Positions 1-42,480 of a stretch of DNA of 42,480 nt are shown in pieces (positions within the stretch are counted from its first letter, which is position 1; every line of letters begins with the position of its first letter). Origin of the DNA: an uncultured Clostridia bacterium (lineage in GTDB: Bacteria; Bacillota; Clostridia; Christensenellales; Aristaeellaceae); the NCBI GenBank assembly GCA_946542235.1, contig CAMNKK010000007.1, positions 1 to 42,480 on the forward strand, given 5' to 3'. The notes under the pieces were generated by a model. That model searched no databases. It saw nothing but the letters and a program-made list of their open reading frames with translations, and had not been told where the DNA came from. The position numbers and the translations under genes are program-made.

Positions 1-19
1 GATCTGCGCATCCGTAAAC

Positions 20-69
20 AGAAAAAAGAAAACCCCCCGAAGCCATTGATGCAACGTCCTCGAGGGTTG
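20..69 (-). terminator. Rho-independent terminator of the tRNA-Thr gene
   Basis: Read on the minus strand, an AACCCTCGA arm and a TTCGGGGGGTT arm form an imperfect hairpin directly after the tRNA 3' end. It is followed by a T-rich tract (TTTTCTTTTTTC). Confidence 0.7.
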
Positions 70-145
<76 letters not shown>

Positions 146-169
146 GTGCTGTCTTGCGACAACGGGAGT

Positions 170-198
170 ATACTATCACAAACAGAGACAGAAATCAA
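170..198 (-). promoter_or_regulatory. Sigma-A-type promoter of tRNA-Thr
   Basis: Minus-strand -35 TTGATT (193-198) and -10 TAGTAT (170-175) are separated by exactly 17 nt and lie 25 nt upstream of the tRNA. Confidence 0.65.
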
Positions 199-293
199 GG
201 ACTTTTTTAATTATTTTTTTCGTTTATCTCATGAAAGCTTACAAAGCGTTTCATCAGCAGGATTCGGCTTTTTTGCTTTTTTGGGTGATCATG

Positions 294-323
294 CTGTCAG
301 ATCCGGCTGGAATCTGATATAAT
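294..323 (+). promoter_or_regulatory. Promoter of the alpha-mannosidase gene
   Basis: A perfect -10 TATAAT lies at 318-323, with a weak -35 CTGTCA at 294-299 and an 18-nt spacer. The start codon is 31 nt downstream, preceded by GGGGAGG. The rest of 199-293 is AT-rich and holds no ORF that I can support. Confidence 0.6.
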
Positions 324-353
324 GACCTTATCATTTCCGGGGAGGCAGGAAAG

Positions 354-3300
354 ATGAAGTATATGCATTCCGAATGGCGCGGGCGCGTGGATCACTGGAT
401 CGATACCCTGAAGAAGGATCTTTATCATCCGCTGGGAGAGATCCGGGCGGAAGCTTTCTTTACCATGGAACACCTGACCCCGGAGCAGGCGGCACAGCAG
501 GCCTTTGCATCCATAGAACCGGGAACGCCCTGGGGAAATACCTGGGAATACTGCTGGCTTCGGGGACAGATCACACTGCCGCCGGAAGCAGAAGGCAGGC
601 GCATTGTCATGGATCTGTGCACCGGCGGAGAGACTACGGTGTTTGTGGACGGAAAATCCTTCGGTACCTATCGGGCCGGATGGGTGGACGTACCTCATCA
701 TTTTATTGTGGACAACTGCCTGACGGCCTCCGGAGAAGCCGGCCGCAGCTATGATCTGCTGCTGGAGGCCTATGCGGGCCATTTCTTTCCTCAGTCCTGG
801 ACGATGCACGGATGCTGCACCGGGCCTGTACTGCCCGGAAGCTATACCGATCCCAAAGAGGGAAAGCTCCGGACCAGCCTGGGAAGGATGACCTACGGCG
901 TCTGGAACGAGGATGCCTACCAGCTGTATCTGGATATGGAGACGCTGAACCAGCTGATGGACCAGGTGGATCCGGAGAGCCTGCGGGCGGACCGGATTGC
1001 GGAGGCGCTGGAGCAGGCGACGCTGACAGCCGATTTCGAACAGCCGCCGGAGGAACGCATGGCTTCTTACCGGGAAGCGCGGGAGATCCTGCGTCCTGCA
1101 CTGGAAGCCGTGAACGGCAGCACAGCGCCGCAGTTCTACGCCATCGGCAACGCCCACCTGGATCTGGCGTGGCTGTGGCCCATGGCGGAAACCCATCGCA
1201 AAACCAGCCGGACCTTCGCGGCCCAGCTGCGGCTGATGGAGGAATATCCCGAATACAAATATCTGCAGAGCCAGCCTGCGGCCTATGTAATGTGCCGGGA
1301 GCATTATCCCGAGCTGTATGAACGGATCAAACAGGCAGCCCAAAGGGGCCAATGGATTCCGGAAGGCGCCATGTGGGTGGAGCCCGATACCAACATGACC
1401 AGCGGCGAATCGCTGGTCCGGCAGGTGATCCACGGCAAGCGGTTCTTCCGGGAAGAATTCGGCGCGGACTCCGTGCTGCTCTGGCTGCCGGATACCTTCG
1501 GGTACTCCGCGGCACTGCCTCAGATCCTGAAGGGCTGCGGCGTCAAATATCTGGTGACACAGAAGATCTTCTGGTCCTACAACGAAGGCGATCAGTTTCC
1601 GTATCACTACTTTACCTGGCAGGGAGCGGACGGAAGCGAAATCGATACCTTTCTGCCCACCAGCTATACCTACCGGACCGATCCGAAGGAAATCTGCGAA
1701 ACCTGGAAAAAACGGGTGCAGAAAAGGGATCTGTCCGCGTTCCTGCTGCCCTTCGGCTATGGGGACGGCGGCGGCGGCCCCGCCCGGGATCATCTTGAAT
1801 ATCTGCGCAGGGAGGAAAACCTGGAGGGAATGCCCAAAGTCCGGACGGAATCGCCGCTGACCTTCTTCGAGGACATGGAGAAGGCGGGAGGACCCCGGCA
1901 TACCTATGTGGGGGAACTGTATTTTTCCGCCCATCGGGGTGTTTACACCAGTCAGGCCGCCATCAAGCGAGGCAACAGGAAGGCTGAAATTGCGCTGCGG
2001 GAGGCTGAAATGTGGGGGGCTCTTGCGGGGCTGCGGGGAGCGGAGTATCCGCTGGCCCGCATGGACGCGGCCTGGAAACGCCTGCTGCTCAATCAGTTCC
2101 ATGATATCCTGCCCGGATCCTCCATCGGCCGTGTCTATGAAGATGCCCGAAAAGACCATGCATGGATTATCCGGGAGGCGGAAGCGGTGCGGGAAGACGC
2201 GATGTCCGCGATGACGGAAGGAGAGGGCCTGACCGTGTTCAACTCCCTGTCCTTTGACCGGACCGGACTGGTGCCGCTGCCGGAATCCTTCGGGCAGGGC
2301 GCGGTGACGGCGGAGGGGACGGAAGTCCCCGTGCAGCGGACGGAAGACGGACTGATGGGACTGGTAACCGCTCCTTCCTGCGGTGCGGTTTCCCTGCAGC
2401 CCAAAGCTGTTCCTGCCCGGACTGACGTTACGGTCAAACGCCTGGAAGAAGGCCTGGTCATGGCAAACGAAGCGGTTCGGGCGGTGATCAATGACCGGGG
2501 CGAAGTGGTTTCCTTCCAGGACAAGGGCTCGGGCAGGGAATACGCTGCCGGCGCCATGAACAGACTGCTGATGTTCAAGGACGTGCCCCGCAAATTCGAT
2601 GCCTGGGACATCGATTCCAACTATGCCCTGCAGCCGGTGAAGCTGGAAGAGCCGGTCAGCATTCGAATCCTGGAGGACGGCGGACTGCGGGCAGTGGTGC
2701 GCGTTTCACGGCGGATTCAGAATTCCGCGTTCGAGCAGGACATTGTGCTGACCGCCGGCAGCCGCCGGCTGGACTTTGTGACCCGGGTCGACTGGCATGA
2801 ACTGCACCGGCTGCTGAAGGTAGAATTCCCGGTGAATGTGCAGGCCATCGAGGGGATCAACGAAATCCAGTTCGGCTACATGAAGCGGCCTACCCATCGC
2901 TCCCGCCTGTATGACAGCGACCGCTTCGAGGTCTGCAACCAGCGCTACAGCGCCCTGTGCGATGAAAGCCACGGCGCGGCGGTGCTCAATGACTGCAAGT
3001 ATGGCATCAGCATGAACGAAAACGCGCTGCAGCTCACGCTGCTGCGGGCCGCGGCCAGCCCGGAGATGCGGGCGGACAACGGGCAGCATACCTTTACCTA
3101 TGCCTTTACCGCCTGGGAGGGGAGCCTGATGGACAGCCCCGTGGTGCGGGAAGCCTACGACCTGAATGTGCCGATGCAGACGATACCCGGCACCTGCGCT
3201 TCCTTCAGCGCCTTCCGGACGGACGCGCCCAATGTGTTCATTGATACGGTCAAGCCGGCGGAGGATGGCAGCGGCGATGTGATCCTGCGCCTCTACGAGG

Positions 3301-3467
3301 CTAAGCGGGCAGATACCTGCTGCCGCCTGACGGCGGATGTGCCCATGGCGGAGGCCTGGACGTGCGACCTGCTGGAAAACCCGCAGAACCGCCTGAATCT
3401 GCGAAGCGATGCCCTGCACTTCCATCCCTTTGAGGTAAAGACAATCCGGATCAGACCGCTGAAATGA
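354..3467 (+). CDS. GH38 alpha-mannosidase
   Basis: Predicted cytosolic glycoside hydrolase family 38 enzyme (1037 aa) that releases terminal alpha-linked mannose from glycans. The catalytic domain shows the metal-binding GNAHLDLAW segment (H268, D270) and the nucleophile segment LPDTFGYS (D380). The C-terminal half has the usual all-beta GH38 domains. Length is typical of bacterial GH38 enzymes. There is no signal peptide, so substrate must be imported first. The ATG at 354 has a strong GGGGAGG 8 nt upstream and its own promoter. The gene stands alone; topB follows from a separate promoter. The retaining alpha-mannosidase mechanism is known for the family, but linkage specificity (alpha-1,2/1,3/1,6 or mannosylglycerate) cannot be read from the sequence. 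Confidence 0.93.
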   Translation: MKYMHSEWRGRVDHWIDTLKKDLYHPLGEIRAEAFFTMEHLTPEQAAQQAFASIEPGTPWGNTWEYCWLRGQITLPPEAEGRRIVMDLCTGGETTVFVDGKSFGTYRAGWVDVPHHFIVDNCLTASGEAGRSYDLLLEAYAGHFFPQSWTMHGCCTGPVLPGSYTDPKEGKLRTSLGRMTYGVWNEDAYQLYLDMETLNQLMDQVDPESLRADRIAEALEQATLTADFEQPPEERMASYREAREILRPALEAVNGSTAPQFYAIGNAHLDLAWLWPMAETHRKTSRTFAAQLRLMEEYPEYKYLQSQPAAYVMCREHYPELYERIKQAAQRGQWIPEGAMWVEPDTNMTSGESLVRQVIHGKRFFREEFGADSVLLWLPDTFGYSAALPQILKGCGVKYLVTQKIFWSYNEGDQFPYHYFTWQGADGSEIDTFLPTSYTYRTDPKEICETWKKRVQKRDLSAFLLPFGYGDGGGGPARDHLEYLRREENLEGMPKVRTESPLTFFEDMEKAGGPRHTYVGELYFSAHRGVYTSQAAIKRGNRKAEIALREAEMWGALAGLRGAEYPLARMDAAWKRLLLNQFHDILPGSSIGRVYEDARKDHAWIIREAEAVREDAMSAMTEGEGLTVFNSLSFDRTGLVPLPESFGQGAVTAEGTEVPVQRTEDGLMGLVTAPSCGAVSLQPKAVPARTDVTVKRLEEGLVMANEAVRAVINDRGEVVSFQDKGSGREYAAGAMNRLLMFKDVPRKFDAWDIDSNYALQPVKLEEPVSIRILEDGGLRAVVRVSRRIQNSAFEQDIVLTAGSRRLDFVTRVDWHELHRLLKVEFPVNVQAIEGINEIQFGYMKRPTHRSRLYDSDRFEVCNQRYSALCDESHGAAVLNDCKYGISMNENALQLTLLRAAASPEMRADNGQHTFTYAFTAWEGSLMDSPVVREAYDLNVPMQTIPGTCASFSAFRTDAPNVFIDTVKPAEDGSGDVILRLYEAKRADTCCRLTADVPMAEAWTCDLLENPQNRLNLRSDALHFHPFEVKTIRIRPLK

Positions 3468-3490
3468 GGCGCGGCTTTGGATTCCCTGCC

Positions 3491-3520
3491 TTGCACAGGC
3501 GGGCTGATCCATGCTATCAT
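3491..3520 (+). promoter_or_regulatory. Promoter of the topB operon
   Basis: -35 TTGCAC (3491-3496) and -10 TATCAT (3515-3520) with an 18-nt spacer lie between the mannosidase stop and the topB start. Confidence 0.55.
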
Positions 3521-3579
3521 GAGGCGCTGACGGCCGGGAGAGACCCGGAAGAAATGATAACCGGTACGGAAAGAGAAAA

Positions 3580-5763
3580 ATGGGAAAGATAGTAGTTATC
3601 GCGGAAAAGCCCAGCGTGGGCCGGGACATTGCCCGGGTTATCGGATGCCGGGACCGGGGGGACGGATGCCTGATCGGAGACAGGTATATCGTGACCTGGG
3701 CCGTGGGGCATCTGGTGACCCTCGCGGAACCGGACGAGCTGGACGAAAAATATAAGAAATGGTCCTTCGCGACCCTGCCGATTCTGCCGGAGGAGATCCC
3801 GCTGAAGGTGATCCGGCAGACCAGCAAACAGTTTACCATCATCAAAAAACTGATCAACGACGGGGATACGGATTCCCTGATCTGCGCCACCGATGCGGGA
3901 CGGGAAGGAGAGCTGATTTTCCGTTACATCTATGAAAAGGCCGGATGCAAAAAGCCCTTCAGCCGGCTCTGGATCAGCTCCATGACCGACGAAGCCATCT
4001 CGGAGGGATTCCGGAACATTCGCCCGGGGGCGGATTACGACGGGCTGTATGCCAGCGCCAGATGCCGCAGCAAGGCGGACTGGCTGGTGGGAATGAACGC
4101 CAGCCGGGCCTTTACCCTGAAGTATGATACGCTGCTGAGCGTGGGCCGGGTCCAGACGCCGACGCTGGCCATCCTCGTGAAGCGCAGGAAGGAAATCGAG
4201 GAGTTCAAGCCGGAGGATTACTGCACACTGCAGGCGAACTTCGGAGACTATACGGGAACCTGTTTCCGGGAAAAATGGAACCCGGATACGCATATTCCCC
4301 AAAGGGCGGAGGCGGAGGAAATCGCTGCGGCCGTCCGGGGAAAGCCGGCGGAGGTCATCCAGGCGGAAACGACCCGGAAGACAGAACCGCCGCCCCAGCT
4401 GTATGACCTGACCAGCCTGCAGCGGGACGCCAACAAGATGCTCGGATTCACGGCGGACAAGACGCTGAAGATCGCCCAGAGCCTGTATGAAACCCACAAG
4501 GCGCTGACCTATCCCAGAACTGACAGCCGGTACCTGCCGCCGGACATGATTCCCCGGGTGGTCCAGACCATGAAACTGCTGCCGGGGGCCTATCAGCCCT
4601 TCGTTCCGGGGGCTCTGCGGGACGGGAAGCTGCCCGTCAGCAAGCGGACCATTGACGCCTCGAAGGTGACGGATCACCATGCCATCATTCCCACCAACAA
4701 GAGGGTGGATCCCGCAAAGTTCAGCCAGGACGAGCAGAAGCTGTATGACCTGGTGGCCCGGCGGATGCTGGCGGCTTTTTACCCGGCCTGCGAATATGAC
4801 GCGACCAGGGTTGTGACCCGGACGGAAGGATACGACTTCCGGACCAACGGCAAGGTGGTTCTGGTTCAGGGATGGCACGAGGTGCCGCCGCTGGATCCGG
4901 CCTTTGTGAAGGCGCCCTCCTCCCGATCGAAAAAGAAGGAGGATGAGGAGGAGGCCACCCTGCCTCCGCTTCAGGCCGGAGACCGGCGGACGGTGCAGGA
5001 GACAAAGATCAAAGAGGACAAAACCAAGCCTCCGGCTCCGCATACGGACGCCAGCCTGCTTTTCGCCATGGAAACCGCCGGAAAGGAGCTGGAGGACGAG
5101 GAGCTGGTCCGTCAGATGAAGGGCAGCGGAATCGGCACGCCGGCGACCCGGGCCGCGATTATCGAGCGCCTGCTGCAGGTCGGATACGCCCAGCGGAAGG
5201 GAAAGACCCTGCAGGCGACAGAGAAGGGCGTCCGGCTGATCGAGCTGATGCCCAACGAGATCGCCAGCCCGGAGATGACGGGAAAATGGGAGCTCGCGCT
5301 GCATGACATCACGGACGGGAAACAGGATGCCGGCCGGTTCCTGGAGGGCATCAACCGCATGTGCGCCTTCCTGGTGAACTACGCCAGGGACAATCAGACC
5401 AGCGTGGTATTTCCTGAGGACGAACACAGGAAGGGCAGAGGACGGGGCAAGGGCGGAGCCGGCACCGGAAAGATCCTGGATGGCACGGTATGCCCCCTGT
5501 GCGGAAAGGGAAAGCTGCGGGAAAGCCCCCTGGCCTTCAGCTGCACGGAACAGGGATGCAAATGCACCATCTGGAAGGATATGCTGCAGCGGGGGGGCGG
5601 ACCGGCGATCGACGAAAGGCTGCTCCGGCTGATTCTGGAGAAGAAGCAGCTGCGGGGCTCCAGCGGTACCATCGTGCTGCAGGAGGGCTGGATGAGATTT
5701 TACGCCAATGGAGCGGAGGCCCCTGCGGTCAGCCGCTCCCTGGCTTATGAGAAAAAAGCGTAA
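3580..5763 (+). CDS. topB: DNA topoisomerase III (type IA)
   Basis: Type IA topoisomerase (727 aa) that relaxes negative supercoils and decatenates DNA through a 5'-phosphotyrosine intermediate. The Toprim domain starts at residue 4 (VVIAEKPSVGRD) and includes the acidic segment ATDAGREGEL (103-112). SVGRVQTPTLA is at 187-197. The catalytic tyrosine is Y311 in LTYPRTDSR. The C-terminus has a four-cysteine zinc motif (C638, C641, C655, C660) typical of Firmicute TopB. It is the first gene of an operon; pepF follows after 9 nt. The ATG at 3580 follows GGAAAGAG. No gene of a conjugative element lies nearby, so this is more likely the chromosomal copy than an element-borne one. Confidence 0.96.
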   Translation: MGKIVVIAEKPSVGRDIARVIGCRDRGDGCLIGDRYIVTWAVGHLVTLAEPDELDEKYKKWSFATLPILPEEIPLKVIRQTSKQFTIIKKLINDGDTDSLICATDAGREGELIFRYIYEKAGCKKPFSRLWISSMTDEAISEGFRNIRPGADYDGLYASARCRSKADWLVGMNASRAFTLKYDTLLSVGRVQTPTLAILVKRRKEIEEFKPEDYCTLQANFGDYTGTCFREKWNPDTHIPQRAEAEEIAAAVRGKPAEVIQAETTRKTEPPPQLYDLTSLQRDANKMLGFTADKTLKIAQSLYETHKALTYPRTDSRYLPPDMIPRVVQTMKLLPGAYQPFVPGALRDGKLPVSKRTIDASKVTDHHAIIPTNKRVDPAKFSQDEQKLYDLVARRMLAAFYPACEYDATRVVTRTEGYDFRTNGKVVLVQGWHEVPPLDPAFVKAPSSRSKKKEDEEEATLPPLQAGDRRTVQETKIKEDKTKPPAPHTDASLLFAMETAGKELEDEELVRQMKGSGIGTPATRAAIIERLLQVGYAQRKGKTLQATEKGVRLIELMPNEIASPEMTGKWELALHDITDGKQDAGRFLEGINRMCAFLVNYARDNQTSVVFPEDEHRKGRGRGKGGAGTGKILDGTVCPLCGKGKLRESPLAFSCTEQGCKCTIWKDMLQRGGGPAIDERLLRLILEKKQLRGSSGTIVLQEGWMRFYANGAEAPAVSRSLAYEKKA

Positions 5764-5772
5764 CGGAAAGGA

Positions 5773-7575
5773 ATGATCGAAACCATGGCGGAAAAGATCA
5801 GAAAAAGGGAAGAAATCGAAAGCCGGTACAAGTGGAACCTGACGCATATCTACGCGTCGGACGAGGACTGGCAGAAGGATTATGAAAAGGTCGGCAGCAT
5901 GATCGGCAGCGTGGCCTGCTGGCAGGGTCAGGTGGAAAAGGATCCGAAAGCGGCCATCCGAGCCTTCTTTGAGCTGCAGAAGAAGCTGCTGCCCGTTTAT
6001 GAATACGCCTTCCTTCGGAAGGAAACGGACAACGCGGATCCGGCGGCCCAGGGACTGAAGGACCGGGCGATCCGGCTGCTGGTGCAGGCCCAGACCGCCG
6101 GAGCTTTCCTCGAGCCGGAGCTGCTGGGGCTGAAGGAGGAAACCCTGAAGGCCATCGCGGCGGATCCGGAAATGGCGGACTATGACGCCTATCTGCGGAC
6201 GCTGATCCTGAACAAGGCGCATACCCTGAGCGCGGACCAGGAACAGCTGATCGCCATGATGGGCGAGGTGGCGGAGGCGCCGGACGCAATCTTCACCTCG
6301 CTGACGACAGCCGATCTGAAGCTGGCGCCGGTCCAACTGCCGGACGGATCCAGCCAGGAGCTGTCGGAAGGAAACTATTCCACCTTCATTCATGACCGGA
6401 ACAGGGATGTCCGGGCCCAGGCCTTCCGGAACCTGATGAACGGTTATGATGCCTTCGGCAATACGATCGCCTCCACCTACGGTGCCAGCGTCAAAAAGGA
6501 TCAGTTTATGGCGGAAAGCCATCGCTACGCCAGCGCCCGGGAAGCCGCCATGGCCCCTCTGGAGATCCCGGAAGAAGTATACGACAACCTGATCAGCGTG
6601 ATCCATGAAGCGCTGCCCGTGCTGCAGGAGTATCTGAAGCTGCGGAAAAAGGTGATGGGGCTTGACGAACTGCATATGTACGATCTGTATGTGCCCATGG
6701 TGGAAGGCTTCGACATGAAGCTGCCCTATGAGGAAGCCTTCGACCTGGTGCTGAAGGGGCTGAAGCCCATGGGAGAGGACTATCTGGAAAAGCTGCGGGA
6801 AGCCCGGGATCAGGGATGGATCGACGTATATCCCAGCCAGGGCAAGAGCAGCGGCGCCTTCAGCGCGGGGGACCTGGCGGAGGTGCATCCCTATGTGCTG
6901 CTGAACCACAATGACAATCTGGACAGCGCCTTCACCATCGCCCACGAGCTGGGCCACAGCATGCATTCCTTCTTCAGCAACACGAACCAGCCATTCCCGA
7001 AGAACGATTACAGCCTCTTTGTCGCGGAAGTGGCCAGCATCTGCAACGAATGCGTGATGATGCGGTATCTGCTGCAGACCATGACCGGGAAGGAAGCCCA
7101 GGCCTATCTGCTGAACCATTTCCTGGAGCAGTTCCGGACTACCTGCTTCCGCCAGACGATGTTCGCCGAATTCGAAAAGATCAGCCACGAGATGGCGCAG
7201 CAGGGCATTCCGCTGACGAAGGAAAGCCTGAGCGAAAAATATTATGAGCTGAACAAAATCTATTACGGCGAAAGCTGCGAGGTGGATCCGGAGATTGCGG
7301 CGGAATGGATGCGCATTCCGCATTTCTACCGGGCTTTCTATGTCTATGTTTACGCGACCGGCCTCTGCGCCGCGGTAAGCCTGAGCGAGAAGATCCTCCG
7401 GGAGGGGGAGAGCGCCGTGCGGGATTACAGGAAATTCCTGAGCGCCGGCTGCAGCGTTCCGCCTATTGAAGCGCTGAAGCTGGCCGGGATCGATATGAGC
7501 TCGCCGGAACCGCTGCGCCAGGCGATGCGGGTATTCAGGGAGACGGTGGACCGGATGAAAGAGGTGCTTTCGTGA
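5773..7575 (+). CDS. pepF: Oligoendopeptidase F
   Basis: Cytosolic M3B zinc metallopeptidase (about 600 aa) that cleaves short peptides. The active-site HELGHSMH motif is at 391-398 (zinc ligands H391 and H395, base E392), and the third ligand probably lies in FVAEVASICNE about 25 residues on. The N-terminal helical M3 domain begins KREEIESRYKWNL. Start choice is uncertain. ATG 5773 directly abuts the GGAAAGGA ribosome site with no spacer, while ATG 5785 (MAEKIRKRE) sits 12 nt from it. The family N-terminus fits the second equally well. The gene sits between topB (9-nt gap) and the pyruvyltransferase (4-nt GTGA overlap). Confidence 0.95.
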   Translation: MIETMAEKIRKREEIESRYKWNLTHIYASDEDWQKDYEKVGSMIGSVACWQGQVEKDPKAAIRAFFELQKKLLPVYEYAFLRKETDNADPAAQGLKDRAIRLLVQAQTAGAFLEPELLGLKEETLKAIAADPEMADYDAYLRTLILNKAHTLSADQEQLIAMMGEVAEAPDAIFTSLTTADLKLAPVQLPDGSSQELSEGNYSTFIHDRNRDVRAQAFRNLMNGYDAFGNTIASTYGASVKKDQFMAESHRYASAREAAMAPLEIPEEVYDNLISVIHEALPVLQEYLKLRKKVMGLDELHMYDLYVPMVEGFDMKLPYEEAFDLVLKGLKPMGEDYLEKLREARDQGWIDVYPSQGKSSGAFSAGDLAEVHPYVLLNHNDNLDSAFTIAHELGHSMHSFFSNTNQPFPKNDYSLFVAEVASICNECVMMRYLLQTMTGKEAQAYLLNHFLEQFRTTCFRQTMFAEFEKISHEMAQQGIPLTKESLSEKYYELNKIYYGESCEVDPEIAAEWMRIPHFYRAFYVYVYATGLCAAVSLSEKILREGESAVRDYRKFLSAGCSVPPIEALKLAGIDMSSPEPLRQAMRVFRETVDRMKEVLS

Positions 7576-8639
7576 GCCGGATAGGCATAATGACCTTTCT
7601 GCATAACGGCAATTACGGCAGCAGCCTGCAGGCCTACGCGCTGCAGCGGGTTATCCGGGATATGGGGCATGACTGCGAGCATATTGACTACCAGCCCGGC
7701 ATCCCGGAAAAGACGCTGAACCTGATACGGTGCGGGAACAGCCCCAGGCTGCTGCTGGATGGCCGGAAAAAAAGAAAGGTCCGGGGAGATCAGGCGGGGA
7801 TGCAGGGAAAGTATGAAGCGATCCGGAGCTTTTACGGACGCCGGATGCATCTGAGCCCGGTCTGCCGGAGCCGCGGGGATCTGCGGAAAATCAGCGGGCG
7901 GTATGATCTGCTCCTGGCCGGGAGCGATCAGATCTGGAATCCGGTCTGGCTGAACCCTGCCTATTTTCTGGATTTTGCGGATCCGGAAATGCCCCGGATC
8001 GCCTACGCGGCCAGCCTGGGGATCAGCGTTGTGCCCGGAGCGCGAAAGCAGCGGCTTATTCGCAGGATGACCGCGCTGTTTGACGCGGTCTCCGTGCGGG
8101 AGGAAGAGGGCGCGAGACTGATGGTTTCCATGACCGGAGAGCGGCCTCCGGTGATGCCGGATCCGGTATGCCTGCTGCGCAGAACGGAATGGGAAGAGCT
8201 GACGGCCCCCGCTCCGGAGGGGGATCCCTATCTGCTGTGCTATTTCATCGGGGAAAATCCGGAATACTGGAAGCGGGTCCGGGAGCTGCGGGAAAAAACC
8301 GGGCTGCGGGCGCTGGTCATTCCGGTGACGGAGGAGGGATACGCCCAGGCGGACCTGGAGCTTCTGGACGGAGCGGGGCCGGAGGAATTTCTGGGGGCGG
8401 TGGCCGGCGCGGAAATGATCTGCACGGACAGCTTCCACGGACTGGCCTTCGGAACCATTTTTGAAAAGAAGACGGATCTGATCCGGAGATACCGGGATAC
8501 GGATCAGGAAAGCAAGAACAGCCGGGTGGATCACTTCCTTCGGGAAATCCGGGATAAGGGCCTGGAGACCATGCGGAAGGAAGGTCTCACGTGGCTGAAG
8601 GATCAGCTGAACCGGGAGGGGAGCCCCTCGGAAGACTGA
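7572..8639 (+). CDS. Polysaccharide pyruvyl transferase family protein
   Basis: Protein of 355 aa with the polysaccharide pyruvyl transferase fold, whose members add pyruvate ketals from PEP to cell-surface glycans. It begins RIGIMTFLHNGNYGSSLQAY. Family motifs seen are AGSDQIWNP (116-124) and TDSFHGL (285-291). There is no signal peptide, so it is cytosolic. The start is GTG, overlapping the pepF stop as GTGA, which implies translational coupling. Acceptor glycan is unknown. The other surface-sugar genes nearby (two glycosyltransferases, a flippase) are in separate transcription units, so a joint pathway is only inferred. Confidence 0.85.
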   Translation: MSRIGIMTFLHNGNYGSSLQAYALQRVIRDMGHDCEHIDYQPGIPEKTLNLIRCGNSPRLLLDGRKKRKVRGDQAGMQGKYEAIRSFYGRRMHLSPVCRSRGDLRKISGRYDLLLAGSDQIWNPVWLNPAYFLDFADPEMPRIAYAASLGISVVPGARKQRLIRRMTALFDAVSVREEEGARLMVSMTGERPPVMPDPVCLLRRTEWEELTAPAPEGDPYLLCYFIGENPEYWKRVRELREKTGLRALVIPVTEEGYAQADLELLDGAGPEEFLGAVAGAEMICTDSFHGLAFGTIFEKKTDLIRRYRDTDQESKNSRVDHFLREIRDKGLETMRKEGLTWLKDQLNREGSPSED

Positions 8640-8674
8640 AGGGATCAGCCGGAACGGAACTTCAGAAAAGGAAA

Positions 8675-8704
8675 AGCCCGCCTGTTCGCACAAACAGGCG
8701 GGCT
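8675..8704. terminator. Bidirectional terminator between the pepF operon and rpmB
   Basis: A 12-bp perfect stem (8675-8686 with 8693-8704) encloses a 6-nt loop. It is flanked by GATTTTCCTTT on the plus strand and by TTTTCCTTTTC on the minus strand. It sits between converging genes. Confidence 0.85.
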
Positions 8705-8722
8705 GATTTTCCTTTGGGAAAC

Positions 8723-8941
8723 TTACGCTTCTTCCTGAACCCGAATCTTGGGCAGGGCACGCTGCACATTGCCGCTGCGGAGGCAACGGGTGCACACGTT
8801 CATCCGACGGGCATTTCCGTTTACCATGACACGGACGCTCTGCACATTGGGCGCCCAGATGCGATGGCTCTTGCGGTTGGAATGGCTGACGTTGTTGCCA
8901 TTCAGCGTGCCCTTCTCGCAAATCTCACAAAACTTACCCAT
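8723..8941 (-). CDS. rpmB: 50S ribosomal protein L28 (zinc-binding form)
   Basis: L28 of the large ribosomal subunit, 72 aa. The start MGKFCEICEKG is fixed by an AAGGAGGAGG ribosome site just upstream; a longer frame extends 28 codons further but has no such site. The two CxxC pairs (CEIC near residue 5 and CTRC about 43 residues on) mark the zinc-binding C+ form. Basic residues typical of L28 follow the first pair (SNRKSHRIW). The gene has its own promoter and a shared terminator. Some species carry a second, zinc-free L28 under Zur control; whether this genome does cannot be seen here. Confidence 0.95.
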   Translation of the reverse strand: MGKFCEICEKGTLNGNNVSHSNRKSHRIWAPNVQSVRVMVNGNARRMNVCTRCLRSGNVQRALPKIRVQEEA

Positions 8942-8984
8942 GGAAATCCTCCTCCTTATGGAGAGTCGCACATCAAGCCTTGCC

Positions 8985-9013
8985 ATGATATCACGCATCG
9001 AAGGAAAATGCAA
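8985..9013 (-). promoter_or_regulatory. Promoter of rpmB
   Basis: Minus-strand -35 TTGCAT (9008-9013) and -10 TATCAT (8985-8990) with a 17-nt spacer, beginning just past the stop codon of the upstream glycosyltransferase. Confidence 0.7.
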
Positions 9014-9029
9014 GCGTTTTTTCAAGCTT

Positions 9030-9968
9030 TCAGCCGAAAAACACCTGGCCCATCCTGGTAATCCGGCTCTGCATCAGACAGCCCTGCTTCCGGACAGAAC
9101 GAACCCGCTGCCATTTAGGCAGATGACGGGTGGCCAGATAGTCATCCACGGTCTTTTTCGCTTCGGCGGGAAGGGCGTCTCCGAAGGCCCGGCGGAAAGC
9201 TTCGGCATGGGTGTAGGTCAGCTCGACGCGGGCCCTGGCCTTGTCCTTTTCCTTCAGCGCCCGCAGCGCGCGCCGGACCAGGGAAGCGCGGCTGGCGCCG
9301 ATGGTGTTGGTTTCATGCTGACGGTACCTGGTCAGGGGCTGATTCACAAAAACCACGCGGCCGAAGGCGGCGGCTGTCAGGGCGATAAACCAGTCATGCA
9401 TGAACATCAGGGAGGCATCGCCATGGCGCGCGACAAGCTCCGCCAGCGGACGGTTCAGCAGCATCATGCAGCCCGTGGCGTTATTCTGCACCAGCAGGCG
9501 GTTGAGCTGAACAGCGCCGGGATCCCAGCCCTGCAGCTGAAAAAAGCTGGGAGCAAGCATGCGTCCTTCCGGATCGATGATAGAGGCATCGGAGTGAACC
9601 AGCAGGGGAAGACCTGTGTCCCGGCCCGGACCGCTGACGGCATCCAGATACGCCTGCTCCAGCGCGGCCACTTTTTGCGGTTCCCAGATATCGTCCTGGT
9701 CGCAGAGGAGCATCAGATCGGCATCGGCCTGGCGCAGCAGGGAAAGGAAGTTCCCCGCAGCCCCCAGATGCCGGCCCTGCTCCGCGGCGGGGCGGAAGCG
9801 GGAATCCCTGCGGGACCAGGCGTCCAGAAGCGCCGCGGTTCCGTCCCCGGATCCGTCATCCTGCCAGAGCACTTCAAAATCCTGCCGGGTCTGGCCGGAC
9901 AGGGAAGCCAGCTGGTCCGGAAGATATTTTTCTCCCTGATAGGCTGCCAGAAGGATCATCGTCTTCAC
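9030..9968 (-). CDS. Family 2 glycosyltransferase
   Basis: GT-A fold glycosyltransferase of 312 aa that probably adds a sugar to a lipid-linked or surface glycan from a nucleotide sugar. The N-terminus MILLAAYQGEKYL is the GT2 nucleotide-binding start. QDDGSGDGT and the DXD-type LLCDQDDIW follow, the latter common in rhamnosyltransferase-like GT2 enzymes. No membrane segment is obvious. Start choice: a GTG at 9968 overlaps the upstream gene's TGA as GTGA. ATG 9959 and ATG 9983 are alternatives in the same frame. The gene is co-transcribed with the glycosyltransferase at 9965-10735. Donor and acceptor are unknown. Confidence 0.85.
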   Translation of the reverse strand: MKTMILLAAYQGEKYLPDQLASLSGQTRQDFEVLWQDDGSGDGTAALLDAWSRRDSRFRPAAEQGRHLGAAGNFLSLLRQADADLMLLCDQDDIWEPQKVAALEQAYLDAVSGPGRDTGLPLLVHSDASIIDPEGRMLAPSFFQLQGWDPGAVQLNRLLVQNNATGCMMLLNRPLAELVARHGDASLMFMHDWFIALTAAAFGRVVFVNQPLTRYRQHETNTIGASRASLVRRALRALKEKDKARARVELTYTHAEAFRRAFGDALPAEAKKTVDDYLATRHLPKWQRVRSVRKQGCLMQSRITRMGQVFFG

Positions 9969-10735
9969 CAGCTGACCCCCCACTTCAGGAAATACTTGCA
10001 GACGGAACGGATCTGACGCATGCGGCCCTTCATGGTGCGGGTGTTTTCCCGCGCCCAGCGGTGGGTGACCGTCATATCCGGATGATAAACGATGCTGCCG
10101 AGATTCTGCTCCAGAACCCGGCGGGACAGATCGCTGTCCTCCTGATACAGAAAGAAACGGGGATCAAAGCCTTCCAGCTTCTGGAAAACGGAGGTTCTGA
10201 TCAGCAGGAAGCAGCCGGTGGCGAACTCGACGGGGATGGGGGAGCGGACATCCAGGTCAGCCAGGGTAAAATCCTCCCGCCAGCGGCGGAAAATTCCCCC
10301 CAGGGATTCCAGCAGGCCGCCGAGAAGATAGTGCACGGAGATCCTTTTCTTGGGAAGATACTGCTCGGAGCCGTCTTCGTTCAAAACCCGGGGTGTCAGA
10401 ATGGCAATGTTCGGATGGGCGTCCATGTAGGAAACCATCCGGGGCAGAAGATCCGGTTCGAAGGTGACATCCGGATTCATTATCAGGTGATAGCGGCTTT
10501 GCAGATAGGGCAGAACGGCATTGTTGGCCCGCCCGAAGCCGATGTTTCCCTTTTGGGGAAGGATGGTCACCCCGGGAAACTTCCACTGCAGCTTGTCCGC
10601 GGTGATTTCCTCCGGGGAATTATCGCTGAGATACACGGCGACCTCGATCCTTGAGTTTTCAAGGCAGCGGAGCGCGTCGAAGACTTCATCGCCGCAGTGA
10701 TAGAGGACGACACAGGCGGACAGGGGAGAAAGCAT
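9965..10735 (-). CDS. Family 2 glycosyltransferase, WbbL/rhamnosyltransferase-like
   Basis: GT2 enzyme of 256 aa. It starts LSPLSACVVLYHCGDEVF and has KGNIGFGRANN and the metal-binding NPDVTF of the WbbL-like subgroup. GCFLLIR and FFLYQEDSDLSRR further on are typical of transferases that act on undecaprenyl-linked sugars. The start ATG 10735 is preceded by a strong AAAGGAGGT site; the frame extends upstream to 10822, but that part covers the leader and promoter. It is first in a two-gene unit with the glycosyltransferase downstream (4-nt overlap). The product is probably cytosolic or membrane-associated. Sugar specificity is not readable. Confidence 0.87.
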   Translation of the reverse strand: MLSPLSACVVLYHCGDEVFDALRCLENSRIEVAVYLSDNSPEEITADKLQWKFPGVTILPQKGNIGFGRANNAVLPYLQSRYHLIMNPDVTFEPDLLPRMVSYMDAHPNIAILTPRVLNEDGSEQYLPKKRISVHYLLGGLLESLGGIFRRWREDFTLADLDVRSPIPVEFATGCFLLIRTSVFQKLEGFDPRFFLYQEDSDLSRRVLEQNLGSIVYHPDMTVTHRWARENTRTMKGRMRQIRSVCKYFLKWGVSW

Positions 10736-10780
10736 GTGAAGACCTCCTTTCTGATTTGCCCGCAGCATATTCTGCGCAGC

Positions 10781-10811
10781 CCGGCCGCCTGGGAAACCGC
10801 CTGGCGGCCGG
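10781..10811 (-). repeat. GC-rich inverted repeat in the 5' leader of the glycosyltransferase pair
   Basis: Perfect 9-bp inverted repeat CCGGCCGCC (10781-10789) and GGCGGCCGG (10803-10811) with a 13-nt loop. It lies between the minus-strand promoter and the ribosome site, so it would be in the transcript's leader. Confidence 0.6.
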
Positions 10812-10824
10812 CGCGAATACAATT

Positions 10825-10853
10825 ATTCTACAATTGAAAGCAGCGTTTGTCCA
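10825..10853 (-). promoter_or_regulatory. Promoter of the glycosyltransferase pair
   Basis: Minus-strand -35 TGGACA (10848-10853) and -10 TAGAAT (10825-10830), 17-nt spacer. It is divergent from the NYN-gene promoter 15 bp away. Confidence 0.6.
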
Positions 10854-10868
10854 GAAAAGTATGGAAAT

Positions 10869-10897
10869 TTGACGATAGCGGTGCTATACTCTATCCT
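10869..10897 (+). promoter_or_regulatory. Promoter of the NYN-domain gene
   Basis: -35 TTGACG (10869-10874) and -10 TATCCT (10892-10897), 17-nt spacer. A TATACT nearby (10885-10890) has no -35 at normal spacing. Confidence 0.5.
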
Positions 10898-10941
10898 GGG
10901 ACGGAAGGAACCGGTCCCGATGATATTGACGGAAGAAGGTT

Positions 10942-11931
10942 TTGATTCTGAGTAGATTTGCGGTTTTTGTAGATTTGGAGAACTGCGGCGCCAAGGTGGA
11001 AACGCTGAACAGCATCCTGGAGAAGGTGAAGATCCGGGGAGATATCCTGCTGGGCAAGGTTTACGGATATACGGACAAGTTCAGCGACCTGAAGCCCGTT
11101 TTGCTGAGCAACACCTTTACGGTGGTGCCCAGCCTGCGGTACGGGATTTCCCAGAAGAACAATGCCGACATCCAGCTGGTAATTGACGCGCTGGAGGTGG
11201 CTTACAAGAATGAATTGATTGACAGCTTCTGCATCGTGTCCGGTGACAGCGACTATACCCCGCTGGTCGGCCGGCTGAAGAGCATGGGCAAGTTTGTTCT
11301 GGGCATCAGCCGCAGCGAGGCGGCCAGCACGATTTTCATCAATGCCTGCAACGAATTCCAGTTTCTGGAAAGCGTACGCAAGAGCAAGGTAGAGAAGACC
11401 AAGAAGCAGCGCCAGACCCCTGCCAATGAGGAAATGGCGGACGAGAGCGAGCTGAACAAGCTGCTGACGACGGTGCTGGAGGAGCACAACGATGAGATGT
11501 ACGCCAGCGAGCTGAAGGGCGTGCTGCTGCGCCTCCGGCCGGACTTCAACGAGAAGAGCTACGGCTGCGCATCCTTCTACCGGCTGCTGACCAAGCTGGC
11601 CCGGCAGTTCGGGGATATAAAGGTGTTCAACGACAATTACAACGTGACGGTGAGCCTGACCAGCGGAGAAAACGGAGAAGCCATTCCTCAGCTGAACAAG
11701 GACAACTGGAAGGAAGCATTCCGGGCGCAGATCCAGGCCTACAAGGAAGGCGGATTCGACCGGGTCAATCCTTCCATCCTGAAAGCGGACATCATTACCG
11801 CCTATCCGGACTTCAATGAGCGGGCCATCGGCTTCAAACGCTTCAGCGATGTCATGAAACAGCTGGAAAAGGACGGCATTATTGCCATCGAGATGGATGA
11901 ACAGAAAACGATGCTGATCAAGCTCCTGTAA
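10942..11931 (+). CDS. NYN domain protein with two OST-HTH/LOTUS domains
   Basis: Predicted RNA-processing or RNA-binding protein (329 aa). The N-terminal NYN domain (5-145, PIN-like nuclease fold, LabA/DUF88 type) shows the acidic set D11 and N14 in FVDLENC, D76 in NNADIQ, and D102/D104 in SGDSDYTPL. Two winged-helix OST-HTH (LOTUS) modules follow, about 168-240 and 255-328, recognisable by the matching GCASFYRLLTKL and GFKRFSDVMKQL segments. They are joined to the NYN domain by a basic linker. The start is TTG at 10942, with GGAAGAAGG just upstream; an in-frame stop at 10927 leaves little choice. The RNA substrate is unknown. The small membrane protein gene follows after 15 nt. Confidence 0.88.
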   Translation: MILSRFAVFVDLENCGAKVETLNSILEKVKIRGDILLGKVYGYTDKFSDLKPVLLSNTFTVVPSLRYGISQKNNADIQLVIDALEVAYKNELIDSFCIVSGDSDYTPLVGRLKSMGKFVLGISRSEAASTIFINACNEFQFLESVRKSKVEKTKKQRQTPANEEMADESELNKLLTTVLEEHNDEMYASELKGVLLRLRPDFNEKSYGCASFYRLLTKLARQFGDIKVFNDNYNVTVSLTSGENGEAIPQLNKDNWKEAFRAQIQAYKEGGFDRVNPSILKADIITAYPDFNERAIGFKRFSDVMKQLEKDGIIAIEMDEQKTMLIKLL

Positions 11932-11946
11932 AGGGAGGAAAGCGGA

Positions 11947-12480
11947 TTGAAATATCTCCGAAGAGGGGTCTGGTATATTGCCAGCCGGCTTTTCCTGATC
12001 TGCCTGATCGCCGGAATCGGGATCACCGTGTTTTACTACGCGATGAACCTGAGCAATATTCAGGTCATTCTGAAGGACGGAATGGCGGCCCGGGCGAAGG
12101 TGATCATGGGCATGGATGAGGATGAAAATGTCCTGTCACGGTACTTTCAGAGCGCGTGTCTGGCGTCGGATGAGGTTTTGACGGCGGCGCAGAACGGGAA
12201 TTCCGCGTACAGCGACTATAATGTCCGCGGCATTGACCACCGGCTGAATATGGGCTTTCTGTGGACATGGCCCTGGGATACGGCTGTCAGGCTGAGTATT
12301 GACGAAAGCATTCCGCGCATTGACGGGCGCGTCAAGGGCACCCGGGCGGAGGAGGTCATCGCGAAGCGGGGAGCCGGAGCGGTGTATCCGCCTGAATGGC
12401 CGGATGCCCAGTACCGGGTGGGCCTGGTCAAGGAAAACGGGCAGTGGAAAATCCGCAGCCTGATGCTGATCAGCGAATAA
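11947..12480 (+). CDS. Small single-pass membrane protein of unknown function
   Basis: Unrecognised protein of 177 aa. A basic N-terminus (KYLRRG) is followed by one transmembrane segment at about 9-32. An extracytoplasmic domain follows that ends in a beta-strand-like YRVGLVKENGQWKIRSL, which resembles small secreted NTF2-like or lipoprotein-type domains; that likeness is weak. The start is TTG 11947, with GGGAGG 8 to 9 nt upstream. It probably shares the transcript of the NYN-domain gene 15 nt before it. No catalytic motif is visible. Confidence 0.7.
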   Translation: MKYLRRGVWYIASRLFLICLIAGIGITVFYYAMNLSNIQVILKDGMAARAKVIMGMDEDENVLSRYFQSACLASDEVLTAAQNGNSAYSDYNVRGIDHRLNMGFLWTWPWDTAVRLSIDESIPRIDGRVKGTRAEEVIAKRGAGAVYPPEWPDAQYRVGLVKENGQWKIRSLMLISE

Positions 12481-12510
12481 AAAACAGGGCTGACCGGCGA
12501 ATAAAATGGA

Positions 12511-12540
12511 TTGACTTTTCCGGGATAAACGGGGTATAAT
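12511..12540 (+). promoter_or_regulatory. Promoter of the mgtE leader
   Basis: -35 TTGACT (12511-12516) and a perfect -10 TATAAT (12535-12540), 18-nt spacer. It would start a leader of about 300 nt before mgtE. Confidence 0.75.
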
Positions 12541-12841
12541 TTCCGGTGGTGAGTCAGTCGTAAATCATACGAATGAAAAGGAGGGAATGTCATGGACGCT
12601 GGGAGTAGCAGCGGCACACCGGTCGGGCGAAGACGGCGGAACCGGGATGCCATGGCATTCCTGTTCTGAATAACAGCTGTTGTACCGTGCGGAGCTTCGG
12701 GGACGGGCGTTTTTTCATGCCCCTGTTTCCCTGATCTTCCGTTAACCTGACCGCGAGCCGGCTACCCAGGACCGCATTTCAGTGCGGCGAAGGGTTTCCC
12801 GAAAGGGATTCCTCATCAGATTATGAAGGAGGAAAGACCGT
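12541..12841 (+). promoter_or_regulatory. Long structured leader of mgtE, possible attenuator
   Basis: About 300 nt of transcribed leader. In order it holds a hairpin TCGTA/TACGA near 12560, a short ORF with a good ribosome site (12592-12669), and competing CTGTT/AACAG/CTGTT segments at 12661-12682 around that ORF's stop. A weak hairpin follows (CCGT 12685 with ACGG 12706) with six Ts at 12710-12715, then further hairpins (CGCA..TGCG; TCCCGAAAGGGA) before the mgtE ribosome site. This is consistent with transcription attenuation. I could not align it with the M-box magnesium riboswitch. The mechanism is inference. Confidence 0.45.
12592..12669 (+). CDS. Candidate leader peptide upstream of mgtE
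   Basis: A 25-codon ORF beginning ATG GAC GCT and ending TGA. It encodes an arginine-rich peptide with the core GRRRRNRDAM. An AAGGAGG site lies 7 nt upstream, which is ideal spacing; an overlapping ATG at 12587 in another frame is too close to that site. The stop codon lies in the loop of a CTGTT/AACAG hairpin, and a T-run follows 40 nt downstream. A regulatory leader peptide is the simplest reading, by analogy with known magnesium-transporter leaders. Translation is unproven. Confidence 0.4.
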   Translation: MDAGSSSGTPVGRRRRNRDAMAFLF

Positions 12842-14224
12842 ATGGCGGAGCATAATGTTACTGTAGAAAACACCTTACAGGTTCTGCTCAGTGAAAAAAA
12901 GTATACCACCATCCGCGACATTCTGATCACGATGAATCCGGCGGATATTGCCGCCGTTTTTACCGGGGTTGCGAAGGAGCAGCAGCCGCTGCTTTTCCGT
13001 CTGCTGCCCAAGGAGCTGGCAGCGGAAAGCTTTGTTGAGATGGAGAGCGAGGATCAGGAAACCCTGATCCGGGGCATCAGCGACAGCGAGCTGAAGCAGG
13101 TGATGGACGAGCTGTACGTGGATGACGCGGTGGACATCGTGGAAGAGATGCCGGCCAACGTCGTCCAGCGGATTCTGGCCCAGAGCGATCCCCAGATGCG
13201 GAAGGAGATCAACGAGATCCTTCAGTATCCGGAGAATTCAGCCGGTTCAGTCATGACGACGGAATACGTCAGCCTGAATCCCAATATGACTGTCGGGGAC
13301 GCGATTCTGCGGATCCGCCGGACCGGCGTGGACAAGGAAACCATTTATACCTGCTATGTGCTGAAGAACCGGCTTCTGGTCGGCACGGTTTCGGTGAAGG
13401 CCCTGCTGCTTGCGCAGAGCGACATGCAGACGATCGAAAGCGTCATGGATACGGGCGGAAACCTGATTACGGTGACCACCCATACCGACCAGGAAGAAGT
13501 TGCCCGGATGATGCGAAAGTACAACCTGCTGGCTATTCCTGTCGTGGACGGGGACAACCGGATGGTCGGAATCGTGACCTTCGACGACGCCATGGACGTC
13601 ATGGAGGATGAGACCACCGAGGACATGGAAATCATGGCCGGCATGACGCCCAGTGATAAGACCTATCTTCGGTCTTCTCCCTGGGATCTGTTCAGACACC
13701 GGATTCCCTGGCTGGCGCTGCTGATGGTTTCCGCCACCTTTACCGGGCTGATTATTACCAGCTTTGAAGAAGCCCTGGCAGCCCAGGTGGCGCTGACCGC
13801 GTTTATCCCCATGCTGATGGACACCGGCGGCAATTCCGGATCCCAGAGCTCCGTGACGGTGATCCGCGCCCTGAGCCTGAATGAACTTGAATTCAGGGAT
13901 CTGCCGAAGGTCATCTGGAAAGAAATCCGGACCGCGGTGTTGTGCGGCATTGCGCTGGCGGTGCTCTGCTTCGGAAAGATTATGCTGGTGGACCGGCTGA
14001 TGCTGGGCAATGGGGAAGTGACCGTGATGGTGGCTGCCGTAGTCTGCCTGACCATGGCGGTGACGATTCTCTGCGCCAAGATTGTCGGATGCAGCCTGCC
14101 CATGATTGCGAAAAAGCTTGGCTTTGATCCGGCGGTCATGGCCAGCCCGTTCATTACGACCATTGTGGACGCGCTGAGCCTGCTGGTATATTTCGGAATT
14201 GCCAAGGCGCTGCTTTCCCTGTAG
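12842..14224 (+). CDS. mgtE: Magnesium transporter MgtE
   Basis: Homodimeric Mg2+ channel/transporter of 460 aa. The N-terminal helical MgtE domain is at about 35-135. A pair of CBS domains follows at about 140-260 (SVMTTEYVSLNPNM; GIVTFDDAMDVME). Five membrane helices then run from about 285 to the end. The pore motif PMLMDTGGNSGSQSS and the final MASPFITTIVDALSLL, with the Mg2+-selective aspartate, are intact. In the family the cytosolic domain closes the pore when Mg2+ is high. The start has an AAGGAGG site. The long leader suggests extra control at the RNA level. Confidence 0.97.
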   Translation: MAEHNVTVENTLQVLLSEKKYTTIRDILITMNPADIAAVFTGVAKEQQPLLFRLLPKELAAESFVEMESEDQETLIRGISDSELKQVMDELYVDDAVDIVEEMPANVVQRILAQSDPQMRKEINEILQYPENSAGSVMTTEYVSLNPNMTVGDAILRIRRTGVDKETIYTCYVLKNRLLVGTVSVKALLLAQSDMQTIESVMDTGGNLITVTTHTDQEEVARMMRKYNLLAIPVVDGDNRMVGIVTFDDAMDVMEDETTEDMEIMAGMTPSDKTYLRSSPWDLFRHRIPWLALLMVSATFTGLIITSFEEALAAQVALTAFIPMLMDTGGNSGSQSSVTVIRALSLNELEFRDLPKVIWKEIRTAVLCGIALAVLCFGKIMLVDRLMLGNGEVTVMVAAVVCLTMAVTILCAKIVGCSLPMIAKKLGFDPAVMASPFITTIVDALSLLVYFGIAKALLSL

Positions 14225-14260
14225 CGCAGGGCGGGCGACGGGAAGATTTGTGCAGGAAGC

Positions 14261-14284
14261 GGGGGGCCGAAGTGCCGGTCCCCC
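14261..14284 (+). terminator. Possible terminator after mgtE
   Basis: The hairpin GGGGG-CCG with CGG-CCCCC is stable, but the tail (GGGTTTATTG) is a poor T-tract, so read-through into the flippase gene is possible. No clear promoter is seen before the flippase. Confidence 0.35.
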
Positions 14285-14326
14285 GGGTTTATTGTCAGGA
14301 CCAAAGAACGCAGACGGAGGAGAAGC

Positions 14327-15784
14327 ATGGCATCCAGCACCCGGAAAAACGCGATGTACAATGTGGCCTACCGCCTGTTTTCTGTGCTTTTGCCCCTGGT
14401 TACAGCCCCGTATCTTTCCCGGACGGTCGGCCCGGAAGGTGTGGGGCTTTATTCGCGCGCATGGAATATCAGCTACATCTTCTGCCTGGCGGCCATGCTG
14501 GGGCTGAATGACTACGGCGTACGGGCGATCGCCCGGACGCGGGATGACCCGAAGGAGCTGAACAGAACCTTTTCCGCCATCTGGCAGATGCAGCTGATGG
14601 TGGCGGGCTTTCTGACGGTGCTCTGGCTGGGATATGTGTTTTTCGTCGCCGGGGAGGAGAAGGAAATCGCGTTCCATCTGACGCTGATGAGCGTCAGCTG
14701 CCTGGTCAGCTTTGACTGGTGTCTGATGGGGCTGGATATCTTCCGGCCGATCGCCCTGCGGAATACCTTCGTGAAAACGGCTGCCGCGGTCTGCGTCTTC
14801 GTGTTTGTGCATGAGAAGAACGATCTGTGGATCTACGGCCTGGTGTGGAGTCTGGCAACGCTGGCGGGGAACCTGAGCTGTCTGCCAAGCCTGCGGGGGA
14901 AGGTCCGGTACACCCGGGTTCCGCTGCGGGAGAGCCTGAAGCATCTGGCGCCCTGCGCGGTGCTGTTCATTTCGGTCATGGCGGTGAATGTCTATCGGAC
15001 CATGGACAAGGTGATGGTCAGCGGCATCGCCGGGCTGGAACAGAACGGGCAGTATGAGAATGCGGAAAAGATCATCTACTGCCTCAGCGGCTTCATTTCC
15101 GCCATCGGGACCGTGATGATGCCCAAGATCAGCCACATGCAGAAGCAGGGAAGAATCGGAGAAATCAGGGAGCACATCGGCAGGAGCATGAATCTGATCC
15201 TGTGCATGGTCTGCGCCATGGCCTTTGGCGTGGCCGCGGTGGCGGATCGCTTTGCCCCGCTGTTTTACGGAGAGGAATTTGCATATGCCGGCACGCTGAT
15301 GGCGCCCCTGGCCATGACGCTGATCATGATCGGGTTTGCCAATGTGATCCGGACCCAGTGGGTGCTGCCGCAGGGGCGGGACTCCATCTTCGTCCGGAGC
15401 GTTTGCGCCGGGGCGGCAGTCAACCTGGCGGTGAACGCCTGCCTGATTCCCGGCATGAAGAGCATGGGCGCGGTCATCGGAACCCTGATGGCGGAGATGA
15501 CGGTGCCGACGGTACAGTATCTGCTGCTGCGAAAAGAGCTTCCCTACAGGCGTTATCTCGGATACACGGGCGTCTATATGCTGATCGGCGCCGCCATGCT
15601 GCTGTGCGTACGGGGAGCCGGAAAAATCATACCCTGGGGCGGCTGGGCCGGCCTGGGAGTTCAGGTGCTGGTCGGAATCTCTGTTTACGGGATACTGACG
15701 CTTCTCTACTGGAAGCTGTCCGGATTCCGGCCCGGCTCCGGGCTTCTCCGGAAAATATCGGGCGGGCACGGAAAAAAGGCTTGA
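14327..15784 (+). CDS. Polysaccharide flippase (Wzx/MATE-like PST family)
   Basis: Integral membrane protein of 485 aa with 12 to 14 predicted helices. It resembles the polysaccharide biosynthesis (PST) family that flips undecaprenyl-linked oligosaccharides across the membrane. The N-terminus matches the family, with YRLFSVLLPLVTAPYLSR followed by GPEGVGLYS and the conserved NDYGVRAIAR. The start is ATG 14327 after GGAGGAG. It is the only flippase in the window and lies apart from the glycosyltransferases at 9.0-10.7 kb. Its stop codon is embedded in the -35 box of the next promoter. Confidence 0.88.
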   Translation: MASSTRKNAMYNVAYRLFSVLLPLVTAPYLSRTVGPEGVGLYSRAWNISYIFCLAAMLGLNDYGVRAIARTRDDPKELNRTFSAIWQMQLMVAGFLTVLWLGYVFFVAGEEKEIAFHLTLMSVSCLVSFDWCLMGLDIFRPIALRNTFVKTAAAVCVFVFVHEKNDLWIYGLVWSLATLAGNLSCLPSLRGKVRYTRVPLRESLKHLAPCAVLFISVMAVNVYRTMDKVMVSGIAGLEQNGQYENAEKIIYCLSGFISAIGTVMMPKISHMQKQGRIGEIREHIGRSMNLILCMVCAMAFGVAAVADRFAPLFYGEEFAYAGTLMAPLAMTLIMIGFANVIRTQWVLPQGRDSIFVRSVCAGAAVNLAVNACLIPGMKSMGAVIGTLMAEMTVPTVQYLLLRKELPYRRYLGYTGVYMLIGAAMLLCVRGAGKIIPWGGWAGLGVQVLVGISVYGILTLLYWKLSGFRPGSGLLRKISGGHGKKA

Positions 15785-15809
15785 CGTTCACCGGAGAGAG
15801 TGATAAAAT
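15781..15809 (+). promoter_or_regulatory. Promoter of the T-box leader
   Basis: -35 TTGACG (15781-15786) and -10 TAAAAT (15804-15809), 17-nt spacer. The -35 overlaps the TGA stop of the flippase gene. Confidence 0.7.
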
Positions 15810-15825
15810 CCACCTAATTTCATAC

Positions 15826-16075
15826 AAAGGCTGTGACGAAGACGGGACAGCGGGACGCCCCGCAGAGAGCCGGGTATGGTGTGAACCGGCGGGCTGAAGC
15901 TTCATCCTATCCCTTCCGAGCCGGAAAGCCGAAAGGTTTTGTCCCAGTAGGTTTTCCCGTGAATGCTGCGTCAACGCATAGGGCATGAATGTGCCTGAAG
16001 TGGCGTGCCTGGCACGCAATTTGAGTGGTACCGCGAGTCTGAAGACCCGTCTCAAAGCTGAGACGGGTCTTTTTA
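15826..16075 (+). promoter_or_regulatory. T-box leader (tRNA-sensing riboswitch)
   Basis: Stem I is recognisable. The base is GGCU/AGCC (15829-15832 with 15919-15922) with a kink-turn-like GUGACGAAG/CUUCCGAG. The distal part has AGAGAGCC and GGTGTGAACCGGC. A TGCGT/ACGCA hairpin (about 15967-15976) resembles stem III. The T-box proper, GAGTGGTACCGCG, is at 16023-16035. Its TGGT would pair with a tRNA end having discriminator A. The terminator follows. The specifier codon is not certain. TTC (Phe, 15901-15903) is favoured because it is followed by A; CCT (15906-15908) is an alternative. The riboswitch should let transcription pass when the matching tRNA is uncharged. Confidence 0.88.
16043..16075 (+). 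terminator. T-box leader terminator
   Basis: A 12-bp perfect stem (16043-16054 with 16059-16070), 4-nt loop and five to six Ts. This is the default terminator that the T-box antiterminator would disrupt. Confidence 0.9.
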
Positions 16076-16156
16076 TTCGGATGCCGGCAGGGATCAACCG
16101 CCCCTGGCCTGCCGGACAATCCCCGGGGCAGACAGAATGAAAAGGAGAAAGGGACC

Positions 16157-18424
16157 ATGCAGACTCAGACCGACCTCAGTCAGCTCAGCGCCATCGCTTC
16201 CCGCGTCCGGGAAATGCGTGAAATCATGGGATGGACCCAGGAAGAAATGGCGGAAAAGACGGAAGTTTCCCTGGAGGATTACCTGCGCTATGAAGCGGGC
16301 CGGACGGACATGCCTTTTACCTTTATCTACAAGTCCGCGCAGGCCTTCAACATGGAGCTGACGGAGCTGCTGGAAGGTCATAACGCCTTCCTGTCCTCCT
16401 ATACGGTTACCCGCCGGGAAAAAGGAGAGTCCACCGCCCGGGAGGAAGGAATCGCCATCTCCAACCTGGCGCCGAAATTCAAGGACAAAAAAGCGGAGCC
16501 CTACTGGGTTCGCTATGAGTATTCCGAAAAACAGCAGAATGAGCCGATTCATCTGACCACGCACCACGGGCAGGAGTTTGACCTGATCCTGCAGGGCAGC
16601 CTGAAGGTGCAGGTCGGCGACCATACAGAGATTCTGCATGAGGGCGACAGTATCTATTACAACTCTTCTCTGCCCCATGGAATGATCGCGGTGGACGGGA
16701 AGGACTGCGTATTCTGCGCGATTATCCTCCCCGGCGAGCCGGAAGAGGAAAAGCAGGAAACCGCTGTGCTGCCGCAGATCCGGCAGGAGACGCACCTGAT
16801 CGCGGAAAAGTTTGTCGAGACCGTGGAGGACGAACAGGGCCGGCTGCAGAAGATTCAGTTCCGGAACACGGAGACCTTCAACTTCGGCTTCGATATCGTG
16901 GACGAGATTGCCCGGGCCTATCCGGACAAGCTGGCCATGCTCTATGTGGACAGGAACCACCGGGAGCAGCGCTTCACTTTCAAGGAGATCAAGGACGCGT
17001 CCAACCAGGCCGCCAACTACTTCACTTCCCTGGGCATTCAGCGCGGGGACCGGGTCATGCTGGTGCTGAAGCGGCATTACCAGTTCTGGTTCTCCATGGT
17101 AGCCCTGCACAAGCTGGGCGCCATCGCCATCCCGGCTACCAACCAGCTGAAGGAGCACGACTTTGAATACCGGTTCAACGCGGCGGGCGTGAAGGCTATC
17201 GTCTGCACCGGGGACGGGGATACCGCCGAGATTGCGGAAAGGGCGGCGGCCAAATGCCCCAGCGTGAAAACCCTGATCATGGTCAACGGCACCCGGGAGG
17301 GGTGGCATGATTTCAACGCGGAATATCCGCTGTTTACCCGCCGCTTCCGCCGTCAGCCCGACAGCTCCTGCGGCGATGATACGGCCCTCATGTTCTTCAC
17401 CTCCGGCACCACCGGCAACCCCAAGATGGCCGCCCACAAGCATACCTATGCCCTGGGACACTATGTAACGGCCCGGTACTGGCACTGCTGCGAGCGGGAC
17501 GGCCTGCACCTGACCATCTCGGACACGGGATGGGGCAAGTCCCTCTGGGGCAAGCTTTACGGCCAGTGGCTCTGCGAGGGCGCGGTGTTTGTGTATGATT
17601 TCGACAAGTTCGACGCAGCGGACATCCTGCCCATGTTCAAGAAGTACAATATCACAACCTTCTGCGCGCCGCCCACCATGCTGAGAATGTTCATCAAGGT
17701 GGATCTGTCCAGATACGACCTGTCCTCCATCCATCACATGACCACCGCCGGCGAGGCGCTGAATCCGGAGGTGTACCGGCAGTTTGAAAAGGCAACCGGC
17801 CTGAAGATCATGGAGGGCTTCGGCCAGACGGAAACCACCCTGACCATCGGCAATCTGTACGGCACGGTGCCGAAGATCGGCTCCATGGGCAAGGCCAGCC
17901 CGCAGTTCGACGTGGATATTGTGGATCCGGACGGCAATCCCGTCGCCAACGGCGAGGTGGGCGAAATTGTCATCCATACGGACAAATCCATTCCCTGCGG
18001 CCTGTTCCGGGAATACTATCTGGACGAAGAGAAGACGAAGGAAGCCTGGCACGACGGGCTGTACCACACCGGCGATACCGCCTGGCGGGATGAGGACGGC
18101 TACTTCTGGTATGTCAGCCGGATCGACGATGTAATCAAGTCCTCCGGATATCGGATCGGGCCGTTCGAAATCGAAAGCGTGATCATGGAGCTGCCCTATG
18201 TGCTGGAGTGCGGCGTCTCCGCCGAGCCGGACGATATCCGCGGCCAGATCGTGAAGGCCTCCATCGTGCTGACGGAGGGCACGGAGGGCACGGAGGAACT
18301 GAAGAAGGAAATTCAGCAGTATGTGAAGATGCATACGGCTCCTTACAAGTATCCCCGGAAAATCGTATTCCGGAAGGAGCTTCCGAAAACCATTTCCGGA
18401 AAGATCCAGCGGAACCTGCTGTAA
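16157..18424 (+). CDS. HTH-cupin-acyl-CoA/acid-thiol ligase fusion
   Basis: Three-part protein of 755 aa. Residues 10-75 form an XRE-type helix-turn-helix (MGWTQEEMAEKTEVS). Residues 115-195 form a cupin sensor-like barrel (EFDLILQGSL, HEGDSIYYNSSLPHG). Residues 225-755 form an AMP-forming acyl-CoA ligase of the ACSM/acetyl-CoA synthetase type, with FTSGTTGNPK at 414-423, GFGQTET at 554-560, YHTGD at 636-640, R655 and the catalytic lysine K749 in SGKIQR. All catalytic motifs are intact. The ligase domain should activate a carboxylic acid to its CoA thioester using ATP; which acid is unknown. T-box control links it to amino-acid supply. The HTH-cupin part may allow DNA or ligand binding. It looks monocistronic. 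Confidence 0.88.
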   Translation: MQTQTDLSQLSAIASRVREMREIMGWTQEEMAEKTEVSLEDYLRYEAGRTDMPFTFIYKSAQAFNMELTELLEGHNAFLSSYTVTRREKGESTAREEGIAISNLAPKFKDKKAEPYWVRYEYSEKQQNEPIHLTTHHGQEFDLILQGSLKVQVGDHTEILHEGDSIYYNSSLPHGMIAVDGKDCVFCAIILPGEPEEEKQETAVLPQIRQETHLIAEKFVETVEDEQGRLQKIQFRNTETFNFGFDIVDEIARAYPDKLAMLYVDRNHREQRFTFKEIKDASNQAANYFTSLGIQRGDRVMLVLKRHYQFWFSMVALHKLGAIAIPATNQLKEHDFEYRFNAAGVKAIVCTGDGDTAEIAERAAAKCPSVKTLIMVNGTREGWHDFNAEYPLFTRRFRRQPDSSCGDDTALMFFTSGTTGNPKMAAHKHTYALGHYVTARYWHCCERDGLHLTISDTGWGKSLWGKLYGQWLCEGAVFVYDFDKFDAADILPMFKKYNITTFCAPPTMLRMFIKVDLSRYDLSSIHHMTTAGEALNPEVYRQFEKATGLKIMEGFGQTETTLTIGNLYGTVPKIGSMGKASPQFDVDIVDPDGNPVANGEVGEIVIHTDKSIPCGLFREYYLDEEKTKEAWHDGLYHTGDTAWRDEDGYFWYVSRIDDVIKSSGYRIGPFEIESVIMELPYVLECGVSAEPDDIRGQIVKASIVLTEGTEGTEELKKEIQQYVKMHTAPYKYPRKIVFRKELPKTISGKIQRNLL

Positions 18425-18456
18425 GGGGAATGCAGCAAAGACAGCCTGCGCAAGAG

Positions 18457-18484
18457 GGGAGACGTCCGGTTTCGGACGCCTCCC
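18457..18484 (+). terminator. Terminator after the ligase gene
   Basis: A stem of 12 positions with one A/C mismatch (18457-18468 with 18473-18484), a GTTT loop and a short TTTCC tail. Confidence 0.7.
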
Positions 18485-18591
18485 TTTCCATAGGCGCGAA
18501 ACAGGCGCGAACGAAAACGCAGCGGCAGGCAGTCTGCGCGCAGGGAAAGGGCGATATTTGCCGCTGAGCGCTCCGAAACGGACGGAATTGC

Positions 18592-18620
18592 TTGCGCGGA
18601 GCGTGTTTTCATGATACAAT
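18592..18620 (+). promoter_or_regulatory. Promoter of the Na/Pi cotransporter gene
   Basis: -35 TTGCGC (18592-18597) and -10 TACAAT (18615-18620), 17-nt spacer. A 7-bp inverted repeat CGCTCCG/CGGAGCG (18569-18575, 18597-18603) brackets the -35 and could be an operator. The rest of 18485-18701 holds GC-rich repeats (GGCGCGAA twice) and no gene. Confidence 0.5.
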
Positions 18621-18701
18621 CATTCCGCTGTGTTTTTTCAGGAAATGACGGCCCTGGCATTCGGGGGAATGCGAAGAGGGTAAGGGCCGGCGGAGGATTG
18701 A

Positions 18702-20480
18702 ATGAGTATTCTGGATTTTGTCATGCTTCTGGGTGGAGTGGCGATGTTCCTTTACGGAATGTCGCTGATGGGAGACGGGCTGAAAAAGGTGGCCGGCAAC
18801 CGGCTGGAGCTGATTCTGTTCCGTCTTTCCAGCACACCGCTCAGGGGCATTTTGCTTGGTACGGGGGTTACGGCGGTTATTCAGTCCTCCTCCGCAACCA
18901 GCGTGATGGTGGTGGGCTTCGTCAACTCCGGGATGATGAAGCTTCGGCAGGCGATCGCGGTCATTATGGGCGCGGTAATCGGCACAAGCATTACAGGGTG
19001 GATTATCTGCCTTTCCAGCATGTCGGGAGGGGCTTCCTCCGCGCTGGAGCTGCTGAGTACGGAGTCCCTGAGCGCGATGACGGCTGTGGCAGCCATCCTG
19101 ATGAAGACGATCGGGAAGAAGCAGAGCATCCGCCACGCGGCGGATATCCTGATGGGCTTCGCTATCCTGATGTTCGGCATGAAGACCATGAGCGGCGCGG
19201 TGTCCGTCCTTCGGGAGGATCCGGGCTTTATCTCCTTCCTGACCAGCTTTTCCAATCCGTTTCTGGGCATCCTGATCGGTATTGTCTTTACGGCGATTCT
19301 GCAGAGCGCGTCCGCGGCCGTCGGTATCCTGCAGGCCCTGTCCAGCACCGGATTGCTTACGCTGGAGACGACGCTGCCGATTATCCTTGGTATCGCTGTC
19401 GGCGCTTCAGTGCCTGTGCTGCTGTCCGGCATGGGATCCTCCCGGGAAGGAAAAAGAGCGGCCGTATCCTATCTGGTCATTGAAATTATCCGGGTGATTC
19501 TTTTCGCCGCTGTCTTCTACGGGCTGAACGCTTTCCTGCATTTCACCTTCCTGAGCCATGCGATGGACATGTTTTCCATCGCGCTGCTGAACACCTTCTT
19601 CCGGGTGGTCACCGTCGTTATTCTGGCGCCCTTCATCCCCCTGATTGAAAAACTGCTGGTCCGGCTGATCCCCGGCGAGGCGGAGGACGGGGAAACCACC
19701 CGGGATATGGACCGGCTGGAGGAGCGCTTTCTGGCTTATCCGACCCTGGCTGTGGAGCAGACCCGCCTGACCATCAACCGCATGGCGGAGCTGACACACC
19801 GGTCCATGAAGCTGGCGATTCAGCTGATGACCGAATTCTCGGACAAGGTCTATGCCGAGGTGGAAAATCTGGAGAGCGTAGTTGACCGGTATGAGGACAA
19901 GATCGGAAGCTATCTGATGAAGCTGACCGGGCGGGAAATGACGGACACCCAGAATCAGGCTGTCAGCCAGTATCTGCGCGCAATCACGGACCTGGAGCGC
20001 ATCAGCGACCACTCCCTGAACATCGCGCAGCACGCACAGGAGCTGAACGAGAAAAAGATCGCCTTCTCGGACAAGGGACAGCGGGAGATGCAGAACCTGG
20101 TCGCCGCGATACAGGAAATCCTGGACATTACCTTTGAGAGCTTCCTGGATGACAATGTGGATCAGGCCTACCGGGTGGAACCGCTGGAGCAGGTGATTGA
20201 CCGGGTATGCCGCCGGATGAAGGAAAAGCACGCGGCACGGCTCCAGAAGGGAAAATGCACCATCAGTCAGGGATATATCTTCAATGACCTGATTGTGGAC
20301 TTTGAACGGGTCAGCGACCATTGCTCCAACATCGCGATCGTAATCGTGGAGCTGCTGAGCAACGCGCTGGACGTGCACGAGATGACGGAGTCCCTCCGGT
20401 CGGACAATCTGCACCGGTACGAGGATTTCTACGAGGAATACCGCCAGAGATATCTGCGGAAAAAGGACGAAGCGGAATGA
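18702..20480 (+). CDS. Na/Pi cotransporter family protein with PhoU-like tail
   Basis: Membrane protein of 592 aa in the NptA/YjbB family, thought to move phosphate with sodium. The two repeated membrane halves carry the signature pair QSSSATSVMVV (near 66) and ILQSASAAVGIL (near 200). From about 340 the protein is a cytosolic all-helical PhoU-like domain with two repeats (TRLTINRMAELTHRSM; DLERISDHSLNIAQHA; DFERVSDHCSNIAIV). The ATG at 18702 follows GGCGGAGGA. It has its own promoter and no pst genes lie nearby. The family is sometimes annotated as phosphate export; direction cannot be read from the sequence. Confidence 0.92.
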   Translation: MSILDFVMLLGGVAMFLYGMSLMGDGLKKVAGNRLELILFRLSSTPLRGILLGTGVTAVIQSSSATSVMVVGFVNSGMMKLRQAIAVIMGAVIGTSITGWIICLSSMSGGASSALELLSTESLSAMTAVAAILMKTIGKKQSIRHAADILMGFAILMFGMKTMSGAVSVLREDPGFISFLTSFSNPFLGILIGIVFTAILQSASAAVGILQALSSTGLLTLETTLPIILGIAVGASVPVLLSGMGSSREGKRAAVSYLVIEIIRVILFAAVFYGLNAFLHFTFLSHAMDMFSIALLNTFFRVVTVVILAPFIPLIEKLLVRLIPGEAEDGETTRDMDRLEERFLAYPTLAVEQTRLTINRMAELTHRSMKLAIQLMTEFSDKVYAEVENLESVVDRYEDKIGSYLMKLTGREMTDTQNQAVSQYLRAITDLERISDHSLNIAQHAQELNEKKIAFSDKGQREMQNLVAAIQEILDITFESFLDDNVDQAYRVEPLEQVIDRVCRRMKEKHAARLQKGKCTISQGYIFNDLIVDFERVSDHCSNIAIVIVELLSNALDVHEMTESLRSDNLHRYEDFYEEYRQRYLRKKDEAE

Positions 20481-20607
20481 AATGCCTCCCGGGGGTGGTC
20501 TGCCCGCCGGAGCGGCATTCGCGGCCGCGACGGAGGGGTGCCTCAGGACGGCCGTTTTCAGTGATCTGTATATATTGGGTTCATTCATAACCGGAGGAGG
20601 AAGTTTC

Positions 20608-22110
20608 ATGCGCAGAGCAATCGGGATGCTGCTGGCGGCGGTGATGATGCTGATGCTGGCGCCCTGCGGGGCGGAGAGCGTGAAGGCGCCGGATTATGTG
20701 CTGGAGGGATATGACGCGGAAAGCTCCGGCCATGATTGGGTGACGAACCTGTTTTTCCAGCGTATGCAGGAGGAAACCGGAATCAGCTTTGAATTCCGCC
20801 AGTTCGGCAAGGAGGATACCTGGGCGGCCCGGAAGGAAGATATCATCGAAGGAAATGATCTGCCGGACGTGCTGTTCAAGGCCGGACTGACGGAGACGGA
20901 AACCCTGGCCATGGCGGAGAAAGGGATCCTGATTGATCTGAAGCCCTATCTGGAGGAATATGCCCCGGACCTCTGGGCGATTCTGGAACAGCATCCGGAG
21001 TACCTGGACGCCATTACGCTGCCGGACGGAACCATCCGGACGCTGCCCTGCGTCAACGAGCTGCCCGTGAACAACCTGATTTGGATCAACCAGACCTGGC
21101 TGAACAACCTGCATCTGGAGATGCCCTCCACCGCGGAGGAGCTGACGGAAGTGCTGCGGGCGTTCCGGGATCAGGATGCGAACCGGAACGGGAGAGCGGG
21201 AGATGAGGTGCCGCTGAGCGTGCTGGGCATGTGGGATCTGCGGTTCCTGGGGCATGCCTTCGGCATGGTGGATAACGACTACTATGTCTCAGCCAGGGAT
21301 GGAAAGGTGACCTCTTCCCTGACCTCGGAGAACAATCTGGCTTTCCTGAACTGGCTCCATTTGCTCTGGGAGGAGGAGCTGATGAGCCATCAAAGCTTCA
21401 GCACGGCGGATTCCCTTCGCCAGGTGACGGACAGCAACGCCGCCATCACCTACGGCGTTTTCCTGTCCAATTCCCCCCTGACGGTGGTGCCCTCCAACGC
21501 CATGAGCCAGTACGTTGCCCTTGCGCCCCTGACCTGGGAGGGAAAGCAGGTTTACCGGGAGCTGCTGGGGCCCCTGACCCGGGGAACCTTTGCCCTCACC
21601 AGAACCTGCCCCGAACCGGAAAAAATGGTCGCCTGGGTCAACCGGCTGTACACCGAAGAGGGAAGCCTGCTGCTGCAGGTGGGCCGGGAAGGCGAGGAAT
21701 ACATCTGGCTGGAGGACGGTTCCTGGGAGTGGAACATGGATCTGCAGACCGTGGCCAGCGACGTGCTTCCCAACGCGACGCTGGGGGACGGCGGAGTTGC
21801 GCCCGGCATCGTGAAAATGGATTTCCAGGAGAAGTACGCGGACGCGGCTACAAAATCCATGATTCATGAAATGGGGAAGGTTCAGGCAGCGTCCGTACTG
21901 CCTTATCCGCTGGTCTATCTGTCCGCTGAGGACGCGGAAGCCATCTCTCGGCTGCAGGGCCGGATTGCGCCCTTCGCGGAAAAGAGGATGGCGGAATTCG
22001 TGACGGGAGATACGCCGCTGAATCCGGATACATTCCGGGAATTCAGCGAAGAGCTGGAACGGCTGGGGCTGAATGACATGATCGGCATCTGGCAGAAGTA
22101 TGTGAAATAA
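20608..22110 (+). CDS. Extracellular solute-binding protein (family 1-like), orphan
   Basis: Secreted binding protein of 500 aa resembling the sugar-type solute-binding proteins of ABC importers. The signal peptide is MRRAIGMLLAAVMMLML, followed by APCGAES. The cysteine lacks a standard lipobox (proline at -1), so the anchor is uncertain. A calcium-loop-like DANRNGRAGDE segment occurs near 195. The start is ATG 20608, with GGAGGAGG 7 nt upstream; the frame is open to 20482, but that part covers the intergenic region. No permease or ATPase gene is adjacent, so the partner transporter must lie elsewhere, or the protein is a sensor or scavenger. The ligand is unknown. Confidence 0.82.
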   Translation: MRRAIGMLLAAVMMLMLAPCGAESVKAPDYVLEGYDAESSGHDWVTNLFFQRMQEETGISFEFRQFGKEDTWAARKEDIIEGNDLPDVLFKAGLTETETLAMAEKGILIDLKPYLEEYAPDLWAILEQHPEYLDAITLPDGTIRTLPCVNELPVNNLIWINQTWLNNLHLEMPSTAEELTEVLRAFRDQDANRNGRAGDEVPLSVLGMWDLRFLGHAFGMVDNDYYVSARDGKVTSSLTSENNLAFLNWLHLLWEEELMSHQSFSTADSLRQVTDSNAAITYGVFLSNSPLTVVPSNAMSQYVALAPLTWEGKQVYRELLGPLTRGTFALTRTCPEPEKMVAWVNRLYTEEGSLLLQVGREGEEYIWLEDGSWEWNMDLQTVASDVLPNATLGDGGVAPGIVKMDFQEKYADAATKSMIHEMGKVQAASVLPYPLVYLSAEDAEAISRLQGRIAPFAEKRMAEFVTGDTPLNPDTFREFSEELERLGLNDMIGIWQKYVK

Positions 22111-22120
22111 ACATTTCAGA

Positions 22121-22162
22121 GGACGCCGGTTTATCCGAAGGGACAAACCGGATCCTTTTTTT
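22121..22162 (+). terminator. Terminator after the solute-binding protein gene
   Basis: Stem GGA..CCGGTTT (22121-22132) with AAACCGG.TCC (22145-22155), followed by seven Ts. Confidence 0.85.
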
Positions 22163-22191
22163 CAGAAAAAAGCAGAGGAGGGAAACGTAAA

Positions 22192-23475
22192 ATGACCCTG
22201 AGCGAGAAAAGAATCTGTATGCTGAGCACGCCGGAGACGGAAGCCCATCTGGCCGATCTCTACGGAAAGGACGACGGGACGGTCCGCCGTCAGAAGGAAC
22301 GGTATGCCGCCCTGATCAGGAGACATGCGGAAACCTTCGGAGAGAAGGAAGGGGTGGAGCTCTTCAGCGCTCCCGGCCGGACGGAAATCGGAGGCAACCA
22401 CACAGACCACAACCGGGGGCGCGTTCTGGCGGCCAGCGTGAATCTGGATACCCTTTGCGCGGCTTCGCCCCGGGAAGATATGGCTGTGCATTTCCACAGC
22501 GAGGGCTATCCGGCTCTTACGGTGGATCTGAATGATACCGACCCCCGAAAAGAGGAGGAAGGGACGACAGCTTCGCTGATCCGCGGCGTGGCAGACGGAA
22601 TGAAGCGGGCAGGATACCGGATCGGCGGGTTTGATGCCTGCGTCACATCCACCGTGGCCAGCGGCAGCGGCCTTTCCAGCTCCGCGGCGCTGGAAGTAAT
22701 GCTGACGGCAGTGCTTGACGGGCTGTACAACCGTTTTGACATGCCCTTTACCGAGCGGGCGCAGATCAGCCGGCGGGCGGAAAACCTGCACTTCGGGAAG
22801 CCCTCCGGGCTGCTGGATCAGATGGCCAGCGCGGCAGGCGGGCTCGTGACGGTGGACTTTGCGGATGAAAAGAATCCCCGGGTGGAGGCCCTGCAGTATG
22901 ATTTCGCGAAGAAGGGCTACGCGCTGGTTGTCGTCGCCACCGGCGGAAGCCATGCGGATCTGACGCCCCACTATGCCGCTGTGCCGAAGGAAATGCGGGA
23001 GACCGCGGCAGCCATGGGCCAGGAAGTGATGCGGGGGATTACGGCGGATGCGCTGCTGGACCGGATGGCCGATCTGCGGAAGAAGGTTTCCGACCGGGCA
23101 ATCCTGCGCGGTTTCCATTTCGTGGCGGAAAACGATCGGGTGCCGGAGCAGGTCAGGGCGCTGAAGGAAGACCGGATCAGGGATTTCCTGGATCTGATTG
23201 TGGACAGCGGAAGATCTTCCTATATGTATCTTCAGAATATCTATGCCTCCAACGAGGACCAGAGCCTGAGCCTGGCCCTGTGCATGGCGGAAACCATGCT
23301 GAAGGGAAAGGGCGGATGGCGGATTCACGGCGGCGGATTTGCCGGAACCACCCTGAATTTTGTACCGCTGGACATGGTGAACCGTTTTGTGAGCAGAATG
23401 GAAGCGGCCTTCGGGGAAGGCGCCTGCCATGTACTGAATATCCGTCCGGCAGGGGCGGACAGAATTCGTTTCTGA
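22192..23475 (+). CDS. galK: Galactokinase-like GHMP sugar kinase
   Basis: GHMP-family kinase of 427 aa, probably phosphorylating galactose or a related sugar at C1. The signature segment is APGRTEIGGNHTDHN (near 65-79). The ATP loop is SGSGLSSSAALEV (near 160) and the third motif WRIHGGGFAGTTLNF is near the C-terminus. The classical galactokinase sugar-binding GEHTDY is GNHTDH here, with the sugar-contacting glutamate replaced by asparagine. A related Firmicute galactokinase branch carries this form, as far as I recall. The start ATG 22192 follows GAGGAGGG. No other Leloir gene (galT, galE) lies next to it. The exact sugar is therefore open. Confidence 0.8.
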   Translation: MTLSEKRICMLSTPETEAHLADLYGKDDGTVRRQKERYAALIRRHAETFGEKEGVELFSAPGRTEIGGNHTDHNRGRVLAASVNLDTLCAASPREDMAVHFHSEGYPALTVDLNDTDPRKEEEGTTASLIRGVADGMKRAGYRIGGFDACVTSTVASGSGLSSSAALEVMLTAVLDGLYNRFDMPFTERAQISRRAENLHFGKPSGLLDQMASAAGGLVTVDFADEKNPRVEALQYDFAKKGYALVVVATGGSHADLTPHYAAVPKEMRETAAAMGQEVMRGITADALLDRMADLRKKVSDRAILRGFHFVAENDRVPEQVRALKEDRIRDFLDLIVDSGRSSYMYLQNIYASNEDQSLSLALCMAETMLKGKGGWRIHGGGFAGTTLNFVPLDMVNRFVSRMEAAFGEGACHVLNIRPAGADRIRF

Positions 23476-23490
23476 GAGCTTTCAGGCTCC

Positions 23491-23519
23491 TTGACAGCGG
23501 CCCGGAGGAATGATATCAT
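23491..23519 (+). promoter_or_regulatory. Promoter of the ribU operon
   Basis: Consensus -35 TTGACA (23491-23496) and -10 TATCAT (23514-23519), 17-nt spacer, about 50 nt upstream of the FMN riboswitch. Confidence 0.8.
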
Positions 23520-23570
23520 GCTTCCGGCAGAGCGGAAGCTCTGACTTTCGAGATACGGTCTTATGGAGCT

Positions 23571-23688
23571 TCTTCAGGGCAGGGTGAAAATCCCGACCGG
23601 CGGTATAGCCCGCGAGCCTTTTCCCGGATGGGAAGGGCTGATCCAGGTGAGATTCCTGAGCCGACAGTACAGTCTGGATGAAAGAAGA
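23571..23688 (+). promoter_or_regulatory. FMN riboswitch (RFN element)
   Basis: Conserved RFN blocks are present in order: CAGGGCAGGGTGAAAATCCC, GACCGGCGGT, AGCCCGCGAGCC, GATCCAGGTGAGATTCC, GAGCCGACAGT and CTGGATGAAAGAAGA. The riboswitch senses flavin mononucleotide and shuts down riboflavin uptake when FMN is plentiful. A hairpin pair downstream forms the expression platform. Confidence 0.97.
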
Positions 23689-23692
23689 GCTA

Positions 23693-23747
23693 CGGTGATA
23701 CCATTTCGTATTTACCGCCCCTGAACAGCTTTTCAGCTTCAGGGGCG
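23693..23747 (+). promoter_or_regulatory. Expression platform of the FMN riboswitch
   Basis: Two hairpins: CGGTGATAC with GTATTTACCG (23693-23717), and a perfect 10-bp CGCCCCTGAA/TTCAGGGGCG (23716-23725 with 23738-23747). They share bases at 23716-23717. The second looks like a terminator, but its tail (GTATCCATTTTA) is a weak T-tract, so control may be partial. Confidence 0.65.
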
Positions 23748-23774
23748 TATCCATTTTACGGAGGGTATTACACC

Positions 23775-24380
23775 ATGACCGAAAAAAAACGTACCGCAGG
23801 CATTTTCACCACCTTCAACCTGACCCGGATGGCTTTGCTGGCCGCCATGGCGTCCGTCCTGTTTCTGGTCGAGATTCCCGTGGTGGCCTTCTACAAGCTG
23901 GATCTGAGCAACATTCCCGTGCTGCTGGGCGCCTTTTCCATGGGAACGGTTCCGGGGCTGATCATTCTGGCGGCCAAGAGCCTGATCGGCCTCCTGCATT
24001 CCTCCAGCGCCGGGATCGGCGAGCTGGCGGATTTCATCATGGGCGCTGCCATGATCGTGCCGGCTTCGGTGTTTTATCACCGGCACAAGACCCGAAAGAA
24101 CGCCCTGATCGGGATGGCTGCCGGAACCCTGTGCATGGCGGTGATCAGCGTGCTGGTCAACAAATGGATCATGCTGCCCTTCTACATGGGCGCGTACCAT
24201 ATGGACATGAGCGGCATCCTGAGCTACGCGAACACGGCGGGAGTGGACAGCGAATGGAAGCTTCTGCTGATGATTACGGCGCCGTTCAATCTGCTGAAGG
24301 GCGCGGTGCTGAGCGCGGTTACGGGGCTTATCTACAAGCCTCTTTCCCCGCTGCTGCACGAGAAAGGAAACATAAGGTGA
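23775..24380 (+). CDS. ribU: ECF transporter riboflavin-binding component RibU
   Basis: Integral membrane S-component of 201 aa with about six helices. It binds riboflavin and works with the shared ECF energising module (EcfA, EcfA', EcfT), which is not in this window. Family marks are FYKLDLSNIPVLLGAF (39-54) and IGELADFIMGA (81-91). The FMN riboswitch directly upstream confirms the flavin role. The start ATG 23775 follows GGAGGG. The stop overlaps the GTG start of tsaE as GTGA. Confidence 0.95.
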   Translation: MTEKKRTAGIFTTFNLTRMALLAAMASVLFLVEIPVVAFYKLDLSNIPVLLGAFSMGTVPGLIILAAKSLIGLLHSSSAGIGELADFIMGAAMIVPASVFYHRHKTRKNALIGMAAGTLCMAVISVLVNKWIMLPFYMGAYHMDMSGILSYANTAGVDSEWKLLLMITAPFNLLKGAVLSAVTGLIYKPLSPLLHEKGNIR

Positions 24381-24844
24381 TTTCAAACAGCGCGGAAGAA
24401 ACCCGCAAACTGGGAGAAGAGCTGGCCGCGGATCTGCGGCCCGGGGACGTGATCCTGCTGGAAGGCCCCCTGGGGGCGGGAAAGAGCGAGCTGGCCAGAG
24501 GCATTGCCAGGGGGCTGGGCGTCCGGGAAACGGTGACCAGCCCCAGCTTTACCATTCTGAATGTGTACACCAGCGGAAGGCTGCCCCTGTACCATTTTGA
24601 CTGGTACCGGCTGGAGAGCGAAGAGGAGCTGTATGAGCTCGGCCTGGAGGAATATCTGGGCGGGGACGGCGTTGCCCTGGTGGAATGGCCGGGCAGATGT
24701 CCGGACGCGCTGCCGGCGGACTTCGAAATGATTGAGATCATCCCCGAAGGGGAATGCCGGCGTACATTCCGGATCCGGACCCATGGAAATTTCCGGAAGC
24801 AGGCGGGGACATCTTCGGAAGGATTGGAAGGGAACAGGGAATGA
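24377..24844 (+). CDS. tsaE: tRNA t6A-modification ATPase TsaE
   Basis: P-loop ATPase of 155 aa needed with TsaB and TsaD for threonylcarbamoylation of A37 in ANN-decoding tRNAs. The Walker A motif is GPLGAGKS (30-37). TSPSFTILN and HFDWYRLE follow, both typical. The start is GTG 24377, within the ribU stop (GTGA). A longer open frame upstream overlaps ribU and is not used. The stop overlaps the tsaB start as ATGA. The TsaD partner gene is not in this cluster. Confidence 0.95.
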   Translation: MISNSAEETRKLGEELAADLRPGDVILLEGPLGAGKSELARGIARGLGVRETVTSPSFTILNVYTSGRLPLYHFDWYRLESEEELYELGLEEYLGGDGVALVEWPGRCPDALPADFEMIEIIPEGECRRTFRIRTHGNFRKQAGTSSEGLEGNRE

Positions 24845-25542
24845 ATTTGCTGGTGGTGGATACATCGGGACCCGTATGCGGCGTGGCGGTGATGGACGGG
24901 GAGCACGTGTGGAGCGAATACACGGCCCAGAACCGGAATACCCACAGCGCCAGCCTGATGCCCATGGTGGAAAGAAGCCTGGAAAGCGCGGGGAAAACCC
25001 TGCGGGAGATGGACGCGCTGGCCGCCGTTACCGGACCGGGAAGCTTTACCGGCGTCCGGATCGGCGTGGCGACCGTAAAGGGACTGGCTCACGGCAGCGG
25101 AAAGCCCTGCATCGCGGTCAACGCGCTGGAAGCCCTGGCGGAGAGTACGGGCCGGATGGATTCAGACATGCTGATCTGCCCGATTCAGGACGCCCGGGCG
25201 GGCCAGGTATACGGCGCCTGCTTCCGAAACGGCTGCCGGCTGATGGCGGACGCGCCGATGAAGCTGGAGGACTATCTGGACGCCATCCGGAAGCTGGGGC
25301 CCGGACCTTATCTTCTGACCGGGGACGGCATGGCCGCGCACCGGGCGCGAATTCAGGAAATCCTGAAGGAGGAAGCTGCTTTTCCCGCTCCCGCCTTCTC
25401 CTTCCTCCGCCCTTCCGCGGCCGGGATGCTGGCGATCCGGAAGGGAACGCCCGTGAGCTATCTGGAACTGAAGGAGACGTATCTGCGTCCCCCGAACGCC
25501 GAAAAGAACAGGAAGCTTCTGGAGGCCATGCGCCATGAGTGA
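24841..25542 (+). CDS. tsaB: tRNA t6A-modification subunit TsaB
   Basis: Protein of 233 aa (YeaZ family, ASKHA fold) that forms the platform for TsaD and TsaE in t6A synthesis. It starts NLLVVDTSG and carries AVTGPGSFTGVRIGVA near residue 60, the TsaB hallmark. The start ATG 24841 overlaps the tsaE stop; the frame is open further upstream within tsaE. Its 3' end overlaps rimI by 8 nt. Bacterial tsaE-tsaB-rimI is a classic cluster. Confidence 0.95.
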   Translation: MNLLVVDTSGPVCGVAVMDGEHVWSEYTAQNRNTHSASLMPMVERSLESAGKTLREMDALAAVTGPGSFTGVRIGVATVKGLAHGSGKPCIAVNALEALAESTGRMDSDMLICPIQDARAGQVYGACFRNGCRLMADAPMKLEDYLDAIRKLGPGPYLLTGDGMAAHRARIQEILKEEAAFPAPAFSFLRPSAAGMLAIRKGTPVSYLELKETYLRPPNAEKNRKLLEAMRHE

Positions 25543-26044
25543 AGCGGTGATCCGGCGGATGCAGTACAGGGATGTGAAGCAGGTGGCGGCCCTGGAAGCG
25601 GCCACCTTTCCCAGGCCCTGGAGCGAAGACAGCTTTCGCCGGGAGGTGGAGGAAAACAAGGTGGCGCGGTATCTGGTGCTGGAGCAGGACGGCCGGATTC
25701 TCGGATATGCCGGCGCCTGGGTGGTGCTGGATGAATGCCACATCACCAACATTGCCGTGGCGGAGGATACCCGGGGACAGGGATACGGCAGAAGGCTGAT
25801 GGAAAGCCTGATGCAGTATGTGAGCAGCCTGGGGGCAGCCTGGGCGGACCTGGAAGTCCGGGTCAGCAATATCCGGGCCCAGAAGCTGTATCAGAGTCTG
25901 GGCTTTGTTTCCATCGGAAAGCGCAAGCGCTACTATGAGGACAATGGGGAAGACGCGTATCTGATGGTCTGTGAGCACATGCCGGACGCGGACCCGGATT
26001 TTGAGGAAGAACCCGTGGAGCCGGAGGAACGGACGGCGGACTGA
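25535..26044 (+). CDS. rimI: Ribosomal protein S18-alanine N-acetyltransferase RimI
   Basis: GNAT acetyltransferase of 169 aa that acetylates the N-terminal alanine of ribosomal protein S18. The acetyl-CoA loop RGQGYGRRL is near 79-87; ITNIAVAEDT precedes it, and the C-terminal SNIRAQKLYQSLGF motif of the family follows. A short acidic tail (DPDFEEEPVEPEE) is unusual and not part of the fold. It overlaps tsaB by 8 nt. The next gene begins 11 nt later. Confidence 0.93.
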   Translation: MSEAVIRRMQYRDVKQVAALEAATFPRPWSEDSFRREVEENKVARYLVLEQDGRILGYAGAWVVLDECHITNIAVAEDTRGQGYGRRLMESLMQYVSSLGAAWADLEVRVSNIRAQKLYQSLGFVSIGKRKRYYEDNGEDAYLMVCEHMPDADPDFEEEPVEPEERTAD

Positions 26045-26055
26045 AGAGGAGAAGA

Positions 26056-27285
26056 ATGGGAAAGAAGCTAATCTGGTCATTGCTGGCCGCGCTGATGCTG
26101 ACGCTGGCCCTGGGAGCTGCTTCGGCTGAAGAGGCGCCGGATCTGACGGGGGAGTGCACCTTCAGGCTGTGCTCCACAGGACGGCGGGCCTCCACGATGA
26201 CGGACGGAAAGTACACCACCTACTGGGAGAGCAACAAGATCAGGCATCCCTACGTCACGATTACCTCGGATACCCCGATGTACGGGCTGTATCTCTGCTT
26301 CCGCCAGATGCCTCAATCCTTCGAGATCCAGGTGCAGGAAACCCGGGAGGGGCAGGAAAGCGAATCCGAATGGGTGACCCTGATGCCCGGCGATACCAGA
26401 TTCCAGCATTCCTTCTATGAGCTGGACGGCGTTCACGGTGTCCGGATCTATTCGACCCAGGAAAGCGCCCATAAGATGGGCTTCAATGAAGTCTTTGTTT
26501 TCGGAGAGGGAACCGTGCCCGGCTGGGTGCAGCGCTGGGAGGAGACGGAAGGAAAAGCGGATATCCTTTTCTTTTCCGCCCATCCGGATGATGAGCTGAT
26601 CTTTCTGGGAGGCGCCATTCCCACCTATGCCGCGGAAATGAAAAAAAGGGTAGTGGTGGCCTATCTGTCCTGGAGCAACACGACCCGGCGGTCCGAGGCG
26701 CTGAACGGTCTCTGGTCCATGGGCGTCAGACACTATCCGGAGTTCGGCGGCTTCCGGGACTCCTACAGCAAAAACGCCAAGGAAGCCTACAAGGGCCTGG
26801 GAAGGGACAAGGTGCTGGGCTGGGTGACAGAGCTGTACCGGAAACATCAGCCGGAAGCGGTGGTAACCCATGACCTGAACGGCGAATACGGCCACGGACA
26901 GCACAAGATGATGGCGGACGCGGCCATCGAGGGCTATACCCTGGCGGCGGATCCGTCCCAGTATCCGGAGTCAGCCGCAGCTTACGGTACCTGGCAGGTG
27001 AAGAAGCTGTATGTTCATCTGTTCGGGGATGAAACGAATCAAACGCGCTTTGACTGGAATGTGCCGCTGGAAAGCCTCGGCGGAAAGACGGGGCTGGAGG
27101 CGGCCAGCGAGGCCTATGCCCTCCATAAGACACAGGAGGGAGCGGAGGTCAAAATCAAGGGGAAATGGCACAGGCTGAGCGTGGAAGTGACCGGCGCGGC
27201 CTATCCCAATACCGCCTTTGGGCTGTATGCCACAGAGGTGGGGCCGGATGAGACCCATACGGATTTTCTGGAGCATATTGAGTAA
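26056..27285 (+). CDS. Secreted PIG-L/LmbE-type deacetylase
   Basis: Secreted protein of 409 aa. The signal peptide MGKKLIWSLLAALMLTLALG ends at a type I site (ASA/EE). Residues 28-150 form a beta-rich N-terminal domain resembling a discoidin-type sugar-binding fold (weak call). Residues 165-330 form a LmbE/PIG-L domain, a zinc-dependent N-acetyl-sugar deacetylase fold, with intact AHPDDE (175-180) and HGQH (280-283) metal ligands. It therefore looks catalytically competent on an exported N-acetylglucosamine-type sugar. Ribosome site GAGGAG. It lies 11 nt after rimI and may share the riboswitch transcript. It is paralogous to the next gene across its full length. Confidence 0.83.
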   Translation: MGKKLIWSLLAALMLTLALGAASAEEAPDLTGECTFRLCSTGRRASTMTDGKYTTYWESNKIRHPYVTITSDTPMYGLYLCFRQMPQSFEIQVQETREGQESESEWVTLMPGDTRFQHSFYELDGVHGVRIYSTQESAHKMGFNEVFVFGEGTVPGWVQRWEETEGKADILFFSAHPDDELIFLGGAIPTYAAEMKKRVVVAYLSWSNTTRRSEALNGLWSMGVRHYPEFGGFRDSYSKNAKEAYKGLGRDKVLGWVTELYRKHQPEAVVTHDLNGEYGHGQHKMMADAAIEGYTLAADPSQYPESAAAYGTWQVKKLYVHLFGDETNQTRFDWNVPLESLGGKTGLEAASEAYALHKTQEGAEVKIKGKWHRLSVEVTGAAYPNTAFGLYATEVGPDETHTDFLEHIE

Positions 27286-27309
27286 ACAGGGGACGGAGAT
27301 GCGGATCAA

Positions 27310-29412
27310 ATGAGGAAAACAATCATTCTGCTTCTGGCGGGGCTGATGCTGCTGGCCGCCTGCGGGACGGCGCTGGCGGAGGACGATGCGCTCGAGCTGA
27401 CGGAAAGCTGCTCGTTCAACCTGGCCGGAGCCAAAAATCCCAAGAACCTGATGGACCGGAAGTACACCACCAACGCGGAAAGCAAGGCGGTCAGGAATCC
27501 AACGCTGACCGTCTCCAGTCCGGAGGCGATGTACGGACTGTACCTCTGCTTCCAGAAGATGCCGGAAAGCTATGAAATCCAGGTCCGGAACGGCGGGGAC
27601 TGGGAAACCGTCTTCGAGGGAAACGGCTTCGTCCATGCCTTCTATCCCCTGGAGGGAGTGACGGAAGCCCGCGTGCTGGCGCTGGGTGATAAAAAGCAGG
27701 TCATGGGCTTCAACGAGGTCTATGTGTTTGGAGAAGGCAGGCTTCCGGCCTGGGTGCAGCGCTGGGAAAAGACACCGGAGAAATCCGATCTGCTGTTTGC
27801 GGTGGCCCATCCGGAGGAGGAGCTGCTGTTTCTGGGGGGCGCGATTCCGTATTACGCCGTGGAACAGGGGCGCACGGTGGCCGTGGCCTGCATGAGCTAT
27901 GCCAATACAACCCGCAGGAGCGAGCTGCTGAACGGTCTCTGGTCCATGGGATACCGGTACTATCCCGTGATCGGGGATTTCAAGACGGCCAGGGCCAAGG
28001 GCGTGAACTCGGCCTACAAGACCATCGACCCGAAGAACGGCGAAAAAGTGCTGGTTTCCTGGCTCAGCGAAGTCATTGCAGCCACCAGGCCGGAGGTGCT
28101 GGTGGGCCCGGATGAGAACGGGGAAGGGAACAACGGACAGAGGCAGATGCTGGCGGACGCCTGCCGAAAGGCCTTTGACGCGGCCGGAGACCGCTGGCAG
28201 ATCAAAAAGCTGTACCTGCATCTGTACGGAAACAGCGATGATCAGGTCGTTTTTGACTGGAACCGACCCATGGAAAAACTCGGGGGACGGACCGGCATGG
28301 GGCTGGCCTATTATGCCTATCTGTACCATAAGACGCAGGATGATCAGGAGAAGAGCGTCTACCAGCAGGGAATTGAATACGCCAACAACACCTTCGGCCT
28401 GGCGGAAAGCCTGGTGGGAGAGGATCTGCTGCACCAGGATCTGCTGGAGAACATTCCCCTGGAGGACCTGACGGAGGGGGCTGTGATGCCGGAGCTTTCC
28501 GGCTGGACACTGGAGGAGATTCCGGATCTTCCCGCGCTGAACGAGAAGGGGTTCCTTTCCGAGGGCGAATTTATCTGGAGCGACGACGCCCGGGGCCATT
28601 ATGTGTTTATCAATCCCACCGTCCGGATCGTGATTGAACGGAAGTTTGACGGATCCCTGCCCCTGACCTGGTTCGAAACGGATATCCGCTGCGACCTGGA
28701 AGCCGGGGAGAAGATGCTGAACATTGAATATACCCCGGAGAAGGCCGTGGGCAAAAAGAGCCGGGTGGACGCGGCGAAGAACGCCGTGGAAAACCATCTG
28801 GTGTTTGCCTGCAACGGAGACTATTACACCTACCGTGTGGGAAGCAAGAACGGACATCCCGTGGGCGTGGAAATCCGGAACGGGGAAGTCTATTTTGACG
28901 ACCGGTATGACCATGTGGAAACCAAATTCTTCCCGAATCTGGATACGCTGGCCTTCTATGAGGACGGGAAGGTGGATGTCCATGCCAGCGTGGAGATGAG
29001 CGCCCAGGACTATCTGGACCGGGGAGCCTACATGGTATTCAGCTTCGGCCCCTATCTGATCCGCGGCGGAAAGCTCAGCGAATGGGTCCAGGATCCGACC
29101 AAAAGCCGGGCGAAGAACCCCCGTCACGCCTTTGGCATGATTGAGCCCGGGCATTATGTGGACATCATGTGCGAGGGAAGGCTGGGCAGCCGAAGCGAGG
29201 GCGTGACCATGCCCCAGCTGGCGCAGCTCTGCCAGGCCGCAGGGTGCACCGAAGCCTGCGACCTGGACGGCGGGCAGACGGCAGTGGTCATTTTCATGGG
29301 AAAGCAGCTGAATAAAATCGGCAAGTATGACGGAAAAACAGCCGCCCGGGAGACCTGCGAGGTGCTGGGTATCGGCATCAGCGATCAGGTGGGCAGCTGG
29401 CAGATTCAATAA
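27310..29412 (+). CDS. Lipoprotein: inactive LmbE-like domain fused to phosphodiester glycosidase domain
   Basis: Protein of 700 aa. The signal peptide has a good lipobox (LLAAC, C18), so it is probably a lipoprotein. Residues 28-145 match the N-terminal domain of the neighbour at 26056. Residues 155-340 match its LmbE domain, but AHPDDE has become AHPEEE (166-171) and the HGQH pair has become NGQR (275-278), so zinc ligands are lost. Residues 440-698 form a phosphodiester glycosidase (NAGPA-type) domain with CNGDYY (501-506), PRHAFGM (604-610) and DLDGGQTA (651-658). That family removes alpha-linked GlcNAc from phosphodiesters. Inference: a dead deacetylase domain may act as a binding module delivering substrate to the glycosidase. 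It lies 24 nt after its paralogue. Confidence 0.83.
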   Translation: MRKTIILLLAGLMLLAACGTALAEDDALELTESCSFNLAGAKNPKNLMDRKYTTNAESKAVRNPTLTVSSPEAMYGLYLCFQKMPESYEIQVRNGGDWETVFEGNGFVHAFYPLEGVTEARVLALGDKKQVMGFNEVYVFGEGRLPAWVQRWEKTPEKSDLLFAVAHPEEELLFLGGAIPYYAVEQGRTVAVACMSYANTTRRSELLNGLWSMGYRYYPVIGDFKTARAKGVNSAYKTIDPKNGEKVLVSWLSEVIAATRPEVLVGPDENGEGNNGQRQMLADACRKAFDAAGDRWQIKKLYLHLYGNSDDQVVFDWNRPMEKLGGRTGMGLAYYAYLYHKTQDDQEKSVYQQGIEYANNTFGLAESLVGEDLLHQDLLENIPLEDLTEGAVMPELSGWTLEEIPDLPALNEKGFLSEGEFIWSDDARGHYVFINPTVRIVIERKFDGSLPLTWFETDIRCDLEAGEKMLNIEYTPEKAVGKKSRVDAAKNAVENHLVFACNGDYYTYRVGSKNGHPVGVEIRNGEVYFDDRYDHVETKFFPNLDTLAFYEDGKVDVHASVEMSAQDYLDRGAYMVFSFGPYLIRGGKLSEWVQDPTKSRAKNPRHAFGMIEPGHYVDIMCEGRLGSRSEGVTMPQLAQLCQAAGCTEACDLDGGQTAVVIFMGKQLNKIGKYDGKTAARETCEVLGIGISDQVGSWQIQ

Positions 29413-29431
29413 TCAGAGACAGACAGCTCGG

Positions 29432-29460
29432 ACGCCGGAGAGTTTCTCCGGCGTTTTTTT
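29432..29460 (+). terminator. Terminator of the ribU-tsa-lmbE region
   Basis: A 10-bp perfect stem (29432-29441 with 29445-29454), 3-nt loop, and seven Ts. Confidence 0.92.
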
Positions 29461-29533
29461 GCAAGCGCAGGAATAAGGGCGCACCCGATGCTTCCGCACA
29501 CAGAGCGGCCGACGGTCTGCATCCGTCAAAAGA

Positions 29534-29559
29534 AACAGCCCGCTTCAGAGCGGGCTGTT
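29534..29559 (-). terminator. Terminator of the PHP phosphatase gene, overlapping its 3' end
   Basis: An 11-bp perfect stem (29534-29544 with 29549-29559) with a 4-nt loop. On the minus strand it is followed by TTCTTTTG. The last four codons and the stop of the phosphatase lie inside the hairpin. Confidence 0.85.
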
Positions 29560-30333
29560 CGATGTTCCGGATGAGGGAAGATCCAACCGGGGAAGCAGGC
29601 GAAGATGCAGCTGTTCGGCCATTTCGACCGCTTTTTTTTCGCATTGGGGGAGGCTGATGTTCCGGACATGATGGGCATCCACCCCGATGACCGCGTCCAC
29701 ATTTTCCTCCGCCGCTATCCGCCAGAAAAGGGGGTTCGGATAATTTCTGTGATCCAGCATGCCCAGGAGATTGATTTCTCCCGGAATCCCCAGCTCCTTC
29801 ATTTTCCGGCAGAGGGGACGGATGTGCTTCTCATAGGTTTTTTCGTCCCCGGTGTAATTGATCAGGTCCGGATGAGCCACATACAGGAAGCATCCGGTGT
29901 CCAGCCCTGCGGAAACCTGATCACAGTAGGCTGCCAGCACCCGTTCCTCCGCCGTGGGAAAGCCGGAATAGATGCCGTCGGACTCCTCTCCGACGGCGTG
30001 CTGCCCCAGAATCAGATACTCAATGGGAAAGCCTTCGCAGAGCCGGAGCAGGGCTTCGAAATGGCGGGGATAGTATTCCGCTTCCAGCCCCAGATGAATT
30101 TCGATCTGATCCCGGTATTCCCGCTGCAGCCGCAGCGTTTCCTCTGCATAGCTTTCCAGCTCCTCCGGCAGCATCCGGATGCGGGATACATATCCGTTGT
30201 CAAAGGGGTAAGGCGTGTGATCGGAAAAGCCCCAGATCCGGAATCCGGACGCGATGGCTGTTTCCACGAATTCCCGCTGGGTTCCGCTGGCGTGATGGCA
30301 CCGGGTGGTATGGCTGTGGTAATTGGCAATCAT
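29545..30333 (-). CDS. PHP-family histidinol-phosphatase-like phosphoesterase
   Basis: PHP-domain metal-dependent phosphoesterase of 262 aa, most like the HisK/HisJ type of histidinol phosphatases. Metal-binding segments seen are NYHSHTTRCHHASG (4-17), WGFSDHTP (34-41), GLEAEYY, GQHAVG and the later VAHPDL and GVDAHH. No other his gene lies near, so the substrate may be another phosphomonoester. The start ATG 30333 overlaps the TGA of the upstream peptidoglycan-binding gene (TGATG), implying coupled translation. The C-terminus is encoded inside a terminator stem. Confidence 0.85.
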   Translation of the reverse strand: MIANYHSHTTRCHHASGTQREFVETAIASGFRIWGFSDHTPYPFDNGYVSRIRMLPEELESYAEETLRLQREYRDQIEIHLGLEAEYYPRHFEALLRLCEGFPIEYLILGQHAVGEESDGIYSGFPTAEERVLAAYCDQVSAGLDTGCFLYVAHPDLINYTGDEKTYEKHIRPLCRKMKELGIPGEINLLGMLDHRNYPNPLFWRIAAEENVDAVIGVDAHHVRNISLPQCEKKAVEMAEQLHLRLLPRLDLPSSGTSNSPL

Positions 30334-31628
30334 CAGTCGGCAATCTCCTCTCCCGTAAGGGACTTCCAGAAGGCCCGGATGGTATTCTGATTGGCGACGC
30401 CGTAGCTCGGGTCATACTTCTTTGCTTCGCTCATGGTCCGGAGGAAGTGAACGCAGAGATGCCCGTTGAAGTTGTTGTCCTTGACCGCCCCGGACATATG
30501 GGGCATATCATGGGTGGATCCGACGGTCCAGCTTCCGTTGGGGAGCCGGACATAGACCGCCTTCTGGCTCCAGGTATTGGCACCGCCGAAGGCTTTCAGC
30601 ATGCTGGCGGTATCCTCCGCGGAAGCAGGCTCCGCGTCGCAGTGGCGCCCGCAGGAATAGATCCGCAGATTCCAGCCCTGGCCGGAGGAGGGCTCGTAGA
30701 TATACAGCGTCTGACCGGACTTCAGGGTGGGCTTTACATCATTGAACCAGTGGAGCAGCTTTACCTGGCCGCCGGAGGGACCGGAAGCAACAGCGGAGGA
30801 GGATGGATCCGAGCCGGCGGACGAAGAGGCGGATGCCTTTCCGGCGTCGGCGGAGACGGACTGAGCGGCGGAAGAAGACGCGGCGGCGGAAGAGGCTGCC
30901 GCGGAAGAGGCTGCCGCCGCGGCGGTCCCTTTTTCCAGGGCGGAAAGGGTCTTCCGGCCGGCCTTTCCGTCGGTCGCCAGCCTGCTGGCTGACTGGAAGG
31001 AGATCACAGCCTGCTGCGTCAGTTTGCCGAATTTGCCGTCCGCGCTGCCTTTCAGATAGCCCAGGGAAATGAGCAGCTTCTGAAGGGTTTTGACCCGGGC
31101 GCCGGAATCTCCCAGCTTCAGGGTGGCGTAATTGCCGCCGAAGGAGCCCGAGGCCGCGGCAGAGGTAACAGCCGCGCTCCCGGCAGAGGCCGGCGCGGAG
31201 GAGGCTGCGCGCGCAGCTTCCGCTTCTGAAATATACGAGGATGTTACGACCATGCCGCCGTCCGGCGCCGAAGAGGCGGCGGGAGCGGGCGAGGCGGCCG
31301 GAGCGGAAGCGGCGGATGCGGCAGCGGGGGAAGTGACGCCGGCTTTCTGATAAATCAGCGCCAGCGTTTTCGCGCCGGCTACTCCGTCGGCTTTCAGGCT
31401 GTTTTCCTTCTGAAACTTTTTGACCGCCAGCTCCGTATGGGTTCCGAAAACGCCGTCCGGAACGCCGCCCAGGTATCCGAGCTGGATCAGGGCTTCCTGC
31501 ATTCTGCGGACATCCTCGCTGCGGACGCCGGAATAGAGCGTTCCCTTCTGATAGGCCATGGAGGAAACGGGGAGAACCAAAGCAAGAACCAGCGCCGTCA
31601 GCACGAGGGCCGGCCGGTATTTTCGCAT
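30333..31628 (-). CDS. Secreted peptidoglycan-binding protein with unknown C-terminal domain
   Basis: Exported protein of 431 aa. The signal peptide is residues 1-25 (ends VSSMAYQ). Two PG_binding_1 modules are at 32-92 (LGYLGGVPDGVFG) and 166-230 (LGYLKGSADGKFG). They are joined by low-complexity Ala/Ser/Pro linkers (98-160 and 233-287). The C-terminal domain (290-425) is compact and rich in Cys and His: SCGRHCDAEP (325-334), STHDMPH (371-377) and GHLCVHFLR (389-397). I know no function for it. The His/Cys pattern would suit a cysteine hydrolase or transpeptidase, but this is inference. GGAGGT ribosome site; own promoter; coupled to the PHP gene. Confidence 0.8.
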   Translation of the reverse strand: MRKYRPALVLTALVLALVLPVSSMAYQKGTLYSGVRSEDVRRMQEALIQLGYLGGVPDGVFGTHTELAVKKFQKENSLKADGVAGAKTLALIYQKAGVTSPAAASAASAPAASPAPAASSAPDGGMVVTSSYISEAEAARAASSAPASAGSAAVTSAAASGSFGGNYATLKLGDSGARVKTLQKLLISLGYLKGSADGKFGKLTQQAVISFQSASRLATDGKAGRKTLSALEKGTAAAAASSAAASSAAASSSAAQSVSADAGKASASSSAGSDPSSSAVASGPSGGQVKLLHWFNDVKPTLKSGQTLYIYEPSSGQGWNLRIYSCGRHCDAEPASAEDTASMLKAFGGANTWSQKAVYVRLPNGSWTVGSTHDMPHMSGAVKDNNFNGHLCVHFLRTMSEAKKYDPSYGVANQNTIRAFWKSLTGEEIAD

Positions 31629-31674
31629 CCGGGAAACACCTCCTTCCGGAATACACCGGAATTATCCGGGAGGC

Positions 31675-31702
31675 ATTATAGCACAGGGGAAGGAAGTTGT
31701 AA
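31675..31702 (-). promoter_or_regulatory. Promoter of the peptidoglycan-binding protein/PHP pair
   Basis: Minus-strand -35 TTACAA (31697-31702) and a perfect -10 TATAAT (31675-31680), 16-nt spacer. Confidence 0.65.
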
Positions 31703-31779
31703 AATAAGCATTAAGGAAATGTTACAAATACAGGATTTTCCCAGCCCGAACAGATTTTCTCTTTTCTCTGTTTCCGATT

Positions 31780-31788
31780 TGTGATAAT
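31780..31788 (+). promoter_or_regulatory. Extended -10 promoter of pfkA
   Basis: TGTGATAAT at 31780-31788 fits an extended -10 box. No convincing -35 is seen in the T-rich stretch upstream. The start codon is 63 nt on. Confidence 0.4.
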
Positions 31789-31850
31789 ATATCTTTGATT
31801 ATGCGGCTTGGAATAATGCCGAGAGCTTTCCGGAAGGAGCGGTTTTCAAA

Positions 31851-32900
31851 ATGAGGAAAATTGGAGTATTAACCAGCGGCGGCGACAGCCCTGGAATGAA
31901 TGCGGCGGTGATGGCCATCGCCCGGAGCGCGTCTCTGTACGGGATGCCCCTGATCGGAATCAAGCATGGATACAACGGTCTTCTGCGGAAGAGCACGAAC
32001 ATCCATGACGATATGCAGGAGCTGTATCTGGACACGGTGCTGGATATTGCCGACGAGCCCGGTACCTATCTGCGGACAGCCCGCTGCCTGGAGTTCATGA
32101 ATCCGGAGTACCGGGAGCTGGCGGTAAAGACGCTGGCCGCCATGGAGATCGACGGTCTGGTGGTGCTGGGCGGCGACGGCAGCTTCCAGGGAGCGCAGCG
32201 CCTGTGCGAGCTGGGGGTCCCCTGCATCGGGATACCCGCGACGATTGACAATGATCTGGGTTATACGGAGATGACCCTGGGGTTCGATACGGCGGTGAAC
32301 GTCTGCGTGGACGCTGTTCGATCCATCCGGGCCACCAGCCGCAGCCATGACCGCCCCGCGGTGGTGGAGGTCATGGGACGGCATTGCGGGGACATCGCCC
32401 TGACAACGGCGGTTTCCACCGGCAGCGAGATCGTTGTGGTGCCCGAGGTTCCGTGGACCGTGGAAGGCGTGGCGGATCAGCTGCGCAAGCAGCTGGCCAA
32501 GGGAAACACCCGGGCGACGATTGTGCTGGCCGAAGGATGCTACGACGCGATGGCGCCCTTCGATCTTTACGGGTATCTGACCACGCACGGAAAGCCCTGC
32601 TATGAAGGGGAGCCCATGAGCGCGGTGCGTTTCGCATCCGTGATGAAGCGCATGTGCGGCATGGTGGAGGCCCGGGCGACGACCATCGGATACACCCAGC
32701 GCGGCGCGGAACCCACTGCCCGGGACAGCGCCTTCGCCTTTGAGGCGGGCAACCTGGCAGTCAAGCTGCTGCGGGACGGCGTAGCCAACCAGGTGATCGG
32801 CATGAAGAACGGCCGGGTTACCTACATGCCCATTGACGAGGCCCTTTCCACCGAACGGCATTTCAACCGTCCGCTGTTTGACCTGGTGAACTCCCTGTAA
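31851..32900 (+). CDS. pfkA: 6-phosphofructokinase
   Basis: Glycolytic kinase of 349 aa that converts fructose 6-phosphate to the 1,6-bisphosphate. Motifs: SGGDSPGMNAA (9-19), GGDGS (107-111) and PATIDND (129-135). The glycine in GGDGS, rather than the GGDDS of pyrophosphate-dependent enzymes, suggests ATP as phosphate donor. It is slightly longer than the 320-aa E. coli type. The ATG at 31851 follows GGAAGGAG. It is followed by apt after 68 nt. Confidence 0.95.
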   Translation: MRKIGVLTSGGDSPGMNAAVMAIARSASLYGMPLIGIKHGYNGLLRKSTNIHDDMQELYLDTVLDIADEPGTYLRTARCLEFMNPEYRELAVKTLAAMEIDGLVVLGGDGSFQGAQRLCELGVPCIGIPATIDNDLGYTEMTLGFDTAVNVCVDAVRSIRATSRSHDRPAVVEVMGRHCGDIALTTAVSTGSEIVVVPEVPWTVEGVADQLRKQLAKGNTRATIVLAEGCYDAMAPFDLYGYLTTHGKPCYEGEPMSAVRFASVMKRMCGMVEARATTIGYTQRGAEPTARDSAFAFEAGNLAVKLLRDGVANQVIGMKNGRVTYMPIDEALSTERHFNRPLFDLVNSL

Positions 32901-32968
32901 GCGTCTGCCCGCCCCGGCGCTTCCTGCCGGCGGACCGGCGCACTCTATCGCACCGCGGAGGTTCAAGT

Positions 32969-33493
32969 ATGAAGAAGCTGGAAGATTATGTTGTCACAAT
33001 CCCCGATTTTCCGGAGCCCGGCATTATGTTCCGGGATATTACTTCCGTCATTCAGGACCCGGAAGGGCTGAAGCTCTCCGTTGACGGACTGGTTGAGAAG
33101 ACGAAGGATCTGGATTTTGACCTGGTTGTCGGACCGGAAAGCCGCGGGTTCATCTTCGGCGTACCGGTGGCCTATCTGACCGGGAAGGGCTTTGTCCCTG
33201 TCCGGAAGAAGGGAAAGCTGCCCCGGGCCACCATCAGCCGGAAGTATGATCTGGAGTACGGCCAGGCGGAAGTGGAAATCCATAAGGATGCCATCCGGCC
33301 GGGCCAGAAGGTGATCATCGTCGACGACCTGATTGCCACCGGCGGCTCCGCGGAAGCCGCGGCCAGGCTGGTGGAGGATCTGGGCGGGCAGGTGGTCCGC
33401 ATGCTCTTTGTCATGGAGCTGGCCGGGCTGAAGGGCCGCGAAAGGCTGAAGGACTATGAGGTGGAAAGCCTGATCATCTATCCGGGAAATTGA
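32969..33493 (+). CDS. apt: Adenine phosphoribosyltransferase
   Basis: Purine-salvage enzyme of 174 aa making AMP from adenine and PRPP. The PRPP motif VIIVDDLIATGGS is at 115-127. The N-terminus IPDFPEPGIMFRDIT is typical of Apt, as is GPESRGFIFG (55-64). The start ATG 32969 follows CGGAGG. It probably shares the pfkA transcript, since no promoter is seen between them. A terminator follows 17 nt after its stop. Confidence 0.96.
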   Translation: MKKLEDYVVTIPDFPEPGIMFRDITSVIQDPEGLKLSVDGLVEKTKDLDFDLVVGPESRGFIFGVPVAYLTGKGFVPVRKKGKLPRATISRKYDLEYGQAEVEIHKDAIRPGQKVIIVDDLIATGGSAEAAARLVEDLGGQVVRMLFVMELAGLKGRERLKDYEVESLIIYPGN

Positions 33494-33510
33494 ATGTTGG
33501 ATTCATCCAG

Positions 33511-33536
33511 GCCCGTTAACGCATCCGTTAGCGGGC
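33511..33536 (+). terminator. Terminator after apt
   Basis: An 11-bp stem with one wobble (33511-33521 with 33526-33536), CATC loop, and a TTCTTATTCT tail. The next gene begins only 35 nt later without an obvious promoter, so read-through is likely. Confidence 0.75.
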
Positions 33537-33570
33537 TTCTTATTCTATGGACAACAGGGGGAGAAAAGCA

Positions 33571-33813
33571 ATGGCGGAGCTTCAGGAAGCCCTGCAGAAT
33601 CCCTTCAGCAGGGAGAAGGCCTGGGTCACCTTTCAGGATAACATGGAAGCCGCCCGGAGGCTTCAGGAGGAGATCCGGCAGGGCCGGGAAACGGGTACGG
33701 CTTCAGACCGGGAACTGGTGCTGAAGGCGGCGGAAGCCCTGGGCCGGCTGACGGACAACACCATTCTGCTCCCCGTGGTCCGGAAAGCCCTGGAGGCGAG
33801 GAAAACGGAATGA
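33571..33813 (+). CDS. Small hypothetical protein
   Basis: Protein of 80 aa that I do not recognise. It is predicted largely helical, charged and soluble, with no signal peptide or cysteine. ATG 33571 is chosen because AGGGGGAG lies 7 nt upstream. ATG 33547 in the same frame abuts the terminator tail and lacks a ribosome site. Its stop overlaps the start of the VanY-type gene as ATGA, so the two are translationally coupled. No function is suggested. Confidence 0.6.
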   Translation: MAELQEALQNPFSREKAWVTFQDNMEAARRLQEEIRQGRETGTASDRELVLKAAEALGRLTDNTILLPVVRKALEARKTE

Positions 33814-34844
33814 AAAGAATTTTCTGCGCCATCCTGGCAGCCTGCCTGATGCTGACGGCCCAGGCAGCTCCCGGCCGGGCAGAAGAGGCAGAAATGCCTT
33901 CGGAAGAACCGGGAGCATCCGCAGAGGAAGCGGCGAGCCGGGAGAATCCGGAACCCGCTCCCACGGTGGCGCCGCCGGACAGAATCATCCTGCTGAAAAG
34001 CGGGTCCAGCGGAGAGGAAGTCCGCATTCTCCAGCTGCGGCTGCAGGAGCTGGGCTATCTGGAGGGAACGGCTGACGGTATTTACGGATCGGATACAAAG
34101 GAAGCGGTGAAGGCTTTTCAGCGAAGAAACAGCCTCAGCGTGGACGGTATCGCGGGTCCGCAGACACAGAAGCGGCTGTACTCGGAGGACGCCATTCCCG
34201 CGCCCCCGCCGCCGGAGCCTGTGGATGTGCTGGCGGGGGAATGGCCGATGCTGATAAACCTGGATCATCCGGTCGGGGATCAGTTCCTGCCGGCGGACCT
34301 GGTGCTGATGACAGATTTCTGCGACCCCTCGCTGGTGAAAATCAAATACCCGTCCACGCTGGGTGTCCGAACCGCGGTGGAGGCGCTGATCGCGCTGCTG
34401 GAGGGGGCAAAGGCGGACGGGATTACCAAATGGCAGGTCAGCGCCGGATACCGGAGCTACGCTGAGCAGGAAAGCCTGCTGAACAAATCCATCAATACGC
34501 ATCTGAAGAAGAACGAGGGCTGGAGCCGGAGCCGGGCGCGAAGGGCCGCGCTGCAGACCGTGGCGGAGCCCGGCGCCAGCGAGCATCACCTGGGGCTCAG
34601 CTTCGACGTGAACGTTCCCGGCGCCAGCAGCTTCAAGAGCACGAAGCAGTGCAGGTGGCTCCACGCGCACTGCTGGGAGTACGGGTTCATCGTCCGGTAT
34701 CCTGAGGGGAAGAAAAGCATTACGGGTTTTTCCCCGGAGGCCTGGCATATCCGGTACGTTGGGACGGAGCACAGCCTGATCATGCGGGATGAGGATCTGT
34801 GCCTGGAGGAATATCTGGAGAAGTATCAGCCCGCAGAGGATTGA
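33810..34844 (+). CDS. Secreted peptidoglycan-binding D-alanyl-D-alanine carboxypeptidase (VanY-type, M15B)
   Basis: Exported zinc peptidase of 344 aa that trims the terminal D-Ala of peptidoglycan stems. The signal peptide is about 1-24 (ending APGRA/EE). An acidic Pro/Glu linker follows. A PG_binding_1 module is at 60-125 (LGYLEGTADGIYG). The M15B/VanY domain spans 145-335, with SAGYRSYAEQ (211-220), SEHHLGLSFD (257-266; zinc ligands H259 and D266) and EAWHIRY (310-316; E310, H313). All ligands are intact. No vancomycin-resistance genes lie nearby, so a housekeeping role is likelier. Confidence 0.9.
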   Translation: MKRIFCAILAACLMLTAQAAPGRAEEAEMPSEEPGASAEEAASRENPEPAPTVAPPDRIILLKSGSSGEEVRILQLRLQELGYLEGTADGIYGSDTKEAVKAFQRRNSLSVDGIAGPQTQKRLYSEDAIPAPPPPEPVDVLAGEWPMLINLDHPVGDQFLPADLVLMTDFCDPSLVKIKYPSTLGVRTAVEALIALLEGAKADGITKWQVSAGYRSYAEQESLLNKSINTHLKKNEGWSRSRARRAALQTVAEPGASEHHLGLSFDVNVPGASSFKSTKQCRWLHAHCWEYGFIVRYPEGKKSITGFSPEAWHIRYVGTEHSLIMRDEDLCLEEYLEKYQPAED

Positions 34845-34870
34845 CGGAAAAGAAACGGATATGATAAACT
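34841..34870 (+). promoter_or_regulatory. Promoter of pgi
   Basis: -35 TTGACG (34841-34846) overlapping the stop of the upstream gene, and -10 TAAACT (34865-34870), 18-nt spacer. GATAAA at 34863 with a 16-nt spacer is an alternative. Confidence 0.5.
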
Positions 34871-34915
34871 GACCTGAAGGCAATCCCATCACGGACAGAG
34901 AGAGGGGAATGAAGG

Positions 34916-36499
34916 ATGATTCAATGGAATAACCTGGATACGCTGGAAAGCTGGAAGGCACTGGAGAAAAAAGCGGAAAAGGTGGACCTGAAAAAGGTTC
35001 TGGCCGGAGAAGAAGGAGCGGACCGGGTTCGGAAATACGCGGTTCCCATGGGCGGCGGACTGACCTATTACTATGGCGCGAAGCAGGTCAGCGAGGAGAT
35101 CCTCTCCGGGCTGGAAAAGCTGGCGGCGGAAGCGCAGCTGCAGGAGAAGTATCAGGCCCTGTACGAGGGCGAGGTCATCAATACCGGAGAAAAGCGCCTG
35201 GTGCTGCATCAGCTGACCCGCGGCCAGCTGGGCAAGGCTGTGATGGCGGACGGCGTGGACAAGCGGGCGTTCTATCAGGAACAGCAGAGCCGCATCGCCG
35301 ACTTCGCGAAGAAGGTGCACAGCGGCGAGATCGTGAATGAAAAGGGAGAAAAATTCACGACGGTGGTGCAGATCGGCATCGGCGGCAGCGATCTGGGCCC
35401 CCGGGCCATGTATCTGGCGCTGGAAAACTGGGCCAGGCAGAACGGAACCTTCCGGATGGAAGCGAAGTTCATCTCCAATGTGGATCCGGATGACGCCGCG
35501 GCGGTACTGAAGAGCACGGATGTGGCTCATGCCATCTTCATCCTTGTCAGCAAGAGCGGTACGACGCTGGAGACGCTGACGAACGAAGCTTTTGTGAAGG
35601 ACGCGCTGACCAGGGCCGGACTGGATGCAGGGAAGCACATGATCGCCGTGACCAGCGAAACCTCTCCGCTGGCGAAGAGCAGCGACTATCTGGCTGCATT
35701 CTTCATGGATGATTATATCGGCGGCCGCTACTCCTCCACCTCCGCGGTGGGCGGAGCCGTGCTGAGCCTGGCCTTCGGGCCGGAGATCTTCAGCCGCTTC
35801 CTGCAGGGCGCCGCGGAGGAAGACAAAAAGGCAACGGAAAAGGATGTCCGGAAGAACGCGGCGATGCTGGATGCCCTGATCGGCGTCTATGAACGGAATA
35901 TCCTGGGCTATCCCGCGACGGCGGTGCTGCCCTACAGTCAGGCGCTGAACCGCTTCCCGGCCCATCTGCAGCAGCTGGATATGGAATCCAACGGAAAGAG
36001 CGTCAACCGGAGAGGGGAACCTGTCGGCTATGTAACCGGCCCGGTCATCTTCGGAGAACCCGGAACCAACGGACAGCACAGCTTCTATCAGCTGCTGCAT
36101 CAGGGCACCGACATCGTGCCGCTGCAGTTTATCGGCTTCCGGAAGAATCAGGCCGGTATGGACGTGGACATTCAGGGCAGCACCAGCCAGCAGAAGCTGG
36201 GCGCGAACGTGGCTGCCCAGATTCTGGCTTTCGCCTGCGGCAAGGAAGATGAAAACCGGAACAAGCATTTCGAAGGAAACCGGCCCAGCAGCATTATCAT
36301 CGGCGATCAGCTGACGCCGGAAGCGCTGGGGGCTCTGCTGGCCCACTTTGAAAACAAGGTGATGTTCCAGGGCTTCCTCTGGAACCTGAACAGCTTTGAT
36401 CAGGAAGGCGTACAGCTCGGAAAGATCCTGGCCAAGCGGGTTCTGGCCCACGAAACCGACGGCGCCCTGAAGGTCTTCAGCGATCTGCTGGGCATCTGA
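34916..36499 (+). CDS. pgi: Glucose-6-phosphate isomerase
   Basis: Glycolytic isomerase of 527 aa interconverting glucose 6-phosphate and fructose 6-phosphate. Motifs: IGIGGSDLGPRAM (near 153), SKSGTTLETL, and the signature GTNGQHSFYQLLHQGTD (near 385) with the catalytic histidine. The ATG at 34916 follows GAGAGGGG. It is flanked by its own promoter and terminator. Together with pfkA about 2 kb upstream it gives two consecutive upper-glycolysis steps. Confidence 0.97.
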   Translation: MIQWNNLDTLESWKALEKKAEKVDLKKVLAGEEGADRVRKYAVPMGGGLTYYYGAKQVSEEILSGLEKLAAEAQLQEKYQALYEGEVINTGEKRLVLHQLTRGQLGKAVMADGVDKRAFYQEQQSRIADFAKKVHSGEIVNEKGEKFTTVVQIGIGGSDLGPRAMYLALENWARQNGTFRMEAKFISNVDPDDAAAVLKSTDVAHAIFILVSKSGTTLETLTNEAFVKDALTRAGLDAGKHMIAVTSETSPLAKSSDYLAAFFMDDYIGGRYSSTSAVGGAVLSLAFGPEIFSRFLQGAAEEDKKATEKDVRKNAAMLDALIGVYERNILGYPATAVLPYSQALNRFPAHLQQLDMESNGKSVNRRGEPVGYVTGPVIFGEPGTNGQHSFYQLLHQGTDIVPLQFIGFRKNQAGMDVDIQGSTSQQKLGANVAAQILAFACGKEDENRNKHFEGNRPSSIIIGDQLTPEALGALLAHFENKVMFQGFLWNLNSFDQEGVQLGKILAKRVLAHETDGALKVFSDLLGI

Positions 36500-36513
36500 G
36501 CCAAAATAAAAGC

Positions 36514-36544
36514 ATCCCCGGGATCATGGATCCCGGGGATTTTT
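36514..36544. terminator. Bidirectional terminator between pgi and the minus-strand reductase operon
   Basis: A 12-bp perfect stem (36514-36525 with 36529-36540), ATG loop, T-run on the plus strand and CTTTTATTTT on the minus strand. Confidence 0.92.
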
Positions 36545-36572
36545 GCGCGGCGAGGAAGCTGTTCCGGAAGGA

Positions 36573-36932
36573 TCAGAATTTCGTCTGCCAGAGGGAGAAA
36601 TTCTGTGTGAAGTCGGAGGTGACAAACTGGATCATGCTGATCAGGAAGTAGACCAGCACCAGAATGACAGCCACCCCGACCAGGGTGGCGCCCAGGTCGC
36701 CAAAGCCGGCGGCGATGCGGAACCTGCGCTGCTTCTCCCGGCGGATTTCCTCCTCGGGGATCTCCTCCTCCTCGTATTCTTCCTCCGTCAGCTCATCAAA
36801 GCCGTCGTCATAACCGTCGTATTCTTCCTCCGGAGCATCTTCCTTCCAGTCCTCCGGGGACGGGCTCGGTGCGGGAGCGAACTGACGGGTATAGCCGTTC
36901 GATGCGGCATTTTTCGGATTAAAATACGCCAT
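36573..36932 (-). CDS. Small acidic single-pass membrane protein
   Basis: Unrecognised protein of 119 aa. A Pro/Ser-rich start is followed by a very acidic stretch (residues 32-64, mostly Glu, Asp and Tyr). A basic patch RREKQRRFR (64-72) then precedes one transmembrane helix at about 78-102, and a short outside tail follows. The positive patch before the helix predicts a cytosolic N-terminus. ATG 36932 has GAAGG upstream; the longer frame to 37028 overlaps the neighbouring gene. It is the second gene of an operon, 20 nt after the aldo/keto reductase. Confidence 0.7.
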   Translation of the reverse strand: MAYFNPKNAASNGYTRQFAPAPSPSPEDWKEDAPEEEYDGYDDGFDELTEEEYEEEEIPEEEIRREKQRRFRIAAGFGDLGATLVGVAVILVLVYFLISMIQFVTSDFTQNFSLWQTKF

Positions 36933-36952
36933 CGGGTTTTCCTTCTTTCTTC

Positions 36953-38071
36953 TCAGGACTCCAGTTCCTCCCTGCACTGCCGCAGCAGATCGATGATCGG
37001 GAGATGCTGGGGACAGGCGGCCTCGCACTGGCCGCAGGCAACGCAGCTGCCCGCACGGCCCCTGTGCAGCGTCACAATGTCATATTCCCGCACGGTCCGG
37101 AATTTGGGACTGCCCTTCTTCCGGTTCTGCACATTGAAGATCTCGGGAATCGGGATTTCCATGGGACAGCCCTTGGTACAGTAATGGCAGGCGGTGCAGG
37201 GAATGGATTTATCCGCGTCCAGCGCGCGCTGGGCCTGATGAATCAGATCCATTTCCGCCTCGGAAAGAGGAACAAACGGAGACATGGTGCGCAGATTGTC
37301 CTCCATCTGCGCCAGGTTGCTCATGCCGCTGAGCACCGCGAGGATATTGTCCAGGCCGGCGGCAAAGCGGAGGGCCCAGCTGGCGTAGGACGGACCGGGA
37401 CAGGCCCGGTCGAAGACCTCCCGGACGGTGGGGATCGGATCCGCCAGAATGCCGCCCTTGACCGGCTCCATAATTACAACGGGCTTGCCGTGGGCCCGGC
37501 AGATCTCCCAGTTTTTCCGGGAGGCGACGCCGGGGTTTTCCCAGTCCGCATAGTTGATCTGGAGCTGCACAAATTCAATTTCCGGATGCTCCGTGAGCAG
37601 CTGCTCCAGCAGCTCGGGATCGGCATGGAAGGAAAAACCGACGTGACGGATCAGGCCTTTTTCCTTCTGCTCCCGGACAAAATCCCAGATCCCGTATTCA
37701 TCGTATTTCTGATAGGTGGAGCGCTGAAGGGCATGAAGCAGGTAATAATCGAAATAGCCGGCGCCGGTCCGCTCCAGACTGGTATAGAATTCCTGCTTCG
37801 CCGATTGTTCGTCGTGGCACTGCATGGCGGCATGCAGCTTGGTGGCCAGCGTATACGCTTCCCGGGGATAGCGATCCGCGACGGCCTGGCGGAAGATGGC
37901 TTCGCTTTCTCCTGCGTCATAGACGAAGGCGGTGTCAAAATACGTTCCGCCCGCAGCCAGAAAACGGTCGGCCATCTCGCAGACCTGGGAAAGGTCAATA
38001 TGCCCGTCCTCTTTCTTGGGCAGCCGCATCAGGCCGAAACCCAGACGGAAGGGATTGGGGGAAAACGACAT
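36953..38071 (-). CDS. Aldo/keto reductase with C-terminal 2[4Fe-4S] ferredoxin domain
   Basis: Cytosolic oxidoreductase of 372 aa. An aldo/keto reductase barrel occupies the first 280 residues, starting FRLGFGLMRLP, with the catalytic aspartate and tyrosine in FDTAFVYDAGESE. A ferredoxin-type tail holds two cysteine groups (CTACHYCTKGCP and CVACGQCEAACP), enough for two iron-sulfur clusters. This architecture is common in strict anaerobes. The substrate is unknown. ATG 38071 is preferred because GAGGAG lies 9 nt upstream. ATG 38080, three codons earlier, abuts that site. Confidence 0.92.
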   Translation of the reverse strand: MSFSPNPFRLGFGLMRLPKKEDGHIDLSQVCEMADRFLAAGGTYFDTAFVYDAGESEAIFRQAVADRYPREAYTLATKLHAAMQCHDEQSAKQEFYTSLERTGAGYFDYYLLHALQRSTYQKYDEYGIWDFVREQKEKGLIRHVGFSFHADPELLEQLLTEHPEIEFVQLQINYADWENPGVASRKNWEICRAHGKPVVIMEPVKGGILADPIPTVREVFDRACPGPSYASWALRFAAGLDNILAVLSGMSNLAQMEDNLRTMSPFVPLSEAEMDLIHQAQRALDADKSIPCTACHYCTKGCPMEIPIPEIFNVQNRKKGSPKFRTVREYDIVTLHRGRAGSCVACGQCEAACPQHLPIIDLLRQCREELES

Positions 38072-38104
38072 CCTTATCATCTCCTCTTCCTTGAATCAAA
38101 AAAT

Positions 38105-38133
38105 ATTTTACCATATATTTCCCGCTCCGGCAA
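38105..38133 (-). promoter_or_regulatory. Promoter of the aldo/keto reductase operon
   Basis: Minus-strand -35 TTGCCG (38128-38133) and -10 TAAAAT (38105-38110), 17-nt spacer. Divergent from the pot promoter. Confidence 0.6.
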
Positions 38134-38164
38134 CAAAGACGGGAAAGGGGTGCGAAAAAACTAT

Positions 38165-38193
38165 TTGACATCAGGGGCTTCCTGTGGTTTTAT
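38165..38193 (+). promoter_or_regulatory. Promoter of the potABCD operon
   Basis: Consensus -35 TTGACA (38165-38170) with a weak -10 TTTTAT or TTTATT 17 to 18 nt on. The potA start is about 42 nt downstream. Confidence 0.55.
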
Positions 38194-38234
38194 TATCGTT
38201 GGTTTCTTGGAAATCTTGCAGGAGGAACGGGGAA

Positions 38235-39815
38235 ATGCGGAAGCTGATCGAATTTCGGAACATCGTGAAGAGCTTTGACGGGCAGGTAGTGCTGAAGGGC
38301 GTGAACCTGAACATCAACGAGAATGAGTTTGTAACCCTGCTGGGTCCTTCCGGATGCGGAAAAACGACGCTGCTTCGTATTCTGGGCGGCTTTCTGGAGC
38401 AGGATGAGGGAACCGTGATTTTTGACGGACAGTGCATCGACCGGGTGCCTCCCTATAAGCGGGAGATCAATACCGTCTTCCAGCGCTACGCGCTTTTTCC
38501 CCATTTGAATGTGTATGAGAACATTGCCTTCGGCCTGCGCATCAAGAAGATGGGGGAGGACATCATCCGCCAGAAGGTGACCCGGATGCTGAGCCTGGTG
38601 AACCTGAGCGGATACGAAAAGCGCAATGTAACCAAGCTTTCCGGCGGCCAGCAGCAGCGGGTGGCGATCGCCCGGGCGCTGGTCAACGAGCCCAACGTGC
38701 TGCTGCTGGATGAACCCCTGGGCGCGCTGGATCTGAAGCTGAGAAAGGAAATGCAGCGGGAGCTGAAGCGGATTCAGCAGGAGGTCGGCATCACCTTCAT
38801 CTATGTCACCCATGATCAGGAGGAAGCCCTGACCATGAGCGACAAGATTGTGGTGATGAACGCCGGCGAGATCGAGCAGATCGGCACCCCGCTGGAAATA
38901 TACAATGAGCCGGCCAACGCCTACGTGGCCCGGTTTATCGGGGAAAGCAACATCGTGGACGGCGTCATGCTGGAGGACCGCAAGGTCCGCTTTGACGACA
39001 AGAACTTTGAGTGTGTGGACTTTGGATTCCGGAAGGAGGAACCCGTGGACGTCCTGATCCGGCCGGAGGATCTGGAAGTGGTGAAGCCCAAGGACGGCGT
39101 GCTGCGGGGCGAGGTCAAGAACGTGGTGTTCAAGGGCGTCCACTATGAGCTGATGGTGGAGACCAAAACCGGTACGAGTAAGACGGTGCAGATGCACGTG
39201 GTGACGCAGCATGACCTGACCAACTCCCAGGCGGGAGAAAAAATCAGCGCCAACGATTTCTACGTGGACTCCGACGACCTGGAAAACAAGGATATGACCG
39301 ATCAGGACTTCATCTCCATCGCCAATGCCCAGGCCTGGGACGAGGCGGACCGGGATATTTCCCTGACCCGCGTGAGCCACAACATCGAAAAACGGCCGGG
39401 CCTGTATTCCATCACCTTCGGGACGGAGAAGGGCACGGAGATTTCGGTGCATGTCCATGTGGTGCATCCGGAATATGTGGAGGACGCGCGGCACAATATC
39501 GGCATCAGCGCCCTGGACTTCTTCATTACGCCGGACGAAATCCGGGATTCCATGGCCATCAGCACAGACCTGAAAACCTGGGCCAGCGCCGAAGCCTGGA
39601 ACCTGCAGGATGATTCCGCTGTGGAGATCACCGATGTCCGGTTCGATTTCGACCCGGCGAACGTGCAGGAAGGCTCCTATGATATCACCTTTGCCACCCA
39701 GGGCCGGGTCTACAAGGTGGAAACAACCTCCTGTCTGGAGGTGGGGGACCGGGTGGGGCTGTATTTCGGGCCGGAGGATATCCATGTCATGCATAAGGAA
39801 GTGAGCGACGTATGA
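38235..39815 (+). CDS. potA: Polyamine ABC transporter ATPase PotA with inserted repeat domains
   Basis: ATP-binding subunit (526 aa) of the spermidine/putrescine importer. Walker [10 protein letters not shown] is at 37-45, the Q-loop glutamine is Q83, the signature LSGGQQQ is at 135-141, Walker B VLLLDEP is at 155-161 and the switch histidine is H193. A TOBE-type regulatory domain starts near 235. PotA proteins are usually 350 to 380 aa. Here the TOBE domain is split by about 160 extra residues (about 335-497) made of two similar halves, after which it resumes at [14 protein letters not shown] 38235 follows GGAGGAACGGGG; the frame extends upstream without a ribosome site. Overlaps potB by 4 nt (ATGA). 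Confidence 0.93.
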
Positions 39816-40591
39816 AATCCTTTGTGCGGATGAGCTATCCCTATCTCCTGTGGATCGGGCTGTTCATTGTGGCGCCCATGTTCATGATTCTCCTGTATGC
39901 CGTAACCAGGTCCAATGGGGATGTGATCATCTTCAGCTTTACGCTGGAGAACATTACGCGGTTTTTCAGCGACGCCACCTTTCTGAAGGTGCTCTGGACC
40001 TCCCTGCGGATCGCTCTGCTGACGACGGTGTTTTGCATCCTCATCGGATATCCGGCGGCGCTGTTTATCGCGAACCTGCCGGAAAAGCGCCAGACCCTGA
40101 TGATTCTGCTGCTGACGCTGCCCATGTGGATCAATATGCTGCTGAAAACCTATGCCTGGCGCGGCATCCTGATGAACTTCGACATAGAGAGCGAGATCAA
40201 GGTTTTCATCGGCATGGTGTACGATTTTCTGCCCTATATGATTATCCAGATCCATACCTCCATATCCAAGCTGGACCGGAATCTGCTGGTGGCCAGCTAC
40301 GACCTGGGCGCCACCCCGTGGAAGACCTTCCTGAAGGTGACGCTGCCTCTGAGCGTGCCGGGCATCATCAGCGGAATTACCCTGGTTTTTCTGCCGGCGG
40401 TATCCAGCTTTGTGATTCCGAAGCTGCTGGGCGGAGGAAACTATGTGCTGATCGGCAACCTGATCGAAACATACTTCCTGGTGGCGGGGGACTGGAACTT
40501 CGGCAGCGCGGTTTCCCTGATTATGGCGCTGATCATCATCGCCAGCATGTATGTGACAAAGAAGCTGGACCGCAGCACGGTGGAGGAGTAG
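39812..40591 (+). CDS. potB: Polyamine ABC transporter permease PotB
   Basis: Membrane permease of 259 aa with six predicted helices. The cytosolic EAA-type loop that docks on the ATPase is [16 protein letters not shown] (near 161). [18 protein letters not shown] is typical of PotB. It pairs with PotC. The start overlaps the potA stop as ATGA. Confidence 0.95.
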
Positions 40592-40595
40592 GAAG

Positions 40596-41399
40596 ATGGA
40601 AAGAAAAAAGCGCGGCTGGCGGTTCTTCACCTCCGGATATCTGGTGCTGGTGCTGGCCTTCATTTATCTCCCGATTTTCTATCTGATGCTGTTTTCCTTC
40701 AACGACAGCAAGAGTATGATCTCCTTTTCCGGGTTTTCCCTCCGGTGGTATCATGAGCTGCTGGAAAACCGGGAGATGCTGCAGAGCATCTGGTATACGG
40801 TGCTGGTAGCCCTGATTGCCACCGGCGTGTCCACGGTGATCGGCACCGTGGCGGCCATCGGCCTTTCCAAAGCGAGACCGCTGCTGCGCAATGTGGCGCT
40901 GGAGGTCAACAATCTGCCGGTGCTGAATCCGGACGTGGTGACAGCCATTTCCCTGATGCTGCTGTTCCTGAGCATGAAGGTGCAGCGGAGCATTGTTACT
41001 TTAACCCTTGCGCACATTACCTTCTGTACGCCCTATGTGATCCTGACCGTGCTGCCGAAGCTGCGGCAGCTGGATGACAACGTGGCGGAGGCGGCGCTGG
41101 ATCTTGGCGCAAGTCCCGTTCAGGCGCTGCTCAAGGTGATTATTCCCCAGATCACTCCCGCCATTTTTTCCGGCGCGCTGATCGCCTTCAGCATGAGCTT
41201 TGACGATTTTGTCATCTCCTTTTTCACCGCCGGCGTGGATGTGCAGAATATCTCCATGTACGTGTATTCCATGAAGCGCTTCAATCCCAGCGTGAACGCG
41301 CTTTCCACCCTGATTGTGATCGCGGTAACGCTGATCCTGGTGCTGGCAAACCTGATTCCCGCTCTCCGGGAGAGAAAGAATAAAAAGGAGGAATTCTGA
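40596..41399 (+). CDS. potC: Polyamine ABC transporter permease PotC
   Basis: Second permease of 267 aa with six predicted helices. It begins with a basic cytosolic tail, then FIYLPIFYLMLFSFNDSK, typical of PotC. The EAA loop is AALDLGASPVQALLKV (near 167). It starts 4 nt after potB and is followed by potD after 3 nt. Confidence 0.95.
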   Translation: MERKKRGWRFFTSGYLVLVLAFIYLPIFYLMLFSFNDSKSMISFSGFSLRWYHELLENREMLQSIWYTVLVALIATGVSTVIGTVAAIGLSKARPLLRNVALEVNNLPVLNPDVVTAISLMLLFLSMKVQRSIVTLTLAHITFCTPYVILTVLPKLRQLDDNVAEAALDLGASPVQALLKVIIPQITPAIFSGALIAFSMSFDDFVISFFTAGVDVQNISMYVYSMKRFNPSVNALSTLIVIAVTLILVLANLIPALRERKNKKEEF

Positions 41400-41402
41400 G
41401 AA

Positions 41403-42476
41403 ATGAAAAAGACGACCGTAGTGCTGATGGCTCTGATCCTGGCGCTGATGCCGCTGGCCGGACTGGCGGAGGGGTTTGATCCGTCGGAGTTTGCCGGGGC
41501 CACCCTGAATGTGTACAACTGGGGCGAATATGTGGACATGTCCCTGATCCGGGACTTTGAAAAGCAGTACAATGTCCGGGTAAACTACAAGACCTATGAG
41601 TCCAATGAGTATATGTATATGCAGCTGATTTCCGGGGACGCCTGGGATGTGATTGTGCCCAGCGACTATATGATCGAGCGGCTGATCAAGGAGGAGAAGC
41701 TTCAGCCCCTGGACAAAACCATTGTGAACAACCTGGACCAGCTGGCGGACGGCGTGAAGAACCAGGCCTTCGATCCGGACAATACCTATTCCATGCCCTA
41801 CTTCTGGCAGTCCGTGGGCATTGTCTATGACACCACGAAGATTCCCGAAGAGGAAATGGAAGCCCAGGGCTGGAATGCTTTCAGAAATACGGCCTACGCC
41901 GGCCATATCTACATGTACGACTCCTCCCGGGATGCCTACATGGCCGCCGAAAAGGCGCTGGGATACTCCGCCAACACGTCGGATCCGGCGGAACTGGCCG
42001 CGGCGACGGAATGGCTGCGGGAGATGCATCACACCATGAAGCCCTCCTATGTGACGGACGAGGTCATCGACGGCATGGCGGAAGGCCTGAAATGGATGGC
42101 GATGGTCTACAGCGGTGACGGAGCCTATATCCTGTCCGAAAATGAGGATATGGCTTACATCATGCCCTATCAGGGAACGAATATCGCGGTGGACGCGATG
42201 GTCATTCCCGCCAACGCCAAAAACCCGAAGCTGGCCAATGTCTTCATCCGCTATATGAGCACCTATGAGGCGTACAAAGCGAATTCCATAGAGACGGGCT
42301 ACATCTCTCCCAATGCCCAGGTGATGGCGGATCTGACGGCTCCCGGCGGGGAATACGAGGGGAATACCGCATATATGCTCCGGTCCGATAATGAGCTGGA
42401 TGAAATCTATGTGGATCTTCCGGAGGAACTGAAGAAGGAACAGCCGGAAACCTGGAGCCATATCATGGCGGAATAA
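41403..42476 (+). CDS. potD: Spermidine/putrescine-binding protein PotD
   Basis: Extracytoplasmic substrate-binding protein of 357 aa that delivers polyamines to PotBC. Residues 1-22 form a signal peptide ending PLAGLAEGF. LNVYNWGEYVDMSLIRDFE (35-53) and DVIVPSDYMIERL are PotD hallmarks. Unlike most Gram-positive binding proteins it has no lipobox cysteine, so it is either released or held by an uncleaved signal helix. The ATG at 41403 follows AAGGAGG. The gene ends 4 nt before the window edge. Ligand preference (spermidine or putrescine) is not readable. Confidence 0.95.
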   Translation: MKKTTVVLMALILALMPLAGLAEGFDPSEFAGATLNVYNWGEYVDMSLIRDFEKQYNVRVNYKTYESNEYMYMQLISGDAWDVIVPSDYMIERLIKEEKLQPLDKTIVNNLDQLADGVKNQAFDPDNTYSMPYFWQSVGIVYDTTKIPEEEMEAQGWNAFRNTAYAGHIYMYDSSRDAYMAAEKALGYSANTSDPAELAAATEWLREMHHTMKPSYVTDEVIDGMAEGLKWMAMVYSGDGAYILSENEDMAYIMPYQGTNIAVDAMVIPANAKNPKLANVFIRYMSTYEAYKANSIETGYISPNAQVMADLTAPGGEYEGNTAYMLRSDNELDEIYVDLPEELKKEQPETWSHIMAE

Positions 42477-42480
42477 ACGG

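Follow-up and report, generated by a model that had tools for sequence, protein, structure and literature searches.

An isoleucine-type T-box leader before an HTH-cupin-acyl-CoA ligase gene of gut Clostridia: a likely switch for isoleucine synthesis from 2-methylbutyrate

The window, a stretch of 42,480 nucleotides from an uncultured Clostridia bacterium (GCA_946542235.1, contig CAMNKK010000007.1), carries a promoter, a leader RNA and the gene of a fused ligase on its forward strand (Table 1). The promoter was the only match of a pattern scan that returned a mean of 0.2 matches in shuffled sequences. The leader matches the T-box model RF00230 over its full length (model positions 1-219), with an E value of 4e-19 in a scan of 421 bases and of 4.8e-19 in a genome-wide search. 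Its 84.8 bits fall under the Rfam gathering score of 93, which is why a default scan misses it. Among six leaders of related ligases, three pass this score (101.4 for an Ile type, 98.2 and 95.2 for Val types) and three stay below it (83.3, 69.9 and 66.2). The terminator hairpin, which is not among the matches of the separate pattern scan that listed the promoter, was equalled in stability by none of 200 shuffles. A UGGN bulge and an alternative terminator thus both lie ahead of the gene, as is typical of a T-box, and the complete leader with its TGGT bulge that a first-pass annotation had claimed is borne out. Discriminator A, which this bulge would read, is present in tRNA-Ile(GAU) of the relative G035 and in tRNA-Val(UAC) of the source genome; no tRNA-Ile gene was found among the 21 tRNAs detected in the latter, which is 86% complete.

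Table 1. Features of the leader and the ligase gene (positions of the window)
Feature	Position	Strand	Basis
Sigma-70-like promoter TTGACG-17-TAAAAT, TG ahead of second hexamer	15781..15809	+	pattern scan, 10/12 matches
T-box leader (stem I, stem II, antiterminator)	15824..16057	+	RF00230, 84.8 bits
Specifier triplet AUC (Ile)	15909..15911	+	register from T-boxes with recognisable targets; one base ahead of the covarying CUUC strand
CUUC strand of the stem I helix adjoining the specifier; contains the TTC read earlier as Phe codon	15913..15916	+	covariation
T-box bulge UGGU	16026..16029	+	sequence; predicted partner: ACCA end of a discriminator-A tRNA
Intrinsic terminator hairpin, then T run	16041..16072	+	-24 kcal/mol, z -8.0
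HTH-cupin-acyl-CoA ligase, 755 aa, Ile-type	16157..18424	+	Pfam: HTH_19, Cupin_2, AMP-binding, AMP-binding_C
Helix-turn-helix, residues 13-74	16193..16378	+	HTH_19 3e-10, HTH_3, HTH_31
Cupin region, residues 115-190 (Cupin_2 match 130-189)	16499..16726	+	H136, E140, H174 invariant in 31 aligned rows
AMP-binding domain, residues 249-621	16901..18019	+	Pfam 1.7e-68
AMP-binding C-terminal domain, residues 671-749	18167..18403	+	invariant K749

The protein contains the AMP-binding and C-terminal domains, a TSGTTG stretch and a C-terminal catalytic lysine, the latter two being motifs that we take to mark an AMP-forming acyl-CoA ligase of the ANL superfamily. A further level of regulation is probably contributed by the HTH-cupin part to which the ligase is fused. 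As had been claimed, the T-box is followed by a single ligase gene; the next Pfam-recognised gene on the same strand, a Na/Pi cotransporter, starts at 18702.

Which amino acid does the leader sense? The register of the specifier can be fixed within the source genome. One and the same register is correct in all three of its T-boxes whose target is recognised by homology: CUG (Leu) before a leuA-type gene, UAC (Tyr) before a tyrosyl-tRNA synthetase operon and UGG (Trp) before a TrpX-type transporter. UGG is also the triplet of a fourth T-box, whose target is an ECF transporter with no assigned substrate. In this register the ligase leader reads AUC, and the leader of its paralog reads GUC. The triplet lies in the internal loop of stem I and fits one amino acid, being AUC in 119 of 119 Ile-type leaders; judged from the sequences, the specifier is that of isoleucine. 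According to passages of PMC7778990, AUC is the usual Ile specifier, accounting for a fraction of 0.99 of the Ile T-boxes in TBDB. Registers -2, -1 and +2 were dismissed, since they yield several amino acids in both Ile-type and Val-type leaders. Register +1 reads UCN (Ser) in all 119 Ile-type leaders, but meets stop codons in 66 of the 78 Val-type ones and misreads the controls; only the Val-type leaders and the controls exclude it.

The first-pass annotation had favoured TTC (Phe) as specifier, had called the loop atypical and had proposed a Phe T-box with a phenylacetate ligase serving phenylalanine synthesis. A TTC is indeed close to the specifier, and discriminator A would fit tRNA-Phe as well. 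This TTC, however, is buried in the CUUC strand of a helix (helix 2) in which 99.6% of the cells are paired and both sides change at 4 of 4 pairs, the stem I covariation score being reached by none of 500 shuffles. The helices flanking the specifier loop covary in relatives, so that neither the Phe codon nor the atypical loop could be upheld. The alignment behind these values comprised 56 stretches out of a random draw of 60 from 179 distinct stem I stretches, which had been selected with a pattern that constrains the bases following the specifier and leaves the specifier itself free. A first covariance model, R1, contained one helix and was unused for searching; its replacement, R2, was run on 181 of 204 sources, the 23 omitted being mainly duplicate loci, non-ligase stretches, four more source-genome stretches and L077, whose upstream sequence is 182 bases long. 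The Trp leader L034, detected with Rfam, escaped R2.

The ligase has a twin. On contig 45 the source genome encodes a 62% identical ligase, whose own T-box reads the Val codon GUC. A search for relatives found at least 584, of which the best 80 were kept. A T-box was called upstream of 197 of 221 full-length ligase genes, shorter or split relatives being outside this count. Val-type leaders read GUA (64), GUC (10) or GUG (2), that is 76 of 78; two distant genes that scored closer to the Val type, L150 and L180, read AUC. The 24 genes with no T-box call include three with fewer than 300 bases upstream, among them the omitted L077. Shorter or split relatives with a T-box read ATC or GTA, and one weak match (L189) reads AGC. 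In a ligase tree of 105 rows (102 of the 221 genes and 3 outgroup rows) one change accounts for the Ile and Val labels. A full-length Ile-type gene was found in 23 of 45 genomes of the genus; tallied by eye, the 13 genomes that are at least 90% complete contain it in 9 cases and the Val type in 13. G010, G018, G019 and G031, without a full-length Ile-type gene, therefore need another source of isoleucine, perhaps via the more distant ligases that are present in some of them.

The neighbours point to 2-oxoacid chemistry. In named genomes the Ile ligase is followed by the Val ligase at 54 of 80 loci, and vorB, for a branched 2-oxoacid:ferredoxin oxidoreductase, lies downstream of this tandem in 44 of 45 loci with sufficient sequence. 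Against a cut-off of 399 bits, the VorB model of NCBIfam scores 541 in L097 and 564 in the source genome, where the adjoining genes match the beta and gamma subunit models with scores under the cut-offs of these models; here the two ligases and vorBAC are on different contigs. Scans of three stretches that contain vorB (L097, L158, L160) found no T-box before this gene. The canonical pathway did not surface: neither ilvC nor ilvD exceeded its cut-off in any of the 45 genus genomes searched, nor did acetolactate synthase in any of 28. Matches below cut-off were ilvD-like in 7 of 45 and acetolactate synthase-like in 17 of 28, the best with 441 bits versus 538 required. With ilvC and ilvD not over cut-off, the genus therefore requires a route to Ile and Val, unless these are imported. 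In a sample of the class, ilvC passed in 15 of 56 genomes with a ligase versus 154 of 237 without, in cross-tables tallied by eye. There a ligase of the Ile or the Val type was enough, a few genes truncated at a contig end were admitted, and common descent of the genomes was disregarded.

Could ligase and VorBAC jointly serve isoleucine or valine breakdown, the ligase merely re-activating leaked acid? 2-Oxoacid:ferredoxin oxidoreductases are reversible and work oxidatively in many anaerobes. A T-box, however, induces its genes under shortage of the amino acid, contrary to what breakdown needs, and an AMP-forming ligase costs ATP; we consider this reading very improbable.

As to the substrate, the nearest PDB chain is 3etc (MacsMa), with 610 bits over residues 220-752 and 335 for the next chain; MacsMa of Methanosarcina acetivorans prefers 2-methylbutyrate, as stated in parts of PMC10455477. 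The best NCBIfam model is MbcS (NF047394), with 447.9 bits versus a cut-off of 850. With a score so far under the cut-off, the ligase is not classed as MbcS, and the substrate is therefore transferred by resemblance only. We infer that the ligase activates 2-methylbutyrate. This acid was among the test acids named by the first-pass annotation.

MbcS of Staphylococcus aureus, according to sections of PMC10026030, is selective for 2-methylbutyrate and isobutyrate and acts in fatty-acid synthesis. The same Ile-specific T-box might thus govern a ligase that makes the 2-methylbutyryl-CoA primer of anteiso branched-chain fatty acids, the more so as isoleucine is the usual source of that primer too. 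Against this speak vorB as neighbour, the annotated part of the neighbours, which holds no fatty-acid gene, and the need for a route to Ile and Val, imports aside. We hold a fatty-acid role to be unlikely, although the two uses are not mutually exclusive. For phenylacetate the prospects are poorer still: these nearest characterised enzymes act on branched acids (PMC10455477 and PMC10026030, in the parts cited), and the search for indolepyruvate and 2-oxoacid ferredoxin oxidoreductases that had been suggested revealed, besides vorB, two separate clusters (contigs 2 and 10) in which iorA is accompanied by a POR-domain gene and by a ligase carrying AMP-binding_C_2, presumably of the phenylacetate-CoA ligase type. 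Such clusters would suit aryl acids and make an aryl-acid role of the Ile-type ligase unlikely; with the Ile specifier, phenylalanine synthesis is hardly credible here.

What stood of the first-pass annotation is its idea that an acid-CoA ligase under T-box control feeds amino-acid synthesis by reductive carboxylation; specifiers, paralogs, vorB and the ilvC/ilvD result support it well, with isoleucine in place of phenylalanine. We consider it likely that isoleucine starvation induces the ligase, which activates 2-methylbutyrate so that reductive carboxylation can lead on to isoleucine, and that its twin serves valine and isobutyrate in this way. The leader would be a transcriptional T-box riboswitch. 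In isoleucine shortage, uncharged tRNA-Ile would place its GAU anticodon on AUC and its ACCA end on the UGGU bulge, the antiterminator would form and transcription would read through into the ligase gene. 2-Methylbutyrate, which other gut microbes form when they degrade isoleucine, would be joined to CoA at the expense of ATP, giving 2-methylbutyryl-CoA; a VorBAC-type oxidoreductase, running in the carboxylating direction, would yield 3-methyl-2-oxopentanoate, and an aminotransferase isoleucine. The paralog of contig 45 would do the equivalent for valine, with a tRNA-Val T-box and probably isobutyrate. A wider scheme, an island of gut Clostridia in which Leu, Ile and Val T-boxes each gate a ligase for isovalerate, 2-methylbutyrate and isobutyrate, the Ile and Val ligases being DNA-binding sensors as well by way of HTH-cupin, appears doubtful; if true, synthesis would start only with the amino acid missing and the acid present.

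Specifier codons label two paralogous ligases by amino acid, which homology alone cannot do, and candidate genes can now be named for a rumen-type Ile/Val route in many uncultured gut species. If the reading is true, acid-activating ligases join the targets of T-boxes. The natural Ile/Val pair may also be used to study specifier change and the selectivity of the acyl pocket.

Fibre-degrading bacteria need these branched acids, and the work on isoleucine from 2-methylbutyrate in the rumen reportedly dates from about 1969. In rumen fermentation 2-methylbutyrate gives Ile and isobutyrate gives Val, as described in parts of PMC7356843, which cites a 1971 paper for the valine route. With the VOR/IOR reductive carboxylations of anaerobes the present system would share the scheme of acid, acyl-CoA, 2-oxoacid and amino acid, and vorB adjoins the ligases in relatives; it differs in that each amino acid has its own activating paralog, under a T-box of matching specificity. 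In the open-licence literature we found no account of a ligase of this kind downstream of a T-box. The leader has stem I with specifier loop, stem II, UGGN bulge, antiterminator and terminator in common with T-boxes of RF00230; the difference is its target, an HTH-cupin-acyl-CoA ligase, putatively of the branched-acid type. MbcS is the best NCBIfam model, yet its role is in fatty acids and the model spans the ligase part only. MacsMa likewise resembles the ligase part; it is, however, archaeal, and its chain of 580 residues leaves no space for an HTH-cupin part.

A T-box leader lies directly in front of a gene for an HTH-cupin-acyl-CoA ligase, as the table shows. The first-pass annotation had described the leader as complete and the acid-CoA ligase gene behind it as single, and both statements stand. 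The score of the leader is under the Rfam threshold, which is why a default Rfam scan of the window left it out and returned nothing beyond an FMN riboswitch and a tRNA. The leader reads into one gene; the next recognised gene on the same strand, a phosphate cotransporter, starts at 18702. The FMN riboswitch (23566-23693, 112 bits) precedes the gene of an ECF transporter substrate subunit (23775-24380), which is probably part of a riboflavin importer.

Features of the leader and its gene in the window
Feature	Position	Strand	Basis or remark
Sigma-70-like promoter	15781-15809		pattern scan; upstream of leader
T-box leader	15824-16057	+	RF00230, 84.8 bits (below gathering score 93), E 4e-19, all 219 model positions matched
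UGGU bulge	16026-16029		T-box bulge of leader
Strong terminator hairpin	16041-16072		folding; between bulge and ligase gene
HTH-cupin-acyl-CoA ligase gene	16157-18424	+	HTH, cupin and acyl-CoA ligase domains by Pfam

The specifier is not the phenylalanine codon TTC favoured at first, which sits in the CUUC strand of the adjoining helix. The register was set from Rfam alignments of six T-boxes found in the same genome and places the specifier six bases upstream of the GAG close to the foot of stem I. Of the six, three have targets recognisable by homology and served as controls, and each reads a matching codon: CUG (Leu) before a leuA-type gene (278 bits, below the model cut-off), UAC (Tyr) before an operon whose second gene encodes tyrosyl-tRNA synthetase, and UGG (Trp) before a TrpX-type transporter (226 bits, below the model cut-off). 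Applied to the window's leader, this register gives AUC (Ile); a ligase paralog encoded on contig 45, 62% identical to the window's, has GUC (Val) in its leader. A fourth leader, on contig 3 (L036/L041), also reads UGG; its target, an ECF-type transporter that includes two ATPases and a CbiQ-like subunit, is a candidate tryptophan importer. In an alignment of 56 relatives the CUUC helix is paired in 99.6% of cells, and all 4 of its pairs show changes on both sides. For stem I as a whole, 94.9% of cells are paired and the covariation score is 0.437; neither value was reached in any of 500 shuffles. At the foot of the stem, one pair fails to form in 20 of the 56.

Run over 181 sources, a stem I model derived from the 56 relatives found a T-box for 197 of 221 distinct full-length HTH-cupin-ligases. 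AUC is the specifier in all 119 leaders of the Ile type, whose ligases are nearest to the window gene. In the 78 of the Val type, whose ligases are nearest to the contig-45 paralog, the triplet is GUA (64), GUC (10), GUG (2) or AUC (2). Variation at the third position among valine codons is the pattern expected of a specifier. Shifting the register by one base gives UCN (Ser) throughout the Ile type, but stop codons in 66 of the 78 Val-type leaders. The two AUC leaders scored nearer the Val type (L150, L180) belong to distant relatives nearly equidistant from both queries; a change of specifier or substrate is possible there. One change suffices for the Ile/Val labels on a ligase tree of 105 rows, a quick-search tree with weak deep forks and some AUC lineages outside the main Ile clade. 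Ligases without a detected T-box occur at L050, as a tight tandem pair, and at L055; they must be controlled otherwise.

Leucine codons occupy 15 of the 19 matches of the model elsewhere. Where inspected, these T-boxes lie upstream of leuA and a TIM-barrel-ligase fusion, both found in 16 of the 80 named loci (the best 80 among 584 or more relatives; to judge by the titles, most come from genome assemblies of animal gut samples). In the window's genome, contig 4 (L038:1828-5768) carries the CUG leader, the leuA-type gene and an 837-aa AP_endonuc_2 TIM barrel-acyl-CoA ligase fusion, which may activate isovalerate.

At 54 of the same 80 loci a Val-type ligase comes after an Ile-type one, both on one strand. 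Downstream of the pair lies vorB, for a branched 2-oxoacid:ferredoxin oxidoreductase, in 44 of the 45 such loci with enough sequence (exception L086). At L097 the order is Ile-ligase, Val-ligase, small P-loop protein, VorB (541 bits against a cut-off of 399) and genes that match models of the beta and gamma subunits. The small protein between Val-ligase and vorB (221-233 aa; L097:10928-11593, L116:10904-11605) shows a weak CbiA/ParA-type P-loop match. Ferredoxin oxidoreductase genes for 2-oxoacids or indolepyruvate, which the first-pass annotation had proposed looking for, are present in the window's genome: VorB with beta- and gamma-matching genes on contig 28 and, on contigs 2 and 10 (L143:4826-8547, L144:4971-8632), two clusters in which iorA is grouped with a POR-domain gene and a gene for an AMP-binding_C_2 ligase. 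These two clusters are likely for aryl acids. There is one Aminotran_4 gene, its role as branched-chain aminotransferase being only putative.

Profile searches of 45 genus genomes yielded neither ilvC (two weak matches) nor ilvD (seven matches under cut-off) above cut-off, and none of 28 searched had acetolactate synthase above cut-off (weaker matches in 17, best 441 of 538 bits needed). At least one ligase type occurs in 39 of the 45, the six without being at most 80% complete; a full-length Ile type is listed in 23. Thirteen of the genomes are 90% complete or better; counted by eye, the Val type is present in all of these and the Ile type in nine; the latter, therefore, is not universal in the genus. 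The other four of the thirteen, G010, G018, G019 and G031, have a Val type and no listed Ile type; in G018, G019 and G031 more distant ligases (46-51% identity) might stand in. Across 100 relatives, ilvC exceeded the cut-off in 1 of the 53 that have a ligase versus 18 of the 47 that lack one; in a class sample, in 15 of 56 versus 154 of 237, and in 1 of 33 when the ligase count is restricted to scores of 1048 bits or more. Because of shared ancestry, the P values (3e-6, 3e-7, 2e-12) come out too small. The 15 genomes with both tell against strict replacement of the canonical pathway.

Expression under a T-box goes up when the cognate amino acid runs short. An isoleucine T-box before the ligase thus points to a role in synthesis rather than breakdown. 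In its simplest form the route would start with 2-methylbutyrate, converted by the predicted ligase activity to 2-methylbutyryl-CoA, which VorBAC would carboxylate reductively; transamination would then give isoleucine, and a parallel route from isobutyrate would give valine. The closest solved chain to the ligase part is 3etc (610 bits; runner-up 335), an enzyme that prefers 2-methylbutyrate according to PMC10455477. The best NCBIfam model, scoring below its cut-off, is MbcS, described in PMC10026030 as selectively activating 2-methylbutyrate and isobutyrate, isovalerate being a poor substrate. For rumen fermentation, PMC7356843 names 2-methylbutyrate and isobutyrate as precursors of Ile and Val, respectively. 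The tRNA-Ile(GAU) of the relative G035 and the genome's own tRNA-Val(UAC) both have discriminator A, which fits the T-box reading; no tRNA-Ile gene was found in the window's genome, which is incomplete.

Without exception, 31 aligned rows (29 Ile type, 2 Val type) conserve the ligase motifs and, in the cupin, residues H136, E140 and H174. At six loci (L155, L156, L186, L187, L189, L190) the HTH-cupin is a separate gene just upstream of a shorter ligase gene, and at L187 an AUC stem I ends 151 bases upstream of the HTH-cupin match. In the window gene, therefore, a likely regulator appears to be fused to its enzyme. In the open-licence literature searched we found no description of the T-box-ligase pairing, the Ile/Val twin set or the vorB link, which does not prove its absence; T-boxes and ligases of the window type are, each by itself, already known.
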